From Limnochorda pilosa (GTDB lineage: Bacteria > Bacillota > Limnochordia > Limnochordales > Limnochordaceae), in NCBI RefSeq assembly GCF_001544015.1, contig NZ_AP014924.1, positions 496,001 through 560,000 on the forward strand: a DNA stretch of 64,000 nucleotides, in the 5' to 3' direction. Positions 1 through 64,000 of the stretch are shown piece by piece (position 1 is the stretch's first letter; each line of letters begins with the position of its first letter). Made by a program: the position numbers and the translations under genes. The notes under the pieces were generated by a model. The model saw nothing but the letters and a program-made list of their open reading frames with translations. It was not told the DNA's origin and did not search any database.

Positions 1-2110
1 GCAGATCGTAGTGAGCGTTATCCGCCGGAACGTAGAGAGCTAGGGCCGTCGTTTCCAGCGAATTGGGTGCATCAGGGACCTCCAGTCGTATGATGTGCAC
101 CTGGAGCTGCACACGGTTCCCGTGCAGACCGCTATCTCCGGGATAGTACTCCGGGTCGTCGAGTGATCTCCCGGGTGACCGGCCCTGCATCGGGTTGATT
201 CGACCGTTATCCAGCTTTGTCCGCCTCCGTGGACGACCGCCGGACATCAGTAGGACATCCAGGTTCGGCAAGGCGCCCGCAACAAAGAGCCTAGTAAGAA
301 ACTCGTTGGTGTAGGTTGCCTCCCAGTCTGTTCCGTCCATGTCAAGCCGCCCAAGGAGGTCATGAACGACCACGGTGGTATCGCAGTTGGCCAAGAGGTG
401 GTGCTCAACATTGCCAAACTGATGGGCCTGCGGCCTATGAACAGAGAAGAACCGGACCACGTGCGCGACATTCTGCTGCGCTCGAACCGGGTCTTCGACA
501 ACAATCTGCTGCACGTCCCAGCCCTGGCCTCTGAACTGCCGATAACTCGCAACAGAGGATCGCGTAGGGCGCAATCCCATAGATATATCCAGGCTAAACA
601 TACGCGGCCACTCTCGAATTGACAGGCCCTGGCGCTCATTGCGCCTTAGAGCATCCCAGAAGTCGTCCTCGTGCTGAAGAAGCTCAGTGTAGTCGCGGCG
701 CAGTTGCGGTGGAAGGAAGATGCGACACAAGTCAAGGTATGACTCCTTGTACCCAAACCACCGCGCCCGCTGCTCGAGGGTGTCAGCGTTGGTCTCAGTC
801 CTCGCGCGGCGTGTGATGTAGCTTACAGCCAGGCCATCAATAGTGACGCCTCGTCCCAGCATGTTCCCTCCGACAAGGATGTTATTGCGCAAGCGAAAGG
901 AAGTTCGAATAGGATCACTACCAACGGGTAGGCTATTCACCAGCCAGACTTCGACAGCCAATTCATTTGGAAGCTGTTGTCGAACGCTTGCCCAGTCTGG
1001 GATATGCTCAACTGTACGACTGAGGTCATCGTAGCCTTGGCGAAAGAGCGCATCCAACTCTACTAGCGCGGGATCGGTGGAAGGCAGTGTAAGGTTACTA
1101 CGCCAGAGAGATAGCAGATTGCGAACTGCCTCGTGCATACGTCTGTGACTCTCGCGCCGTTGTGCAGTATGAATCAGCATAGCGTGCCGGCCTTGCGGCT
1201 CTCGCAAATGGCGTACCGCGGCTCCAACTAAAAAGGTTGCTATCGCCAATCGGAGCGATGCAGGTATTCCTTGGGAGTCCTCATCATCAGCTTCGTCAGC
1301 AGGGATATCCCTGACATACTGGTCCTGGTCTTGCCCGAAGAAGACGCCGCCTCCGCAGTAGCCGCTGCCTGGCTCAAGCAGCACGCCGAAATCAGGTGAC
1401 AGTCCATCAATGATGGGGATCAAGAGGTTGGCCTGTGGAGTTGCTGTGTAGGCAACATAAGCATGGTGTGGGAGCTCGTCCCTTAGTTCGAGAATGCCTC
1501 TGTAAACGGCCGACATCCTCCCACGCCTGAACTGGGTGTTGAGAGAAGCCTCATCGCCTTCGTCATCTATGATCAGCATCGGGTAATTGTCCAACTCGGG
1601 GTCCCCAAGAATACGCCGGAGGTTGGCGAGGCGCGTAGGGTTCTTGAGCGTGACGAGGACGGCACTTCCAGCTTGGTTTACCACACCTTGAATGACATCT
1701 AGGTCGGGTGGCGTTGGGTTCTTGAAGGCCGCAAGAGATAGTCGATTCGCCCCAAGATCATCACAGAGTCGGTTATACGTCTGCTCAAGCAGCGTCTGCT
1801 TTGTGCCAGAGAGTACCGCGATGATGCGGTAGCCATTATCGATCGCAAGTGCTATGAGGCTTGTGTACGAGAGGGTTTTCCCACTCTGCACCTTACCCAG
1901 TGCCAAGCCCGTAGACCGGTTAGGTGGTCCCTGAGGACTGGGACAGTAAGCCAACACTGTACCGGCGGTTGTGACTACGCGCTGCCAGTCAGCGTCGCTG
2001 ACGCGATCAGCATACACTTGGCGGAGGCGCTGGATTTCCGGACCGTCCAAGCGCACCGCAGAGTGAGGTGATGGCACCAAGGGATCCAAGCCCGCACGAT
2101 TAGTCTCCAT
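1..2110 (-). CDS. Z1-domain superfamily II helicase/ATPase of a defence operon (C-terminus beyond window)
   Basis: I read this frame from the sequence: 703 codons are open and the stop lies beyond the left edge. Walker A is GKVQSGKT (about residues 72-79). The Walker B/DExD region is IIDDEGDEAS (180-189), followed by YTATPQANLL (221-230). The motif V/VI-like elements are NMLGRGVTIDGL (416-427) and QRARWFGYK (447-455). These are the hallmarks of the Z1 family found in predicted restriction systems, where it is thought to act as the translocating motor. The ATG overlaps the upstream ATPase stop by 11 nt, so the genes are translationally coupled. In known relatives a PD-(D/E)XK nuclease gene often follows; that position is outside the window. 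Base composition is less GC-rich than the metabolic genes. Confidence 0.88.
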   Translation of the reverse strand, partial: METNRAGLDPLVPSPHSAVRLDGPEIQRLRQVYADRVSDADWQRVVTTAGTVLAYCPSPQGPPNRSTGLALGKVQSGKTLSYTSLIALAIDNGYRIIAVLSGTKQTLLEQTYNRLCDDLGANRLSLAAFKNPTPPDLDVIQGVVNQAGSAVLVTLKNPTRLANLRRILGDPELDNYPMLIIDDEGDEASLNTQFRRGRMSAVYRGILELRDELPHHAYVAYTATPQANLLIPIIDGLSPDFGVLLEPGSGYCGGGVFFGQDQDQYVRDIPADEADDEDSQGIPASLRLAIATFLVGAAVRHLREPQGRHAMLIHTAQRRESHRRMHEAVRNLLSLWRSNLTLPSTDPALVELDALFRQGYDDLSRTVEHIPDWASVRQQLPNELAVEVWLVNSLPVGSDPIRTSFRLRNNILVGGNMLGRGVTIDGLAVSYITRRARTETNADTLEQRARWFGYKESYLDLCRIFLPPQLRRDYTELLQHEDDFWDALRRNERQGLSIREWPRMFSLDISMGLRPTRSSVASYRQFRGQGWDVQQIVVEDPVRAQQNVAHVVRFFSVHRPQAHQFGNVEHHLLANCDTTVVVHDLLGRLDMDGTDWEATYTNEFLTRLFVAGALPNLDVLLMSGGRPRRRTKLDNGRINPMQGRSPGRSLDDPEYYPGDSGLHGNRVQLQVHIIRLEVPDAPNSLETTALALYVPADNAHYDL

Positions 2111-3644
2111 GATTCACCTCAATCTCAGACGCGCGTCGAAGGATCTTGTTCATGTAATTCCTGAAATCACTAGGCGCAACAAGACCATTAGAAGAGGTCT
2201 GCCGTGCCATCTTTTCAGCTAGGGCAAGGGCCAATACGAATGTCTGCAGGAGTTCCAGGAACTCTGGTCGATGCAGATACGGTGCAAAGAATGGGTGCGC
2301 CATATTGAGGAAGACGTGGATCTCGTGATCCTGCGGATAGTGCACGTGCATCCAGTGCGCTTCGCTCAGTTGGTCTTGCCAATGCAACTTGAAGGTCCAG
2401 GTATCGGAACCAACGTCTAGACTGTACTGCACGGGCCCGGCGCTAACATCCCGAAGCTTCACGACGTCACGCGTCTCCTCTACTTCCCTTGCAGGTGGAT
2501 CGGGGAACTTCAGTTCCTGTGCGATCGCTGAGCCAAAACGGGTATCAGTGAAAACACGCCGCGGTCTTTCCGATGCAAACTCCATGTCGCTGCTGCTGAC
2601 TGAGCGGCCACGCTCACGGTATCCCTCAGCCCTGTCCATGTAATCCTGACATGCGCTCTTGAGAGCATCTATGAACGCGTCCTCAAGCCCTCCCGACCAG
2701 TCAAAAGCGTCCTTAGCCTGAGTAACGGGCCATTCGTCTAGGTGAAGCTCGCCGACCAGTCGTTGAGAACGAAAAGTGTTGCCCTGTCCGAAAATCTCAG
2801 TCGGCTTGTAGCCCTCACCAGGCCCGCCTACCACGACACGCCCCCTCCGGAGGAGAGCAAAACCCGCGTCACGCTGGTTACCGGGTATGCGTATCCCGAC
2901 CCACCCGGTGACGCGCAACGGTGAACTCGCTAGCTCGGCCGGCACCACGAAGGAGAGTGGTTTTCGCCACGTAATCCGCTCGCCGTCGACTTCTTCCTCC
3001 AGAATAGGGGGCTCTTGGAAGCTAATGGGTCCTCCGTTCCAAAGAATCTCGATCTCACCAGACCGCAGGTCTTGACGGTACATGCTACCGAGTTGATCTC
3101 TGATGCGCGCCGGTGTGCGACCACGAATGGGTTTGTACAGTCCCTGAATAGCGATAACAGTGTAGTGGCTAGAACGCGGGGCGCTGCGCTCTATGATGTT
3201 CAGGGACTCGTACTTGCGATCGATAAGGTCGGGAACATGCACGGTTACCTCGAGTTCGCTGGGCTCGTCCAGTCGAGTGGTTCGGATTGTCCAGGTGCTC
3301 CCAAACCAACATGCTGCCGTCTTGAGACCCATCCCGTACTCACATCGCCCGGTTCGATTTGGCGGGGGGCTGTCAAGCACTACAGCCCTGGTCAACTCCT
3401 CAACATTCATCCCATGCGCGTTATCCCGGATGGTGAGACTGTTCGCATCGGCGTCGTAAACGACTTCAATGTGGAGATGGTCTGGGTCTTCTCCACGATA
3501 GGCCTCGAGTAATGCCTCGCGGTGGTCGAAGTAACTCTGAGTCGCATTGTCCATGAACTCCGCGATGGCGTACCAGGGCTTGTAGCTAAGCCTTCGATAC
3601 GTTGCATAGACGCTAACTGCCGGGCGGATATTGACGGTGGTCAC
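2100..3644 (-). CDS. MORC/MutL-like GHKL ATPase of a restriction-type operon
   Basis: A GHKL (HATPase_c_3-like) ATPase of 514 aa from the GTG start. The N box is AEFMDNATQSY near the N-terminus. It is followed by DNAHGM about 45 residues later (the DxGxG equivalent) and then EYGMGLKTAA as the G2 lid. The C-terminal 250 residues are not recognised; in MORC relatives this region is an S5 fold plus a variable part. Such ATPases are known to sit beside cytosine methyltransferases and Z1 proteins, where ATP-gated DNA clamping is the proposed job. I chose GTG 3644 because it overlaps the methyltransferase TGA (GTGA) and has AGGGCG just upstream; an ATG six codons earlier is the alternative. No nuclease motif is visible. 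Confidence 0.85.
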   Translation of the reverse strand: MTTVNIRPAVSVYATYRRLSYKPWYAIAEFMDNATQSYFDHREALLEAYRGEDPDHLHIEVVYDADANSLTIRDNAHGMNVEELTRAVVLDSPPPNRTGRCEYGMGLKTAACWFGSTWTIRTTRLDEPSELEVTVHVPDLIDRKYESLNIIERSAPRSSHYTVIAIQGLYKPIRGRTPARIRDQLGSMYRQDLRSGEIEILWNGGPISFQEPPILEEEVDGERITWRKPLSFVVPAELASSPLRVTGWVGIRIPGNQRDAGFALLRRGRVVVGGPGEGYKPTEIFGQGNTFRSQRLVGELHLDEWPVTQAKDAFDWSGGLEDAFIDALKSACQDYMDRAEGYRERGRSVSSSDMEFASERPRRVFTDTRFGSAIAQELKFPDPPAREVEETRDVVKLRDVSAGPVQYSLDVGSDTWTFKLHWQDQLSEAHWMHVHYPQDHEIHVFLNMAHPFFAPYLHRPEFLELLQTFVLALALAEKMARQTSSNGLVAPSDFRNYMNKILRRASEIEVNHGD

Positions 3645-5035
3645 GGAGCGCCCTTCAGGCATGCCAGTCGATCCCCCCTCGGCGCGGCGGACTCCACAGT
3701 GGTGGATTCCACAACAGGCTCTTCTTCGTGAAGTGAGGGTACCGCCGCGAACAGAGACCGTTGCTGTTCTGGTGCCTCGAACAAAGCACGACCAACCAAC
3801 TCTGCGACGGTTACATTGACGGCGTTCCCGAGAGCCTCATAAGCCTTGCTAGGCCTGTCGGGCAGGTTAGGCAGGTCTTCCATGCTTTGCAGTCGCTTAC
3901 ACTCGGTAGGAGTAATGTAACGTCTCTCCCACCCAATGATTGGGACCTGCGTAGAAGTCATTGCAACCAATGATGGGGATGTTGTTGGTCGCTTGAGCCG
4001 CACGCCTGAGGCGCGGATCTGGATAACACAACGATCGATTCTGCGGGGATAGTCTTGTTGACAGTTCCATTCGAGTTTCTGAAAGCTTGACGGGAACCGC
4101 GCGATCTTCATCTTCCATTCATCCAACCAATTCCGATGCCGCGCATAGAACTCGCGATTCTTACGTATGAATCCTACTTTCCACTTGGGAAAGCGTTGTT
4201 GCTGGGACCGGGCGTGTGAAGGGAGCAAATCGAAGACGTCTTCGCGCGTCCGGCCAGTCAGCTGGTACCCTAAGGAGCCTGTATACCGCCAGAGGGTTCG
4301 AAGAGGTGTCGCAAACGGCGTTCTCTCCTCGTAGGGGTAAGTAGCGCCGAATTCCATCGCCCACAGTGGATGCGGGACTTTCTCATCTCGTGGAAGCCAG
4401 TCGAGCAATTCCTGCCATACTTCTAGGCATTCGGCGACGTGTTGCGGAATCTTCCGCGCATCGGGTGGGTTATGGTCCAGAACGTCTCGAATACTTGAGG
4501 GCGGTACAGTTTGGTCCGGCTGCGGCCACTTGAATAGGTCGAGACTGTGTCGGCTTGCGACGATGTATATGCGTTCACGAATCTGGGGAATGCCGAAATG
4601 ATGTGGCGACAGCTTCGTGCTCCGCACGTCATACCCCTCTGTGCGAAGCAACCGTTCCGCAGTCCCCCACGTCCGTCCGTGGTTGTGGCGCTCGAAGTTG
4701 GGGACGTTTTCGAGGATCAGGTATGGCGGGCGATGATAGCGAATCAGGCGAAGTATTTCATAGAGGAGGTCTCCAGACGTGGGGTCGTCGAAGCCGTTCT
4801 GGCTCCCTGCTTTGGAGAAAGGCTGACACGGGAATCCGGCGCAAAGAATGTCGTGAGACGGGATATCCTGTGCCGTAACTGCCCGAATGTCTCCGGCCAC
4901 GGGCAGACGGAAGTTCTGTTCGTAGAGCGCACGAAGAGTTGGATCGATCTCGCAAGCGAAGACACAAGTATGTCCGAGGCGGCGCATAGCGAGATGGAAG
5001 CCACCAAGGCCTGCAAAGAGATCGATGAACTTCAT
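3641..5035 (-). CDS. DNA (cytosine-5-)-methyltransferase
   Basis: A C5-cytosine methyltransferase of 464 aa. Motif I is DLFAGLGGF (residues 5-13) and motif IV is GFPCQPFSKAGS with catalytic Cys70. Motif VI is LILENVPNF (106-114) and motif VIII is QIRERIYIVASR (151-162). Motifs IX/X are PTECKRLQSME and ALGNAVNV near residues 370-406. The roughly 190 residues between VIII and IX hold the target-recognition domain, so the site cannot be read from sequence. It is the first gene of a tightly overlapping operon with the MORC-type ATPase and the Z1 helicase, which argues for host-site protection rather than an orphan enzyme. No Vsr-type repair gene is evident next to it. Confidence 0.95.
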   Translation of the reverse strand: MKFIDLFAGLGGFHLAMRRLGHTCVFACEIDPTLRALYEQNFRLPVAGDIRAVTAQDIPSHDILCAGFPCQPFSKAGSQNGFDDPTSGDLLYEILRLIRYHRPPYLILENVPNFERHNHGRTWGTAERLLRTEGYDVRSTKLSPHHFGIPQIRERIYIVASRHSLDLFKWPQPDQTVPPSSIRDVLDHNPPDARKIPQHVAECLEVWQELLDWLPRDEKVPHPLWAMEFGATYPYEERTPFATPLRTLWRYTGSLGYQLTGRTREDVFDLLPSHARSQQQRFPKWKVGFIRKNREFYARHRNWLDEWKMKIARFPSSFQKLEWNCQQDYPRRIDRCVIQIRASGVRLKRPTTSPSLVAMTSTQVPIIGWERRYITPTECKRLQSMEDLPNLPDRPSKAYEALGNAVNVTVAELVGRALFEAPEQQRSLFAAVPSLHEEEPVVESTTVESAAPRGDRLACLKGAP

Positions 5036-5073
5036 GTACGTTCGCGTCCTTCCTCTAGAACGGACTCCCGGTC

Positions 5074-5103
5074 ATAATGTTGCTAACCCAAAGTCCTGTG
5101 CAA
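5074..5103 (-). promoter_or_regulatory. Candidate promoter of the methyltransferase operon
   Basis: On the minus strand TTGCAC (5103-5098) and CATTAT (5079-5074) are separated by 18 bp. Each hexamer matches the sigma-70 consensus at four of six positions. It lies about 40 bp before the methyltransferase ATG, with GGAAGGA as a possible ribosome binding site. This is pattern matching only. Confidence 0.3.
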
Positions 5104-5555
5104 CTAAGCGACTGCACTCTGGACCGCTCCGACTTCGCACTCTGGACTGCCCGGTGCCCGTACCGCCTTGCGACAGGCCTGACACAACAACAGGAATCGG
5201 GCTGATGGGCGTGGGCCGCCCCCGAATCCTGCCTCTTTGGGCTACGGATTCTCGTTCGCTCGCGTGAATCCTCCTTCTGTGCGGGACGCCGCAAAGCCCA
5301 GTGGGACCGGCCCTGGAAGACGACTGTGTCCATTGCTGGGAGCGCCACTCACGATCGGCACTGGACAACGCTTCCCAGTCGGTACAGCGGTCCGAGAGCC
5401 ATCCACCCGGCGATCCTCAAGACGACGCTCATGCACCCGGCGTTTCTGGCTATGACTGGAACCGTGGTAGCCTCGGCACGCCCCCCACGGTGAAACGCTC
5501 GACCGCTTCCAATTGACTGCCGGTCGCTTCAAGGCAGGTACCTCCAAGAGGAGTA
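5104..5555. other. No recognisable gene between regulator and methyltransferase
   Basis: All six frames are short and compositionally unlike the neighbouring genes. I looked specifically for Vsr, HNH and small-regulator motifs and found none. It may be a decayed gene or a long upstream region. Confidence 0.4.
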
Positions 5556-5669
5556 CTACGAACTGCGAGAAGTATCGGGTGTGGCGTCTGAGACCGACGT
5601 TGCCAAGTCCCGGAGGATTACTGCCAGGCGTTCTGTAGCCTCAGCCAGGTTGAGCAGTGCACCCGCCAT
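5556..5669 (-). CDS. Possible 37-aa ORF, in frame after the XRE stop
   Basis: An ATG-started ORF of 37 codons (begins MAGALLNLAEATERLAV). It lies in the same reading frame as the XRE gene, eleven sense codons after that gene's TAA. It has an amphipathic, helix-like start. It could be a separate small protein or the former C-terminal extension of the XRE regulator cut off by one stop codon. No clear ribosome binding site, so existence is uncertain. Confidence 0.22.
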   Translation of the reverse strand: MAGALLNLAEATERLAVILRDLATSVSDATPDTSRSS

Positions 5670-5702
5670 GTCCACTGTTCGATCTTCGCGGTCTGTGCGG
5701 CC

Positions 5703-5903
5703 TTAAATGGCTGTATCATCGAGGAGTGCAGCTACTGGCATTCCCAATCGTTCAGCGAGATACTCTAGGGTGTCCAGCGACGGCGCCACTCTATCATTCT
5801 CGATCTGGCTGATCATAGACTTGCTAAGCCGGTTTCCGGCAAGTTCCTTCTGCGTTAGGCCGCGGAGTTGGCGGGTCTTCCTTACACGGCTTCCCAAAGA
5901 CAC
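5703..5903 (-). CDS. XRE-family helix-turn-helix regulator
   Basis: A 66-aa protein that is essentially one Cro/C1-type helix-turn-helix domain. The signature runs LTQKELAG, then SKSMISQIEND and PSLDTLEYLAERLG. Such single-domain proteins usually bind as dimers to short palindromes. The start is GTG, with AGGAG nine bases upstream. It lies upstream of, and in the same direction as, the methyltransferase-MORC-Z1 operon, about 670 bp away. That placement fits a controller of methyltransferase expression, as C proteins do in restriction-modification loci, but the gap makes this an inference. Confidence 0.85.
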   Translation of the reverse strand: MSLGSRVRKTRQLRGLTQKELAGNRLSKSMISQIENDRVAPSLDTLEYLAERLGMPVAALLDDTAI

Positions 5904-6124
5904 ACTGGTGGCTCCTGTGCCGGCATGCAGGTCCCTGGGCGTCTCATTCTACCCCCTTCTGGCGCCGGCGGATTGACGGCCCTTGATCCCACACGTTCGA
6001 GGGCGTAGCAGAACTTTCCTTCTAGTGAGTACGAGGCTGCACGCAGGGCTCCAGATCCGCTCCTCGTGAAGACACTGATGTCCAGCGAGATCTCATCTAC
6101 GCCGGACACCATACAGGGTCTTCG

Positions 6125-7370
6125 CTACCATGAGTGGGCTAGAAGTTGGAATTGAAGCTTTCCGGCGTTCAGGTAAGCCATCGCGAGGAAGTTGGCGTCG
6201 GAGCGGTAGCCGCGGGCCCGGGCTTTGGCGGCCTGGAGGAGGCTGTTCATCCCTTCCAGCATGGCGTTGGTCAGCCGGTGTTCGAACCAGGCGAGGACAC
6301 CCTCCTGGTGCTGCCTGATGGTCTTGGCCACGCGGATCATGGGCTCGAGGCGGCTGTGGGTCGCCCAGAAGTACCATCGCTTCAGGAAGGCCTCTTCCGT
6401 CGCCCGATCCGGTTGCTCGAAGAAGTCCTGGAGGCTGAGCTTCATCTGGTAGGCCTGGGCCGTCTTCAGGTGATGCTGGCGCAGGCTCTCGAGCTGTTGG
6501 CTCTGGCGCGGCTTCAGGCTGCTGGGGTTCTTCAGCCACAGCTAACGGGTCTTCTTGAGGAGCGGGTTGGTCTTCACCTCGTCCCGCCGGACCTCGTCGA
6601 CGGCGTCGTTGGCCAGCTTCATGATGTGGAACCGGTCAAGGGTGATCCGGGCGTTGGGGAGGTACTCTTGGGTCCCGTGGATGTAGGCGGGCGACATCTC
6701 GCAGGTGACCTCCGCGATGACTTCCGGGTTCCCCCCGTGCCTGGCCAGATGGCCAGCGAAGGCGGCCACTGTCCCTCTGTCCCTGCCGGAGGTCCCAAAG
6801 ATCATGCGAACCCGCTCCAGGTCCAGGAAGAGGGTGATGTAGTGGTGCCAACGCCGGCTCGCCGTCTCGTCCACCCCCACCCGCCGTACCTCCGAGAGGT
6901 CCTGCCTTTCGACCGCCTCCGCGGTGTGGTGGCGGATGATCCTCCAGAGCCGCGTGTCGTGCTCACCCACCATCTTCGCCAGGGCGTTGACCGGCATCTC
7001 ACGGGCCATGGCGACGATCATGGCCTCGAAGAGGAGGGTGAAGCCGCTCCCGGGGCGGCTCCAGGGGACCTCCACCTGGTGATCGCCGCGCATTGGGGGC
7101 ATTGACCCGAGGGACCCAGGCGTGGAGGTAGCTGCGGTGCTCGAAGAAGTTGAGGTTCCGCCAGGCCTTCTCAGCGGTGTCGTACCCGCCCCCTCAGCGC
7201 CGCAGCGGGGCAGGCGAACTCGCGCCCCGTTCGAAGTCCACCCAGAGATGGAACTGCTTCTCTTCCGGGGAGAACTGGACCTTGACCACCTTCCAGGGCG
7301 GTACCAACCCCAGGGCCACACTGAACAGCGACTTGCTGTCGTCTCGGTTGGAACGCCGACGCGGGGCCAT
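6125..7370 (-). pseudogene. ISL3-family transposase, broken by two frameshifts and a stop
   Basis: The pieces read as one ISL3-type (DDE) transposase. A zinc-finger N-terminus starts at ATG 7370 (MAPRRRSNRDDSKSLFSVAL). Frame is lost near 7195-7210, where a CPxCG-like element is split, and again near 7100. The DDE core is open from there (DETASRRWHHY, DRFHIMKLAND), then a TAG at about 6542-6544 replaces the Tyr expected in TRYLWLKNP. The C-terminal part (RLTNAMLEGMNSLLQAAKARARGY) is open to 6125. Possible imperfect ends sharing GGGT...ATGAGTGG lie near 6116 and 7567, but I could not define them well. Three independent lesions mean the copy is dead. Confidence 0.85.
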
Positions 7371-7407
7371 CTCTCTGCCTCCGGACCCCCAGGGCCCTCC
7401 ATCGTAC

Positions 7408-7480
7408 CGCTCGTAGGCTGCGGCGCCAAGGGTTCGCCTCCGGCCGCCTTCGCCGCCCTTGACGCCGCAGCCTACGAGCG
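7408..7480. repeat. 25-bp inverted repeat (24 of 25 paired) around a 23-nt loop
   Basis: The arms are 7408-7432 and 7456-7480 and differ at one base; the loop is GC-rich. The arms contain TCGTAGGCTGCGGCG. There is no U-tract on either side, so it is not a canonical terminator. It lies just outside the broken ISL3 transposase start and may be a relic of a miniature element or an IS end. Confidence 0.75.
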
Positions 7481-7751
7481 ATCTATCCCTCTTGGCCCGG
7501 GGAAAAGATGCAGCACCCTTTCGAGCCGCTGGGCGTGTATCCTTCCACTCATCTCGCTACCCATTAAGAACAGCGAGGGGCCACCATACGGAGCGGCGTG
7601 GGTGGCGTGTGTCCAGGCTGCTTGACGGGTTTCGCCTGTGCGGTCAAACTCGGAGTTGCGTAGGGCGCTTGACCGGTATTCCTAGGCGTGATCCCTCCGG
7701 ATAAGAGAGGCTCAGAGGGCGCAGAGTACGGAGTTGCATAGGTGATCCAGC

Positions 7752-9464
7752 TTAACCCCAGATTTTGCACGGGTCCCTTCGATGGACGAGAATCGAACAC
7801 GAGATCGTGAGGAATAGAGTGCTGTTGACGGTAATTTGCTCTGCAAGCTGGAAATATGAGCCGCTAGGCGCCATGAGGAAGGCGGTGCACGGTGCAGGGA
7901 GATGGGCGAAACGGCGTGAGCAACGGGGCAGAGGGCGCCAGAAGGACGCGGCTGCCCGAGCCACCTGCTCCCAACGGTAGCTGTCGCACCTTGCCGGCAG
8001 CGTTCGGAGTACGCTATGTACTCAGAGCGAGCCGGACGGCCTCCCAGGCTGGCCGGTGCACCCAGAGCGCCGGCAGGCGGAGGGTGAGCCGCCGTGCGTG
8101 GCGCACCAGCAAGGCCGGTACCCGGAGCAAGGTCCGTTGCAGGCGGGTCGCGGTGTAGTGGCGATAGGGCGCCGGGGCCAGCACCTTCAGCCGGAGCAGC
8201 AAGTTGTAGGCGATGCCCTTGATCAGCAGGTCCGCCGCATTGGGCCAGAAGGTGGCCTTGCCGATGGAGTCGATGCCGAGCCCCTCCTTCAGCTCCTTGA
8301 TCCCGTTCTCGGCGGTGCAGCGCTGATTGTAAAAGTGCCAGACGTCCTCCTCGTCCCAGTCCTCGCTGGTGAAGATCGCCTGGTACTCCCAGGCGGACGC
8401 TTCGAAGAGCAAACGCTGGGCGGGCTCGAAGGAGGGCCCGGGTGCCCTCTGGGCGCGGATGAAGACCACCCGCCGGCTCCGCTTCCACCTGGGAGCCTGG
8501 TAGGTGACCGAGGCGGCCTCGATGATCGGCTCGTCGCTGCTCGCGAGCCGCCGCCACGCGAGAGGCTTGAAGACCTGGCTCTGCAGGTGCGGGTTCAGCC
8601 TCAGCTTGAGGGCGTAGGCCACCTTGTGGCCCGTTCGCCTCTCCTCGGCCTCCAGCTCCTCCAGCAGGGCTTCCGTGCCGAAGTGGGCGTCTCCTCGGAC
8701 GAAGCGGACCGGGAAGCCCTCCGGGAGCTGCTTCTTGGCTTGGAAGCGGATGACCTCCCGGGCGTTCGGGGTCTTCCCCGAGCGCAGGGCAGCGTGCAAC
8801 AGCGCCCGGCTCTGCCCTTCGAAAGCGACGAAGGGCTGGTAGCTTCGCCGGCCATGGTAGCGGGGGTTGTAGCCCACGGCCGTTCCCTGCTGGCGGCCGT
8901 GGACCGTCTCCACGGTGTTGTCGATGTCTACGATGGCCCCACCGCAATTCCGGAGGAGAGGGTGGAGCATCTCCCGGTGGACACCCTCCAGCCCCGCCAC
9001 CTCCCGGCGGCTCCCGAAGCGATCCAGCGCCCGGTAGCCGGTGGCGGGGTGGGGCAGCTTCTTCAGCCGCAGCTTGGCCGCCAGGAGCGGGTCGTGCTTC
9101 AGTTCGGCGGTCTCGACGATACGGCCCATCCCCAGGGCGGCCTTCAGGATCAGGTACTCCACCTCGGTGGTCCGGGAGTAGGTGGCCCACAGAGACTTGG
9201 GGGTGAGGTGCCGCTCCAGGCACTGAGGGAGCCCGAGATGGTCGAAGAGGTCCACCAACAGGTTCGCCCCGCCGAACGCCGTGAGACCGTGTTTGTCGAA
9301 GCGCTCCTCGATCTGCGGTGCGGGGAAGGACATCAGGGGGGAAGCCGTCGAATCGTTCACCCGGAAGGTGCGCCTTTCGTTGTTTGGATTTTACCCACAA
9401 AAGAACTTCGCGGGGCACCTTCCCATCTCCTTCCTAAAAAAGCCTGCTGCGAAATCTCGGTTAA
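7752..9464 (-). mobile_element. IS1380-type insertion sequence
   Basis: The element holds one transposase gene. I find an imperfect terminal inverted repeat: TTAACCCCAGATTTTGCA at 7752-7769, and TTAACCGAGATTTCGCA on the minus strand at 9464-9448. The 1.7-kb size suits the family. No target duplication could be confirmed at these coordinates, so the ends may be off by a few bases. Confidence 0.6.
8014..9360 (-). CDS. IS1380-family transposase, apparently intact
   Basis: A DDE transposase of 448 aa, full length for the family. The first acidic region is AIVDIDNTVETVHG, the second is VRFVRGDAHFG, and the C-terminal signature YNQRCTAENGIKELKEGLG carries the conserved Y/R/E pattern. The C-terminal 110 residues are Arg/Leu-rich as usual for this group. 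The frame has no interruption and codon use matches the GC-rich host, so the element may be recent or still active. It separates the defence operon side of the window from the duplicated acetyltransferase block. Confidence 0.9.
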   Translation of the reverse strand: MNDSTASPLMSFPAPQIEERFDKHGLTAFGGANLLVDLFDHLGLPQCLERHLTPKSLWATYSRTTEVEYLILKAALGMGRIVETAELKHDPLLAAKLRLKKLPHPATGYRALDRFGSRREVAGLEGVHREMLHPLLRNCGGAIVDIDNTVETVHGRQQGTAVGYNPRYHGRRSYQPFVAFEGQSRALLHAALRSGKTPNAREVIRFQAKKQLPEGFPVRFVRGDAHFGTEALLEELEAEERRTGHKVAYALKLRLNPHLQSQVFKPLAWRRLASSDEPIIEAASVTYQAPRWKRSRRVVFIRAQRAPGPSFEPAQRLLFEASAWEYQAIFTSEDWDEEDVWHFYNQRCTAENGIKELKEGLGIDSIGKATFWPNAADLLIKGIAYNLLLRLKVLAPAPYRHYTATRLQRTLLRVPALLVRHARRLTLRLPALWVHRPAWEAVRLALST

Positions 9465-9534
9465 CTCACGCGGGCGGCGAGTGGGGCACTGTGGCAGGGT
9501 CGTGGTCTTCGAAACAGCGAAAGCGCAACGTGAC

Positions 9535-10378
9535 CGACAACAACACTTACCACCCCCCACTTCTGCGTAGCCGCCCCGCCGGCGCTTCCTGGGCTCGCTC
9601 CGTCCCTAGAAACCCTAGCGCTGACCCGGCCGGGAGCCCCCGCCGCCACACCCACCCACCCGCGGCGCGTCGCCGACCGCCGCTGGCGAGTAGGCATTGG
9701 CCCGGACCAGCTCAATGCCCGCGGGGACCTGGCCTTCGCCCCGCCGGTTCACTCTGGCCCCGGCGGACCAGCTCGTATGACGGCTCGTCCGAGTGGTCCG
9801 GTGCCGAGGACGACAAGTCGCGCCTGAGAGTTGGTCATGGATCGCTCCTTCTCGGCGCCTGCAGGCTCTCCTACGTCGTGCGGCCTGCGGGAGACTGCCC
9901 CGTCGGGTAGAGCTCGAAGCGCAGGCTCCCCGGCTCCTCGCCCGGGCCCACCCGGTGGAAGCCGGCCTTCTCCAGGACGCGGATCGACGGCCGGTTGCCT
10001 GGTATGGCCTCGGCCACGGCGCGCACGACGCGGGCCGCCCGAGGACCCACCCCACCGGGGCCGTCACGATTTCGGGCGGGTAGGCATGCCCCTGAAACGC
10101 CTCCAGCACCGCGTACCGGACCTCCACCGCGCCGCCCCGGAGCGGTCGCTTGAAGCCGCCGTTCGCCACCAGGAGGGCCTGTTCCGGCTCCCCGTCCCCA
10201 GCAAGCCGTACCGGGCGTACCATCCCATGCCGGCCGGATCGACCTCGAGGCGTGCCAGGAGAAAGGGAAGGGCGTCGGCCAAGGTCTCCCGAGGCCACGC
10301 GTCAAGGACTACCGCCCGCAGCATGGGGGCCAGTCGCTCGCGGCCGGCCATCTTCGCCCGTACAAGGAAGGCCGGCAT
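9535..10378. repeat. Segmental duplication, copy 1 (decayed)
   Basis: This stretch matches about 12989-13675 in the same orientation, including the sequence downstream of the acetyltransferase (shared CACCCCCCACTTC... and GCGCTGACCCGGCCGG). Copy 1 carries about 150 bp (roughly 9636-9785) that copy 2 lacks. Divergence is in the order of one base in ten by eye. Confidence 0.75.
9871..10378 (-). pseudogene. GNAT acetyltransferase relic (copy 1)
   Basis: The relic aligns along its length with the intact GNAT at 13157-13711. The N-terminal part (MAGRERLAPMLRAVVLDAW) is in one frame. After a shift near 10205 the middle (GEPEQALLVANGGFKRPLRG) is in a second frame. After another shift near 10045 the C-terminal part (NRPSIRVLEKAGFHRVGPG) is in a third. 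The acetyl-CoA loop is also altered, with EAFQGHAYP in place of EAFQGRGYA. It cannot make an active enzyme. Confidence 0.8.
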
Positions 10379-10800
10379 GAACCGTCCGCGGTCGATTTCG
10401 CCAGATTACGCACTGACGCGGAAACGCTTGTGCAATACAACGTGGTGGGCGGCCGCGCTCATAGCCTTCCTCTGGATGGTCTCCCAATCTCCAGCTTGGA
10501 CGGGGTTGCGGGGCGACCTTCCTTCTTAAGGTCTCTTCAGCCCACCGCCTCCGGGACCCTACGAAGGGCCCCAGCTTCATCGTTCTACTGCTACCACCTC
10601 TTGGCATCAGAGCAACCTACCCCGCCGCGCCTCCCTTTCGATCGGCTTTGACAGAGGCGAGTGCCTCGAACGCCCTGGACCCTGAGAGCAACGTAATGCG
10701 CATTATGGCGGAAGCACGCGAGAACACACTCTATTGAGAGATACTTGATGGTAGAATCATCTCAAGCGTACTCTTGAAGCAAGATGGCAGCCAATCGCGC
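10379..10800. other. Intergenic, no gene recognised
   Basis: No frame looks coding. Base composition shifts to AT-richer sequence after about 10680, which marks the entry into the TetR-MFS segment. Confidence 0.4.
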
Positions 10801-10829
10801 TTGACAATTGCAGAAGGACTGACAACAAT
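10801..10829 (+). promoter_or_regulatory. Candidate promoter of the TetR-MFS operon
   Basis: TTGACA (10801-10806) is a perfect -35 hexamer, followed after 17 bp by AACAAT (10824-10829), four of six to the -10 consensus. It lies about 50 bp before the TetR ATG. Imperfect dyads such as GACAATT/CAATGTC surround it and could be the autoregulatory operator. Confidence 0.5.
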
Positions 10830-10877
10830 GTCGGCAGAATAAAGCGCGGCCAGCCGGTTTTTAAGGAGGCGGCGTGG

Positions 10878-11519
10878 ATGTCTCCGAGAATCAGTGAGCA
10901 GAAGCGAGAGGCACAGGTTGAACGCATTCTTGAGGCGGCAAGACGATGCTTTGCGCGCAATGGATACCAGAGTACCACCCTAGAGGAAATCAGCATTGAA
11001 GCTGGCCTCAGCAAGGGTGGAATCTACACGTACTTCGCGACGAAGGAAAGCATCTTTCTCGCACTTTCCCGAAAGGCTCATGCCGCCAAACTCGACGCCT
11101 TACGAGGGACATACGACGAGCGAGACGACGCTTTGCAGAGAATCTTAGCTATGTGGCATCGCATTATCTGGTCTTGGGAATCGCTAGAGGACCAAACCAG
11201 GGTCTCCTGGGAGTTTTGGTACCACGTTTCCAGACAGCGAGATGCTGGATTGCTGCGAGTTCTGGAGAAGCAATATGACGACCTCGCCAGACTGTTCAGG
11301 GACGCACTGGAAGAGGGTATCAAGCGCGGTGAATTGGACGCCTCCCTCGACGTGGACATGGTGACACGAGTATTCTGGGTATTAACAGATGGACTCGTGG
11401 GCTACTGGCTCGCGAGGAATCAAAGGCCCTCGACCGCTGAGCTAACCCGCGTCGAGAGAGTGATCAGCAGACTTGTCAGGCGCTCACTGCCGGCGGCGGG
11501 CGACACAGCCGAGCGTTGA
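10878..11519 (+). CDS. TetR/AcrR-family transcriptional regulator
   Basis: A 213-aa repressor-type protein. The N-terminal TetR helix-turn-helix spans about residues 12-60, with the signature FARNGYQSTTLEEISIEAGL followed by SKGGIYTYFATKE. The C-terminal ligand domain resembles TetR_C_6-like proteins (REGELDASLD-type segment at GELDASLDVDMV). AAGGAGG sits nine bases before the ATG. It lies 36 bp upstream of an MFS exporter on the same strand, so it probably represses its own operon and is released by a drug-like ligand. Codon use is less GC-biased than in the flanking genes, pointing to acquisition together with the exporter. Confidence 0.93.
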   Translation: MSPRISEQKREAQVERILEAARRCFARNGYQSTTLEEISIEAGLSKGGIYTYFATKESIFLALSRKAHAAKLDALRGTYDERDDALQRILAMWHRIIWSWESLEDQTRVSWEFWYHVSRQRDAGLLRVLEKQYDDLARLFRDALEEGIKRGELDASLDVDMVTRVFWVLTDGLVGYWLARNQRPSTAELTRVERVISRLVRRSLPAAGDTAER

Positions 11520-11555
11520 GTGTTCTCCACGTGGAGGGAGAGGCGGAGGTCGTCC

Positions 11556-12857
11556 ATGACTCAGGCGCAGCAAGGGAAGTACCCTACCCCTGAGGGCTGG
11601 TACACGATCATCCGCCTTCCAGGTTTCGGCCAACTCTGGGGCATACATCTGCTGACATCTGTCGCAGGGCAGTTCCACATCCTTGCACTGACCTGGATTG
11701 CAATTGAACTTACCGGGTCTGAAGCTGCGGCTGGTGCCCTCCTGATGATGAGTGCCATTCCCCGGGCAATTCTGCTACCCGTTGGGGGGGCAATAGCGGA
11801 CAGGAGCCCTGCCACAAAAGTGCTCACATGGACGCTGTCGGTACTAGCCGTGCTTGCTGGGTTGCTTGGCACGGTGCTTAGTCTTGCACGACCTTCTGTA
11901 TCGCAAATCGGGCTGCTTGTATCTGTCTTTGGGATTGCCGTGGCGATGTACTCGCCAGCCGCGTTTGCAGCAGTCGCTCCGATTGCGGGGCGGGAAAACC
12001 TACAAACAGCAAACGCCTTGATACAGTTCACGACGCAGGCGGGGCCCTTCCTTGGGTCACTTGCAGCGACGGCCGCTTTTGCAACAGTGGGACTTCGCGC
12101 GTCCTACCTTGTAGTCGCGTGCTTGCTTGGTATTGCAACACTGCTTGCTGCCAACCTCGGTAGATTCGATACATCATATGCAGATCAACATCCGCCAACA
12201 TCTAGCGAGGATGACATGGTTGGGGCCCAGGCGAAGGGCCGCGCAAGGTTCGGAAGCATCATGAGGTCGGTAGAAGTCATCCTCCTGCTGCTAACCTCTG
12301 CCGCCATCAACTTGAGTGTTGTCGGGCCGCTCCAAGTCGGCCTCGCGGGGCTGGTCCGCAACGGGTCGGGTACTGGGCCAGAGATGCACGGTGTCTTTGT
12401 GGCTGTATTCGGCCTAGGGTCCCTGTTGGGATCAGCGGTCCCTGCCCTGGTCCTCGGGAAGACTGGTACTGATCGCCGCATCTATCGATGGCTGACTGTG
12501 CTTGGTGCACTTTGGGTGTTCGTTGGCAAGGATACTGGGGCTGTAACTACAGGCGCACTCCTCTTTGGATCTGGAGTCTGCGTCGCCGTCGTTAGCGTCT
12601 TGGTGATATCAAGAATCCAGGGGGTGGTACCGGCCGCGGTGTTGGGTCGTGCTATGGGTATTCTCCTTGTTGCGTCCACGGGGTTGCAGCCTCTGTCCCT
12701 GTTATTGGCGGGCTACGGATCAGAGTGGATTGGACCAAGCCGGCTTTTCCTTATCAGCGGTGTTTTTGCTGCTGCTGTGGGATTGGCTTGTCAGGCAATC
12801 AGTATCCGAACAGATGCGAAGATGAAAGCCTCGTCTCGAGAAGGAGCGGAGTCCTGA
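11556..12857 (+). CDS. MFS exporter (EntS/MFS_3-like)
   Basis: A 433-aa membrane protein with about 12 hydrophobic segments and a central cytoplasmic loop (about residues 210-240). Family-typical features are FGQLWGIHLLTSVAGQF in TM1, the loop 2-3 equivalent GGAIADRSPATKVL, and a second-half ISRIQGVVPAAVLGRAMG. The pattern resembles EntS-type multidrug or siderophore exporters. I chose ATG 11556, preceded by GGAGGT, over a GTG at 11520 that abuts the TetR stop. The TetR neighbour implies inducible efflux; the substrate cannot be told. Confidence 0.88.
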   Translation: MTQAQQGKYPTPEGWYTIIRLPGFGQLWGIHLLTSVAGQFHILALTWIAIELTGSEAAAGALLMMSAIPRAILLPVGGAIADRSPATKVLTWTLSVLAVLAGLLGTVLSLARPSVSQIGLLVSVFGIAVAMYSPAAFAAVAPIAGRENLQTANALIQFTTQAGPFLGSLAATAAFATVGLRASYLVVACLLGIATLLAANLGRFDTSYADQHPPTSSEDDMVGAQAKGRARFGSIMRSVEVILLLLTSAAINLSVVGPLQVGLAGLVRNGSGTGPEMHGVFVAVFGLGSLLGSAVPALVLGKTGTDRRIYRWLTVLGALWVFVGKDTGAVTTGALLFGSGVCVAVVSVLVISRIQGVVPAAVLGRAMGILLVASTGLQPLSLLLAGYGSEWIGPSRLFLISGVFAAAVGLACQAISIRTDAKMKASSREGAES

Positions 12858-12901
12858 AGCAGTGGTAGACAGCCCCAGAGATACCCATTGGAGGTGAATC
12901 G

Positions 12902-12964
12902 ATGTCGATATTGAGACGAGACAACGGTGCATGTCTGGAGGTGGCTCAAATGCCGCAAGCGTGA
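12902..12964 (+). CDS. 20-aa ORF with a strong ribosome binding site, probably a truncated gene start
   Basis: GGAGGT lies five bases before ATG 12902, and the ORF ends at a TGA after 20 codons. It sits 44 bp after the exporter and just before the duplicated acetyltransferase block begins. It may be the 5' stump of a third operon gene whose body was lost when the block was inserted. A real mini-protein is possible but unsupported. Confidence 0.25.
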   Translation: MSILRRDNGACLEVAQMPQA

Positions 12965-12988
12965 GTGCCTTCTCGGCGAGGACGCTAA

Positions 12989-13675
12989 ACAACATCACCC
13001 CCCACTTCCGCGTGTTGCCTTGCCAGCGCTTTCCGGGTTCTCTCCGTCCCGGGAGACCCCAGCGCTGACCCGGCCGGAGCGGTCCGGTGCCGAAGACGAC
13101 GTGTCGCGCCTGAGTGTGGGTCATGGGTCTCTCCTTCGCGGCGACTGCAGGGTCACCTACGTCGTGCGGCCGGCGGAAAGTCGCCCCGTCGGGTGGAGCT
13201 CGAAGCGCAGGCTCCCCGGCTCCTCACCCGGGCCCGCCGGCTGGAAACCAACCTTCTCGAGGACTCGGATCGACGGCCGGTTGTCTGGCATGGTCTCGGC
13301 AACGACGCGCTCGACGCCGGGCCGGCGGAGGGCCCACCCCACCAGGGCCGTCACCATCTCGGTCGCGTAGCCACGCCCCTGAAACGCCTCCAGCACCGCG
13401 TACCCGACCTCTGCCACGCCGCCCCGGGGCGGTCCCTTGAAGCCGCCGTTCGCCACGAGGAGGGCCTGTTCCGGCTCCGCCGTGCGCACCAGGCCGTACC
13501 AGGCGTACCATCCCACGCTGGCCGGATCGGCCTCGAGGCGTGCCAGGAAGAAGGGGAGGGCGTCGGCCAAGGTCTCCGGAGGCCACGCGTCGGGGACCGC
13601 CGCCCGCAGCATGGGGGCCAGTCGCTCGCGGCCGGCCATCTCGGCCCGCACAAGGGTGGCTGTGGCCGGCACCAG
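12989..13675. repeat. Segmental duplication, copy 2 (with intact gene)
   Basis: Same orientation as copy 1 at about 9535-10378, so the two copies are direct repeats bracketing the TetR-MFS segment. The shared part covers the acetyltransferase gene and about 170 bp beyond its 3' end. Confidence 0.75.
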
Positions 13676-13711
13676 CCGCATGCGACGGGTCGGGAGCTCA
13701 GGGACGCTCAT
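13157..13711 (-). CDS. GNAT-family (RimJ/RimL-type) N-acetyltransferase
   Basis: A 184-aa acetyltransferase. The acetyl-CoA binding region is AEVGYAVLEAFQGRGYATEMV, reading as the usual Q/RxxGxG/A turn. The C-terminal marker is ETMPDNRPSIRVLEKVGFQ. Its likely substrate is an amino group of a small molecule, peptide or ribosomal protein; context does not decide. I chose ATG 13711 because GGGAGG lies eight bases upstream; an in-frame start 19 codons earlier has no such signal. It follows the aldolase gene on the same strand at 46 bp. A decayed homolog lies at 9871-10378. Confidence 0.87.
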   Translation of the reverse strand: MSVPELPTRRMRLVPATATLVRAEMAGRERLAPMLRAAVPDAWPPETLADALPFFLARLEADPASVGWYAWYGLVRTAEPEQALLVANGGFKGPPRGGVAEVGYAVLEAFQGRGYATEMVTALVGWALRRPGVERVVAETMPDNRPSIRVLEKVGFQPAGPGEEPGSLRFELHPTGRLSAGRTT

Positions 13712-13757
13712 CGTTCCTCCCGGACCCGCAGGAAGGCGTGGACGACCCGTTCCCACT

Positions 13758-14765
13758 CTACTTTCCATACGCCGCCTTCATCTCCGCCAGGCCCCACGGG
13801 GGGACCTCGGGCGCCCGGCCCGCGGTCCCGAACGCCTCCATCCGCTTCTTGATCTCGGCGGCGATCGCCGCACGGGCGGCCTTCAGATAGGCACGGGGGT
13901 CGAACTCCTGCGGGTTCTCGGCCAGGAACTTCCGGACGGCTCCGGTGGCCGCCAGGCGGATGTCGGTATCGACGTTGATCTTGTTGATCCCGCGGGCGAC
14001 GGCCTTCTCCAATGCATCCAGAGGGACGCCTCGGGCCGCTTCCATCTTGCCCCCGTACCGGTTGATCAAGGCCACGTGCTCTGGCGGGACGCTGGAAGAA
14101 CCATGAGAGACCAGGTATGTGTCGGGCAGGAGCCGGCGGGTCTCCTCGATGATCTCGAAGGCGATCTTGGGCTCCCCCTTGAACTTGTACGCACCGTGGG
14201 AGGTCCCGATGGAGATGGCCAGGGCGTCCACACCCGTCCGCTCCACGAACTCCACCGCCTGCTCGGGGTCGGTGAGCTGGGTCATCCCGGAACCGACGTC
14301 GTCCTCGATCCCGCCCAGGGTGCCCAGTTCACCCTCGACGGAGACGCCGCGCGCATGGGCGTACTCGGCCACCCTGCGGGTGACCTCGACATTGTACTCG
14401 AAGTCGGACGGCGTCTTGCCGTCTTCCATCAGGGAGCCGTCGATCATCACCGAGGTAAAGCCGAGGTCGATGGCGCGTTGAACGACTTCCATGCCGTTCC
14501 CATGGTCCAGGTGGACCGCGACCGGAATCTCGGGGGCGAGCTCGATCGCGGCCTGGATGATGTTGACGAGATACTTGTCCTGGGCGTACTTCAACGCTCC
14601 CCGGCTGACCTGGACGATCACCGGTGACCGGGTCTCCTGGGCGGCGGTGATGATCCCCTGCATCTGCTCCATGTTGTTGACGTTGTAGGCGCCCACGCCG
14701 AACGGTCGGCCCGCTTTGTGAGCCCGCAGGCTGGCCTCCAGGATTGCTTTGGACGTTACCAGCAC
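13758..14765 (-). CDS. fba: Class II fructose-bisphosphate aldolase family protein
   Basis: Zinc-dependent class II aldolase, 335 aa, cleaving fructose 1,6-bisphosphate (or tagatose bisphosphate) to triose phosphates. The second-sphere motif and first Zn ligand are in AVHLDHGN, the acidic motif is VEGELGTLGGIEDD, and further His ligands are in SIGTSHGAYKF and VSHGSSSVPPE. The phosphate-binding end is GINKINVDTDIR. The start is GTG, with AGGAGGG seven bases upstream. It begins four bases after the phosphofructokinase stop, so the two successive glycolytic steps are translationally coupled. Confidence 0.93.
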   Translation of the reverse strand: MLVTSKAILEASLRAHKAGRPFGVGAYNVNNMEQMQGIITAAQETRSPVIVQVSRGALKYAQDKYLVNIIQAAIELAPEIPVAVHLDHGNGMEVVQRAIDLGFTSVMIDGSLMEDGKTPSDFEYNVEVTRRVAEYAHARGVSVEGELGTLGGIEDDVGSGMTQLTDPEQAVEFVERTGVDALAISIGTSHGAYKFKGEPKIAFEIIEETRRLLPDTYLVSHGSSSVPPEHVALINRYGGKMEAARGVPLDALEKAVARGINKINVDTDIRLAATGAVRKFLAENPQEFDPRAYLKAARAAIAAEIKKRMEAFGTAGRAPEVPPWGLAEMKAAYGK

Positions 14766-14769
14766 GTGG

Positions 14770-15927
14770 CTACCCTCCTGTCTCACGTACCCTTCCCCAG
14801 GCGGCTTCCGCGCTCCGCTGGCAGTAAACGCCGGCGCTTTCGAGCTCCTGGTCCAGCCAGTCTACGGTCTTGGGCACCAAGGCGTCGGCAAAGGGGACCG
14901 GCACGATTCGGGTCCCCTGAAGGCCGGTCATCCTTCCGGTGACGCCGGCGAACAGGTAGTCCACGGCAGCCAAGCCGAATCGGGTCCCCAGGATCACGTC
15001 GTCCGCGATGGGAGCCAGCCCCCGCAACGTATACCCGAGGTCGGTGGCACGCACCTTTTCGAGCTTCTTCAACCCCAGCCGGTGGCAGATGATCCTCCGC
15101 AGGAGCTGGCCCACGCCGCCCAGCTTCGGATTGCCGTGCGCGTCCCGCCCCAGGTCCTCCTCGAGCAAGGCCCTGACCACGGGGATCTCCGCCCTCGCCT
15201 CCTGCAGCAGCGGATCCTCCGGGCTGATCTTGAGCCCTTCCGCCACGGCGATGTTCACGTAGCCCTGGCGCCGGTAGATCGTTTCGATCCGCCCCATGAG
15301 TCCCGCGAGGTCGACGGCCTTCTCCGGAATCAGGATGACGTCGGCACCGCCGGCGATCCCGATCTCCAGAGCCAGCCACCCGGCCTCACGACCCATGATC
15401 TCGACCAGCGAGATCCGGCTGTGGGTCCGGGCGGACTCCGCGGTGCTGCGGAAGGCCGTGGCGCCAAAGGCGACTGCGGTCTTGAACCCGAGCATGGTGT
15501 CCGTACCGGAAACGTCGTTGTCCACGCTCTTGGGAGCGGCCACGACCGGAAACCCCATCTCGGCGAGCCCCATGGCGGACCCGATCGTGTCGTCGCCCCC
15601 TGTGGCCAGCACGGCGTCGACGCCGATCCTCTTCAGGTTCTCCAGGAGCTTCTGCGGCACATTCCGGCTACGGTTCGCGTCGGAGAAGGGGTTGAAGCGC
15701 GAGGAGGCCAGGATGGAGCTTGGCTTGTTCTCCAGTCCGACGACCGCCTCCTTGTCCAAGGGGATCAGGTGCTCCTCGATGTTGTCGGCTGCAGCCCCTT
15801 CGAAGGCCTTCCGGATGCCGAGAAACTCCGCCCCGTAGCCCTCGACCCCTCTCCGGACGGCGGCGGCGATGAACGCGTTGATCCCGGCGCAGTCACCCCC
15901 GCCGGTCATGAGAGCAATCTTCTTGAT
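14770..15927 (-). CDS. pfp: Phosphofructokinase, pyrophosphate-dependent type by signature
   Basis: A 385-aa PFK. The phosphoryl-donor loop is TGGGDCAGINA. Two positions distinguish donors in this family: ATP enzymes have GGDGS and PGTIDND, whereas PPi enzymes carry Asp and Lys there. Here the motifs are ATGGDDTIG and APKSVDNDV, both of PPi type. The enzyme is therefore expected to run reversibly between fructose 6-phosphate and the bisphosphate using pyrophosphate. The substrate motif is EIMGREAGWLAL. I chose GTG 15927 (VIKKIALMTGGGD) over a GTG 11 codons earlier. It is followed directly by the aldolase. A broken paralog lies at 22035-22615. Confidence 0.92.
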   Translation of the reverse strand: MKKIALMTGGGDCAGINAFIAAAVRRGVEGYGAEFLGIRKAFEGAAADNIEEHLIPLDKEAVVGLENKPSSILASSRFNPFSDANRSRNVPQKLLENLKRIGVDAVLATGGDDTIGSAMGLAEMGFPVVAAPKSVDNDVSGTDTMLGFKTAVAFGATAFRSTAESARTHSRISLVEIMGREAGWLALEIGIAGGADVILIPEKAVDLAGLMGRIETIYRRQGYVNIAVAEGLKISPEDPLLQEARAEIPVVRALLEEDLGRDAHGNPKLGGVGQLLRRIICHRLGLKKLEKVRATDLGYTLRGLAPIADDVILGTRFGLAAVDYLFAGVTGRMTGLQGTRIVPVPFADALVPKTVDWLDQELESAGVYCQRSAEAAWGRVRETGG

Positions 15928-16044
15928 CACGGTCGATCGCCTCGCTGCGCCGGTGGTCACTCCCCGGCCTTGTCTGGGATTTTCGTGACAAGACGCGCAA
16001 AGTCCTCTGCGAGCCGAAGCGAGGGTGATCGCCCCGAGCGCTAC

Positions 16045-17307
16045 CTAGATCGCCGCCCTGAAGTCCTCATAGCGAACGGCCAGCAGGTCGCGGTCCGGCC
16101 TGTTTCGGGGCGATCTCGGCACCCAGAGCCTGCGCCCGTGGAGGGCCTGGAGGCCGTAGATCAGGGTCGGGCCGTCTTCCTCTTCGAGGATGTCCGGCCG
16201 GACCTGGATCTCGTAGTCGGGGGTCACCCCCAAGAAGTAGCGGTCAAAGGCGCTGTGGTGGAGGGCGCAGAGGGCCAGGCCGTTGCGAACGGTGGGCTCG
16301 CCGCCCGGCTGCGAGTCCGGGACGATGTGGGCGGCGTCGAGGAGTTCCTCGCGCCGGAACCTGCAGAAGGCGCACTGCCGCTGGTACGCCTCCAGGACGC
16401 GCTCGCGAAAGGCCCGCTGGTGGAGCCGCACACGTACCTGGGCGGTCGTGTAGCGCCGGCGCATCTCCCGGACCTCGCCGAAGGAATCCTCCGGGGCCGC
16501 GGAACCGCCTCGGGGAGGCTCGAGCTCGTAGGGGATATCGACCACGACGGTGACGGCGAGCTCCGAGGGACGGTCGTCCACCACGTAGACGGGCCACGCC
16601 GCCAGGTACTCCCCGGGAACCACGCCGTGGAAGTAGATCAAGGGCACCGCACGCTGCCCGGCCAGCCGGAGCCCGCGGTTGTCGGGATGGTCCGGGTCCG
16701 TCCCTCGGTACCGATAGCGGAGGAGGCCGTCGCGGTCGAAGGCGTCGTCACAGGGCCCACCGGGTGCCGTCGTGATCGAGAGCGGGATCTCCCGCAACAC
16801 CCTGGGCTTGAAGATCCCCTGGGGGCCAAGGAGGGGGATCCGCTGGCCGTCCAGGACGAAGCCCTGGAGGAGCAGGGCGCGCGGGAGGACGTCCCCGTAC
16901 CGTGCCACCTGCTCGGCTACCCACCTGAAGGCCTCGGACCGCACACGGGCGTCGTCCATGTCCTCCAGTCCTTCTGTCCGGAGCTGCCGAACGCGCTCAC
17001 ACGCGGGCTCACGCGCTGACGGGTCGTGACGTCCTCCGAAGATGGCGACCGAGACGGGGGAGAGCCACTCTGCCTTGGCCAGGTACCTGTCGACGGGTTC
17101 CCGAGCGCTCGCCATCTCCCCCGGCGTGTCGTGGAACGGTCCGAGGGCGAGCAGGGCGAAGGGCAGGCCCGCGAGCACCTTCCGATGGCACACAGGCTGC
17201 ACGTCGACCTGGAGGCCGCGCTGGGACAGGGCCCTTCCAATGACTTCGGCGACCTCCCGCGTCGCGCCGTACCTGGTCGCGTAGGCCACGAGTAGAACCA
17301 TGACCAT
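16045..17307 (-). CDS. HNH endonuclease-type protein with a truncated flavodoxin domain in front
   Basis: The 420-aa frame joins two unrelated parts. Residues 1-100 resemble the start of a flavodoxin (VLLVAYATRYGATREVAEVIG, with the FMN phosphate loop) but stop before the C-terminal strands. From about residue 117 the protein follows the HNH family with GDVLPRALLLQGF and GPQGIFKPRVL. It ends in a zinc-type HNH domain, CAFCRFRREELLDAAHIVPD ... NGLALCALHHSAFD. An internal ATG at 16959 has GGAGG five bases upstream. The nuclease may therefore start there (304 aa), with the flavodoxin portion a read-through relic of a fused gene. Such HNH proteins are commonly predicted as restriction enzymes. 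Which start is used cannot be decided here. Confidence 0.75.
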   Translation of the reverse strand: MVMVLLVAYATRYGATREVAEVIGRALSQRGLQVDVQPVCHRKVLAGLPFALLALGPFHDTPGEMASAREPVDRYLAKAEWLSPVSVAIFGGRHDPSAREPACERVRQLRTEGLEDMDDARVRSEAFRWVAEQVARYGDVLPRALLLQGFVLDGQRIPLLGPQGIFKPRVLREIPLSITTAPGGPCDDAFDRDGLLRYRYRGTDPDHPDNRGLRLAGQRAVPLIYFHGVVPGEYLAAWPVYVVDDRPSELAVTVVVDIPYELEPPRGGSAAPEDSFGEVREMRRRYTTAQVRVRLHQRAFRERVLEAYQRQCAFCRFRREELLDAAHIVPDSQPGGEPTVRNGLALCALHHSAFDRYFLGVTPDYEIQVRPDILEEEDGPTLIYGLQALHGRRLWVPRSPRNRPDRDLLAVRYEDFRAAI

Positions 17308-17516
17308 GCAGGCCGCGAACGAGCCACAGACCTCGACCCCGGCCTTTGGGTCAAGATGGGCATGCTTTCCCTACCGCGGGGGCTTTTCCTTCAAGGGCCC
17401 TTTCGCGAGATCGCTGAGGAGGTACTGGCCGATCTCGTCAGCGTGACTTCTTCCGCACTCGATCTGGATGATGCTGTGTGCGCCCAACGGTCGCTGGCGA
17501 CGACGCCCACTCGGCC

Positions 17517-18077
17517 CTACCTCTCCACCTCGCGAAGGACCCGGCAGGGATTGCCCGCAGCCAAGACCCCTTCCGGGATGCTCCGGGTGACGACGCTGCC
17601 CGCGCCGATCACCGACCCTGAGCCGATGCGGACGCCGGGGCAGAGGATCGCCCCGCCCCCGATCCAGACGTCGTCGCCCACCGCGACCGGTCTCGCCAGC
17701 TCGAGCCCCTTGCGCCGCTCGGCCGCACTCACGGGATGGGTGGCCGTGTAGATCTGGACCGCCGGCCCGATCAGCACCCGGTGGCCGATGGTGACCGGCA
17801 TCACGTCGAGCACCACGCAGTTGAAGTTGAAGAAGACACCGTCGCCCAGGGTGATGTGGCTCCCATAGTCGCAGTAGAAAGGCGGCTCGATCCAGGTCCC
17901 CTCCCCCGCAGCCCCGAAGAGCTCCCGAATGAGGCGCGCCCGCTCTTCAGGCTGATCGTCCCGGGTCGCATTCAGCGCCTGCAGGAGAAGGCGCGCCCGC
18001 CTGCGCTCCGCGACCAGTTGAGGGTCCGACGCGTCGTACAGCTCGCCCGCCAGCATCTTCTCCTTCTCGCTTCTCAC
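17517..18077 (-). CDS. maa: Maltose/galactoside O-acetyltransferase (left-handed beta-helix)
   Basis: A 186-aa acetyltransferase of the hexapeptide-repeat class, the usual length for Maa/LacA. The N-terminal segment is SEKEKMLAGELYDASDPQLV. The catalytic His sits in IYTATHPVSAAERR. The coils run from YCDYGSHITLGDGVFFNFN to IGGGAILCPGVRIGSGSVIGAGSVV. It should transfer acetyl from acetyl-CoA to a sugar hydroxyl in the cytoplasm. I chose GTG 18077 because AAGGAG lies eight bases upstream; the longer frame adds low-complexity sequence not found in the family. It stands alone beside the psuG relic. Confidence 0.9.
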   Translation of the reverse strand: MRSEKEKMLAGELYDASDPQLVAERRRARLLLQALNATRDDQPEERARLIRELFGAAGEGTWIEPPFYCDYGSHITLGDGVFFNFNCVVLDVMPVTIGHRVLIGPAVQIYTATHPVSAAERRKGLELARPVAVGDDVWIGGGAILCPGVRIGSGSVIGAGSVVTRSIPEGVLAAGNPCRVLREVER

Positions 18078-18241
18078 TTGATCAGCTCCTTGCGTGCGAT
18101 CCATGGCCAGCGCTCTGGGCCTACCGCCCGCTCTGCCGCCCGGTTCTCCCACTCGCCCCACGCCGCCGCGGACAAGCTGAGGAGGAAGGCCGCGATCGGG
18201 TCCGGCGGCTCCCGCCACGAGGCTTCCCTCGGGACCGAGCT

Positions 18242-19005
18242 TCACGCCCAGGCGGGCGAAGGGTCGAAGGCGACGGGCATGCCGTGCTCCCGGGCGAGCC
18301 GCGCCGCGGCCAGATAGGAGGCGGCCTGGTCTGGGGCCCGAAGGCCGTACCCCGAGAGGAAGAGGAGCGATGCGCCGGCGATGGCCGCCCTCCGGGATTC
18401 GGTGAGCTCCAGCGGTGTCGCGGCCGCCCCGCCATACGAGAACATGGTCCGCTCGCCCTGCGCGTCTACGAAGGAGACCACGTGCCCCGGTGGCGCAGGC
18501 GCTCGCGGGCGGTCGCTCGCGCCCACGTTACGGCTCCTCCCGGCGCTCACGCCCCGTTCCATCGCCAGCCGCTGGGCCTCCTCGATGGCGCGGGCGATGA
18601 GCGCGTCGTCCCCGGCCTCTTCCCGGGGCACCGGGTTGGCGACGAGGATCCCGCCCCGCCAGCCCTCCCCCCACTTGAGCCGGGCGAAGGCGACCACCTC
18701 TTCGGGGGCGTCGACCCGGTAGGGCACCGGGAAGCCCGTGCTCCGGACGAAGAACCCTGGGAAGTCGCCTGTTCCGTACCGAAGCACCGGCACCCCCAGC
18801 GTCTCCAGGAGCTCCAGCGATCGCCCGATGTCCAGGAACGACTTCACGCCGCTGCACACCACCATCACGTCGTAGCGGGAGAGCGCCACCAGGTCCGAGG
18901 AGATGTCCATGGCATGCCCTGGCAGATGATCGACGACTCCAGGGCCACCACACGGCCCTCCTCAAGGGCGGCTTGCACCTCGGGGGCTACCCGGATACCC
19001 GTCAT
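18242..19005 (-). pseudogene. psuG: psuG-psuK relic: pseudouridine glycosidase fragment fused to PfkB kinase fragment
   Basis: ATG 19005 opens the true N-terminus of PsuG (IRVAPEVQAALEEGRVVALE, then SSIICQG). About 100 residues are then missing and the frame changes. The gene continues as the middle of PsuG from MDISSDLVALSRYDVMVVCSG through GDFPGFFVRSTGFPVPYR and GGILVANPVPREE. At about residue 125 of the visible frame it jumps into a PfkB-type kinase (SFVDAQGERTMFSYGGA ... VAFDPSPAW), which also lacks its start and its C-terminal catalytic GAGD. Intact PsuG and PsuK split pseudouridine phosphate and phosphorylate pseudouridine. Two deletions have collapsed both genes into one dead frame. 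Confidence 0.8.
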
Positions 19006-19342
19006 GGGCGCTCACCTTCCGTACGGATCCCGTTCACGTGCGCTCGCCTTCCGTTTCTCAGGCTGCCTCCGACGCTGCCGGTGGGTGTGGGCGACAGGCC
19101 ACGACGCCACCCACGGGGCACTCCGGCCCGGCGCGGTCCGGTCCCGGGCAGCCCTTCGCCAGCGCGGGCTGCCTCACCTCCACCTCGGCTTGCCTCTACC
19201 GTGTCACGCGACCTCGGGACCCGGGCCGTGCAGCACGCGACCCATCTGGTCTCCCCCCGGAGGGTGCGCTATGATCCAAGGGTCTGGGGCTTTCGAGGCG
19301 ATGGACGGGGGAGATGATTCCCGGATGGAGGAGGCCGTGCGC
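19006..19342. other. Divergent intergenic region, no gene recognised
   Basis: GC-rich sequence between the psuG relic and the SDR gene. Long open frames run through it on the plus strand, but their translations are Arg/Pro-rich noise. No strong promoter hexamers were seen. Confidence 0.4.
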
Positions 19343-20161
19343 ATGATGGCAACACTGGACGACGCGATACCGACGAGGGGCCGCTTCCGTGGCCGGGTGG
19401 CCGTGGTGACCGGCGCCGCCCGGGGCATCGGCAGGGCTGTGGCCCTGCGGCTGGCCCGGGAGGGCGCCGAAGGGGTGGTCGTCCTGGACGTCCGCCGGGA
19501 GGAGGGGCGGGAGACCGTGCGGCTGGTGGAGGAGGCGGGTGGCCCCGCGCCGTCCCGGGCGCTCTTCGTCGAGGCGGACGTGAGCCGGGCGGAGCAGGTC
19601 GAGGCCGCGGCGGAACGGGTCCGCAGGGAGTTCGGCCGGTGTCACGTCCTGGTGAACGACGCCGGCATCAGCGGCCGCCCCATCGGCGACGGGCCGGTGC
19701 ACCGCTGCAGCCTCGAGACCTGGGAGCGGGTGCTGGCCGTCAACCTCACGGGCGTCTTCCTCTCCAGCAGGTCCTTCATCCCGCTCATGATGGAGGAGGG
19801 CGGGGCGGTGGTCAGCATCGCCTCCGACGACGCCCTGCTGGGAAGCCTGCCTCCCACGGACACCCACGCCTACTCGGCGAGCAAGGGCGGGGTGATCGCC
19901 CTCACCCGGGCGATGGCCGTGAGCTACGCGGCCTCCCGGATCCGGGTGAACGCAGTGGCACCGGGGTGGGTGGCCACCCCCATGACCGCGGACCTGCGCT
20001 CGGACCCCCAGATGGCCGCCCGGCTCGCAGCCGCCTGCCCCCTCAACCGGATCGCCACCGCGGAGGAGATCGCCGGCGCGGTGGCCTTCCTGGCCTCAGA
20101 CGACGCCGCGTTCGTCACGGGGGTCACCCTGCCCGTGGAGGGCGGATCGACCGTGTGGTGA
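19343..20161 (+). CDS. Short-chain dehydrogenase/reductase (classical SDR)
   Basis: A 272-aa NAD(P)-dependent oxidoreductase. The Rossmann motif is VVTGAARGIGRAVAL (about residues 22-36). The NNAG equivalent reads LVNDAGIS, with Asp at the second Asn. Catalytic residues are Ser in VVSIAS and Tyr/Lys in AYSASKGG. The C-terminus GVTLPVEGGSTVW is typical. The acidic strand end VLDVRREEG suggests NAD preference. I chose ATG 19343 because GGAGGAGG lies just upstream; much longer in-frame starts are artefacts of GC-rich sequence. It stands alone, and its substrate is unknown. Confidence 0.9.
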   Translation: MMATLDDAIPTRGRFRGRVAVVTGAARGIGRAVALRLAREGAEGVVVLDVRREEGRETVRLVEEAGGPAPSRALFVEADVSRAEQVEAAAERVRREFGRCHVLVNDAGISGRPIGDGPVHRCSLETWERVLAVNLTGVFLSSRSFIPLMMEEGGAVVSIASDDALLGSLPPTDTHAYSASKGGVIALTRAMAVSYAASRIRVNAVAPGWVATPMTADLRSDPQMAARLAAACPLNRIATAEEIAGAVAFLASDDAAFVTGVTLPVEGGSTVW

Positions 20162-20176
20162 GGTTTCCATCGTTGG

Positions 20177-20201
20177 AACGGGGGCGCGCCCGCGTTGTTT
20201 A
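20177..20201 (+). terminator. Candidate terminator after the SDR gene
   Basis: A 20-bp near-palindrome (20177-20196, one mismatched pair) followed by TGTTT. The stem is very GC-rich and loopless as drawn, so the centre would open into a small loop. It stops short of a full U-tract. Confidence 0.35.
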
Positions 20202-20270
20202 GGAGACATGGCGAGGCTGTAAAGAACGGCCTTCGAGCGATGAGATACGGGTAAGCCACAGCCGTGCACC

Positions 20271-21047
20271 CTACTCCATCACCCGCCGTATGGCTACAGA
20301 GGCCAGGACGAGGGCCGCAACCGCAAAGACCAAGACAAACCCGAGGGCCTGCAGAACGCCCAGTGGGTTGAAACCCTCCAGAACCAAGTCACGCACGTTA
20401 TTGATGGCGTAGGTCATCGGGTTCAGCCGGGCTACGAACTGAAGCCACGGCGGCATCGCCTCCAGTGGAACCAGCGCTGTGCTCGCAAAGATGATGGGAA
20501 GCGTGGCGAATTCCAGGATCGAGAAGAACTGACCATGATCGCGAAGTCTGAAAACCAGAGCTAGGGACAGCGCGGTCACGCCCATGCCAAACAGCAAGCC
20601 CGTAGCGAGGATGACCGCCACCCCAGGAAGACCGGCGGCCGGAACCACGCCAAACAGGTATGCACAGAACAAGATGAGCAGGGATTGCAGGGAGGTCACC
20701 ATCGCCACAAAAGAGACCCGGCTCAAGAGGATCGACATCCGTGGGATCGGGGCCGCCAGGAGTCGCCGGAGCATGCCGGTTTCCTTATCGAAGAGCAGTT
20801 CCACTCCACCATTCAAGCCTCCGTTGAAAACCGTCATGACCACCACGCCCGCGGTCATGAACGCGATGTAGCTGTAGCCCTGAACGACCGTGTTGCTCCG
20901 AAACATGTTACCAAACAAGATTAACCAAACCGCGGGCTGGACCAGAGTCGCAAGGAGGGCTGCTGGTTGCCTCTTGAGTCGCCATGCCCAACGCCTGGTG
21001 AGCCCCCAAGTGGCAGGAATAACGGGCGTTGGCGTTTCCTTCATCAT
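20271..21047 (-). CDS. ABC-2 type exporter permease
   Basis: A 258-aa integral membrane protein with six hydrophobic segments and the ABC-2 core. Markers are LVQPAVWLILFGNMF near the first helix, LFDKETGMLRRLLAAPIPR in the cytoplasmic connector, and LEAMPPWLQFVARLNPMTYA before the last helices. The family (DrrB/NodJ-like) exports drugs, lipids or polysaccharides as a dimer with a separate ATPase. It starts three bases after the ATPase stop and ends the operon. It is somewhat less GC-rich than its surroundings. Confidence 0.9.
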   Translation of the reverse strand: MMKETPTPVIPATWGLTRRWAWRLKRQPAALLATLVQPAVWLILFGNMFRSNTVVQGYSYIAFMTAGVVVMTVFNGGLNGGVELLFDKETGMLRRLLAAPIPRMSILLSRVSFVAMVTSLQSLLILFCAYLFGVVPAAGLPGVAVILATGLLFGMGVTALSLALVFRLRDHGQFFSILEFATLPIIFASTALVPLEAMPPWLQFVARLNPMTYAINNVRDLVLEGFNPLGVLQALGFVLVFAVAALVLASVAIRRVME

Positions 21048-21050
21048 GGA

Positions 21051-22004
21051 TCACTCACCTCCGAACGCGGTAGACTTCTGGAACTTTTCGTCGTTGAGGA
21101 TCTTCAGGAAGATCTCATCCAGGCTGGGCTGCGAAACACGCGCCTCCACAATGTCCGCGCCCCATCGATGGACGACGGTATTCAATAGGCCGTAGAGTTC
21201 CCGCGATGGACCGTGCCAGACAGCCTGGTCACCCTCGAACTGTTGAGGTTTCAGATTCAAGATCTCTCGGCCGGCCTCTCCCCGGAGTCGCACCGTAAGC
21301 CGGTACATGTCGGAACCCAGCCGTTCTTTCAGTTCCAACGGTGTGCCCTGGGCAACCAGTCCACCATTTCGCAGAACAGCGATCTGATCCGAGAGTTGGT
21401 CGGCCTCCTCGAGGTAATGCGTGGTTAGGATCACGGTGGTACCCATCTCCCTCAGCTCACGGATCATGGACCAGAGCTGGTGGCGTGTCTGGACGTCGAG
21501 CCCGGTCGTAGGCTCGTCCAATATCAAGATGCGCGGGCGGTGCAACAGGCTGATAGCCAGATCCAACCTTCTCCGCATCCCCCCTGAATAGGTACGCGTG
21601 AGCCGGTCCGCGTCACCCTCCAGGCCCGACCACGCAAGCAGTTCCTCGACGCGACGCTTCCTGTGGACGCCCTTGAGCCCGTACAAGCTTGCCTGAAGCT
21701 CCAGGTTTTCCCATCCCGTAAGATACAGATCGAGGGCTGTTTGCTGCATGACCAGTCCCGTGAGGGCACGGATCTGCAACCCGTGGCGCGCCGGGTCAAG
21801 GCCAAAGACCCGCACCCTCCCGGCGGTCGGTTTCAACAGTCCCACAATCATCTGAATCGTGGTGGTCTTCCCGGCCCCATTGGGGCCGAGGACGCTGGAC
21901 ACTCGGCCCGCGGGAAATGTCAGACTGAGATCCCGCAGCGCCTCTGTCGTACCAAATACCTTCGTTACATGCTCAAGCAGTACTCCTGTGCGCTCCTCCT
22001 GCAT
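21051..22004 (-). CDS. ABC exporter ATP-binding protein (DrrA-like)
   Basis: A 317-aa ATPase of the ABC-2 export class. Walker A is GPNGAGKTT, the signature loop is RTYSGGMRRRLDLAIS, Walker B is ILILDEPTTGLD and the switch His is in VILTTHYLEEADQ. A C-terminal 90-residue extension (YRLTVRLRGEAG and onward) matches the drug-exporter subgroup. I chose ATG 22004 for the GGAGG seven bases upstream. It is coupled to the following permease. It starts right beside the 3' remnant of a broken pfp gene, so the operon may have inserted there or the gene decayed around it. Confidence 0.93.
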   Translation of the reverse strand: MQEERTGVLLEHVTKVFGTTEALRDLSLTFPAGRVSSVLGPNGAGKTTTIQMIVGLLKPTAGRVRVFGLDPARHGLQIRALTGLVMQQTALDLYLTGWENLELQASLYGLKGVHRKRRVEELLAWSGLEGDADRLTRTYSGGMRRRLDLAISLLHRPRILILDEPTTGLDVQTRHQLWSMIRELREMGTTVILTTHYLEEADQLSDQIAVLRNGGLVAQGTPLELKERLGSDMYRLTVRLRGEAGREILNLKPQQFEGDQAVWHGPSRELYGLLNTVVHRWGADIVEARVSQPSLDEIFLKILNDEKFQKSTAFGGE

Positions 22005-22034
22005 GCTGTCGCCTCCGTTACAGTTCCACAAACA

Positions 22035-22615
22035 ACAAGTACTCGAGCAAGGCCTTCACCACGGGGATCTCCGCCTTTGCCTCCTGGAGCAACGGATCAT
22101 CGGGGCTGGTCTTGATCCCTTCTGCCACGTCGACATTCACGTAGCCCTGACGCCGGTAGATCTCGTCTTGAACCCGAGCATGGTATCCGTACCGGAGACA
22201 TCATCGTCAATGCTCTTGGGAGCGGCTACGACCGGGAAACCCATGTCCGCCAGGCCCATGGCGCACTTGGTCGTGTCGTTGCCCCCTGTGACCAGGAGGG
22301 CGTCCACGCCGATCCTTCTCAGGCTCTCCAGCAACGCCTGCGGGTGGTTCCGGCTCCGGCCTTCCTCGGAAAACGGGTTGAAGCGCGAAGAAGCGAGGAT
22401 GGCACTGGGCCTGCTCCGAAGCCCGACGATCTCCGCCCACCCCAAAGGGATCGGGTGTTCGTCGACATCATGGGCAAGGGCCCCCTCGAAGGCCTTCCGG
22501 ATGCCACGAACTCCGCCCCGCAGCCTTCCATCCCTCTCCGCACGGCGGCGGCGATGAAAGCGTTGATCCCGGCGCAGTCACCTCCACCGGCTACGAGAGC
22601 AACATTCTTGACCAC
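22035..22615 (-). pseudogene. Second pfp-like phosphofructokinase copy, deleted and frameshifted
   Basis: A GTG start at 22615 opens VVKNVALVAGGGDCAGINAF, the donor loop seen in the intact gene at 14770-15927. Frame is lost after GCGAEFVA. It resumes as SRFNPFSEEGRSRNHPQALL through VTGGNDTTKCAMG and APKSIDDDVSGTDTMLGFKT. About 200 bp (the equivalent of 15279-15481) are then missing, and the match resumes with the RRQGYVNVDVAEG region before stopping near 22035. The C-terminal third is absent. The active-site Asp of GGDDT is Asn here. It is a dead paralog. Confidence 0.85.
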
Positions 22616-22731
22616 GGGCCATCTCCCCACGTCTTTCTTGCTTGCGCCTCGCTCCTTTCTCCCGGCTAGGGTCTTCGTGACGCGAAGGCGAGTCTCCTTG
22701 GCTCCTAGCTGCTGCCCCAGGAGTCCCCCGC

Positions 22732-23961
22732 TCAGAACGAAGCGTACTTCTCGATGAGGCGCTCCAATGTCTCGGCGCACAGCCTGTCCTGCTTCTGATC
22801 GAACTCCTCGTAGGAGTTGGCGTACGCACTGGCGCAGTGCTGCACCGTGGCCCGCTCCACGCCCAGGATCATCACCACCGAGGAGAGGGATTGGACGATG
22901 GTGCGGTGGAGGCCGGTCTCGTAGGAGTCCTGTGGTCTGAAGAACCGTACGTACGGTATCACCCCGGCCCCCTTCGGGGTCAGCGCGAAGAGCGGGCCCG
23001 ACTCGCCGTTATAGACGTCGTGGGCGGTGATGGCCAGGACGCCGAGGGTCTTGGGCTCCTCCAGTTCTGCCTGCAGTTCGCTCCGGAGGTGGTCCAGGAG
23101 GGCCTTGCCGTCCACTGCGACCGTGTATCGCCACCGCCAGTCCCGCCAGATCGCCGCGCCGTCTTCCTGGGCGTTCAGAAGGGCGAGCACGACCCGTTCT
23201 CGCTCCTCGCGAGTCCGAGGACCCGAAGCCGGAAGGCCGAGAAAAGTGTAGAACCATGCCAGCTCGTCAGGGGAGTTGCTCTCCTCGATATGGGCCACCA
23301 CCTCGGTGAGGAGGCGGTCGAGGAAGTCTCGGCTCGGGAGGGTTTCCGGGAGGGGGATCCCGTCCACGATCTCCACACGGATTCGGAACTCCTGCTCGAT
23401 CCGTGAACGGACGGCTTCCAGGAGGGCTTCGGGAACAAGGTCGATGGGAACCATCAGGAGCCTGTGGTCGAAACGGTCGGGCAGGACGAGCGTCGTCCGC
23501 TGAGCCTCCAGGTCGTGGGTCTCGATGAGCTGCCGGGCATACGCCCGCTGGTCCTCGTCGGTGGACCTGGATGCCACGAACTGCAGCCTCTCCAGGGCCG
23601 GTTGCGGCCGGCCCGAGCGAACCTCCAGCTCGGCCAGGCGGATCTGACCGTCGAAGTTCGAAGGGTGCAGGCGGAGTCCCCTCTCGAAGGTGCTCTTGGC
23701 CCCGGCCAGATCCCCCCGGTACAGCTGGGCATAGGCGAAGTCGAAGTAGACCTGGGACTCGCGGCGGGCGAAGACGTTGAAGGTCCGGTCCAGCTCCGCC
23801 ACCCGTTCCCGCAGTGCCTCGAACGTCTCCTCCGAAACCGGGTCCCGTAGCAGCACCTGGTCGAGCGATTCGTAGGCCTGGGCGATCGGGGCGGACGTCA
23901 GCAGGAACGCAAGGGTCGTACCGACGAGGGCTCTCGTGATGACCCTGACCTTTGCCTGCAC
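22732..23961 (-). CDS. Secreted TPR-containing protein with an archaemetzincin-like domain lacking its zinc site
   Basis: A 409-aa protein with a signal peptide (ALVGTTLAFLLTSAPIAQA). A TPR-like helical region covers about 40-130 (YFDFAYAQLYRGDLAGAKSTF). The C-terminal 170 residues follow the archaemetzincin layout: LGVLAITAHDVYNGESGPLF, then GVIPYVRFFRPQ, then QHCASAYANSYEEFDQKQD with a last Cys about 20 residues after the HC pair. In active enzymes HExxHxxGxxHC precedes that segment. Here it reads SLSSVVMILGVERATVQHC, so two of the three His ligands and the Glu are gone. It is probably a non-catalytic binding protein outside the membrane. The assignment rests on my reading of a distant pattern. 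Confidence 0.55.
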   Translation of the reverse strand: MQAKVRVITRALVGTTLAFLLTSAPIAQAYESLDQVLLRDPVSEETFEALRERVAELDRTFNVFARRESQVYFDFAYAQLYRGDLAGAKSTFERGLRLHPSNFDGQIRLAELEVRSGRPQPALERLQFVASRSTDEDQRAYARQLIETHDLEAQRTTLVLPDRFDHRLLMVPIDLVPEALLEAVRSRIEQEFRIRVEIVDGIPLPETLPSRDFLDRLLTEVVAHIEESNSPDELAWFYTFLGLPASGPRTREERERVVLALLNAQEDGAAIWRDWRWRYTVAVDGKALLDHLRSELQAELEEPKTLGVLAITAHDVYNGESGPLFALTPKGAGVIPYVRFFRPQDSYETGLHRTIVQSLSSVVMILGVERATVQHCASAYANSYEEFDQKQDRLCAETLERLIEKYASF

Positions 23962-24100
23962 GGTGCCGTCTCTCCCGTCTCTCCTGGATGGTTCGAGCGT
24001 CCCCCTTTGCGATCGGCCGCGCGGGGGTGTGGCTGAATGCCGGCCCCGGCCATCGCGAGGCGCGCCAGGCGATGGTCCGGACGGCCCGAAGGCTCCCCGG

Positions 24101-25537
24101 TCAGATGCCCGCCGCCCGTACCCACTCCAGCTGGGGATCCCGCTGCAGGCGGATGTCCTCCACAGTGGTGGGAACGAGATGGTCTGGAACCAGGCTATTG
24201 GCCGGGTCCCGTTCCGGGTTCGGGCGGATCCAGCGCTTGTGGGAGACGGTAAAGCGTAGTCCCGACTCGGGGAGGGTGAAGCTGAGGATGTCACCGTAAC
24301 CCGAGGGGGCGCCGCCGGTGGGTTCGCCCACCACCGTGGCCAGGCCGTTGTCGCTGAGGACGGTGGCGATCCAGACGGCGGAGCTGAAGGTGTGCTCCGA
24401 GGTGAGGACGTACAAGTCACCGGCGAACGTCAGCTCGGGCCGCGGCGGCCGGGGCGTGCGGACGGTCTGGGACCCGAGACGGGAGAACCAGTGGGCGAGG
24501 CGCGTGACGAGGGTGTACCCTCGCTGCTCGTCGGCCTGGGCCGAGAAGCGGATCTCGCCGCCGTAGGTTCGGACGGCGTCGGCTGGGACGTACTTCAGGA
24601 AGGCGTCCATGACGGCGGAGTTGCCGCCCCCGTTCCGGCGGACGTCGATGGCCACCTTCTGGACCCCGGAGCTGTGCACGGCCTCGAAGAAGGCGTCCAC
24701 AGCACTCCGATACCCGGGCGTGTCTTCGCACCGGTCGAGCCAGAAGAGGCCCAGCGAGTGCTCCGGTTCGATGCGCCAGCCGAACCACGGGCGCTGGGGC
24801 TCCTCAGGGGTGAGGGCAGCCAGCGCAGCCGAACCGACGAGACGAATGGAGATCTCCTCTTCCACCTCCGGTGCCGGCGTGGCACCCGGCTCGGACGGTT
24901 CGTCGGCAGCCGTGGCGGCAGGCCTTCGGACGACCACCTCCACGGATCCGTCTTCGGCGACAGCGCCTAAGTTCCTGAGCACGAACACACGGTGGATCAG
25001 GCTCTCGCCTCGGGCGCGAATCCAGCCGTCGTTCTCAGCCGGGATGAAGGGGCGGAGCTGCTCCAGCAGCCGCGGGGGCGTAAAGCCTCCCATGCGCACG
25101 ACGGCGTCACCGGTTCGAAGGGGCGCGTCGGGCTCGGCCTGGACCACCACGAGCCCGTCGCTAGTCCAGCGAAACCGGACCGATAGTACGAGCCCGTCGG
25201 AGGAGTACCCCATCATCGTGTGCGCGTCGGGATCTGGCAGGGCCTGCAGTACGCGGGCCGCCACGAAGGCGAAGTCGCCCCGCGACATGAAGGGCGGCAG
25301 CCCCTGCAGGGCCTCTTGCGCCTTCGCTTCGAAGGCCGCTCGCTGCTCAAGCTTGGCCAGGGCCGGGTGCACCTCTTGCAGGGTACGGATGAGGAAGCGC
25401 AGGTCTACCTGCATCTGCTCTGAAGAAAACCAGGGCTCGGCGGCGCGTGCTGCAGGTGCGCCCGCCAGCAGCCGCAACAGTAGGGCGGCGCCCAGGAGCT
25501 TCAGGAACGCGCGACGGCGCGTGAGCGGGTGTGCCAT
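24101..25537 (-). CDS. S41-like peptidase protein with Tat-type signal
   Basis: A 478-aa exported protein. The N-terminus TRRRAFLKLLGAALLLRLLA is a twin-arginine signal ending near ARAA. A PDZ-like middle (VVVQAEPDAPLRTGDAVVRM) precedes the S41 core. In that core IDVRRNGGGNSAVMDAFL forms the oxyanion side, and VLTSEHTFSSAVWIATVL carries the likely nucleophile Ser, followed by VVGEPTGGAPSGYGD. The family cleaves peptides at exposed C-termini; here the Lys of the Ser-Lys dyad is not obvious, as in several non-Ctp S41 groups. ATG 25537 has a perfect AAGGAGG. The next gene on the same strand is the archaemetzincin-like protein, 139 bp on, so the two exported proteins may work together. Confidence 0.82.
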   Translation of the reverse strand: MAHPLTRRRAFLKLLGAALLLRLLAGAPAARAAEPWFSSEQMQVDLRFLIRTLQEVHPALAKLEQRAAFEAKAQEALQGLPPFMSRGDFAFVAARVLQALPDPDAHTMMGYSSDGLVLSVRFRWTSDGLVVVQAEPDAPLRTGDAVVRMGGFTPPRLLEQLRPFIPAENDGWIRARGESLIHRVFVLRNLGAVAEDGSVEVVVRRPAATAADEPSEPGATPAPEVEEEISIRLVGSAALAALTPEEPQRPWFGWRIEPEHSLGLFWLDRCEDTPGYRSAVDAFFEAVHSSGVQKVAIDVRRNGGGNSAVMDAFLKYVPADAVRTYGGEIRFSAQADEQRGYTLVTRLAHWFSRLGSQTVRTPRPPRPELTFAGDLYVLTSEHTFSSAVWIATVLSDNGLATVVGEPTGGAPSGYGDILSFTLPESGLRFTVSHKRWIRPNPERDPANSLVPDHLVPTTVEDIRLQRDPQLEWVRAAGI

Positions 25538-25699
25538 GCTGGATCCTCCTTGATTCTCGAATCGTCCGTGAGGTCGATTGTCCGCCTTTGCTCCGAAGAG
25601 GCGACCTACCTCACGGGTCAGGGGATCAACGTCACGGCGGCCTGCTTCCGGGCGATCGCGCGAAAAGGTGCTGGACCGGTGCCCGGGCACCCATCCCGC

Positions 25700-26443
25700 T
25701 CACTCCCAGCGGAAGAACCGTGCGGAGACCGCCGTCGAGACCACCAGGATCCCGGCCAGCACGGCGACGCTCAGGACCTGGTCCGACCAACGGCCGCCGG
25801 CCCAGAGAGCCCGCATGAGCCGCACGACGTAGTGCAGGGGAAGGTAGGCGGCCCAGGCCTGCACCCGGGCGGGCATCACTTCCAAGGGAATGGTGGCGCC
25901 CGATAGGAAGAGCATGGGGTAGAAGAGGGTCATGCCCGCGATCATCGCCGTACGGGACGAAGAGGCCAGGCTCGCGAGCAGGTAGCCGAGGGCCAGGAAG
26001 GCGCCGGCGCTGAGGAGGAACCCTGCGGCGGCGCTCCACCAGACGCCGTCGAAGCGCATGTCGAAGACGAGCCTTCCGACGATGATCAGCAGCACGACCC
26101 CGGCGAGGGTCATGAGGAAGTCCGACGTCACGTCGGCGGCCAGGTAGGTCCCGGGACGGAGCGGCGTCGCCCAGAACCGGCGCAAGATGCCCTTCTCCCG
26201 CATCGACCCCGTGCCCACCGGTACGGAGAAGAAGCCCACCGTGCCGACGACCATGGCCAGGTAGGCGGGGACCATGACGTCGATGGTTCCGCGGCCGCCA
26301 AAGAGGGGGGACGGATCGTTTCCGTAGATGACACCGAAGAGGACCAGGATCGCCGGCGGAAAGACCAGCGTGAAGAAGGCACCCATGGGCTCCCGGAGAT
26401 AGAGCCGCAGGTGCATGGCGAGCAGGGCGCGGAAAGCGCTCAT
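25700..26443 (-). CDS. ABC-2 type exporter permease
   Basis: A 247-aa membrane protein with six hydrophobic helices. The ABC-2 pattern is clear: REPMGAFFTLVFPPAILVLF near the N-terminus, SMREKGILRRFWATPLRPG as the connector, and LSGATIPLEVMPARVQAWAA. It pairs with the ATPase whose stop overlaps its ATG (ATGA). The cargo is unknown. It is unrelated in detail to the permease at 20271-21047, so the window has two separate exporters. Confidence 0.9.
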   Translation of the reverse strand: MSAFRALLAMHLRLYLREPMGAFFTLVFPPAILVLFGVIYGNDPSPLFGGRGTIDVMVPAYLAMVVGTVGFFSVPVGTGSMREKGILRRFWATPLRPGTYLAADVTSDFLMTLAGVVLLIIVGRLVFDMRFDGVWWSAAAGFLLSAGAFLALGYLLASLASSSRTAMIAGMTLFYPMLFLSGATIPLEVMPARVQAWAAYLPLHYVVRLMRALWAGGRWSDQVLSVAVLAGILVVSTAVSARFFRWE

Positions 26444-27444
26444 CCGGCGACCCCCCTTGATCTCTCCCCGTGCTCCGAAACGCCTCTCGCGTCGCTTACC
26501 TCGGTCTCCATCGGGCGTCCGGTCAGGGCCACGAAGATGTCGTCCAACGTGGGCTGTTCGGTGCGGACGTCGACCACGGGGACGTGCTGCTCGGCCAGCA
26601 GGGCGACGGCCCGAAGGGCGAGGGTCCTCTCTCTCCCCGTAACCACCAGCTCGTGACCCCGGTGCTCGACGCCGGCGACCTCGGGAAGGGCCTGGAGCGC
26701 ATGGACCGCCCCCGACACGTCGGCCTCCGGGGCGACTTCGACGACCAACCTGCGCCCGCCGCCGAACCGATGAATCAGATCCTGCGGCGAATCAAGCGCC
26801 ACGATCCGGCCGCGGTCGACGATGGCCACCCGATCGCAGAGGCGCTCCGCCTCTTCCATGAAGTGCGTGCTGAGCACGATGGTGCGGCCGTCTTCCCGCA
26901 GCCTTCGAACCTCGTTCCACATCTGCCGGCGGGCGTGCGGGTCGAGGCCGGTCGTCAGCTCGTCGAGGAAGACCACCTTCGGGTCGCTCACCAGCGCCAG
27001 CGCGATGAAGAGTCGCTGCTTCTCCCCGCCGGAGAGCCGCCCGACCCGAGCCCGCCGCCTGTGCTCCAGCCCGACCCGGGCCAGGAGCGCATCGCCGTTC
27101 ACGCTGCGGGGGTACAGGGCGGAGAAGACTCCGATCACCTCGTGCACGCGCAGCAGATCGGGCACCTCGGACTGCTGGAGCTGCATCCCCACCAGCGGCC
27201 GGAGCCGGTAAGGGTCCCGGTGGGGGTCGATGCCCAGGACGCGGATGGTTCCCTGGTCGGGTCGCCGCAAGCCCTCGACGCACTCGATCGTCGTCGTCTT
27301 CCCGGCACCGTTCGGTCCGACGAACCCGAAGATCTCCCCTTCGGCCACGGAGAAGGAGATCCGGTCCACGGCCTGCACGGGGCCGTACGCCTTGCGCAGG
27401 TCTTCCACCTCGATGACGACGCCTGACACCGCACTCTCCTCCAT
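26440..27444 (-). CDS. ABC exporter ATP-binding protein
   Basis: A 334-aa ABC ATPase. Walker A is GPNGAGKTTT, the signature is RLSGGEKQRLFIAL and the switch His is in VLSTHFMEEAERL. Walker B reads VVFLDELTTGLD: the catalytic Glu is kept while the usual following Pro is Leu. The C-terminal 90 residues form the extra domain of the multidrug subgroup (LTGRPMETE at the end). It is the first gene of an overlapping two-gene operon with the ABC-2 permease. Confidence 0.92.
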   Translation of the reverse strand: MEESAVSGVVIEVEDLRKAYGPVQAVDRISFSVAEGEIFGFVGPNGAGKTTTIECVEGLRRPDQGTIRVLGIDPHRDPYRLRPLVGMQLQQSEVPDLLRVHEVIGVFSALYPRSVNGDALLARVGLEHRRRARVGRLSGGEKQRLFIALALVSDPKVVFLDELTTGLDPHARRQMWNEVRRLREDGRTIVLSTHFMEEAERLCDRVAIVDRGRIVALDSPQDLIHRFGGGRRLVVEVAPEADVSGAVHALQALPEVAGVEHRGHELVVTGRERTLALRAVALLAEQHVPVVDVRTEQPTLDDIFVALTGRPMETEVSDARGVSEHGERSRGVAG

Positions 27445-27592
27445 GGAACGCGGCCGGTCCTGCGACGACGACGACGGCGGCGTGGATCAACGCTTGCTCC
27501 GTGACCGGTCTCAGTGTGTGAGCGTCACGTTCGTCTCGCCGGAGGCCATCTCCTCCTAGGGCGGTCGGCGGATCGGACGCAGATGGTGCCGG

Positions 27593-27641
27593 GCCTCGAC
27601 CGTCGACCGAAGCTGCCCGGCCGGGCCGCTGCCCCGCGCAC
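27593..27641 (+). repeat. 49-bp repeat, copy 1
   Basis: GCCTCGACCGTCGACCGAAG at its left end and GGGCCGCTGCCCC near its right end recur at 28463-28510, with about 40 matching positions. Both copies flank the Rhs fragment and its neighbour gene. Confidence 0.6.
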
Positions 27642-27912
27642 CCCTGACGCCAACGGAAACGTGGTGAAGCGGACAGATGAGGAGGCAACGGTTCGCTACA
27701 CCTACGACTCGAGGACTCAGCTGACACGGGTGGACTTCCCCGACAGAACCTGAGTGGGCTACGCCTACGACGTCTTCGGGAGGCGGGTCTACCGGGAGGA
27801 GAGTCACTGGCAGAACCGGAACCATCAGCGCAGCGAGGTCACCCATGACCCCTACGAGGGCAAGCCATCCATGGCTGGAGGCACTGCAATAGGCTATCTG
27901 CAAGGAGGGTAG
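27640..27912 (+). pseudogene. Rhs/YD-repeat protein fragment
   Basis: The frame reads DANGNVVKRTDEEATVRYTYD, continues as LTRVDFPDRT, is broken by one TGA, and goes on as VGYAYDVFGRRVYREE. The spaced YxYD...GR/L pattern is the YD repeat of Rhs and related polymorphic toxins. Only about two repeats remain and there is no signal, core-end motif or start. It is an orphan scrap of a much larger gene. A small ORF with its own start follows 14 bp later, the position an immunity gene takes in Rhs loci. Confidence 0.6.
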
Positions 27913-27926
27913 GGGGGGGACTGATT

Positions 27927-28316
27927 ATGGGACACAGCTCTTACCACAAGCTGCCCCGCGAACTCACCCACGAGGAAGAACAGATACTGCAGCGCCTCCT
28001 CACCGCAGTAGAGTTCCCAGGGCGCCCGACTCTCCTAGAACAAGCTGCACGGGCGCGTGTCTCTGGAGAGTGTACCTGCGGGTGCCGCAGCATTGAGCTG
28101 AGGGTACCGGACAGCGTCCGCAAAGCGGAGGTGAAGCGCCGCATTCCTGTCGAGGCTGAAGCGGAAGACCAGGACCATCGGACAATGCATTGCCTCTTAC
28201 ATGTCGTCGACGGGTGGATCGCCGAATTGGAGATCTACCGCGATGATTCGAAGGCCATCGGTAGACTGCCCGCACCCGAACGGTTGTGCGTGATGTCCTT
28301 GGACGAGGATGTGTAA
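27927..28316 (+). CDS. Small hypothetical protein, possible orphan immunity protein
   Basis: A 129-aa soluble acidic protein starting at ATG 27927 with GGGGGGA upstream. Notable features are an N-terminal helical segment ELTHEEEQILQRLLTA, a CTCGCRSIEL motif (three Cys) near residue 50, and a final GWIAELEIYRDDS strand region. That layout resembles small proteins that accompany Rhs or contact-toxin loci, but I cannot name the family with certainty. Its place just after an Rhs fragment suggests an immunity gene that outlived its toxin. Confidence 0.6.
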   Translation: MGHSSYHKLPRELTHEEEQILQRLLTAVEFPGRPTLLEQAARARVSGECTCGCRSIELRVPDSVRKAEVKRRIPVEAEAEDQDHRTMHCLLHVVDGWIAELEIYRDDSKAIGRLPAPERLCVMSLDEDV

Positions 28317-28729
28317 CCCACATGCGGCTTCTACTTCGGGAGGGACTTGGAAGGTGATGCAGGGACACGAACTTGTCGTTGTCTTCCCGCATGGGATATG
28401 AGGAAACGGTCAGATCCCTAGTGGCTTGATCCTGCCGGGAGGGAGCGTTCTATGCCCCCGGTGCCTCGACCGTCGCCCGAAGCGGGCGCGATCGGGCCGC
28501 TGCCCCCCACACACTAGGCTCGCCCGAGGCGACTCGCTCCCTGGCGTTTGCGACACCGGTGGGCGAGCGGGCGAGACGGTGCTATTCTATGCGAGGGGCT
28601 TGGGCCTCATCGCCTGACTTGGCTGGGTTCCTGCGAGGCCAACCCAGATCTCGTGCTTGTCGGACGTGGAGCTCCCGGGGGGCAACGTTCGTTGACGAGG
28701 GTCGAAACCGGAAGACGAGGTGAGCGTAC
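28317..28729. other. Intergenic with the second 49-bp repeat
   Basis: No gene recognised. It contains repeat copy 2 at 28463-28510 and GC-rich sequence before the oxidoreductase start. Confidence 0.4.
28463..28510 (+). repeat. 49-bp repeat, copy 2
   Basis: Matches 27593-27641 in the same orientation, one base shorter. The function is unknown; it could mark recombination that removed the toxin gene. Confidence 0.6.
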
Positions 28730-29299
28730 GTGCAATTCGACGTAGCGGTCGTGGGAGGCGGCGCGGCTGGAGGCAGCGCCGCCATCTTCCTGGCCAAGGC
28801 AGAGCTCAAGACCCTGGTGCTCGACAACGACAAGGGGCAGACGCGCCGGGCCTGGATCGAAAACCACTACGGCCTTGCCGGCGGTGTCTCGGGCCCCGAC
28901 CTCGTGGACGCAGGTCAAAGGCAGGCCCAAAGGCTGGGCGCGGAGTGGGAGATTGGCCAGGTGGTCGAGATCACCCGTGAAGACGGAGGCTTTGCCCTCA
29001 AGATCGAGGACGGCCGGCGCTTCGAGGCCAAGCAGGTCCTGCTCGCGACGGGCGCCGCGATGTCTTTGGCAGAGGCGCTCAACCTTGAGTTTACCGACGG
29101 CCGGGAGACCCGGTACCCGCGCGTGGTCAAGGTGGACCTGGACGGCCGCACGAGCGAGCCTGGCATCTGGGCGGCGGGTATCCTTGCCGGCGCCAGCGCC
29201 CATACGATCATCACGGCCGGGCACGGTGCACAGGTAGCCGTGGGACTCATCAGCGAGACGCAAGGAAAGAGACACGTCCAGCACGACGCCCTCAAGTAG
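28730..29299 (+). CDS. Small FAD-dependent oxidoreductase (thioredoxin-reductase-like, FAD domain only)
   Basis: A 189-aa flavoprotein. The FAD motif is VAVVGGGAAGGSAAIFLAKA at the N-terminus and the second flavin-contact motif is GIWAAGILAGASAHTIITAG near the end. ATGAAMSLAEAL marks the middle strand. There is no inserted NAD(P)H domain and no CxxC pair, so it is a single-domain member of the family; proteins of this length and pattern are common. The start is GTG with GAGGTG upstream. The electron donor and acceptor cannot be predicted. No operon partner is seen. Confidence 0.85.
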   Translation: MQFDVAVVGGGAAGGSAAIFLAKAELKTLVLDNDKGQTRRAWIENHYGLAGGVSGPDLVDAGQRQAQRLGAEWEIGQVVEITREDGGFALKIEDGRRFEAKQVLLATGAAMSLAEALNLEFTDGRETRYPRVVKVDLDGRTSEPGIWAAGILAGASAHTIITAGHGAQVAVGLISETQGKRHVQHDALK

Positions 29300-29491
29300 A
29301 CGATAGGGAAGTTCATCGTCGAGCTGCCAGAGGACCTGCATCCTCGTAGGCCTTTGGGCGTCCGCACCTGGCACAACAGTTGGAACGCGCGGTGGCGCGA
29401 GTTCTTGAGGGCGAATCCCCGGTTGTGTGTTTGCACTGTACAATGGCAGCCCGGTTCGGGGGCAGATGACGGGCCAAGCGGTGTTTCATAG
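29300..29491 (+). pseudogene. Possible tip of a polymorphic toxin (open frame, no start)
   Basis: Directly after the oxidoreductase stop, in the same frame, 63 codons read FIVELPEDLHPRRPLG and then HNSWNARWREFLRANP. The WNxxWxxFLxxNP ending resembles C-terminal nuclease-toxin domains found at Rhs tips. There is no start codon of its own, so this is either a displaced toxin fragment or chance. Confidence 0.25.
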
Positions 29492-29507
29492 CCGCCGCCC
29501 GGGAGTC

Positions 29508-29532
29508 TAAAGGAAGACCCTACGCGGGTCTA
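29508..29532 (-). terminator. Rho-independent terminator of the TctCBA operon
   Basis: On the minus strand AGACCC (29531-29526), loop GCGTA and GGGTCT (29520-29515) form a hairpin followed by TCCTTT. It overlaps the tctA stop codon. Confidence 0.6.
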
Positions 29533-31059
29533 CCCCCTCACCCCCGACCCCGCCTCCCGCTCCACCCCAGCCCGAAGCTGCATGCGGAGCCGGGCCTGCA
29601 TCCGGAGGGAGACGAAGACCCCCACCGCCGCCAGGAGGAGGAGCGCCGCGGAGATCGGGCGGTAGAGGAAGACGAGCGGATCGCCGGCCGAGGTCAGGAG
29701 CGCCTGGCGGAAGTTCTCCTCGACCATCGGCCCCAGCACCAGGGCCAGGACTACGGGCGCCACGGGGAAGTCGAGCTTCCGCATGGCATACCCGATCAGG
29801 CCGGCCCCGGCCATCACCCAGACGTCCGTCATGCTGTTGTTCACCGAGTAGGAGCCGATGAAGGCCATGGAGAGGATGAAGGCGCTCAGGATCGGAGCCG
29901 GGACGCGCAGCACCTGGGTGAGCCATGGGGCGCCGACGATGGCCAGGGAGGCGCCGGCGATCAGAGCGAGGTAGAGGCTGGCGAAGAGCGCCCAGACCAG
30001 CTCCGTCTGCTGGGTGAAGAGCAACGGTCCCGGACGGATCCCCAGGATCATCAGCGCCCCCACGAGCACGGCGGTGGTTTCGGAGCCCGGGATGCCCAGG
30101 GTGAGGAGCGGGATGAGCGCGGTGCTGGCCGCCCCGTTGTCCGCGGCGGACGGCCCGGCAACTCCGGGCAGCGCCCCCTTGCCGAAGAGCTGTGGCTTTC
30201 GGGAGAGCGTCTTCTCCACCGCGTACGACAGGAACGAGGCCACGGTGGCGCCGGCACCGGGAAGGGCCCCCACCAGCGACCCGATGAGCGCGCCGCGCAC
30301 GAGCGGGGTCCGCGTCTCGCGCAGGTCCTCACGGCTGGGCAGCGACCCGGACAGCCGCCCCTCGACCCGAGCCAACGGCCGGCGCTTCTCCACGTTGACG
30401 AGGACCTGGGAGACGGCGAAGAGCCCGACCAAGACCGGGATGAACTCGATGCCGTCCAGCAGGGCGGCGCTCCCGAAGGTGTAGCGGGAGACCCCGGAGA
30501 CCGGATCGATCCCGACCGTGCCCGCCAGGAGGCCGAGCAAGCCGGCGATGAGGCCCTTGATGGGGGAATCGGCGGCGAGGGCGCTGATCAGGGTGAGCCC
30601 GAAGAACATGAGGGCGAAGTACTCCGCAGGCCCGAAGGCCAGCGCGACCGCGGCGATCGCCGGGCCGAGCGCCGTAAGGAAGACCAGCCCCAGGGTTCCG
30701 CCCATCCACGAGCCGAACGCCATCAGGCCGAGGGCCCGGGCGCCGCGGCCCTGGCGCGCCAGCTCGTGGCCGTCGAGGGCAAGCACCGCGGACGTGGAGG
30801 TTCCTGGGACGCCGAAGAGGATGGACGTGATGCCTCCTCCGATCATGGCGGAGAAGTAGATCCCGATGAGGAAGGAGAGCGCGTCCAGCGGTCCCATGCC
30901 ATAGATGACCGGCAGGAGGACCGCGACCCCCATGGAGGCGTTCACCCCGGGCAGGATCCCCACGAGCAATCCCATGAGCTGGCCTGCGAGGAGCCAGCCG
31001 ACATGGCCCGGCGAGAGAATCGTCGCGAAGCCGCCGATCAGGTTCTGCACCATTTCCAT
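29530..31059 (-). CDS. tctA: Tripartite tricarboxylate transporter, large permease TctA
   Basis: A 509-aa membrane protein with about 11-12 helices. Hallmarks of the TctA family are GLLVGILPGVNASMGVAVLL, GSITSILFGVPGTS-type sequence at GGITSILFGVPGTSTSAVL, and the second-half repeat LPGAGATVASFLSY and LLTLGIPGSETTAVLVGAL. It imports a carboxylate together with ions when loaded by TctC. I chose ATG 31059 (MEMVQNLIGG), preceded by GAGGTG. It follows tctB at 19 bp. A terminator overlaps its end. Confidence 0.95.
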   Translation of the reverse strand: MEMVQNLIGGFATILSPGHVGWLLAGQLMGLLVGILPGVNASMGVAVLLPVIYGMGPLDALSFLIGIYFSAMIGGGITSILFGVPGTSTSAVLALDGHELARQGRGARALGLMAFGSWMGGTLGLVFLTALGPAIAAVALAFGPAEYFALMFFGLTLISALAADSPIKGLIAGLLGLLAGTVGIDPVSGVSRYTFGSAALLDGIEFIPVLVGLFAVSQVLVNVEKRRPLARVEGRLSGSLPSREDLRETRTPLVRGALIGSLVGALPGAGATVASFLSYAVEKTLSRKPQLFGKGALPGVAGPSAADNGAASTALIPLLTLGIPGSETTAVLVGALMILGIRPGPLLFTQQTELVWALFASLYLALIAGASLAIVGAPWLTQVLRVPAPILSAFILSMAFIGSYSVNNSMTDVWVMAGAGLIGYAMRKLDFPVAPVVLALVLGPMVEENFRQALLTSAGDPLVFLYRPISAALLLLAAVGVFVSLRMQARLRMQLRAGVEREAGSGVRG

Positions 31060-31078
31060 CGAGGACACCTCGCCAGAA

Positions 31079-31564
31079 CTACCATCCCAGCGGCCCGCGG
31101 GGGAGCGGGACGCCCAGCCACAGGTGGAAGAGGCCATAGAGCACCGCCGTGACGAGCATCCCGGCCGTGGCCGAGAGGCCGGGGCGGGTCCTCAGGAGGC
31201 CGCCCACCGCGACGATGAAGAGGAACGTGGAGAGGATGTAACCCAACACGCCGAGGAGCAGGAGATAGGCGAGGAAGGCAGCCGCCACTGGCAGGACCCC
31301 TTCTCTGAGCTCGCCTGGTGAAAAGGGCGCCTTCCCGCCGGCCCCCGCGTCGTCGGTCCCCGCCGGCCGCCGCTCCCCGAAGCTCTTCCAGACCAGCAGG
31401 CCGCTCAGCGCGAACAGGGCGCCGCTCACCAGCAGGGGGTACGCGGAGGGGCCTATGGCTCCTGGAGCGAGAAAGAGAGGCTTCCTCAAGTGCATCGCGT
31501 TCCAGGCCCAGAAGAGGGCCAGGGCGATCAAGACCGTGCCGCTGATCCGTTCCGCCAGGCGCAT
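31079..31564 (-). CDS. tctB: Tripartite tricarboxylate transporter, small subunit TctB
   Basis: A 161-aa membrane protein with four hydrophobic segments and a hydrophilic loop (about residues 65-90), the usual TctB plan. The short ALFWAWNAMHLRKP segment after helix 1 and the closing GLFHLWLGVPLPRGPLG are typical. It is placed between tctC (118 bp upstream) and tctA. The intercistronic gap to tctC is filled with GGCTGG-rich short repeats, which may limit read-through so that the binding protein is made in excess. Confidence 0.88.
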   Translation of the reverse strand: MRLAERISGTVLIALALFWAWNAMHLRKPLFLAPGAIGPSAYPLLVSGALFALSGLLVWKSFGERRPAGTDDAGAGGKAPFSPGELREGVLPVAAAFLAYLLLLGVLGYILSTFLFIVAVGGLLRTRPGLSATAGMLVTAVLYGLFHLWLGVPLPRGPLGW

Positions 31565-31682
31565 GCTGAACCCCCCCGCACCTGCTGGTTCCCCGGTCGT
31601 TCGGTCCCATCGGTCTGCCTGCTGGCCGTCCCGCCTACGGACCGGCCAGCCAACCAGCCAGCCTAGCTATTGGCCAGCCTGC

Positions 31683-32657
31683 CTACTGACTTGCCAGCTC
31701 CTTCAGGATGGCCCCGAAGGTCTCCACCTGGTCTGCGATCAGCTTCTCGAAGTCCTCGCCGGTGATCTCAGCGGGCTCAATCACGTTCTGCTTCAGGTAC
31801 TCCTGGAAGCGCGGGGTGCGCACCACCTGCGTGGAAGCCTGGATCAGGTAATCCACGACATCGGCGGGGGTCCCCTTCTTCACCACGATGCCGCGGAACT
31901 TGGGGACGACCACGTCATACCCGAGCTCGCGCATCGTGGGGACATTCGGGAACCCACCGAGCCGTCGCTCCGTGGCCGAGGCCAGCACCCGCATGTTGCC
32001 CGCCTCGATCTGGGAAAGGACCTCGTTGATCTCGGTGACCGTCGCCTCCACGTGGCCGCCCAGGACCGAAGCCATCTGCTGGCCGCCGCCGCTGAAGGGG
32101 ACGTACTGGAAACGGACGCCGGCTGCCCGCTCGAGAAGGATGCCGGTGATGTGGTCGTCGGACCCCACGCCGAAGGTCGCGATACGGACGCTCTGGGGCT
32201 TGGCACGGGCCGCTTCCACCAGGTCCGCCAGGGTCTGGAACGGGCTGGAGGAAGCGACGGCGACCACCTTCGCGTCGATTCCGAAGGCGATGATGGGGGT
32301 GAAGTCGCTCGCGTCGTACCGTACGTCCGGCTGCGTCAGGGGCGTGAAGACGAGGTTGTTCGTCACGCCCAGCAGGGCGTACCCGTCCGCCGGGCGCCCA
32401 GCGAGGTACGCCATACCCGTCGCGCCTGCACCGCCTGGGCGGTTGGTGACGTAGATGGGCACAGGGAAGATCCCCTTGGCCGCTTCGGCGAAGGTGCGGA
32501 CCATCAGGTCGCTGCCGCCCCCGGGGCTGGCCCAGGCGACCAGCTCGATCTCATGGTCAGGGTACGCGGCTGAAACCCCGGCGGCCGAGAGCATCGAGAC
32601 GATCAGCAGGGAGAGGAAGGCGATCGTGACGTGTCGCGTCCATGTACGAAAACCCAT
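31683..32657 (-). CDS. tctC: Tripartite tricarboxylate transporter substrate-binding protein TctC
   Basis: A 324-aa Bug-family binding protein with a cleavable signal (FLSLLIVSMLSAAGVSAA). Family markers are WASPGGGSDLMVRTFAEA near the binding loop, VTNRPGGAGATGMAYL and VPTMRELGYDVVV. The ligand in this family is a carboxylate such as citrate, glutarate or an aromatic acid. The coupled enolase-superfamily gene suggests a hydroxy or sugar acid here. AAGGAGGT precedes ATG 32657; the longer upstream frame lacks one. Confidence 0.93.
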   Translation of the reverse strand: MGFRTWTRHVTIAFLSLLIVSMLSAAGVSAAYPDHEIELVAWASPGGGSDLMVRTFAEAAKGIFPVPIYVTNRPGGAGATGMAYLAGRPADGYALLGVTNNLVFTPLTQPDVRYDASDFTPIIAFGIDAKVVAVASSSPFQTLADLVEAARAKPQSVRIATFGVGSDDHITGILLERAAGVRFQYVPFSGGGQQMASVLGGHVEATVTEINEVLSQIEAGNMRVLASATERRLGGFPNVPTMRELGYDVVVPKFRGIVVKKGTPADVVDYLIQASTQVVRTPRFQEYLKQNVIEPAEITGEDFEKLIADQVETFGAILKELASQ

Positions 32658-32844
32658 GCGAAGACGACCTCCTTTTCGAATCTGTCTCAACCAGCCCCTG
32701 TCGGCAACTAATCGGACGGAACGAGCGTAAGCGATGATTGAGATAATGAGACGCCTGCATCCCCCCTTCCCCAAGTCCAGCGGTGTCCTCCCACCCCGCT
32801 CCGGACCGCTGGAGGGTCCAAGCCGGACCCGACGTCGCTCGGGC

Positions 32845-33543
32845 CTACGACCGGGATTTGCGCATCCCGCCTGCTGCCGCTTGCGGGGCCCCATAGGCCC
32901 CCGAGGCCAGGGCCCGGTGCGCGGCGTCGCGCGCGCGACGGATGTGAAGCCTCATGGCCGCCTCTGCCAGGTCCGGGTCGCCCTGCTTCAACGTGTCGAG
33001 CAGGAGCCGGTGTTCTTCCACGGTGCGGTCCGGCCGCCCCTCGAGGCTCAGGGACTGCCGCCTGTAGAACTCGATCCGGTCGCGCAGCTGGGTCACGAGC
33101 CGGGCGAGGTGGCTCATCCCGCTCAGCCCGATGATCCGGTCGTGGTACTCGCTGTTGAGCCTCCGGATCTCCTCGACTTGACCGGTCGCAGCCGTGACCT
33201 CCATGCGACGCAGGAATCCGTGGAGCTCCTCGAGGGCGGTCGGACCGACCCGCTTCGCCGCCTCTCGCGCGGCGAGCCCTTCCAGCGCCTCTCGCAGCGC
33301 GTAGATCTCGTCGATCTCTTCCATGGAGAGTGCAGCAACGACGATGCCACGGCGGGGGTAGTGCTCGGCCAGCCCGTCGTGGTGGAGGCGCCGGAGCGCC
33401 TCCCGAACGGGAGTCCGACTGACGTGCTTCTGCTCCGCGATGCTCCGCTCCACCAGCCGGTCTCCTGGTTTCAGCACACCGCGCTGGATCTCCCGCTTCA
33501 GCTCCGCGTAGATACGGTTGGTGAGAGCATCGTCCACCGCCAT
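32845..33543 (-). CDS. GntR/FadR-type (FCD domain) transcriptional regulator
   Basis: A 232-aa regulator. The winged helix spans about residues 1-70 (IYAELKREIQRGVLKPGDRL, then SRTPVREALRRLHHDG), followed by a helical FCD domain (IYALREALEGLAAREAA). The candidate metal ligands are Asp/His in NSEYHDRIIGLSG and a final His in VEEHRLLLDTL. Proteins of this kind usually repress nearby carboxylate catabolism genes and let go on binding the substrate. It lies between the enolase-superfamily gene and tctC on the same strand. Two TGGnATACCA palindromes in the divergent promoter region at 34.9-35.1 kb are its likely operators. Confidence 0.92.
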   Translation of the reverse strand: MAVDDALTNRIYAELKREIQRGVLKPGDRLVERSIAEQKHVSRTPVREALRRLHHDGLAEHYPRRGIVVAALSMEEIDEIYALREALEGLAAREAAKRVGPTALEELHGFLRRMEVTAATGQVEEIRRLNSEYHDRIIGLSGMSHLARLVTQLRDRIEFYRRQSLSLEGRPDRTVEEHRLLLDTLKQGDPDLAEAAMRLHIRRARDAAHRALASGAYGAPQAAAGGMRKSRS

Positions 33544-33632
33544 GGATTTCACCGCCCTCCGATGCCAGGGGAGCAAGCGAACGGGATGGTTCGCTCGCAC
33601 CCGCGCCTGTGCCTGCCCGTCCGTCCGCCCGT

Positions 33633-34778
33633 CTAGCCCTGCACGGACAGCTCTGCCTCCTGAACGGAACGGACGGCCTCCCAGTCGATCTCCACACCGA
33701 TGCCGGGTCGCTCAGGGGGAAGGAGGGTGCCGTCCTCCCGGAGGCTGATCTCCTCCACGTTGGTGACGTAGGTCCCGGTGTGCACCCTGCCTGGGTTCTC
33801 GACGTCACGCGAGAGGACGGGGAACTCGATCAGGGTGCAGGCCCGCTGGGCCGCCGCCACGTGCAGGCTCGCGGCGAAGTTGACGATGGGCCCCATGGTG
33901 TGCGGCACCAGCCGCTTCCCGAAGGCCTCCACCAGGACGCCCACCCGCTGGGCCGCGGTCACCCCGCCCACGTAGTCGAGGGAGGGCTGGTAGACGTCGA
34001 GGGCGTTCGCCTTCAGCAGCTCGACGGCGGGGTAGTGGGTGTTGAAGGTCTGGTACCCGGCGATGGGGACGCTGAGCCGCCGGTTCAGCTCCGCCATGCC
34101 CTGGAGGTCCATGTGCTCGATCGGCTCCTCGAACCAGGCCACGCCGTGCTCGCTCGCCGTCTCCGCGACGGCGAAGGCGTCCGAGAAGGAGTACGTGGTG
34201 TTGGCGTCGATGGCGAGCCCGAAGCCCTTCGGCAGGCGGGGCACCAGCTCCCGGACGACCTTCCTGTCGTGGTCGACGCCGCGCCCGACGGGGATCTTCA
34301 TCAGCTGGAACCCGTGCTCGGCCAGCCAGTGCGCGCCCTCGACCGCCTCTTCGATCGACTGGCCGAGCGGGTAGGTGGCGTACGCGCGGACCGGGGTGGT
34401 CTTGCCTCCCAGGAGCTGGTAGATGGGCCTGCCGGCCACCTTTCCCTTGATGTCCCACATCGCCTCGTCGAGGGCACTCAGGGCGCCGTAGGCGCCGGAC
34501 CGTTTCACGTGGACGTAGAGCTCCTGCCACCGCTGGCTGACGTCGAGCGGATCCTTGCCCACCACGTGACGACCCATGGCGCGCACGCTTTCGGCTAGGA
34601 AGCGGTTATCCTCCAGGGATCGGTAGAAGGACTCTCCGACGCCCGTGACGCCCACGTCCGTCTCCACCTCCACGAGCACGGCGCTGATCTCCAGGGAACG
34701 GAGGCCTGCCTGGTCGGGTAGGAGGGCGGGCTTCACGACGCTGCGGAGCAGGTGGGCGGCCACACGTGTGATCTTCAC
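33633..34778 (-). CDS. Mandelate racemase/muconate lactonizing-type enzyme (enolase superfamily)
   Basis: A 381-aa enzyme, standard length. The capping domain is N-terminal. In the barrel the base region is FQLMKIPVG, and metal ligands are Asp in GLAIDANTTY and Glu in AWFEEPIEHMD. The position of the third ligand, normally Glu in IAxGE, reads IAGYQTFNT, placing Gln there. The general acid/base His is in LVPHTMGP. Enolases of this group abstract a proton next to a carboxylate, so a sugar or hydroxy acid dehydratase or racemase is likely. The GTG start has GGAGGT nine bases upstream. It is the first gene of the operon with the regulator and TctCBA. Confidence 0.88.
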   Translation of the reverse strand: MKITRVAAHLLRSVVKPALLPDQAGLRSLEISAVLVEVETDVGVTGVGESFYRSLEDNRFLAESVRAMGRHVVGKDPLDVSQRWQELYVHVKRSGAYGALSALDEAMWDIKGKVAGRPIYQLLGGKTTPVRAYATYPLGQSIEEAVEGAHWLAEHGFQLMKIPVGRGVDHDRKVVRELVPRLPKGFGLAIDANTTYSFSDAFAVAETASEHGVAWFEEPIEHMDLQGMAELNRRLSVPIAGYQTFNTHYPAVELLKANALDVYQPSLDYVGGVTAAQRVGVLVEAFGKRLVPHTMGPIVNFAASLHVAAAQRACTLIEFPVLSRDVENPGRVHTGTYVTNVEEISLREDGTLLPPERPGIGVEIDWEAVRSVQEAELSVQG

Positions 34779-34906
34779 TGCAAGGGCACCTCCGTCGGTG
34801 CGGCGCGGGACGATCCGCCCGGCGCGCCTTGGTCCCGGGGCTTCGTGGAACCCTCGCCCCGTGGTCGAGCAAGGACGTGAGAAACGGGAAAGGCCTGACG
34901 CTTCGA

Positions 34907-34935
34907 ATGGTATACCAAATCGACCCAGCCCTCAA
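34907..34935 (-). promoter_or_regulatory. Promoter with overlapping palindromic operator for the enolase-GntR-tctCBA operon
   Basis: Minus strand: TTGAGG (34935-34930), a 17-bp spacer and TACCAT (34912-34907). The perfect palindrome TGGTATACCA (34908-34917) covers the -10 box. It fits the TnGTnnACnA style of FCD-regulator sites. Start of translation lies about 130 bp on. Confidence 0.55.
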
Positions 34936-35042
34936 CCTATCTGTGGCGCTGGACGGGTGAGCCTGCAGGAGAAAACCGGAGGAAAAGCTCTATGGACAGG
35001 AGTAGAACCCAGGGGGAGAAAGATCGACCGACTCTGTTAGTA

Positions 35043-35071
35043 TTGTCCTGTTGTCGCGTATGGAATACCAT
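35043..35071 (+). promoter_or_regulatory. Promoter with overlapping palindromic operator for the PrpD-SDR operon
   Basis: Plus strand: TTGTCC (35043-35048), a 17-bp spacer and TACCAT (35066-35071). TGGAATACCA (35061-35070) covers the -10 box and differs by one base from the palindrome in the divergent promoter. The same geometry on both sides suggests joint control by one regulator. Confidence 0.5.
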
Positions 35072-35263
35072 ATTCGTGTCTGGACCCGACCCCGCGGCCA
35101 GTCATGCGACCGGTCGTGCCTGCAGCACGAGATGCGACCGATCGTGTCCGAGGGTCCCCATGGCAGCTCGGTGCGGCGAAGACCTCCACGGGGAGGTGCC
35201 GCTGGTGGACGAGGGGCGACGTACGGGCCGGCGGGGCAACGTCAGGAGGGTCGAAGGAGCGGG

Positions 35264-36652
35264 ATGCCATTGCTGACTCGTGCCACCGGTCCCGGCGGCG
35301 GTGGGAGGACCTCACTCAGCGAAATCCTGGCGGACTTCGTGGCAAGGACGCGCTTCGACGATCTCCCCGGCGCGGTGGTCCACGAAGTGCGTCGGAGCTT
35401 CCTCAACTGGCTGGGGGTGACCCTGGGGGCGGCCCGGGAGGAGGCGGTCCGCATCGCGGCCCGGGTGCTGGCGCAGGCCGATCCCGCGCCGCAGGCGACC
35501 GTCGTCGGGCACCGGCGAAGGTTGGACTGCGCGGCGGCAGCCCTCGTGAACGGCCTGGCGGCACACCTCTACGACTTCGACGACACCCACGCTCGAAGCA
35601 TCCTCCATCCGAGCGCCCCGATCTTCCCTACGTGCCTGGCTCTCTCCGAGCACCTCGACCTGCCGGGCGAAGCCTTCATCACCGCCTACGTGGTGGGGTC
35701 CGAGGTGGCGGATCGGATCGCGGCGGCGGTCACTCCGTGGCACAACGAGGCAGGATGGCACGTGACGGGGACGGTGGGCACCTTCGGCGCCGCCGCCGCC
35801 GCGAGCAAGTTGCTCGGGCTCTCCACGGCCCAGGCGGTTCACGCTCTGGGACTGGCGGCGACCCAGGCGGCCGGGTTGCGGGAGATGTTCGGCAGCATGG
35901 CCAAGCCGCTCCACCCAGGCAAGGCGGCCTGGAACGGGCTTCTCGCGGCGAGCCTCGCTCGGGAAGGGTTTACGAGCTCCCTCCAGGGGCTGGAGGGCCG
36001 GCGAGGCTTCCTGGCCGTGATGACCCCCGGCTCGAATCCGGACGCGCTGACCCACGATCTGGGCCGCGACTTCGAGATGGTCAAGAACCGGTACAAACCC
36101 TATGCGTGTGGCGTCGTCACCCACGCGGCCATCGATGCGGCGATCGAGGCCCGGCGGCGGGGCATCGAGGCTGCTCAGGTCGAACGGGTGGAAGCGTTCG
36201 TCCACCCGCTCGTGCAGGAACTCACGGGGAAAGCGGAGCCGCAGACAGGGCTGGAGGGGAAGTTCAGCGTCTCCCACTGCATCGCCGTAGGGCTGATCGA
36301 CGGGCGCGCCGGGCCGGGGGCGTTCACCGACGCACGCGTTCGCTCGCACGACGCGGCCGAGCTCAGGAGGAAGGTCCAGTTGGTGGTGGACCCGGACATG
36401 GGTGAAGAGGCAGCCCGCCTGGTGGTGCGCACGGTGGACGGCCGGCAGGAGACGATCACCGTCGACTTGGCGACCGGCAGCCTGGAGCGGCCGATGAGCG
36501 ACCGGGCCCTCGAGGAGAAGTTCCGGATGCTGGTCGAAGCGTCTGTCGGGCGCGAGCGCACCCAGGCTCTGATCGACGCCGTCTGGTCCCTCGGGGCCGG
36601 CGCGAGCATGCGGGATCTGGCGCGCTCGATTCCCGTCGTGGAGGAGCCCTGA
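35264..36652 (+). CDS. MmgE/PrpD family protein (2-methylcitrate dehydratase-like)
   Basis: A 462-aa member of the MmgE/PrpD family, usual length. Recognisable stretches are LADFVARTRFDDLPGAVVHE, LVNGLAAHLYDFDDTHARS (the conserved HxxDFDD), HPSAPIFPTCLALSEH, GTFGAAAAASKLLGL and RYKPYACGVVTHAAIDAA. Members dehydrate or isomerise tricarboxylic or other hydroxy acids; relatives include 2-methylcitrate dehydratase and cis-aconitate decarboxylase. AAGGAGC precedes ATG 35264; longer in-frame starts exist but cover the promoter. It is divergent from the carboxylate uptake operon, which points to the same substrate pathway. Confidence 0.9.
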   Translation: MPLLTRATGPGGGGRTSLSEILADFVARTRFDDLPGAVVHEVRRSFLNWLGVTLGAAREEAVRIAARVLAQADPAPQATVVGHRRRLDCAAAALVNGLAAHLYDFDDTHARSILHPSAPIFPTCLALSEHLDLPGEAFITAYVVGSEVADRIAAAVTPWHNEAGWHVTGTVGTFGAAAAASKLLGLSTAQAVHALGLAATQAAGLREMFGSMAKPLHPGKAAWNGLLAASLAREGFTSSLQGLEGRRGFLAVMTPGSNPDALTHDLGRDFEMVKNRYKPYACGVVTHAAIDAAIEARRRGIEAAQVERVEAFVHPLVQELTGKAEPQTGLEGKFSVSHCIAVGLIDGRAGPGAFTDARVRSHDAAELRRKVQLVVDPDMGEEAARLVVRTVDGRQETITVDLATGSLERPMSDRALEEKFRMLVEASVGRERTQALIDAVWSLGAGASMRDLARSIPVVEEP

Positions 36653-36689
36653 CGGGGAAGGGGCACGCAGGACGTGGAGGGGTGTTCGG

Positions 36690-37484
36690 CTGGACCTGGG
36701 GCTGCGCGGCAGCAGGGCGTTGGTGGCGGGCGGGAGCTACGGCATCGGCCGCGCCGTGGCCCGGTCCTTGCTGGAAGAGGGGGCTCGGGTGGCGCTCCTG
36801 GCCAGGAACGGGGAGGCTCTCCGCGCCGCGGCCGACCAGCTTCGCAGGGAGGTGCCGGGAGCGGAGCTGCCGCTCATCGAGGCGGACGCGACGAAGCCCG
36901 AGGCGGTCACCCGCGCGATGGGCCACCTGGAGCACGAGTGGGGCGGCGTCGACATCCTGGTCAACGCCGTGGGCCGAAGTCATCGGGGGCGCCTCGATGA
37001 GCTGACGCCCCCGGAATGGGCAGCGAACTGGGAGGTGAACGTCCTTTCCAGCGCCCTCCTCGCCCGGGCGGCAAGGGTGCCCATGGCCCGCCAGGGCCAC
37101 GGTAAGATGGTTTTCCTGGGAGCCGCGTCAGGCAAGCAGCCGACGGAGGGGCAACTCGCCTCCAACGTCCACAAGGCGGGGCTCCTGGCCTTCGTGAAGA
37201 CGCTGGCCACCGAGCTGGCGCCGGAGGGAATCCGGGTCAACGCGGTCTGCCCAGGCCGGGTGATGACGCCGCTCCGGATGGAGAAGGCGCGAGAGGAGTC
37301 GGCGGAGGCAGGGATCACCGTGGAGGAGTACTTCGACCGCCTCCGCGCGACGATCCCGCTCGGCAGACTGGCCCGGCCTGAGGAGGTGGCGGCGGTGGTC
37401 ACCTTCCTCTGCTCCGAACAGGCGAGCTACGTCACCGGCCAGGCGATCAGCGTCGACGGGGGGCTGGTGCGGTCGATCCTGTAA
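36690..37484 (+). CDS. Atypical SDR oxidoreductase without the catalytic Tyr; probable CTG start
   Basis: An SDR of about 264 aa. The cofactor motif is LVAGGSYGIGRAVARSL and the NNAG equivalent is ILVNAVGRSH. Where classical SDRs have YxxxK the sequence is ASNVHKAG: the Lys is present but Ser is in the Tyr place. This resembles the SDR subgroup with a P...LSN..R pattern of uncertain chemistry. The first in-frame ATG/GTG/TTG is TTG 36720, inside the first strand. A CTG at 36690 starts LDLGLRGSRALVAGG, the expected SDR beginning, with GGAGGGG eight bases upstream. It lies 37 bp after the PrpD-family gene, in the same operon. Confidence 0.82.
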   Translation: MDLGLRGSRALVAGGSYGIGRAVARSLLEEGARVALLARNGEALRAAADQLRREVPGAELPLIEADATKPEAVTRAMGHLEHEWGGVDILVNAVGRSHRGRLDELTPPEWAANWEVNVLSSALLARAARVPMARQGHGKMVFLGAASGKQPTEGQLASNVHKAGLLAFVKTLATELAPEGIRVNAVCPGRVMTPLRMEKAREESAEAGITVEEYFDRLRATIPLGRLARPEEVAAVVTFLCSEQASYVTGQAISVDGGLVRSIL

Positions 37485-37680
37485 AAGCGATCCAGCGAGC
37501 TCTGAGATCGTATCCTGGATCGCCCGCCTCTCCCTACCGACTACCTCACCTTCTCGATCCAGCTCCCCCGATCCATGAACGGAGCGCTAGCCTCGGTCCG
37601 GCGGGCTAGACCTTGCCCCCGGCGTCGATCCACCGGAAGGAATCGGCTCGATCGGTAGGGAATAGACTACATAGGATCAA

Positions 37681-37690
37681 TGATATATCA
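37681..37690. promoter_or_regulatory. Palindromic site TGATATATCA upstream of the UTRA regulator
   Basis: A perfect 10-bp palindrome 76 bp before the regulator ATG. A near copy, TGACATATCA, lies at 38757-38766 before the permease operon. GntR/HutC-type proteins bind such A/T-centred palindromes, so this is a candidate autoregulatory operator. Confidence 0.45.
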
Positions 37691-37765
37691 ATGGGTCGAT
37701 AGGTACAAAGCGCCAGGAACGAAGCCTGTGGCGGGCCTGGGAAAGAGCGACGGGGAGGAAGCGTG

Positions 37766-38512
37766 ATGGAAGAGATCCGGCGGGATGCGCCAGTACCGCT
37801 GTATTACCAGCTCTACGACATCCTCCTGCGACGCATCACCGACGGAACCTATGCGCCGGGCGACCAGATCCCCACGGAGCTCGAACTGAGCCGACGCTAC
37901 CAGGTGAGCCGGGTGACGGTAAAGCAGGCGATCCAACGGCTCGCGACGGAGGGGCACCTCTACCGGGTCCAGGGGAAGGGCACCTTCGTGGCCAAGCCCC
38001 GCATCCCGCGCTGGCTGAAGCAGGTGCAGAGCTTCATCGAGGAGATGTCCGCGAAAGGCATGGTCGTGGAAACCGTCGCCCTGGATGTGGGGCTCCACCC
38101 GTGCGACAGGCAGGTCGCAGAGGCGCTGAAGCTCGAGGTGGGAGAGCCCGTCAACCGCATCAAGCGGCTTCGGAAGGTGGACGGCGATCCCGTGGCCCTG
38201 CAAACCAGCTATGTGCCCGATCGGCTCTGCCCCGGACTTGCGCAACTGCCGGAGATCCGATCGGGCTCGCTCTATGCGGCGATGGAGCGTAACTATGGGC
38301 GCCGGCCCGTCCATGCCTACGAGACATACGAAGTGAAGGTGGCCACGGACCCCGAACGTGTTAAGCTGCTCGACATCGAACCGGGCGCACCGTACTTGGC
38401 AGTGACCCGGATCTCACACCTGGAGAACGGCACTCCCGTGGAGTGGGCGACCTCTTCCCTCCGGGGCGACCGCTACAAGCTCGAAGTCGAGCTGGGCGCC
38501 GAACTGTCGTGA
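37766..38512 (+). CDS. GntR/HutC-type (UTRA domain) transcriptional regulator
   Basis: A 248-aa regulator. The winged helix is N-terminal (PLYYQLYDILLRRITDGTY, then SRRYQVSRVTVKQAIQRLAT and VQGKGTFVAKP). The UTRA ligand domain starts with LKQVQSFIEEMSAKGM and ends with SSLRGDRYKLEVELG. UTRA regulators sense small metabolites, often sugar phosphates or amino-sugar phosphates, and repress neighbouring catabolic operons. GGAGGAAG precedes ATG 37766 (a GTG sits one codon earlier). It stands 316 bp upstream of the permease-HyuBA-SIS-AnmK-PIG-L operon, and matching palindromes precede both. Confidence 0.93.
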   Translation: MEEIRRDAPVPLYYQLYDILLRRITDGTYAPGDQIPTELELSRRYQVSRVTVKQAIQRLATEGHLYRVQGKGTFVAKPRIPRWLKQVQSFIEEMSAKGMVVETVALDVGLHPCDRQVAEALKLEVGEPVNRIKRLRKVDGDPVALQTSYVPDRLCPGLAQLPEIRSGSLYAAMERNYGRRPVHAYETYEVKVATDPERVKLLDIEPGAPYLAVTRISHLENGTPVEWATSSLRGDRYKLEVELGAELS

Positions 38513-38828
38513 CCCAGGCGTCCACGATGACAGCCGGCCGATCGGAAACGGATCGCGTCAGCCGTCCCTGGGGGGGCGATCGCGTGGTGCTCCGATCTGC
38601 CGGAGCCGGGGGGAGTTCCTCTGGACCGCACCGCCGAAGGACCCGTCCTTCCCCTCGCCATGAGGCTCGACCGGCACCCGGAGTTGATGCCTGTCGATGA
38701 GCCCAACAGCGTTCCGACAAGAAGGAGGTGAGAGCCTATCTATAGAAGTATGCGTTGACATATCAACAGGCCCACTCCGTGCTTGGGCGGACGGGGCTGC
38801 ACATAAACGACGGGGGGTTGGAGACGAC
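38513..38828. other. Intergenic leader before the permease operon
   Basis: No gene recognised. It holds a palindromic candidate operator (38755-38766) and a GAAGGAGGTG motif near 38732 that is not followed by a convincing ORF, which could be the stump of a leader peptide or chance. Confidence 0.4.
38755..38766. promoter_or_regulatory. Candidate operator TTGACATATCAA before the permease operon
   Basis: A 12-bp imperfect palindrome (one mismatched pair) that contains a consensus -35 box, TTGACA. It shares TGAyATATCA with the site upstream of the UTRA regulator gene. A protein bound here would cover the -35 element. No good -10 hexamer is visible at 17 bp. Confidence 0.45.
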
Positions 38829-40079
38829 ATGGCGACGCAGAGCGGGCAGGCTCACCATGACTATGAGTTGCAGGCAGTGCCGACAGGTCAGCGCGTGCGA
38901 TGGTACGCGACCCTTGCGGTCGTGCTGGCATGGGTGATCAACCCTGCGCCCGCCCTGACCGGCGGCATGATCGGCGCCGGACTCTCAGGATCGGCCGCCC
39001 TGCTGGCGATCGCGCTCGGATCCTTGGTAGTGGCGCTCTACTCCGTGCCCATTGGCATCGCCGGATGTCAGACGGGGCTCTCTACCGCGCTGCTCTCGCG
39101 CAGGGTCTTCGGTCAAAGGGGGAGCGACATCGTTGCCTTCTTCATGGGAGCGGCCAACGTCATCTTCTACGGCGTCGTGGTCGGTATCTTCGTCGCCACC
39201 CTGGAGGCGGTGCTCGGTGCGTCACCGGGCTCCATGATGGTCTGGGGTGGTGTCCTCTTCGCCATAGCGATGGCCTCCAGCGCCTTCTTCGGCTACCGGG
39301 GCCTGCAGATCCTGAGCAACGTGACCGTTCCGTTCTTCCTCCTGGTCCTCATCATCTCCGTCACCAGGGCCGTCGGCGATGCGGGAGGCTGGGCGAAGAC
39401 CCTCGCGGTCCAGCCGACCAGCCCGATCGCCTTCGGCAGCGCAGTGACGGCCGCCATCGGCATCTTCGTGGTGGGCGCGACGCTGATCGCGGATGTCACC
39501 CGCTATGCCCGGGATAACGCCAGCTCTCTGATTGCCAGCCTCGTGGGCTTTGGCGCAGGTCTCACCTTCTTCGTGGGCCTGGGTGCCATCGGCGCCAAGG
39601 CCGCTGGGTCAGGGGACCTGATCCAGCTCATGGTCTCCCAGGGATGGCTGTGGATCGGAGCCCTCGTTCTGCTGCTGTCCTCGTGGACGTCGGGCGACAA
39701 CAACATCTACTCGGCGGGGCTCGCGCTGGCCAAGATCTTCAACCGTCCCAAGCGCACCTTCACCATCGTCACGGTCATCGTCGGGGCGGTGGTGGCAGCG
39801 ACGGGCGCCTACCAGAACCTGCTCGCCTACCTTGGCTTCATTGCCCTGACCATTCCGCCGGTGGGTAGCATCATCGCCATCGACTACTTCATCGTACGGA
39901 GAGAGGCAGAGGCAGAGGAACAGGAGTACAACACCGGAGCGCTCGTCGCGTGGGCCCTGGCCATGCTGATCGACTACGTCGCCGCCTTCCGTATGGGCAT
40001 CGGCGCGTCGGGTCTGAACGGACTGATTGCAGGCGGCGCGCTTTACTACGCTTGGCACGCTCTCTTCGGGCGTCGCTAG
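38829..40079 (+). CDS. NCS1-family permease (cytosine/purine/hydantoin type)
   Basis: A 416-aa membrane protein with about 12 helices. The family pattern includes ALTGGMIGAGLSGSAALLAIAL in TM1-2, AGCQTGLSTALLSRRVFGQRG, and SSWTSGDNNIYSAGLALAK (the Ser/Thr-Asp/Asn segment typical of CodB-like members). NCS1 proteins take up nucleobases, allantoin, hydantoins or related cyclic amides with Na+ or H+. The HyuB/HyuA genes that follow make a cyclic amide such as a hydantoin, oxoproline or lactam the best guess. ATG 38829 has GGAG eight bases upstream. Confidence 0.87.
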   Translation: MATQSGQAHHDYELQAVPTGQRVRWYATLAVVLAWVINPAPALTGGMIGAGLSGSAALLAIALGSLVVALYSVPIGIAGCQTGLSTALLSRRVFGQRGSDIVAFFMGAANVIFYGVVVGIFVATLEAVLGASPGSMMVWGGVLFAIAMASSAFFGYRGLQILSNVTVPFFLLVLIISVTRAVGDAGGWAKTLAVQPTSPIAFGSAVTAAIGIFVVGATLIADVTRYARDNASSLIASLVGFGAGLTFFVGLGAIGAKAAGSGDLIQLMVSQGWLWIGALVLLLSSWTSGDNNIYSAGLALAKIFNRPKRTFTIVTVIVGAVVAATGAYQNLLAYLGFIALTIPPVGSIIAIDYFIVRREAEAEEQEYNTGALVAWALAMLIDYVAAFRMGIGASGLNGLIAGGALYYAWHALFGRR

Positions 40080-40098
40080 CCATTGGAGGCGAGGCCGA

Positions 40099-41826
40099 GT
40101 GAATACGGATCCGATCACGTTCGCACTCATCGAGAGCGCCCTGAAGGGTATCGTCGATGAGATGAACGTCACCCTCTTCCGGTCCGCGTACTCCCCAGTC
40201 ATAACCGAGGGAAGGGACATCGGCGGCGCGGTCTTCAACCGGAGAGGGGAGTTGCTTGCCCAGGGAAGCTCGGACTTGGCCGTCTTCGTCGGTATGCTGG
40301 AGTACTTCACCCGAGCCGTGACCACGGAATTCGGCGACACCCTGCAGCCAGGAGACGTCTTCATCAACAACGACCCGTTCGCGGCGGGCACCCACTTCAA
40401 CGACGTGGGGGTCCTGAAGCCCGTCTTCTTCGGCGGGGAGCTGGCCGGATTCGTCGCCATCGTCGGGCACTGGCCCGACGTTGGCGGCGCCGAGCCGGGG
40501 AGCTTCGCATCGGACGCGCGGGACTACCACAAGGAAGGCCTGCGCATCCCGCCTGCCCGTCTCTACCGGGGCAACGAGCTGAACAAGGGCCTCTACGACG
40601 TGATCTTCGCCAACGTGCGCATCCCGGAGGAGAGGGAAGGCGACGTACGGGCGCAGGTGGGTGCGGTCAACGTGGGCGAGCGCCGTCTCAAGGAGCTGTT
40701 CGACCGCTACGGCACCGGCATCGTCTTCGAAGTCATGGACGAGATGATCGCCCACTCGGAGAAGCTGATGCGGGCCGCCATCCGGACCGTCCCGGCCGGC
40801 AGCTACGAGTGGACCGACACCATCGACAACGGGCACAGGGTCCACCTCAGACTGACGGTCGCGGAAGAGTCCCTGAGCCTGGACTTTCATGGCAGCGACC
40901 CGCAGTCCGACACGTCAGCCAACAGCACGGCGAGCGCCACGGCGTCCGCCGTCTATGTGACGCTCAAGTCGCTCTTCCCCGAGATCCCCATGAACCATGG
41001 CTGCTTCATCCCGATCGAACTGATCATGCCCGAGGGCACCGTCGTCAACGCCAGGCCGCCCGCCGCCATCTCCATGATGGCCGCCACCGTCTACGAGCGG
41101 GTGATCGGCGTCGTCCTCGGCGCGCTGAGCCAGGCGATCCCCGACCGGATCGCCGCCTGCCCCTACGGGCTCATCAACCTGACCATAGGGGGTACCGACC
41201 CCCGCAACGGGCGGGAGTACGTCGCCTACCTCTTTTCGGAGGGCGGCTTCGGTGCAAGCTCGTGGGAGGACGGGAGCAGCGGGCTCGTCTCCCTTTACGG
41301 GGGTGGGGCGCGCATTACACCGGTGGAGGTCTTCGAACGGCGGTACCCGATGCGCTTCCTGGAGTGGACGTTCCGGCAGGACTCGGAGGGCGCCGGCCGC
41401 TTCCGAGGTGGCTTTGGAGCCCGCAAGACCTTCACCATCACCCGGGGCTCGGCGCGGGTGACGGCTCTGGGCGACCGGGAGTCCCACCCGCCCTTCGGGG
41501 TGCAGGGAGGCGAGAGCGCCGCCCCCCAGGGGCTCCATCTGGTCCGGAGCAACGGGGACGAGGAGAACCTGACGCTCAAGGCGGTCGGCCGGGTGGTCGG
41601 CGAGGGGGAGAGGGTGATCATCCTGGGCAGCGGCGGGGGTGGCTACGGGGATCCCCTCGATCGGGACCCTGAGCTGGTGCTGGCTGACGTCCGGGACGAG
41701 CTTCTCAGCGTTGATCGGGCCCGGAAGGTATACGGGGTGGTCGTCGCGCTCGAGGGCGGTCAGTATGCCCTCGACCGTGGGGCGACCGAGCGCCTGCGGG
41801 CCGAACGAAGGGAGGATCGGCCATGA
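40099..41826 (+). CDS. hyuB: HyuB: hydantoinase/oxoprolinase subunit B
   Basis: A 575-aa protein of the HyuB family, full length. Family markers are NVTLFRSAYSPVITEGRDI, GDVFINNDPFAAGTHFNDV, MNHGCFIPIELIMPEGTVVN and GGFGARKTF. With HyuA it forms an ATP-dependent amidohydrolase acting on N-methylhydantoin, 5-oxoproline or similar rings; related pairs are carboxylases. The start is GTG with GGAGGCGAGG upstream. HyuA overlaps its stop by four bases (ATGA), so the two subunits are co-translated. Confidence 0.93.
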   Translation: MNTDPITFALIESALKGIVDEMNVTLFRSAYSPVITEGRDIGGAVFNRRGELLAQGSSDLAVFVGMLEYFTRAVTTEFGDTLQPGDVFINNDPFAAGTHFNDVGVLKPVFFGGELAGFVAIVGHWPDVGGAEPGSFASDARDYHKEGLRIPPARLYRGNELNKGLYDVIFANVRIPEEREGDVRAQVGAVNVGERRLKELFDRYGTGIVFEVMDEMIAHSEKLMRAAIRTVPAGSYEWTDTIDNGHRVHLRLTVAEESLSLDFHGSDPQSDTSANSTASATASAVYVTLKSLFPEIPMNHGCFIPIELIMPEGTVVNARPPAAISMMAATVYERVIGVVLGALSQAIPDRIAACPYGLINLTIGGTDPRNGREYVAYLFSEGGFGASSWEDGSSGLVSLYGGGARITPVEVFERRYPMRFLEWTFRQDSEGAGRFRGGFGARKTFTITRGSARVTALGDRESHPPFGVQGGESAAPQGLHLVRSNGDEENLTLKAVGRVVGEGERVIILGSGGGGYGDPLDRDPELVLADVRDELLSVDRARKVYGVVVALEGGQYALDRGATERLRAERREDRP

Positions 41827-43859
41827 GGCTGGTCGGGGTCGACGTGGGCGGAACCTTCACGGACATCTGCGCCATCGATGAGGAGGCGCGACGGCTCCAC
41901 GTGTACAAGGTGCCTAGCACGCCGGACGATCCGTCGCGGGGTGCCGTCAGCGGGATCGAGCGGACCCGCTTCCCCATGAACGAGGTGGACCGCATCCACC
42001 ACGGCACGACCGTTGCGACGAACGCGGTCATCCAGCGGACCGGGGCGCGGGTGGGTCTCCTGACGACCCACGGGTTCCGGGACGTGCTCCAGATCCGGCG
42101 CACGACCCGAGGCGAGCTCTACAACCTTCACTGGCATCCCCCGGCCGAGCTGGTGCCGCGCCGGCGCCGCGTCGAGATCGACGAGCGGATGAGCGCGGAT
42201 GGCGAGGTGATCACACCCCTCCGGCCGGAGGAGGTAGTGGAGAAGACCCGAGGGCTCGTGGAACAGGGAGTCGAGGCGCTGGCCATCGCCTTCCTCAACG
42301 CCTACGCCAACCCTGCGCACGAGCAACAGGCCGCTGAAATCGTCCAGAAGCACTTTCCGGGTCTCTTTGTCGTCACGTCCGCCGAGATCATCCCGGAGTG
42401 GCGAGAGTTCGAGAGGACCAGCACCGCCGTCGTCGCCGCCTACGTGGGTCCGTTGCTCGAGCACTACCTTGAGAAGTTCGACAGCCGCCTGGCGGCTGCA
42501 GGCTACCGGCGCGACCTCCTGATCATGCTCTCGAACGGAGGTGTCGCCACGCGGAGGGACCTGAGGAAGCGAGCGGCGCACACCCTCATGTCCGGACCGG
42601 CCGCCGGGGTGGTGGCGGCGAAGCGGATCGGAGACGAGCTGAGCGAGCCGAACGTGGTCAGCATCGACATCGGCGGAACCTCGACGGATATCGCCGTGGT
42701 CGCCGACGGGGAGCCACGGCTCGCAAGCGAGCAGGAGATCGAGTTCGGGACCGTAGTCCACCTGCCGGTCATCGACGTCCAGAGCATCGGCGCCGGCGGT
42801 GGGACCATCGCCTGGGTGGACCAGGGCGGCGCCCTGCGCCTCGGGCCGGGGAGCGCCGGGTCCGAGCCCGGCCCCGCCTGCTATGGACGGGGCGGCACCG
42901 AACCGACCATCACCGACGCCTGCGTGGAGATGGGCATCCTCAGCAAGGAGGGCCTCCTTGGGGGCGAGATGCCGCTCGTTCCTGAGCGGGCGACCGAGAG
43001 CCTGCAGCGCCTCGGATCGTCGCTCGGGCTCACGCCGCTCGAGACGGCGATAGGGGTGGTTCGCGTCGCGGTCCAGTCGATCGCCCTCGCTGTGCGGCGG
43101 ATGACCCTCGAGCGCGGCGACGACCCGCGCGGGTTCAGCCTCTTCTGCGCCGGGGGCGCAGGTCCCATGCTGGGGGCCTTGGTGGCAGAGGAGCTAGGGA
43201 TCACGCGGCTCATCGTCCCCAGATTCCCGGGTGCCTGCTCTGCCTACGGCCTGCTCCAGAGCGACGTCCGCCGCGACTACGCGCAGACCTTCGCTCGGCC
43301 TCTCGCACCGAAGTCATGGGACGATGCGCGGCGTCGTCTTACTGAGATGGAGGAGTTGGGCCGCCAGGACCTTGATCGGGACGGCATTCTCCGCGAGAGC
43401 CAGCGGTACGAGTACCGCTGCGCGATGCGCTACTACGCCCAGACCCACGAGTTGGAGGTCGAGCTCGCGTCCGACGCCACCGTCGACCAGGTACGGGAGC
43501 TCTTCCGCCAAGCCCATGAGCGAGAGTTCGGCTTCGTGGCCGGGCCGGAGGAGCCGGTCGAAGTCGTCAACCTGCGCGTCACCGCCGTGGGACAGGTAGC
43601 CCGGCCACAACTGGGGGGGCTCCCGCGGGCAGAGGAGGAAGGACGCAGGGCTATCCGCAGCACGACTCGGAAGGTTCACTTCACCAGCGAGCGCGCCGAG
43701 GAGGCCACGGTCCAGTGGAGGGACGACCTGGCTCAGGGGGATCGCGTGCGCGGTCCTGCCATCGTGGAGCAGTACGATTCGACGACCCTCATCCCTCCCG
43801 ATTGGACCGTGGAGGTCCAGGCAACGGGGGACCTCCTGGTGGTGCGAGGCGGGGGCTGA
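41823..43859 (+). CDS. hyuA: HyuA: hydantoinase/oxoprolinase subunit A
   Basis: A 678-aa ATP-binding subunit, full length, with actin/hexokinase-like nucleotide-binding fold. The phosphate-1 motif is VGVDVGGTFTDICAID at the N-terminus. HHGTTVATNAVIQRTGARVG marks the N-terminal Hydant_A_N part. The second phosphate motif is VSIDIGGTSTDIAVV, and VQSIGAGGGTIAWVD and GPGSAGSEPGPACYG follow. It phosphorylates the substrate carbonyl oxygen to drive ring opening. The exact substrate is unknown; the downstream SIS, AnmK-like and deacetylase genes hint at an amino-sugar lactam rather than a hydantoin. Confidence 0.94.
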   Translation: MRLVGVDVGGTFTDICAIDEEARRLHVYKVPSTPDDPSRGAVSGIERTRFPMNEVDRIHHGTTVATNAVIQRTGARVGLLTTHGFRDVLQIRRTTRGELYNLHWHPPAELVPRRRRVEIDERMSADGEVITPLRPEEVVEKTRGLVEQGVEALAIAFLNAYANPAHEQQAAEIVQKHFPGLFVVTSAEIIPEWREFERTSTAVVAAYVGPLLEHYLEKFDSRLAAAGYRRDLLIMLSNGGVATRRDLRKRAAHTLMSGPAAGVVAAKRIGDELSEPNVVSIDIGGTSTDIAVVADGEPRLASEQEIEFGTVVHLPVIDVQSIGAGGGTIAWVDQGGALRLGPGSAGSEPGPACYGRGGTEPTITDACVEMGILSKEGLLGGEMPLVPERATESLQRLGSSLGLTPLETAIGVVRVAVQSIALAVRRMTLERGDDPRGFSLFCAGGAGPMLGALVAEELGITRLIVPRFPGACSAYGLLQSDVRRDYAQTFARPLAPKSWDDARRRLTEMEELGRQDLDRDGILRESQRYEYRCAMRYYAQTHELEVELASDATVDQVRELFRQAHEREFGFVAGPEEPVEVVNLRVTAVGQVARPQLGGLPRAEEEGRRAIRSTTRKVHFTSERAEEATVQWRDDLAQGDRVRGPAIVEQYDSTTLIPPDWTVEVQATGDLLVVRGGG

Positions 43860-43961
43860 AGCCGCGAGGTGACGGAGCGAAGCGCCGCGAAGGACCGCAG
43901 ACCTCTGGACGGGCCGGCGGCGAGGAAGCACAACTCGAAACGAAGACGGAGGTCGAAGAAC

Positions 43962-44735
43962 ATGTCCGCATCCGCCTACCTGAGTGCCATCAGCTCGTTG
44001 CTCTCCAAGATCGAGGAATCCGAGCTGCCGAAGATCCAGGCGGCCGCGCGAGCCTGTGCCGATTCCATCGAAAAGGGCGGCTGGGTCTACTCGTTCGGGA
44101 GTGGCCATTCCGTCATTCCGGTGATGGACGTCTTCCCGCGCTACGGTAGCTTTGTTGGGTTCATGCCCATCACCGACCCGCGGCTCATGTGGACCTCCGT
44201 CCTCGGACCAGGCGGGGCCCCCGGCATCCTCTGGCTGGAGAGGCAAGAGGGGTACGTGGCGACGCTCTTGAGCGGCTACGTCCTCCGGCCAGAGGACACG
44301 CTCATCGTCTACTCGCACGGTGGGCTGAACGCTGCCCCGGTGGAGGCCGCCGCCTACGCACGGCGCTCGGGCACCACGGTGATCGCCGTCACTTCGGGAG
44401 ACAACCACGTCCGAGCCTCCGCTACCCATTCCTCTGGGAAGAAGCTCGGTGACCTGGCCGACGTCCTGATCGACAACTGCGTCCCGCTGGAGGACGCGCT
44501 CGTGAGCGTGGACGGCGTCGTCGCCCCCGTGGGTGCAGGCTCGACCGTTGCCGTGACCGCCATCACCAGCGCCTTGGTGGCGGAGGTGGCGGCTGAGCTG
44601 GCGCGGAGGGGACGTCCGCCGGTTCCCTTCGCCTCACCGAACATCCACGGGATTCCGCCGAGCCACAACGAGGGCGTCTTCGAGGCGTTCCGCCTGCGGG
44701 TGGCCGGGAGCGCCGCACGGGGTGCGAAGGACTGA
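43962..44735 (+). CDS. SIS-domain sugar-isomerase-type protein (UPF0309-like)
   Basis: A 257-aa single SIS domain protein. The N-terminal helix is YLSAISSLLSKIEESELPKI. The phosphosugar-binding loop is WVYSFGSGHSVIPVMDVFPR. The second loop is YSHGGLNAAPVEAA, and the C-terminal SPNIHGIPPSHNEG carries conserved His residues. This layout matches the UPF0309 group, often found beside N-acetylglucosamine genes, rather than MurQ or GmhA. It probably binds or isomerises a phosphorylated amino sugar. GGAGG lies before ATG 43962. It sits between HyuA and the AnmK-like kinase in the same operon. Confidence 0.85.
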   Translation: MSASAYLSAISSLLSKIEESELPKIQAAARACADSIEKGGWVYSFGSGHSVIPVMDVFPRYGSFVGFMPITDPRLMWTSVLGPGGAPGILWLERQEGYVATLLSGYVLRPEDTLIVYSHGGLNAAPVEAAAYARRSGTTVIAVTSGDNHVRASATHSSGKKLGDLADVLIDNCVPLEDALVSVDGVVAPVGAGSTVAVTAITSALVAEVAAELARRGRPPVPFASPNIHGIPPSHNEGVFEAFRLRVAGSAARGAKD

Positions 44736-44772
44736 CAGGCACGCGGAACGGGTTCCAAGGGAGGCGACGGCG

Positions 44773-45999
44773 GTGCACCTCTACGACCAGATCGCGGCCT
44801 ATCGTGCGGAGCCCGACCGACCGCGTCTCGTCGTCGGACTCATGTCTGGTACCTCCGGCGACGGGATCGGCGCGGCCCTGGTTGAGACCTCCGGCGTGCG
44901 GGAGGAGCGGAGGGCGACGGTGGTCGCGCACGGCGAGTACCCCTTCCCCCCGGAGCTCCGCAACGTGCTCTTCTCCTTATACCCGCCGAACTGCTTCGAC
45001 GGGGAAAGGCTCCTGCGCGCCCATCTCGCCCTTGGGAGCGCGCTGGCCCAGGCGGCAGAGCACGTCCTTGAGACGGCTGGCGCTTCCTCGAACCAGCTCT
45101 TCGTCGTCGGCCTCCACGGGCCGACCCTCTACCACTTGCTTCCCGGGGCCGACGGAAATGAGGCCGGATTCCTCGACGTTGGCGAAGCCGCTGTCGTTGC
45201 CGAGCAGCTGGGTGTTCCGGTCGTCTCAGACCTGCGCGTCGCCGATTGCGCCGCTGGCGGCAGTGGGGCCCCGTTGAGCGCCTTCGTCGACTACGTCCTC
45301 TTCCGGGACGAGGTGACCGGCCGTGCCGTTCAAAACGTCGGAGGCATAGCCAATGTCACGCCGCTGTACCCGAAGAGCCGTCTCGACTCGCTCGTCGCCT
45401 ACGATACGGGCCCGGGTAACATGGTGATCGACGCTGTGGTGGAGCGCATCACCGCAGGACAGGAGAGCTTCGATCGCGACGGCCGGCGCGCCGCCGCGGG
45501 ACATGTCCACTCCGCTCTCCTGACGCAGCTTCTCGATCACCCCTACTTCCGCAGGGTACCGCCCAAGACGACGGGGCGAGAGGAGTTCGGAACGGGTTTC
45601 GTCGACAGGGTCTTTGAACTCGCGGGGAGACACGGTGTCGAAGGGAACGATCTGGTGGCCACGGTGACTGCCCTCACCGCCTCCTCCATCGCCCAGAGCT
45701 ACAGGGAGCACCTTCTGCCCCGGGGGAGGATCGATGAGATTGTCCTGTACGGGGGTGGTGCCAGAAACCGTACCCTGGTGCGCATGCTCGAGGAGTACCT
45801 GCCCGGGCTACGGATCCGCATGCACTCGGAGTTCGGTGTGTCCATCGAGGCCAGGGAGGCGCTCACCTGGGCGGTCCTCGCCGACGAGAGCCTCCTCGGG
45901 TACCCGGCCAACGTCCCCTCGGTGAGCGGCGCTCGCCATCCGGTGGTGCTGGGGAAGCTCTCGGTGGGACCAGCCTTCGAGCGGGGGGAGCACTCGTGA
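44773..45999 (+). CDS. anmK: Anhydro-N-acetylmuramic acid kinase-like protein (AnmK family)
   Basis: A 408-aa AnmK-family kinase. The ATP loop is GLMSGTSGDGIGAALVE; in most members the last part reads DGID/VDAAL, so an Asp is Gly here. The ADCAAGGSGAPLSAF motif and the catalytic-Asp motif YDTGPGNMVIDAVVER are present, as are QNVGGIANVT and VLYGGGARNRTLVRML. AnmK opens the 1,6-anhydro ring of anhydro-MurNAc while phosphorylating C6. Here a related anhydro or lactam sugar is possible. The start is GTG with GGAGGCG upstream. The next gene overlaps its stop. Confidence 0.88.
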   Translation: MHLYDQIAAYRAEPDRPRLVVGLMSGTSGDGIGAALVETSGVREERRATVVAHGEYPFPPELRNVLFSLYPPNCFDGERLLRAHLALGSALAQAAEHVLETAGASSNQLFVVGLHGPTLYHLLPGADGNEAGFLDVGEAAVVAEQLGVPVVSDLRVADCAAGGSGAPLSAFVDYVLFRDEVTGRAVQNVGGIANVTPLYPKSRLDSLVAYDTGPGNMVIDAVVERITAGQESFDRDGRRAAAGHVHSALLTQLLDHPYFRRVPPKTTGREEFGTGFVDRVFELAGRHGVEGNDLVATVTALTASSIAQSYREHLLPRGRIDEIVLYGGGARNRTLVRMLEEYLPGLRIRMHSEFGVSIEAREALTWAVLADESLLGYPANVPSVSGARHPVVLGKLSVGPAFERGEHS

Positions 46000-46712
46000 A
46001 GCGTTTGGTCGTCATCGGGGCGCATGCCTTCGACGCGGAGGCGATGGCGGGTGGGCTTGCTGCCCGCTGGGTGCGCGAGGGCGGCAAGGTGGAGCTCTTG
46101 CATCTGACACGAGGCGAGCGGGGCGACCCCACCAGGGAGCAGGAGGAGTACGGGAAGCAGATCGAGGAAGAGCTCGCCGCCTCGGCGCGTTACTTGGGCG
46201 CCACCGGCCGGTGGATGGGTTTCAGTAGTGGAAGCCTGGAGGCGGGCAGCGTCATCGAGGCACTCGTAGCATACCTGGACCGCTTCCGGCCCGCACTGGT
46301 GGTGACCCACTGGCGCGGAAGCTGGCACCCGCGCCACCGGCAAGCGCACGAACTGGTCCGGGAGGCGATCGGCCGGTACCAGCGACGAGCGGGGCAAGTC
46401 CCAGTGCTCTGGTACGGTGAGAACTTCGAGGACCTTGACGGCTTCCGTCCAGATGTCTACGTGGGCTTGAACGAGTTGGACGTGGAGCTCTGGCGGGCTG
46501 GCCGGGAAGCGTATTCCCTATACCGCGGCCGCCAGGGCCGGGGCCCGGGGGGCGCCCCGGCGGTCTTGCCGTACGCTTCATACTACGAGGCTGCACCCTT
46601 GGTACGAGGCCTCGAATGTGGAGTCCCCCTGGCGCAGGCCTTCATGCAAGAGCCGGTGCGTTACGATCTCGACTCCCCTCTTACTGGGTCGAAGTCCCTT
46701 TCCAAGGTGTAG
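45996..46712 (+). CDS. PIG-L/LmbE-type N-deacetylase
   Basis: A 238-aa zinc deacetylase. The first zinc motif reads GAHAFDAEAMAGG: the usual HPDDE is altered but the His and the second Asp remain. The second motif is THWRGSWHPRHRQAHELV, with the HPxH ligand. Such enzymes remove acetyl from N-acetyl sugars or their conjugates. The start is GTG overlapping the kinase stop (GTGA), the last gene of a six-gene operon. The C-terminal 30 residues are not typical and may be variable. Its presence supports an N-acetylated amino sugar as the pathway substrate. Confidence 0.88.
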   Translation: MKRLVVIGAHAFDAEAMAGGLAARWVREGGKVELLHLTRGERGDPTREQEEYGKQIEEELAASARYLGATGRWMGFSSGSLEAGSVIEALVAYLDRFRPALVVTHWRGSWHPRHRQAHELVREAIGRYQRRAGQVPVLWYGENFEDLDGFRPDVYVGLNELDVELWRAGREAYSLYRGRQGRGPGGAPAVLPYASYYEAAPLVRGLECGVPLAQAFMQEPVRYDLDSPLTGSKSLSKV

Positions 46713-47136
46713 GCGGGAGGAAGGCTACCGGTTTATGGTCACGGCCTGACTCTGGGTATCGAGGCACCCCCACCCCCCGTAAGCCTCCATTAGCTTCTCA
46801 CGGCCTGCTCGATCGCTCCCCGCCCATGCCTCATACCAGCGGGCACGTGCTCTCCCGTGCCCCGCTCCAGCCCCACCGCAGGACTCCGCCCACTCGCTGG
46901 GGAATGAAGGGCCAACCCATGAGTCCTAGGCACGGCTTGCCCTTTCGTGCACGGTTCAGGGTGCCGGGTCTGCGTGTTCGGCATCACCTACAGGTGCTCG
47001 GTTATGAAAGACCGTGGCCACGAGCTCACGGCAGGCAGTCCGCGGCGGGCGGGTGCACACCGTCAAGCACGCCGTCCCCGGGGCCTGGTACGTCATGGGC
47101 GTGATGCTCGCAGCGGGGCTCAGCCTCCGATGGGCT
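46713..47136. other. Convergent intergenic region with a repeated 46-bp element
   Basis: No gene recognised between the deacetylase and the amino-acid permease. It contains the element at 46876-46921 that recurs before the barrel-like protein gene. Confidence 0.45.
46876..46921 (+). repeat. 46-bp repeat element, copy 1 (no gene attached)
   Basis: Aligns without gaps to 50968-51013, 38 of 46 positions identical. It begins CCGCAGGACTCC and ends in GGAATGAAGGGCCAACCCATG, so both copies finish on an ATG. Here the frame closes after three codons (ATG AGT CCT TAG). Confidence 0.65.
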
Positions 47137-47787
47137 TCAATGTACCTCCACCCGCCGCTCCACCTCTCCCAGCAGTCGGCTGAGGAGGAGGATCATGGCC
47201 ACGTAGAGGAGGGCCACCTCGCCCCAGACCTCGAAGGAGCGGAAGTTGGTGGCGATGATGAGCTGCCCGCGGCGGGTCAGCTCCTCCACGGCGATCACGG
47301 AAAGGAGCGACGTGTCCTTCAGGGTGATGATGAACTGGTTGCCCAGGGGCGGCACCATGCGGCGGATGGCCTGGGGGAGGATCACGTGGCGCATGGTGAG
47401 CCAGGGCGTCATCCCCAGGGAGACGGAGGCCTCCCACTGGCCCCGGTGGATCGACTCGATGCCCGCCCGTACGATCTCGCCGATGTAGGCGCCGGCGTTG
47501 AGGCTGGTGGCCACCACCGCCGCCGCGAAGGGATCGATGCGGCGCCCCAGCACCACCGGCAGACCGAAGTAGATGAAGAAGACCAGCACCAGCAGGGGCG
47601 TGCCCCGGATCAGCTGGACGTAGGCCAGCGCAAGCCATGCCACGGGGCCCCGGCGCTGCAGGCGGGCCAGCCCCACCATCACCCCGAGGACGAAGCCGAG
47701 CAGGATCGCGAACGCCGTGATCTCCACGGTCACAAGGGCGCCCTGCAGCAATACGGGAAAGGCGTTGACCATCACCTGCCAGCTCAC
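47137..47787 (-). CDS. Polar amino-acid ABC transporter permease
   Basis: A 216-aa permease of the His/Glu/Gln family, about five helices. The start region GALVTVEITAFAILLGFVLGV is typical, and the EAA loop reads EASVSLGMTPWLTMRHVILPQA. It usually forms a homodimer or pairs with a second permease. GTG 47787 has AGGAGG six bases upstream; the frame upstream of it is Arg-rich noise. It follows the binding-protein gene at 158 bp. No ATPase gene is adjacent, so an ATPase must be supplied from elsewhere. Confidence 0.9.
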   Translation of the reverse strand: MSWQVMVNAFPVLLQGALVTVEITAFAILLGFVLGVMVGLARLQRRGPVAWLALAYVQLIRGTPLLVLVFFIYFGLPVVLGRRIDPFAAAVVATSLNAGAYIGEIVRAGIESIHRGQWEASVSLGMTPWLTMRHVILPQAIRRMVPPLGNQFIITLKDTSLLSVIAVEELTRRGQLIIATNFRSFEVWGEVALLYVAMILLLSRLLGEVERRVEVH

Positions 47788-47841
47788 GGGAAACCTCCTC
47801 CTCGTCCGGAACCAACGGTGGGGCATGCCTGGAGCGCTGGC

Positions 47842-47859
47842 GCGCGGGGCGCCCCGCGC
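47842..47859. terminator. 18-bp perfect palindrome between binding protein and permease genes
   Basis: GCGCGGGGC followed directly by its complement. In binding-protein operons such intercistronic stem-loops commonly protect or terminate the upstream message so that the binding protein is made in excess. Confidence 0.5.
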
Positions 47860-47945
47860 CGTGGGCGCGGAGCGTACCGACCTGAGGCGCGGCCGGGAGC
47901 GCGGCCGCCGCCGCGCCCCCGCACCCGCTCGGGCGGTTCAGGACC

Positions 47946-48692
47946 CTACTGGCCCGTTCCGAACCACTTCTGGTAGAGGCGGTCGTAGGTGCCGTTCTCC
48001 CGCAGCCGGGCCAGCGCCTCGTTGATGCGGGGGATCAGCGGGCTCCCCTTGGGCGCGGCGATGCCGTACTGCTCGCCGGTGAGCAGGTCGCCCACGGTCT
48101 TCACCCGGCCCCGCCCCTCGGTCTGGATGTAGTAGAGGGTGGAGGGCAGGTCGTTGATGACGGCGTCCACGCCGCCGTTGACCAACTCCTGGTAGGTGTC
48201 GGCGTTGTTGTCGAACTGCTTCACGTTGGCCTCGCCCACCAGCTCCACGGCGGTCCTGGCCCCGGTGGTGCCGATCTTGGCCGCCACCCGCCGGCCCTTG
48301 AGGTCCTCGGGACCCTGGATCGAGGCGTCGCCTGCCCTCACGGCGATGATCTGGCCGGCGTCGTAGTAGGGGTCGCTGAAGTCCACCACCTGGGCCCGCT
48401 CCTCGGTGATGGTGATGCCGGCGATGGCCAGGTCCAGCGAGCGGGCCTGGAGCCCTGGGATGATGCCCTGGAAGTTCATCGGCATGAGCTGGACCTCGAA
48501 GCCCGCCTCCTGGGCGATGGCGTGGATCAGGTCGATGTCGAAGCCGACGTAGGTGCCGTCCTGGAAGAACTCGAAGGGAACGAAGGCCGTGTCCGTACCC
48601 ACCACGACCTTCTCCTGGGCCAGGGCGCCGGGCAGGGCCAGCGCCGCGACGAGGATGCCTGCCAGTGCCAGGAGCGCGACACGCACGCGCAC
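47946..48692 (-). CDS. Polar amino-acid ABC transporter substrate-binding protein (GlnH-like)
   Basis: A 248-aa class II binding protein (SBP_bac_3). The signal is [20 protein letters not shown] ending at ALAQ. Ligand-site motifs are [55 protein letters not shown] and SDPYYDAGQ. The Asp and Arg that hold the amino-acid backbone are in place. The start is GTG 48692 with GGGGGG upstream. It is followed by the permease gene across a palindrome. Confidence 0.92.
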
Positions 48693-48899
48693 GTTTGAGA
48701 CCCCCCAAGGAGGAAGATTGGGACGAGCCGTTCCCATTGTCCGTTTTCTGCTGCGACGAGGGAGTTTCCTGTCTTCGCGCGCCGGGGGAGGGGTTGTGGC
48801 CTGTGAAGATCCCTGAGACGTTTCCAACTCAAGAGACTCGCAGGCGCCGCATGGAGGCGTGCCCAGGCAGGCTACCCAAGGCGTGAGGGTACTATTTCG

Positions 48900-49110
48900 C
48901 TAGACGCTGGCACGGCTCGCCACGACGACGAGACGCCGGGCGCGGTGGTCGTAGGGCGAACCGTCCAGGCCTCCGTAGACGTCGACCGACGCGAAGCCTG
49001 CCAGCAGAAGCAGGGCGCGCAGTTCAACCGCACTGTAGAGCCTGAGGCCGAGCCGGTACTCATGAACGGTGCCTGCCCGGCGATGGCTACGGCGGACCTG
49101 CCTGGAGCAG
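48900..49110 (-). pseudogene. C-terminal fragment of a SAM-dependent methyltransferase
   Basis: The minus-strand frame reads VHEYRLGLRLYSAVELRALL, then LLAGFASVDVYGGLDGSPYD, and ends VVVASRASV before a TAG. This is the normal tail of class I methyltransferases (YSxxEL...LLxxAGFxxVxxYGGxDG). No SAM-binding part exists upstream; the unrelated 353-aa gene begins there instead. It is a leftover 3' end. Confidence 0.6.
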
Positions 49111-49132
49111 GCGCGCCCTTGGGTTCTAGAGC

Positions 49133-50194
49133 TTACACTGCATCGTCGTTCTCGTCCTCGCCCATGACACTGACCGACTCAACCTCCATTCTGGACGGCT
49201 GGCCGTGTGGCGAAGAGAAGATGAGCCAACCAGTAACGGCCACAGGCTTATTCAGAAGCTGCTCGGCATCCGCTTCAGGAAGCTCTGGCGGTAGGTCACA
49301 CGGTAGCTCACGAAGCCCTGCCGCGGAGGCGGAGATCCGGCGAAGGATCATCTTCTTTCGGTCCAGGTCTACCTCTCGGACGATCCCTCGTTCCTCTGCG
49401 TATTGCTGGCTCTCGGAAAGCCGAGTCACGGTCTCGTCGACTCGTTCGTGCGTCGCCGCCGTGACGCAGATCGGCTGGGGTTCCTGCAGCTCATCTTGAA
49501 GAACTTTTCCTGAGAACTCTACGCTCCTGTAAGGCGAGCGCGCAGTTGGAGTGAGCTGCTTGGCATAGCGCAGAAGCTCAAGCAGGCGCCGCGTCTGGAA
49601 CCGATCCTCCAACTGCTTCAACAGATCAGGAGAATCGACTGCACGGAATACTTGCACCAGCAGCCTGAGCCCAGCCAGCGCTCGATCACGACGTCTTAGC
49701 ACTTCTGCTTCGTCGGAGAAAAGCTCCCCTTGAACCACTTGCTCCGCCACGTCGAGGGATGTGGGTGCCTTGAGGCCAATGCGGGCACTCCCTGGAAGCA
49801 CCGCTACGATCTCGAAATCGGCGATGGCTCGAATGTCAGATCGGAATCTACCGCCCCGATACGACGAGTTCTCCAGGATGCTGACTGCGTGCTGGTTTGC
49901 TACCACCAGGCGGTTCAGGTACTTCGCAACGACGGAAGAGTGAAGTCTTGCATCTTCCTCCACTCCGCGTAGCGTTATCCAGGCATCGGACGGAGGGGTT
50001 AGGTTCCACTCATTGATAAGAAACCGCCAGACGTCCTCCGCCAGCTTGTCGGCGACGTAGCGAGCAGACGGTTCATACAGCCTGAGCAACTCGGGCTCCG
50101 AGCGAAAGAGATCACGCACGCGCTCCAGCTCGGCCCGGGCGCGATCGAGGTCGTCCAAGCGGCTGGCAAGCTCCTCTTTCAGCGGCAACCTCAT
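49133..50194 (-). CDS. Unknown protein partnered with a DUF6932-like nucleotidyltransferase
   Basis: A 353-aa soluble protein without signal or membrane segment. I do not recognise a family. An N-terminal coiled stretch (EELASRLDDLDRARAELERV) leads into a helical domain up to about residue 130 that contains RLVVANQH, an RX6H arrangement like the HEPN RNase motif but weak as evidence. The second half is mixed alpha/beta and ends in an acidic tail. AGGAGGG abuts ATG 50194, which overlaps the end of the nucleotidyltransferase frame by four bases. Lower GC than neighbours suggests transfer of the pair. Confidence 0.65.
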   Translation of the reverse strand: MRLPLKEELASRLDDLDRARAELERVRDLFRSEPELLRLYEPSARYVADKLAEDVWRFLINEWNLTPPSDAWITLRGVEEDARLHSSVVAKYLNRLVVANQHAVSILENSSYRGGRFRSDIRAIADFEIVAVLPGSARIGLKAPTSLDVAEQVVQGELFSDEAEVLRRRDRALAGLRLLVQVFRAVDSPDLLKQLEDRFQTRRLLELLRYAKQLTPTARSPYRSVEFSGKVLQDELQEPQPICVTAATHERVDETVTRLSESQQYAEERGIVREVDLDRKKMILRRISASAAGLRELPCDLPPELPEADAEQLLNKPVAVTGWLIFSSPHGQPSRMEVESVSVMGEDENDDAV

Positions 50195-50703
50195 ACCCTC
50201 CTTTCGGGCATTGTCACCCTCCGTATGCCCTTTTTCGGCGGCACTTGCTTCTGCTGCCCTGGATCGCTCGGTGCAGGCGGGCGAGTTTGCTGAAGCCAAG
50301 CAGACCAGAAACTGAGCTGTTGTTCATCATGAGCCACCAGGAAATGGGCTCCGAAGAGGATTCGGATGGCCCCCTGGTTATCCGGGTTCATGAAAGCCTG
50401 GATTGCTTGCTTGTCGACATCCGACAGGCTGGAAAGGGCACGCCTGGCTGTTTCCGGGCGTATGAGACACGCGAAGTCAACGTCCCCCGGGGTCACTCTT
50501 TCCGGTAACGAAGCTACCGTCCAGGAGAATGACTTCCGGAAAGAGCTTGATCTGCTCCAACCTATGAAGCAACCCGGTAAAGGAACGCCAGATCTCCTCG
50601 CGCCTCGACGAGCCGACCGCGAAACGTTCCCGAGCCTCCTCGAGCGTGCACGGGTGCTCGCCTTCTGGAAGATGGTAGCCGTCTACGAAGGGCGGTACAG
50701 GCA
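50191..50703 (-). pseudogene. DUF6932-like nucleotidyltransferase, split by a one-base frameshift
   Basis: From ATG 50703 the frame reads MPVPPFVDGYHLPEGEHPCT with LEEARERF and then VILLDGSFVTGKSDPG, the DGSF nucleotidyltransferase signature of the DUF6932 group. It then runs out of frame. One frame over, PGDVDFACLIRPETARRAL continues the family, DVDF being the metal-binding Asp pair, to the stop at 50191. The slip falls in the run CCCCCGGGG (50484-50492); one base fewer restores a single protein of about 170 aa. It could be a true mutation, a slippery site or a sequencing error. It is coupled to the following 353-aa gene. Confidence 0.7.
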
Positions 50704-50967
50704 TCGTAGTTCCTCTCGGCATGCGGTCGCCGGAATCCTGGGTGCCCATGGTGATCCAAGGCATCTTACACGAACCATCGCATTCATTGTACCACGAATC
50801 GCGGCGATTTCCTGGTCACAGGGGTACGCCACTTCCGGCGTCGACGAGGCGTCAGACGCCTGAAACCCCTGCCGGGACGCTTCCCACAACGGAGCGCTGG
50901 TCATTCCGATCTCGCCCGGGTCCCGCCCGAGGGCGCCGAGCCGCGTGGGCCGAACGGGCTTCGACCT

Positions 50968-51013
50968 CCGCAGGACTCCACCCTCCCGCCGCGGAATGAG
51001 AGGCCAGCCCATG
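50968..51013 (+). repeat. 46-bp repeat element, copy 2 (ends on the start of the barrel-like gene)
   Basis: Gap-free match to 46876-46921. Its last three bases are ATG 51011, the likely start of the next gene, so the element may carry translation or transcription signals. Confidence 0.65.
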
Positions 51014-53383
51014 GGCCCGACAGACTGCTCTGCAGCGTCCCCAGAGGGCCGCCGGCCCAGCCGAGGGGCCCGCCTCCTCCTCGTCACCGCGGTGGTGCTG
51101 GCCTGCACGCGGGCGTTGGCTGCCACGGCCCAGGGCTTCACCCTCCACGGCGAGGTCTCCTACGGGGTCACGTGGTCATTGGATCCGCCCAAGCAGCCGC
51201 AGACCGAGTACCGCCTCACCCTGTTGGGAGCGGGCCCCCTGGCCGACTGGGTCTGGGCGTCGGTGCAGCTCGACACGGACGCGCCGGATCTGGTGCCCTT
51301 CGCCGTCGCGGTTGCCACCTGGGGCGGCGCCGAGCTGGTGACCGGGGACTTCGACGTCCAGCTACCGGGCGCCGAGATGGTCTCCCTTCGACGCCAGCTC
51401 CGGGGCGCCAGACTGGTGCTGGAGCCTGGGGAAACGCCCTATTCCGAGCGAGGTCTCAAGGGAGGCGAGAGCAGCCTCGTGGAGGCTGGTTCCGCCTCCA
51501 TGGATGGATCTAGCCCCGCCGAGTCGGGCCCGGAGCGGCCTGGGTCACCTGCGGCGCCTTCCCCCGTCCGCCCCTCGCTCATGGTGTGGAGCTCCACCGT
51601 GCGCAGCCTGGCGTGGCAGGAGCGCTTCGAGGTGGTCGACCCGGCTGAGGCCGACGCCGACGACGACCTGCACACGGTGGGCCCCACGGACCGGCTCGTG
51701 CTCGAGCTCTCGCCGGTGCTGGAGGGCTCCGAGACCGTCCGCAAGAACAGCCGGCTGCTGGAGGCCCCACTCGACTACCAGCTCGATGCGGCCTCGGGCG
51801 TTCTCTACTTCGACCCGCCCCTCGAGGAGGGCGACGTGGTGGACGTGAGCTACCAGGTCGCCCCCTTGAGCCCCGAGCCGCTGGAGGGCGCCCGGATCGG
51901 GGTGGACCTTCCCGGTCTCTCCTTCGACCTGTACGGGCTCGACGGGCTGGGCTACGCGGATCGGGAGTCGCCGGGGGCGCTCGTTCCCCCGCTCTTCGGC
52001 TTCGTGACCCGGCTCGAGCCCGGCCCCCTCCGCCTCCGACTGGAGCGCTGGGTGGCCGACGACCCCGGCCGCCTCACATTGGCGCTGCCCCCGCGGCTCC
52101 CTGAACTGGACGACTCCAACGATCTCGAGGCCGGCCCGTTGGACAGCAACCCCGTCGGGTCCGGGGTCGAGAGCGAGTCCGGCATCTGCACCGGCTGGAC
52201 AGGCCCCCCCGAGGCCTGGGCGTGGGAGCTGGGCTTCGATGCGGGCGGCTTCGAGGCAAGCCGGGGCTACCGGCTGCGCACGCCGGGATTCCCGCTCTTG
52301 GACGACCCTGAGGCCGAAGCGAACTGGGCGGAGGAGACAACGGGAGTCACCTGGCGGCTGGGGTCCGACGTGACCCTCTCCTGGCGGAGCACCACCGCCT
52401 GGCCGTGCTGGAGCGACCCGGCGCGACGAAAGGTAGAGCGGCTGCTGCGCCGTCAGGCGAGCTACCGGCCAGGGCCGGGCCAGGCCATCACCTTCTACAC
52501 CCTGGACCAGGCCAACGAGGACGAGCTTTTCGGGGGCGGCACCTTCCGCCGGGCGGTGGGTCTGGATCTGGTCGCGCCGGTGGCCGGCCTCTCGGCCCGG
52601 GCGCGGGTGGAGGGCGCGACGGTGCTGGATACGGACCTGAATCAGGAGACGAAGGTGCGCCACGTGGAGGCGAGCCTAGCCCGGCCGCTGGGGGCCGTGG
52701 CGGGAAGCGTGCGGCTCCAGTGGGAGGGCGAGGAGGGCCGACCCCCGGGGGCGACGGCCCAAACACCGCCGCGGTTCGAGGAAACGTGGGAGGCCGACGC
52801 CCGTCCCACCTGGCAGGTGACGCCGGCGCTGCAGCTCCGGGGTCGGTGGGCCGAGGGGCTGGACAAGGGCGTGCGGCGCACGGAACAGGCCGTGGGCGGC
52901 ACGTGGCAGGCGCCCGAGGGTCCCTGGCGCCTCTCGGCCGACGTGAACCAGCGGGAGACCTCCGGCACGGTCGCCCAGGTGGAGAGGCGCTTGATCGCGG
53001 CGGCGGGCTACGAAGGGGGCGAATTCCGTACCGAGGTGGCCGGAGAGCTGCCACTGAACGGCGGATCCCTTCCTGTTTTCCGCCTCTCGGCCGCGAGCGG
53101 CCGCAGCAGCCGGCACCGGGTCGAGGGCCGGGCCCGCTGGCGGGGCGACGGTGCCGGCCAGCTCTCGGTGCAGTACGCCTACCAGCCCGAGGGCCCCTCC
53201 GCGCCCCGCTTCCGGGGTGGGGCAACCGTTGTCCCCCGGTTCTTTCAAGTTCAGCAGGAACGCGCCCATGTCGATCTGGAATACTTTGTTACCTCCGCCT
53301 GGAGCCTCGCAGCGGCGTGGGACGCGACGAGCGGCGCCTCGCCCGGCAGCAGCCTGGACCTCCAGGTGCGGTACCGGTTCTGA
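51011..53383 (+). CDS. Large secreted beta-rich protein, predicted outer-membrane barrel
   Basis: A 790-aa protein with a signal segment (LLLVTAVVLACTRALAATAQG). After it, alternating hydrophobic and polar strands run to the end, with aromatic girdles and a final QVRYRF. A terminal Phe preceded by alternating residues is the beta-signal read by the BAM machinery. A module LDYQLDAASGVLYFDPPL followed by GDVVDVSYQ appears near residue 270, as in large surface proteins of two-membraned bacteria. A Ser/Pro/Gly-rich linker covers about 140-195. There is no recognisable enzyme domain. ATG 51011 or the ATG five codons earlier (50996) both follow the repeat element. It is followed 82 bp later by a subtilase. 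Confidence 0.65.
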   Translation: MGPTDCSAASPEGRRPSRGARLLLVTAVVLACTRALAATAQGFTLHGEVSYGVTWSLDPPKQPQTEYRLTLLGAGPLADWVWASVQLDTDAPDLVPFAVAVATWGGAELVTGDFDVQLPGAEMVSLRRQLRGARLVLEPGETPYSERGLKGGESSLVEAGSASMDGSSPAESGPERPGSPAAPSPVRPSLMVWSSTVRSLAWQERFEVVDPAEADADDDLHTVGPTDRLVLELSPVLEGSETVRKNSRLLEAPLDYQLDAASGVLYFDPPLEEGDVVDVSYQVAPLSPEPLEGARIGVDLPGLSFDLYGLDGLGYADRESPGALVPPLFGFVTRLEPGPLRLRLERWVADDPGRLTLALPPRLPELDDSNDLEAGPLDSNPVGSGVESESGICTGWTGPPEAWAWELGFDAGGFEASRGYRLRTPGFPLLDDPEAEANWAEETTGVTWRLGSDVTLSWRSTTAWPCWSDPARRKVERLLRRQASYRPGPGQAITFYTLDQANEDELFGGGTFRRAVGLDLVAPVAGLSARARVEGATVLDTDLNQETKVRHVEASLARPLGAVAGSVRLQWEGEEGRPPGATAQTPPRFEETWEADARPTWQVTPALQLRGRWAEGLDKGVRRTEQAVGGTWQAPEGPWRLSADVNQRETSGTVAQVERRLIAAAGYEGGEFRTEVAGELPLNGGSLPVFRLSAASGRSSRHRVEGRARWRGDGAGQLSVQYAYQPEGPSAPRFRGGATVVPRFFQVQQERAHVDLEYFVTSAWSLAAAWDATSGASPGSSLDLQVRYRF

Positions 53384-53464
53384 GTCCGGCGACGCGTCCG
53401 GTTGCGCGCACCCGAAGCCGGGCTTCCGTGGTGGCGGAGATCCCGTGGTGAAGGAGGCATGGTG

Positions 53465-54835
53465 ATGCGCTCCCGTCTCGCCCGTTGCAGCACCGTCGTG
53501 GTCCTGAGCCTGCTCGCCTTGGCTGTGGCCTGGACCCCGGTGCAGGCGCAGGGTTCGGGCCAGGTGCGGGCGCTGGTCCAGGTGGCCGACACCGGCGACC
53601 AGACCCTCGCGCACCTCTCCCGGTACGGTTCCGTGGACTTCGTCTTTCCCGAGATCGGCTTCGTCGCGATGAACATCAAGGCCAAGGACGCCCGGCCCGG
53701 CAGCGCGCTGCGGAGCGACCCGCTGGTGCTCTCCGTGAGCCGGGATCACCAGGTGAGCGTCCACACGCACACGGGCCTGCTTGCCTGGGACCAGGACATC
53801 ATCGACGTCGAGCGGGTCCACCCTGCGGGCGACGTCCAGTACGACGGCACGGGCGTCTACGTGGCCGTGCTCGATACGGGCCTCGTCCCCAACTGGCAGG
53901 ACTACTTCCCCGCAGCGCGGGTGGCCAGCGACCTGGGCCGGGCCTTCCACTCGCCCGTCCTGGGCACGCCCGGCAGCCCCAGCTTCACCGACACCAACAG
54001 CCACGGTACCCATGTGACCAGCACCATCCTGGGGTACAGCCTCTACGGCCTGGCCCGCTTCGAGGGCACGGCGCCGGGAGCGACCGTCATCCCGGTGAAG
54101 GTGCTGAGCAACAAGGGGTGGGGTTGGGACTCGTCGGTGATCGCCGGCATCCTCTACGTCGCCAACCTGAAGAAGGACGGTGTTCTAGACGGGCCGGTGG
54201 TCATCAACATGAGCCTGGGCGGATCCGAGGGGTCGCCGGCTGAGCTCGCCGCCATCCGATACGCCATCAGGCAGGGCGTGCTCATCGTGGCCTCCGCCGG
54301 CAACGAGGGTGAGGCCGGCATGGGCTATCCGGGCGCCTTCGCCGAGGTGATCTCCGCCGGCGCCGCCGGATGGGTGCGGGAGTGGGTTGGCGGCCGCACC
54401 TGGTGGCAGCAGGACGTCCCCGACCCCACCACCGCAGCCGACGTCTACGTCACCGACTTCTCCAGCCGCGAGCTACCCGGTCAGGAGCTGGACGTGCTGG
54501 CGCCCGGGAGCTGGGTGGTGGGCCCCTACCTGGCCTACGGCGCGGCGCACCCGCCCTACTGGGCCAACGGCGTGCCAGGCCAGTACTACTTCCTGGGCGG
54601 CACCAGCATGGCGGCCCCGCACGTGACGGGCACCGTCGCCCTGCTGCTCCAGAAGAACCCGAGCCTCACCCAGGCGCAGGCCGAGGCGGTCCTGCGCTCG
54701 ACGGCGCTCTACATCCCGCCGGGCAGCGCGACGGTGGCCACGCCCTACGGAACCACCGAGACCTTCACGTGGAGCTCGGACGCGACGGGCTACGGCCTCA
54801 TCGACGCGGACGCGGCGGTGGCGGCCACGCCGTGA
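53465..54835 (+). CDS. Secreted S8 (subtilisin-like) serine peptidase
   Basis: A 456-aa subtilase. A signal peptide (VVVLSLLALAVAWTPVQA) is followed by a prodomain of about 80 residues. The triad is Asp in VAVLDTGLVPN, His in TNSHGTHVTSTILG and Ser in GGTSMAAPHVTGTVALLL, with the oxyanion Asn in VASAGNEGEAG. It should be exported and self-processed. AAGGAGG lies seven bases before ATG 53465; an ATG two codons earlier is too close to it. It may process or share a surface with the preceding barrel-like protein, judged only from proximity. Confidence 0.93.
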   Translation: MRSRLARCSTVVVLSLLALAVAWTPVQAQGSGQVRALVQVADTGDQTLAHLSRYGSVDFVFPEIGFVAMNIKAKDARPGSALRSDPLVLSVSRDHQVSVHTHTGLLAWDQDIIDVERVHPAGDVQYDGTGVYVAVLDTGLVPNWQDYFPAARVASDLGRAFHSPVLGTPGSPSFTDTNSHGTHVTSTILGYSLYGLARFEGTAPGATVIPVKVLSNKGWGWDSSVIAGILYVANLKKDGVLDGPVVINMSLGGSEGSPAELAAIRYAIRQGVLIVASAGNEGEAGMGYPGAFAEVISAGAAGWVREWVGGRTWWQQDVPDPTTAADVYVTDFSSRELPGQELDVLAPGSWVVGPYLAYGAAHPPYWANGVPGQYYFLGGTSMAAPHVTGTVALLLQKNPSLTQAQAEAVLRSTALYIPPGSATVATPYGTTETFTWSSDATGYGLIDADAAVAATP

Positions 54836-54895
54836 GGGCCGGAGTGACAGATCCCGACGGTTGAAGAAGAGAAACGAACGTGAGCAAGGTGTTCC

Positions 54896-54925
54896 CGCCC
54901 CGCGGATGGTGGTTGCCGCGGGGCG
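54896..54925 (+). terminator. GC-rich hairpin after the subtilase gene
   Basis: A 10-bp perfect stem (CGCCCCGCGG, 54896-54905, with 54916-54925) and a 10-nt loop, followed by CGGTTTA. It is 60 bp after the stop. It lacks a clean U-tract, so strength is uncertain. Confidence 0.5.
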
Positions 54926-55134
54926 CGGTTTACTCACCCACGGACGCCCCGACCATCGTTGACGATTCGCGTCAAGATAACCGTCGCGCCAAGAGCATTT
55001 CGCACGCATTCCCCTTCTCATTGACGGAGAACCCCGGTGGCGCGAGAATGATGCCATCGTTCTTGACGGAACACTCGCTTGTATGACCATCAGGTGCGGT
55101 TCCGGTGGGGACCGCGTGGGGAGATGGGGTCGAG

Positions 55135-56040
55135 ATGGCTTCGGAGATCGCGGGGCTGGCTTCCCAGCGCGAACGGGGGGCCGAGGAGCGCCCGCGACGG
55201 GTGTCGCCTCGCGTCTGGCGAAACCCGCCCGCTGTCCTCGGGGCCGCAGTGGTTCTGATCCTGATCTTCACGGCCCTCTTGGCTCCCTACCTCGCGCCGT
55301 ACGATCCCGCGGAGCAGTTCTTCGACGGGCTGACCTTGCAGGGAATGCCTCTTGCGCCCAACCATCGTTTCCTGCTGGGCACGGACCTGCTCGGGCGAGA
55401 TCTGCTTTCCAGACTCATCTACGGGGCCCGGGTCTCGCTCCTCATCGGCGTGGTGGCCAACGGGGCGGCGCTGTTGATCGGCACGTCCTTGGGGACGCTC
55501 GCAGGTTTCTTCGGCGGCTGGGTGGGGAACGCCATCATGCGGTTCACCGACCTGATGATGGCCTTTCCCGCGCTCCTGCTCGCCATCGCCCTGGCGGCCA
55601 TCCTCCGGCCGAGCCTCTGGATCGTGGCTCTCGTCATCGCTTTGGTCAACTGGGTCCAGATCGCCCGGGTGGTCTACGGCCAGGTCCTCTCTCTGAATGA
55701 GCGCGAGTTCGTGACGGCGGCCCGGGCGGTGGGCGCGCCCGCAGGGCGTATTCTCCTCAGGCACCTCCTGCCCCACCTGGTGCCCACGCTGGTCGTGTGG
55801 GGCACCCTCGGCATCGCGACCACCGTGCTCCTGGAGGCGACCCTCTCCTACATGGGAGTGGGCGTCCAACCGCCCATGGCTTCGTGGGGCGGCATCATCA
55901 ATGAAAGCCAGTCTTACTTCCTCGATGCGCCGTGGCTGGTCGCCTTCCCAGGGGCGGCCATCCTGCTGACTTCGCTCGCCTTCAACCTGGTGGGTGACGC
56001 TCTCCGCGACGCGCTGGACCCTGAGAGGGTGACCGGGTGA
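55135..56040 (+). CDS. Peptide/nickel-type ABC permease (DppC-like)
   Basis: A 301-aa permease with the OppC_N segment (WRNPPAVLGAAVVLILIFTAL) and five to six helices. The Opp/Dpp markers are FLLGTDLLGRDLLSRLIYGAR and the EAA loop EFVTAARAVGAPAGRILLRH. It forms a heterodimer with the DppB-like protein encoded next. The order C then B is the reverse of the usual one. It shares an operon with a binding protein and an acetamidase; no ATPase gene is present. The start ATG 55135 has only a weak GGGAG upstream. Confidence 0.9.
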   Translation: MASEIAGLASQRERGAEERPRRVSPRVWRNPPAVLGAAVVLILIFTALLAPYLAPYDPAEQFFDGLTLQGMPLAPNHRFLLGTDLLGRDLLSRLIYGARVSLLIGVVANGAALLIGTSLGTLAGFFGGWVGNAIMRFTDLMMAFPALLLAIALAAILRPSLWIVALVIALVNWVQIARVVYGQVLSLNEREFVTAARAVGAPAGRILLRHLLPHLVPTLVVWGTLGIATTVLLEATLSYMGVGVQPPMASWGGIINESQSYFLDAPWLVAFPGAAILLTSLAFNLVGDALRDALDPERVTG

Positions 56041-56960
56041 TGGCTCGATACGTCACCACGAGGGTTGGACACGCCGTCTTCGTCCTCCTGGGTGTCACGG
56101 TGATCACCTTCCTGCTCCTCTACCTCCTGCCGGCGGACCCGGCTCGGATGATCGCCGGTCGCTCGGCCACCGTGGAGACCGTCTCCCGCATCCGGCACGA
56201 GCTGGGGCTGGACCAGCCCCTGCCCGTCCAGTACGGGCGGTACCTCTGGGGCACCCTGCACGGCGACATGGGCCGGTCTTACGTTCAGAAGATCGAGGTG
56301 AGCCAGATGATCCTGGCGCGCCTGCCAGCCACGGCGCAGCTCGCCCTGGCGGGGATCGCGGCCGAACTGCTCATTGGGTTGCCGGTAGGGGTGGGGGCGG
56401 CCGTCCGACGCGGCAAGGGCGCTGATCAGCTTTCTATGATCCTGGCCTTCCTGGGCGTCTCGGCTCCACAGTTCGCAGTGGGGCTCTTGCTCATCTACGC
56501 CTTGGCGTACCGCTTTCCGCTCCTCCCCCTGGGCGGGTACGGCAGCCCCGCCCATCTGGTGCTTCCTGCGCTCACTCTCGGCCTCGCGGGGGGCGGTTGG
56601 TACGCTCGCATGGTGCGGTCGAACATGGTCGACGTGCTCGGGCAGCAGTACGTCCGCACGGCGACGGCCAAGGGGCTGAGCCGCCGGACGGTGGTGCTGA
56701 AGCACGCGTTCCGGAATGCGCTGCTGCCCATCGTCTCGATGGTGGGGCTCGACATCGGCATCTTCATGAGCGGCGTGGTGGTGGTGGAGACCGCCTTCGG
56801 CTGGCCCGGCATCGGCCAGCTCCTCTGGCAGGCCATTCAACTGGTCGACATCCCTGTGATCATGGGGGTGGTCACGGTCGCCGCGGTGACCATCGTGCTC
56901 GGGAACCTGCTGGCGGACCTGGCCTATCCCCTTCTCGACCCGCGCATCGAGTACCGCTGA
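56040..56960 (+). CDS. Peptide/nickel-type ABC permease (DppB-like)
   Basis: A 306-aa permease with six helices. Markers are RYVTTRVGHAVFVLLGVTVI, LDQPLPVQYGRYLWGTLHGDMGRS (periplasmic loop) and the EAA loop TATAKGLSRRTVVLKHAFRNA. The C-terminus VLGNLLADLAYPLLDPRIEYR is standard. The ATG overlaps the previous TGA by one base. It partners the DppC-like permease. Confidence 0.92.
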   Translation: MARYVTTRVGHAVFVLLGVTVITFLLLYLLPADPARMIAGRSATVETVSRIRHELGLDQPLPVQYGRYLWGTLHGDMGRSYVQKIEVSQMILARLPATAQLALAGIAAELLIGLPVGVGAAVRRGKGADQLSMILAFLGVSAPQFAVGLLLIYALAYRFPLLPLGGYGSPAHLVLPALTLGLAGGGWYARMVRSNMVDVLGQQYVRTATAKGLSRRTVVLKHAFRNALLPIVSMVGLDIGIFMSGVVVVETAFGWPGIGQLLWQAIQLVDIPVIMGVVTVAAVTIVLGNLLADLAYPLLDPRIEYR

Positions 56961-57061
56961 GCGGCGAGCACCGATAGGACGACAAGGGTCGATGAAATGG
57001 CACCGGACGTGCCCGGCTGCGGGCTCCTGCGGGTGCCGGAATCCTGACGGAAGGGTGGCGA

Positions 57062-58702
57062 GTGATAGTGGACGGGCTCTGCAGACGACGGGCGCCCGTG
57101 GGTGTGGGCTTGCTGGTGTTGGCCCTCAGCGTGGTCCTGATCGGCACGGCGCCCGCGCTCGCGCAACAGCGGGGCGGACGCATGGTGGTGAGCTACCTGA
57201 GCGACGTGACCACGCTGGATCCGGCCATCGGCTACGATTGGCAAAACTGGTCCATCATCAAGTCCATCTTCGACGGGCTCATGGACTACGTGCCCGGGAC
57301 CACCAACTTGAGGACTCACCTGGCCGAGTCGTACGCGATCTCGCCGGACGGTCTCACGTACACTTTCCGGCTGAGGCCGGGCGTCCGCTTCCACAACGGC
57401 CGGGAGCTGGTCGCCGCCGACGTCAAGTACTCCATCGAGCGCGTGCTCGACCCGGCGACCCAGAGCCCGGGCCAGGGCTTCTTTACCGACATCGTGGGCG
57501 CGGACGAGCGGATCGCAGGCCAGGCGGGCGAGGTCCCGGGCATCCGGGTGATCGACGACCGGACGGTCGAGTTTGTGTTGAAGCAGCCCAATGCGGCCTT
57601 CCTCCACATCCTGGGCCTCAACTTCGCCCACGTGGTGCCCAGGGAGGAAGTCGAGCGCTACGGGGCCGACTTCGGCCACAACCCGGTGGGCACTGGGGCC
57701 TTCAAGATGAGGGAGTGGGTGCTCGGCCAGCGGCTGGTCCTGCAGAGGAACCCTGACTACTTCTTGCCGGATCGCCCATTCCTGGATGAGCTCATCTTCG
57801 AGGTGGGGATCGACCCGCTGGTGGCCTATCTGCGCCTGCAGCGGGGCGAGGTGGACGTGCTGGGCGACGGGATCCCCGCGGCGCGGTTCGTCCAGGTAAT
57901 GAACGATGCGAACCTGCGGCCCCTGGTGGCGGTGGGGGACCAGCTCCACACCGGATACGTGGCCATCAACACGCAGGTGGAGCCCTTCGACGACGTCCGG
58001 GTCCGCCGTGCGCTCAACATGGCGATCAACAAGGAGCGGATCGTCCAGATCATCAACAACCGGGCCGAGCCCGCCAACCAACCGCTCCCGCCCCTGATGC
58101 CCGGGTACGGTTCGTCGTACGCAGGCTTCTCCTACGACCCGCAGGCTGCCCGGGCGCTGCTCGCCGAGGCCGGTTACCCGAACGGCTTCAGGACCGTTCT
58201 CTACGCCAACAACACGGACCCCAACCCCCGCATCGCCCAAGCGATCCAGCAGGACCTGTCCACCGTGGGGGTGCAGGTAGAGCTGCGGGTCCTGGCCCAG
58301 GGCCCAGTGATCGAAGCTGCCGGCACCCCCGAGGCCGCCCCGCTGGTCTGGTCGGGCGGGATGGCCTGGATCGCCGACTATCCCGACCCGGGCAACTTCT
58401 ACTGGCCCATCCTCTCGTGCCGGAGCGCCACCCCGGGCGGGTGGAACTGGGCGTGGTACTGCAACCCGGAGCTTGATCGCATGGCCGCTGAGGCGGACGC
58501 CATCACGGCGCCTGAGCGGCAGGACGAACGGATCGAGATCTACCGGCAGGTCTTCACCCAGATCGCGGAGGACGGGGCGTGGATCCCGGTCTTCAACGAG
58601 CGCCGGTTCACCATGCACTCCGACCGGGTGGGCGGGGACGAGCTGCTCTTTGTGGACCCCATCCACATCCCGGTCAACTACGACGAGGTGTACGTCCGAT
58701 GA
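57062..58702 (+). CDS. Peptide-type ABC substrate-binding protein (SBP_bac_5)
   Basis: A 546-aa extracytoplasmic binding protein with signal (VGLLVLALSVVLIGTAPALA). Family markers are LRTHLAESYAISPDGLTYTF, RPGVRFHNGRELVAADVKYS, GTGAFKMREW and RRALNMAINKERI. Family ligands include oligopeptides, sugars and metal chelates. The coupled acetamidase/formamidase makes a short amide or formylated compound a reasonable guess. GTG 57062 is used; its stop overlaps the next ATG (ATGA). Confidence 0.93.
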   Translation: MIVDGLCRRRAPVGVGLLVLALSVVLIGTAPALAQQRGGRMVVSYLSDVTTLDPAIGYDWQNWSIIKSIFDGLMDYVPGTTNLRTHLAESYAISPDGLTYTFRLRPGVRFHNGRELVAADVKYSIERVLDPATQSPGQGFFTDIVGADERIAGQAGEVPGIRVIDDRTVEFVLKQPNAAFLHILGLNFAHVVPREEVERYGADFGHNPVGTGAFKMREWVLGQRLVLQRNPDYFLPDRPFLDELIFEVGIDPLVAYLRLQRGEVDVLGDGIPAARFVQVMNDANLRPLVAVGDQLHTGYVAINTQVEPFDDVRVRRALNMAINKERIVQIINNRAEPANQPLPPLMPGYGSSYAGFSYDPQAARALLAEAGYPNGFRTVLYANNTDPNPRIAQAIQQDLSTVGVQVELRVLAQGPVIEAAGTPEAAPLVWSGGMAWIADYPDPGNFYWPILSCRSATPGGWNWAWYCNPELDRMAAEADAITAPERQDERIEIYRQVFTQIAEDGAWIPVFNERRFTMHSDRVGGDELLFVDPIHIPVNYDEVYVR

Positions 58703-59628
58703 GTGGTTACAGGACGATTCACGGGGATCGCGTGCACTTCGGATGGGACAACAGCCTCGCTCCGGCCCTCACCGTGGCGCCCGGGGAGGAGGTGGAGTTC
58801 GAGGTCGTCGACGCCTCGGGCGGTCAACTTTCGCAAGGCTCCGGCACGGAGGACGTGGGCCGCCTCGACTTCGGCCGGGTCAACCCGGTGACGGGGCCTG
58901 TCTACGTGGAGGGTGCCGAACCCGGCGACTCGCTGGTGGTGGAGATCCTGGGGCTGGAGGGAAGCGGCTGGGGGTGGTCGGCCATCATCCCGGGCTTCGG
59001 CCTGCTGGCCGAAGACTTCCCGGACCCGTTCCTCCACATCTCCCACTACGAAGGGAACCACGTGGACGTCACACCCGAGGTTCGCCTGCCGCTACGCCCG
59101 TTCCCAGGGACGATTGGGGCGGCGCCTGCCGAGCCGGGGCTCCACCCGGTCGTGCCCCCACGGGAGGTGGGGGGGAACATGGACATCCGCGACCTGGTCG
59201 CGGGGACCCGTCTCTATCTGCCGGTGCGGGTACCGGGGGCGCTCTTCTCGGTGGGCGACACCCATGCGGCGCAGGGCGACGGCGAGGTCTGCGGTACTGC
59301 CGTGGAGACGGCGATGCGCGTGCGCCTGCGCTTCGGGCTTGAAAGGGCCACTGCGCAACGGTTCCCCCGCTTCGTGCTCGCGGGGGCGCCGGGCCCCCAG
59401 GTGGCGGAGAAGGGCTACCAGGTGACCACAGGCATCGGCCCGGACTTGATGCTGGCTGCGAAGGACGCGGTGCGCGGCATGATCGACCTTCTCGACCGCG
59501 AGTACCACGTGGAGCCGCCTTTGGCCTACGTCCTGTGCAGCGTGGCCGCGGACCTGAAGATCTCGGAGGTCGTGGACGCGCCCAACTGGGTGGTGTCGGC
59601 CTACTTGCCCAGGGCGATCTTCCGGTAG
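58699..59628 (+). CDS. Acetamidase/formamidase family amidohydrolase
   Basis: A 309-aa protein of the FmdA_AmdA family, hydrolysing short-chain amides to acid and ammonia. Characteristic stretches are GWDNSLAPALTVAPGEEVEF, VNPVTGPVYVEGAEPGDSLVV, GGNMDIRDLVAGTRLYLPV and the metal-site region LFSVGDTHAAQGDGEVCGTA. The C-terminus follows family length. ATG 58699 overlaps the binding-protein stop, so uptake and hydrolysis are coupled. It is likely cytoplasmic, as no signal is seen. Confidence 0.93.
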   Translation: MSGYRTIHGDRVHFGWDNSLAPALTVAPGEEVEFEVVDASGGQLSQGSGTEDVGRLDFGRVNPVTGPVYVEGAEPGDSLVVEILGLEGSGWGWSAIIPGFGLLAEDFPDPFLHISHYEGNHVDVTPEVRLPLRPFPGTIGAAPAEPGLHPVVPPREVGGNMDIRDLVAGTRLYLPVRVPGALFSVGDTHAAQGDGEVCGTAVETAMRVRLRFGLERATAQRFPRFVLAGAPGPQVAEKGYQVTTGIGPDLMLAAKDAVRGMIDLLDREYHVEPPLAYVLCSVAADLKISEVVDAPNWVVSAYLPRAIFR

Positions 59629-59659
59629 AGCGGCTAGGGCGGGCCGCAGCGCGAGGTGA

Positions 59660-59686
59660 CGGGCCGGCGCGACGTGTGCCGGCCCG
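59660..59686. terminator. Hairpin between the two convergent peptide-transport operons
   Basis: Perfect 9-bp stem CGGGCCGGC (59660-59668) with 59678-59686 and a 9-nt loop. It can fold on either strand's transcript and sits 31 bp after the amidase stop. There is no U-tract. Confidence 0.5.
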
Positions 59687-59797
59687 CTGGACCCCATCCT
59701 CGACCTTCGCTCTCCCGCCTGGGCGAGACGCGCAGCCCTCTCTCGGGCATGCCGGCTCTTGTAGGCTGTGCGGGCTCCGGCCCTGGCCGCGGGAGCC

Positions 59798-60688
59798 TCA
59801 CGTCTGGTCGCGCGGGTCGAAGAGGTCCCGCAGCCCGTCCCCCAGCAGGTTGAAGCCCATCACCGTCACGAAGATGAAGAGGCCGGGCCAGATGGCCATC
59901 CAGGGCGCCTGGCCCATGAAGTTCTTGGCCACATTGAGCATCGATCCCCAGCTCGGCGCAGGGGGCTGCACCCCCAGGCCCAGGAACGAGAGGCTGGACT
60001 CGGCGATGATGGCGGCGGCGATGCCGCTGGTCGCCTGGACGACGATGGGCGTCCGGCAGTTGGGCAGGACGTGGCGCAGGAGGATGACGTGGTGGGGCGC
60101 TCCCATGGCTCGGGCCGCCTCCACGAAGTCTTCCTCGCGCACGGCCAGCGCCTGCCCGCGGGCGAGGCGGAGGAAGACGGGGGTCGTGGCCACGGCGATG
60201 GCGATCATCACGTTCCCCAGTGAGGGGCCAAGGGTCGCGGCCAGTGCGATGGCGAGGATGAGGAAGGGAAACGACAGGAGCGCATCGGTGATCCGCATCA
60301 CCACCTCGTCCAGCCAGCCGCCGAAGTAACCCGAGGCAAGGCCCAGGGGGACCCCGACGGCCATCGCCAAGAACACCGAGAGGACGCCGGCCAAGAGTGA
60401 TGTTCGCCCGCCCCAGAGGACGCGCGAGAGCACGTCCCGGCCCAGGTCGTCGGTGCCGAAGGGATGCGCCGGGGTGGGCGCCTGCCGGACAGCGGACCAG
60501 TCGGTCGCGTCCGGGGCGTGGGGGGAGATCCAGGGAGCCAGGAAGGCCGTTCCCGCGCAGAGGAGCACGATCAGGAGACCCGCGGTCCCCTTCCCGCTCC
60601 GGAGCAGGCGAAGGAACCCCCGCAGGCGGACACCCTCGCCCAGCCTGCGACGCTCCGACGTCACGACTTCCAGCGACGAGGCGGCCAC
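59798..60688 (-). CDS. Peptide/nickel-type ABC permease (DppC-like), second system
   Basis: A 296-aa permease. Markers are the N-terminal SGKGTAGLLIVLLCAGTAFLAP, PFGTDDLGRDVLSRVLWGGR, and EEDFVEAARAMGAPHHVILLRH in the EAA loop. SFLGLGVQPPAPSWG is the conserved last loop. It begins seven bases after the DppB-like gene and ends the operon. It differs clearly from the first system's permease, so the two operons are not a recent duplication. Confidence 0.92.
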   Translation of the reverse strand: MAASSLEVVTSERRRLGEGVRLRGFLRLLRSGKGTAGLLIVLLCAGTAFLAPWISPHAPDATDWSAVRQAPTPAHPFGTDDLGRDVLSRVLWGGRTSLLAGVLSVFLAMAVGVPLGLASGYFGGWLDEVVMRITDALLSFPFLILAIALAATLGPSLGNVMIAIAVATTPVFLRLARGQALAVREEDFVEAARAMGAPHHVILLRHVLPNCRTPIVVQATSGIAAAIIAESSLSFLGLGVQPPAPSWGSMLNVAKNFMGQAPWMAIWPGLFIFVTVMGFNLLGDGLRDLFDPRDQT

Positions 60689-60695
60689 CTGCGCA

Positions 60696-61679
60696 TCACC
60701 CCCCGGCGCCCTGGGCCCGGCCGATCCCGGCGGTGCGGATGCGCGGGTTCAGCAGGGCGTAGGCGACGTCGACCAGCAGGTTCACGGCCACGTAGGCGGT
60801 GCTGGTGAAGAGCACGACCCCCTGGACCACCGGGTAGTCGCGGTTGAAGACCGCGTCCACGATGAGCTTGCCGAAGCCCGGGACGTTGAAGATCTGCTCG
60901 GTCAGGACGGCCCCGCTGAGGAGGGTTCCCAACTCCAACCCGCTCACGGTGACCACCGGGATCAGGGCGTTGGGCAGGGCATGGCGAACGATCACGAGCC
61001 ACTCGCCCATGCCCTTGCTCCGGGCCGTACGGACGTAGTCGAGCCGGAGCACGTCGAGGAGGCTCGCCCGCACGTGCCGCATGAGGACCGCGGCGAGGCC
61101 GGTCCCCAGCACGAGGGCAGGCAGGATCATCCGTACGAGGTTCCCCCAGAGGTCCTGCCCGGGCGGGACGTAGCCCGACGCTGGAAGGAGGTCCCATCGG
61201 ACCGCCACCAGCAGGATGAGGAGGATCCCAAGCCAGAAGTTGGGGATCGAGAGGCCCGAGAGGGCGCCCGTGGTGGCGAGCGCGTCCCAGACGGTATCGC
61301 GCCGGATGGCGGCGAGCACCCCCAGGGGGACCGCCACCGCGAGGGCGACGAGGAACGAGAGGATCGCGAGCTCGGCGGTGACGGGCAGCTTCTCGACGAC
61401 CAGGGAGGTCACCGGCAGCCGGGTGCGGATCGAATCGCCCAGATCCCCGCGAAGGGCCAGCGCCGCCCAGCGCGCGTACTGGACGGGTAGAGGCCGGTCC
61501 AGCCCGTACTTGGCCCGGATCTCCGCGAGGACCTGCGGGTCTCGCTCCTCCCCGGCCAGGGCGAGAGCGGGGTCGCCCGGGAGCAGGTGCTGCATCGAGA
61601 AGACCAGGACGCTCACCAGGAGGACCACCGGGATCACCGCCACGAGACGGCGGAGGATGTAACCGCCCATGCCCATCAC
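60696..61679 (-). CDS. Peptide/nickel-type ABC permease (DppB-like), second system
   Basis: A 327-aa permease with six helices. Markers are YILRRLVAVIPVVLLVSVLV, LLPGDPALALAGEERDPQ, YGLDRPLPVQYARWAALALRG and RTARSKGMGEWLVIVRHALPNA. Start is GTG 61679 or the ATG one codon later, both overlapping the binding-protein stop. It pairs with the DppC-like protein that follows. No ATPase gene follows within the window. Confidence 0.92.
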   Translation of the reverse strand: MMGMGGYILRRLVAVIPVVLLVSVLVFSMQHLLPGDPALALAGEERDPQVLAEIRAKYGLDRPLPVQYARWAALALRGDLGDSIRTRLPVTSLVVEKLPVTAELAILSFLVALAVAVPLGVLAAIRRDTVWDALATTGALSGLSIPNFWLGILLILLVAVRWDLLPASGYVPPGQDLWGNLVRMILPALVLGTGLAAVLMRHVRASLLDVLRLDYVRTARSKGMGEWLVIVRHALPNALIPVVTVSGLELGTLLSGAVLTEQIFNVPGFGKLIVDAVFNRDYPVVQGVVLFTSTAYVAVNLLVDVAYALLNPRIRTAGIGRAQGAGG

Positions 61680-63232
61680 CGCCCGGCCAGGCTGACCCCT
61701 TTGAGACGCAGGAGGCCGTCGGGAACGGCCACGAACCCCTCGAGCCCCTTCCGGTAGGCGACGAAGTTCTGGGTGTGGTACAGGTAGATGATGTGGTAGT
61801 CGTCGATGAAGCGGCTCATGGCTGCCTGATAGAGGGCCCGCCTCGGCTCGAGGCCGCTAGCGACTCGGGCTTCGTTCAGCAGCCGGTCCACCTCCGGGTC
61901 GCTGTACCCCGTGACGTTCAGGCCTCCGGTGCTGGTCTGGAACTGGTGGATGTTCCCGTCCGGATCCACCCGACCGCTCCAGCCGATGAGGAAGGCCTCG
62001 TACTGACCGGCGTCCTGGAGGTCCAGCGCGGTGGCGAACTCGGTCGGCCGTAGGCTGATGCGGAAGCCGGCCCCGGCTGCCATGGACTGGATGACCTCCC
62101 CGACCCGGATCGCCTGCGGGTCGTTGGAGACCATCAGCTCGAAAGCGACCTGGTCGTACCCGGCCTCCTGCAGGAGCCGGCGGGCCGCCTCCACGTCGCG
62201 GCCGGGCAGGGGCCGCTCGGGGTCCGCATAGGCGCTCACCGGCGGCAGGGGCGTGTCCCCCGGGAGGTACTCGCCGTCGAAGACGACCTGGTTGATCACC
62301 TGGCGGTCGATGCTCAGCGCCAGCGCCCGGCGGACGCGCACGTCGCGGGCCAGAGGTGTGCCGAGCGGCTCGGGGTTGGAGAGGTTGAGGGTCATGCCCT
62401 GGTAACCGAGGCTGGGCACGACGGAGAGCACCAGGTTCGGGTCCCGGCGCACGGCCTGCAGGTCGGTGGGCGCGACCCGCTCGAAAAGGTCCAGCTCGCC
62501 CGACTGCAGGTTGGCAAGGCGGACGCTCGGGTCGGGGATGGGCAGGAAGACGAGCCGGTCGAGGTGGACGTTCCCAGCGTCCCAGTACTCGGGGAAGCGC
62601 TCCAGCACGATCTGCTGCTGAGGAACCCGCTCCACGAAGCGGAACTCGCCCGAGCAGACCGGTGCTGTCGCGAAGCGATCGCCAAGCCTCTCGGCGGCCG
62701 CGGGGGAGATCATCATGCCCGCCCGGTCCGCCAGCTGCGCCTGAAGGGGCGCGAAGGGGGCCGAGAGATGGAGCACGACGGTGTGATCGTCCGCCACCTC
62801 AACCGCTTGGATCTGCGCGATCTCGCTTCTCCGCAGGGAGCCGGTGAGGTTCAGCGAGCGTTCAAGGTTGTACCGGGCCGCCTCGGCGTCGAAGGGCGTG
62901 CCGTCGTGGAAGACGACGCCCTCGCGCAGCGGGAGGGTCACCGTCCGCCCGTCGGGTGAGACCTGGTAGTCCAGGGCCAGCTCCGGCACGAGGTTGAGGC
63001 TCGGGTCCACGTTGAAGAGCTTGTCGCAGAGGTTCTCGAAGACGATGCGCCCCACGAAGGTGCGGGCGAGATCGGGGTCGAGCAGGTCCGGATCCTCGGC
63101 CAGCCCTACTCGGAGAACCTGAGCCTCTGCCGTGAGGCCGGCGGCGAGACCGACCAGCAGAGCGAACACGAGAGGTAGCGCGAAGTGCCTGCGCACGAGC
63201 GCCGCGTGCGGGTGGGAACGTCCCTGATCCAT
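61676..63232 (-). CDS. Peptide-type ABC substrate-binding protein (SBP_bac_5), second system
   Basis: A 518-aa binding protein. The signal is LPLVFALLVGLAAGLTAEAQ. Markers are LRVGLAEDPDLLDPDLARTF, LALDYQVSPDGRTVTLPLRE, VVFHDGTPFDAEAARYNLER and VRRALALSIDRQVINQVVF. It is the first gene of a three-gene operon driven by a near-consensus promoter about 110 bp upstream. The ligand is unknown. Confidence 0.93.
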   Translation of the reverse strand: MDQGRSHPHAALVRRHFALPLVFALLVGLAAGLTAEAQVLRVGLAEDPDLLDPDLARTFVGRIVFENLCDKLFNVDPSLNLVPELALDYQVSPDGRTVTLPLREGVVFHDGTPFDAEAARYNLERSLNLTGSLRRSEIAQIQAVEVADDHTVVLHLSAPFAPLQAQLADRAGMMISPAAAERLGDRFATAPVCSGEFRFVERVPQQQIVLERFPEYWDAGNVHLDRLVFLPIPDPSVRLANLQSGELDLFERVAPTDLQAVRRDPNLVLSVVPSLGYQGMTLNLSNPEPLGTPLARDVRVRRALALSIDRQVINQVVFDGEYLPGDTPLPPVSAYADPERPLPGRDVEAARRLLQEAGYDQVAFELMVSNDPQAIRVGEVIQSMAAGAGFRISLRPTEFATALDLQDAGQYEAFLIGWSGRVDPDGNIHQFQTSTGGLNVTGYSDPEVDRLLNEARVASGLEPRRALYQAAMSRFIDDYHIIYLYHTQNFVAYRKGLEGFVAVPDGLLRLKGVSLAGR

Positions 63233-63339
63233 CGTGTCACGTCCTTTCCGTAGGTCGTGGAGCGTTGAAACCTTCCATCGTGGACGCCGAGATCGAACAA
63301 CGAGGGGGACTTTTCTCTACTCTCTCAATGGGTGGCGTT

Positions 63340-63369
63340 ATTATATCGAGTCGCTTGCGGGGAGGTCAA
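63340..63369 (-). promoter_or_regulatory. Near-consensus promoter of the second peptide-transport operon
   Basis: Minus strand: TTGACC (63369-63364), 18-bp spacer, then a perfect TATAAT (63345-63340). Transcription should begin near 63333 and leave a leader of about 100 nt before ATG 63232. It overlaps the last codons of the glycosylase relic. Confidence 0.7.
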
Positions 63370-63795
63370 GGCCGGTGGAGACCAGGCGAAAGATCATGTG
63401 ACGAGAGCTTGCGTCGCGAGGAGATCCCGGTCGGATCCGGCGGTTTCAAGGCCGCCTCCTGCAGCACCCGGAAGAGCCGCAGCCGCTCCTCGAACGGAAC
63501 GGTGCTCCGGGCGCTGGGGTTGGGCATGACGAAGGTGCGGACCCCGGGTACCGGGGGCGACGCCTGGAGCTCCCACGCCACCTCTCGCCCTCGCGGCAGG
63601 CCCGCATAGGCCCGGTAGACGTCCTTCCCCAGCAGGCAGACGATCCGGGGCCGCAGGCGGGCTACCTTCTCCCGCAGGCGGCGGTCCGTGGAGCCGGACC
63701 GGTGGAGCAGGGTCCAGAAGTGGTTGTTGCGTCCGCCGAAGTGGTGGCCGATCTCGGCGGATCGTCGGCCGGCCTCATTCTCGACACGGCCCCAT
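63366..63795 (-). pseudogene. mug: mug-type uracil/mismatch DNA glycosylase relic
   Basis: The frame reads SAEIGHHFGGRNNHFWTLLH, then VARLRPRIVCLLGKDVYRAY and VRTFVMPNPSARSTVPFEER. These are the substrate-pocket, middle and PNPSxR parts of the Mug/TDG family. No start codon exists, as a TGA precedes the open frame near 63800. About 50 residues between HRSGS and LREKVARL are missing, which removes a core segment. The C-terminus runs into an unrelated extension. It cannot be functional. Confidence 0.75.
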
Positions 63796-63809
63796 TCTCG
63801 AAATCGGCC

Positions 63810-63998
63810 TCACGGGCGCCTCCCCGGCCTCTCCCGCACCATCTGGATCAGGAAGAGGCCCAGGGTGCCGAAGATCACTGCCAGGAAGACCGGCATGGAC
63901 CACCCCAGCCCGGATGCGGCTCCTCGAGCCACCTGGACCCCTTGCCGCGTGCCAAGGCCCAGGAGCACGGCGACCTCGGCTCGGAGGCAGCGCAGCAT
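63810..63998 (-). CDS. Small single-span membrane protein, possibly extending beyond the window
   Basis: A 62-codon frame with one hydrophobic helix (SMPVFLAVIFGTLGLFLIQMV) followed by a basic tail. The apparent ATG is two bases from the right edge, so a longer gene may begin outside. The family is not recognised. Confidence 0.4.
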   Translation of the reverse strand: MLRCLRAEVAVLLGLGTRQGVQVARGAASGLGWSMPVFLAVIFGTLGLFLIQMVRERPGRRP

Positions 63999-64000
63999 GA

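What the first reader, a model, noticed from the sequence alone, without database searches (positions are those of the whole stretch)
1..5903. Methyltransferase-MORC ATPase-Z1 helicase operon with an XRE regulator: a probable anti-phage system
Seen: four same-strand genes, three of them overlapping, with intact C5-methyltransferase, GHKL and Z1 motifs, in sequence of lower GC next to two transposases. Known: MutL/MORC-type ATPases with Z1 helicases and methyltransferases were described by comparative genomics as unusual restriction systems (work of the Aravind group), and few have been tested. Inference: methyl-protected self DNA, with ATP-gated clamp (MORC) plus translocase (Z1) and a nuclease just beyond the left edge. 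The mechanism is not established.
Basis: partly seen in the sequence, partly recalled or inferred. Interest (0 to 1): 0.72.

Follow-up and report, generated by a model that had tools for sequence, protein, structure and literature searches.

The report
Methylation-guarded restriction operon with repair enzyme
A jumping-gene-flanked gene cluster probably lets a bacterium mark its own DNA with methyl groups and destroy unmarked invading DNA, and it carries, in a spot where related clusters often have a different repair enzyme, a gene that probably fixes the mutations this marking causes.

Summary
In detail: three overlapping minus-strand genes encode a C5-cytosine methyltransferase, a MORC-type GHKL ATPase and a Z1 helicase, in 57% GC DNA against 68% around, beside two transposases. 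The operon runs past the left edge. Z1 is complete (710 aa). Then comes a gene nobody predicted: a MutY-like HhH-GPD glycosylase whose best solved relative is Mig.Mth, the T:G mismatch glycosylase that repairs deaminated 5-methylcytosine. It has Mig, not MutY, specificity residues.

The order Dcm-MORC-Z1-nuclease recurs in 60 of 83 relatives across many phyla and matches the third MORC operon type of Iyer et al. 2008: a known kind, predicted but apparently untested. New is the glycosylase in the place where relatives carry Vsr. It recurs in the same slot in four Chloroflexota/Bacteroidota-labelled operons, upstream of Dcm in another, and beside MZA-like and DISARM-like loci. The XRE gene is not a conserved part. 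Anti-phage activity is unproven. Best reading: an ATP-dependent restriction-modification defence system carrying its own repair enzyme for 5mC deamination.

The parts
3641..5035 (-). C5-cytosine DNA methyltransferase (Dcm), first gene of the operon; the only C5 methyltransferase found in the 3.82 Mb genome
   Evidence: Pfam DNA_methylase 4.2e-65; both genome-wide PF00145 hits fall in this gene; motifs
2100..3662 (-). MORC-family GHKL ATPase
   Evidence: HATPase_c_3 2e-13; S5 motif GFALLRRGRVV; AF2 model pLDDT 90.5, best PDB matches MORC3, then MORC4, SMCHD1, MORC2 and TRAP1
1..2110 (-). Superfamily II helicase with Z1 domain; its stop codon is 22 bp left of the window (710 aa in all)
   Evidence: Z1 8.1e-42; complete, ends at L002:17978; Walker A/B, TATP and DTLEQRARWFG motifs
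1..1 (-). Pointer only: the operon continues LEFT of the window. DUF4420 PD-(D/E)XK nuclease at G000:C1:494911-495981 (L002:16911-17981, minus strand, overlaps Z1 by 4 bp), then Mig.Mth-type HhH-GPD glycosylase at G000:C1:493936-494664 (L002:15936-16664, minus strand, 246 bp further)
   Evidence: Nuclease: PF14390 2.6e-18, E152/D178/K191 in 58 of 58 relatives, AF2 pLDDT 90.4, residues 141-325 align to Hjc, NhoI, DpnI, SPARDA nuclease, EcoRV. Glycosylase: best PDB hit 1kea 9.3e-38 against 1e-27 for MutY, Mig residues, outside the MutY clade
5703..5903 (-). XRE/HTH_3 regulator-like gene, 66 aa; membership of the system not supported by relatives
   Evidence: HTH_3 7.8e-11; no same-strand counterpart upstream of Dcm in 83 relatives
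6125..7429 (-). ISL3-family transposase, split in two frames; right boundary of the low-GC island
   Evidence: DDE_Tnp_ISL3 in two ORFs
8014..9360 (-). DDE_Tnp_1_4 transposase
   Evidence: Pfam 2.7e-54

Best explanation
A horizontally acquired, ATP-dependent restriction-modification system. The Dcm methyltransferase marks a cytosine-containing site on self DNA (inferred; site unknown). DNA lacking the mark is recognised; the MORC ATPase dimer is proposed to close on DNA as a clamp, the Z1 motor to hydrolyse ATP and move or remodel the complex, and the DUF4420 nuclease to cut (inferred from family chemistry). The last gene encodes a Mig-type glycosylase that removes T from T:G mismatches left when 5-methylcytosine deaminates, doing the job Vsr does in related operons (inferred from homology, residues and gene position). 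Shown here: gene content, order, intact motifs, conservation, fold-level matches and Mig-type residues. Not shown: any activity.
For: All four core genes lie together in 60 of 83 MORC-retrieved loci in many bacterial phyla and archaea. The set matches the third MORC operon type of Iyer et al. 2008, PMC2292703, including the S5 motif and the Z1 motif. Nuclease: E-D-ExK residues and PD-(D/E)XK fold matches. MORC fold. Glycosylase: Mig.Mth is the best hit; A50 and L187, which distinguish Mig from MutY (PMC2714593), are both present, while the genome's own MutY (C1:2674337) has V and Q. The glycosylase gene overlaps or lies within 6 bp of DUF4420 in L017, L018, L019 and L157. The genome has one C5 methyltransferase and no Vsr. 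Mig.Mth itself sits beside a 5mC R-M system on pFV1. A Z1-motor R-M system, CglI/NgoAVII, restricts with ATP hydrolysis (PMC4267653). Operons of this type on contigs called viral fit mobile defence cargo.
Against: No activity tested. 246 bp separate the nuclease and glycosylase genes in this genome, so co-transcription is not certain here. Most relatives have neither Vsr nor a glycosylase next door, so the repair gene is optional. No locus has both repair genes, but with 5 and 15 loci that absence is not statistically informative. The genome also has three UDG-family hits that might repair T:G. Tyr126 also occurs in MutY proteins, and L018 (Ser) and L069 (Arg) lack Ala at position 50.
Confidence: 0.72

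Rival explanations
1. The complex is an epigenetic or selfish element that methylates and perhaps remodels DNA, maintained by post-segregational killing or gene regulation, with little role against phages.
For: Flanking transposases and a foreign GC content fit a selfish mobile element; no phage data exist for this form.
Against: A conserved nuclease with intact active-site residues and an ATP motor are costly for mere regulation; the distantly related MZA system, with the same ATPase, Z1 and nuclease classes, is curated as anti-phage.
Confidence: 0.13
2. The glycosylase is an effector: it excises bases from non-self or modified phage DNA, and the abasic sites recruit the MORC-Z1-nuclease complex, in the manner of base-excision restriction.
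For: Restriction by base excision exists (PabI family, PMC10273834); the glycosylase travels with the operon between distant hosts.
Against: PabI has an unrelated fold; the closest characterised relative, Mig.Mth, is a repair enzyme; the gene is missing from most relatives of the operon, and Vsr, a repair enzyme, takes the same place in others.
Confidence: 0.1
3. The glycosylase is an unrelated MutY paralogue that happens to lie next to the operon.
For: 246 bp gap and a slightly higher GC3 (0.65 against 0.60-0.62) in this genome.
Against: Same gene in the same slot in L017, L018, L019 and L157, overlapping or within 6 bp of DUF4420; A and L instead of V and Q; outside the MutY clade.
Confidence: 0.05

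Closest known systems
MORC / Z1-helicase / novel restriction endonuclease operons, third type of Iyer, Abhiman and Aravind 2008 (PMC2292703)
   Same: MORC with the GhXhhpXXRhl S5 motif, SFII helicase with the Z1 DThhQXuRhFG motif, adjacent RE-fold protein with E-D-ExK, cytosine methylase; sporadic, horizontally spread distribution.
   Different: Their text names Vsr as the accessory repair nuclease and nowhere mentions a glycosylase; here a Mig-type glycosylase is in that place.
MZA (MzaABCDE) anti-phage system
   Same: GHKL ATPase (MzaB), Z1 protein (MzaC) and PD-(D/E)XK protein (MzaD) classes.
   Different: Scores are far below the NCBIfam cut-offs (141 of 1500, 15 of 850, 16 of 420); no MzaE in the genome and no MzaA over cut-off; Dcm and glycosylase are extra.
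CglI / NgoAVII ATP-dependent restriction-modification systems (PMC4267653)
   Same: 5mC methyltransferase plus DEAD-Z1 motor plus separate nuclease; methylation controls restriction.
   Different: Their nuclease is a PLD-B3 protein and no MORC is described among their three genes; here a DUF4420 nuclease and a MORC ATPase.
Mig.Mth, T:G mismatch glycosylase beside the R-M system of plasmid pFV1
   Same: Closest solved relative (1kea, 9e-38), same specificity residues, no MutY C-terminal domain, next to a 5mC methyltransferase.
   Different: Here it is the last gene of a MORC-Z1-DUF4420 operon rather than beside a simple Type II R-M pair.

Membership tests
Iyer 2008 MORC operon, third (Z1) type | MORC-specific S5 motif GhXhhpXXRhl | tested here: met
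   GFALLRRGRVV at residue 267; 82 of 83 full-length MORC proteins match
Iyer 2008 MORC operon, third (Z1) type | SFII helicase with C-terminal Z1 domain, DThhQXuRhFG motif | tested here: met
   Pfam Z1 8.1e-42; DTLEQRARWFG at 443
Iyer 2008 MORC operon, third (Z1) type | Adjacent RE-fold protein with E-D-ExK residues | tested here: met
   DUF4420 2.6e-18; E152, D178, E189, K191; PD-(D/E)XK nucleases lead the fold list, Z up to 6.7
Iyer 2008 MORC operon, third (Z1) type | Frequent cytosine methylase | tested here: met
Iyer 2008 MORC operon, third (Z1) type | Frequent, but not defining, Vsr endonuclease | tested here: not met
   No Vsr in the genome; the place is taken by a Mig-type glycosylase. 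Vsr is absent from most relatives too, so this does not exclude membership
Eukaryotic-type MORC ATPase fold | GHKL plus S5 module closest to MORC structures | tested here: met
   AF2 pLDDT 90.5; the top five Foldseek hits are MORC3, E down to 4e-17
MZA system | MzaB, MzaC, MzaD over curated cut-offs, with MzaA and MzaE | tested here: not met
Mig.Mth-type T:G glycosylase | HhH-GPD domain with four [4Fe-4S] cysteines, no MutY C-terminal domain | tested here: met
   242 aa; C216, C223, C226, C232 invariant
Mig.Mth-type T:G glycosylase | A50 and L187 (MutY: V and Q), Y126, D144 | tested here: met
   residues defined in PMC2714593
Mig.Mth-type T:G glycosylase | T:G (U:G) excision activity | not testable with these tools
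   needs purified protein
MutY adenine glycosylase | Val and Gln specificity residues and C-terminal domain | tested here: not met
   outside the MutY clade; 242 aa, ends just after the iron-sulphur cysteines
CglI/NgoAVII | PLD-B3 nuclease partner of the Z1 motor | tested here: not met
   The nuclease gene is DUF4420
Anti-phage defence system | Reduces phage plating | not testable with these tools
   needs an experiment

The most novel reading that the evidence does not exclude
Mig-type glycosylases are a general, swappable module of 5mC-based, helicase-driven defence loci (MORC-Z1, MZA-like, DISARM-like), and in some of them act not only in repair but in sensing or attacking foreign DNA through mismatch or abasic-site formation.
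Probability: 0.12. Interest if true: 0.8.

Novelty: new variant of a known kind. Interest (0 to 1): 0.5.

Why it matters
MORC-Z1 restriction operons were predicted in 2008 as the prokaryotic kin of eukaryotic MORC chromatin proteins, and no test of this Dcm-MORC-Z1-DUF4420 form turned up in the searched literature. A compact, complete five-gene example lets the question of what MORC ATPases do on methylated versus unmethylated DNA be asked directly. The attached T:G glycosylase suggests that defence by 5mC carries a mutational cost heavy enough for operons to bring their own repair, solved at least twice with unrelated enzymes (Vsr and Mig).

Tried and rejected
Vsr remnant between XRE and Dcm: the small ORFs there have no Pfam match, and no Vsr exists in the genome. 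RNA element in the XRE-Dcm gap: none over Rfam thresholds. Membership of MZA: below every cut-off. Sequence search of the MORC and Z1 proteins against solved structures: no hit. Foldseek on the nuclease model: nothing significant; the VIA second look put PD-(D/E)XK nucleases first, but Z stays under 8, so it supports the fold only together with the residues. Statistical exclusion of Vsr and glycosylase: 5 against 15 loci, too few to test. Thermophily as the reason for a Mig enzyme: host temperatures were not established, so not claimed. A literature search by Mza gene names gave only unrelated papers. No PADLOC model hit the MORC or the DUF4420 protein.
Full report
CHECK. The window is G000:C1:496001-560000 of a single-contig 3.82 Mb genome. 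Dcm and MORC overlap by 22 bp, MORC and Z1 by 11 bp. The XRE gene is 667 bp upstream of Dcm and overlaps nothing. GC of the operon is 0.57 against 0.677 in the window beyond 14 kb; GC3 is 0.60-0.65. An ISL3-type transposase broken in two frames and a DDE_Tnp_1_4 transposase follow on the right; a DUF4277-type transposase region lies on the left.

BEYOND THE LEFT EDGE. The flank was fetched. Z1 stops 22 bp outside the window at 710 aa. Overlapping it by 4 bp is a 356-aa DUF4420 protein (PF14390, 2.6e-18). In an alignment of 58 such proteins E152, D178 and K191 are invariant, and position 189 is E in 52 and D in 6, the E-D-ExK pattern of the PD-(D/E)XK superfamily. The AF2 model has mean pLDDT 90.4. 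Foldseek finds nothing significant, but the second-look aligner lists Hjc resolvases, NhoI, DpnI, the SPARDA nuclease, EcoRV, SwaI, HincII, SfiI and BglI as the best 35 rows over residues 141-325, Z 4-6.7. Next, after 246 bp, is a 242-aa HhH-GPD protein.

THE GLYCOSYLASE. Its best solved relative is 1kea, the G-T mismatch enzyme of Methanothermobacter (9e-38), ten orders of magnitude better than any MutY. PMC2714593 states that V45 and Q182 mark MutY, and A50 and L187 the corresponding places of Mig.Mth. The window protein has A and L there, with E42, R46, R47, Y126 and D144 of Mig.Mth; the genome's own MutY (L012, C1:2674337) has V and Q. In a tree the 12 long MutY proteins form one clade (100/99), and with two shorter MutY-type ones another (99/99), both excluding it. 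Tyr126 is shared by both groups, so it is not diagnostic. In a sample of 398 genomes of the same phylum, among the best matches those with non-MutY residues had a C5 methyltransferase within the fetched flank in 4 of 6 cases, those with MutY residues in 0 of 14 (hypergeometric p about 0.003 by hand; the flanks are only about 1.5 kb). Named plasmids show the same neighbourhood: pFV1 with mig itself, Caldicellulosiruptor pCALKR01, Thermus pTthSNM6-6d, Natronobeatus and Halobaculum; Gloeothece does not.

RELATIVES. A scan of one genome per species with a MORC alignment gave 80 loci. With three more (L005, L006, L015), 83 loci were annotated with profiles built from the window genes. Z1 is within 200 bp of MORC in 76, Dcm within 200 bp in 74, DUF4420 within 5 kb in 63, and all together in 60. 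They span Pseudomonadota, Bacillota, Bacteroidota, Chloroflexota, Actinomycetota, Spirochaetota, Thermoplasmatota and others. Repair genes: Vsr within 6 kb in 15 loci, the glycosylase in 4 plus the window, never both; with such numbers the absence of both is not significant. In L017, L018 and L019 (MORC 64-66% identical) the glycosylase ORF overlaps DUF4420. The next-nearest relatives (MORC 55-57%) are archaeal and have no glycosylase; L021 has Vsr (in broken frames) in that slot. L069 has a more distant glycosylase upstream of Dcm. In a sample of 400 genomes of the phylum of L018, the six best glycosylases (E at most 1e-66) are L018, L019, a further complete five-gene operon (L157), an MZA-like locus with MzaC, MzaD and MzaE homologues plus Dcm (L160), and two loci with a helicase and an MZB-domain (DrmB-type) protein, one of them with DISARM-like DrmA, DrmB and a DrmMII methyltransferase (L158, L159). 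These were ranked by similarity to the operon's own enzymes, so the MORC operons are expected; the MZA-like and DISARM-like loci are the informative part.

MECHANISM. Shown: composition, order, intact motifs, conservation, MORC fold (best PDB matches MORC3, also MORC4 and MORC2). Inferred: Dcm marks self; on unmarked DNA the MORC dimer closes, Z1 uses ATP to move or remodel, and DUF4420 cuts. A precedent for a Z1 motor coupled to restriction is CglI/NgoAVII, where cleavage needs extensive nucleotide hydrolysis and Z1 domains dimerise the motor (PMC4267653). Inferred: the glycosylase removes T opposite G after 5mC deamination, the role Vsr has elsewhere. The genome has one C5 methyltransferase and no Vsr, but three UDG-family hits might share the task.

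KNOWN OR NEW. The core is the third MORC operon type of Iyer et al. 2008, with MORC and Z1 signature motifs and the RE-fold neighbour. It is not MZA by curated cut-offs. That paper lists Vsr and has no occurrence of 'glycosylase' in its text. Searches of the open library found no report of Mig-type glycosylases in these operons; most subscription papers are not held, so this is weak evidence of novelty. Verdict: a new variant of a known, apparently untested kind.

LIMITS. All function is inferred. Source organism and growth temperature were not established. The MAG label of L017 (Bacteroidetes) may be a binning error. The XRE gene is probably incidental.

Noticed in passing
window 9791-10367 and 13077-13655: A 579 bp stretch repeated at 87.6% identity, each copy in a GNAT-acetyltransferase-like ORF region on the minus strand, flanking a lower-GC pair of a TetR-like regulator and an MFS-like transporter (10878-12857). 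Names by eye, not by profile.
   Followed up: partly
window 8000-9462; second copy at L002 about 1719-2708: The DDE_Tnp_1_4 transposase has a degraded copy (86-88% identical) on the other side of the operon, about 24 kb away.
   Followed up: partly
L160 (G458:C6): MZA-like MzaC, MzaD and MzaE homologues followed by a C5 methyltransferase and a Mig-type glycosylase.
   Followed up: partly
L158 and L159 (G630, G495): Mig-type glycosylase next to a helicase and a DrmB-type protein, with DISARM-like DrmA and a DrmMII-type methyltransferase in L159.
   Followed up: partly
L101 (Halobaculum plasmid): Mig-like gene, C5 methyltransferase and a large overlapping 'ATP-binding protein' that might be another GHKL system.
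   Followed up: no
L129-L138 (IMG/VR contigs): Dcm-MORC-Z1-DUF4420 operons on contigs called viral, several close to a contig end, suggesting prophage cargo.
   Followed up: partly
window 5036-5702: About 670 bp without a recognisable gene or Rfam element between the XRE gene and Dcm.
   Followed up: partly
L002 6144-7034(+): ORF whose first part resembles the NucS C-terminal nuclease domain (1.7e-5), about 9 kb left of the operon.
   Followed up: no
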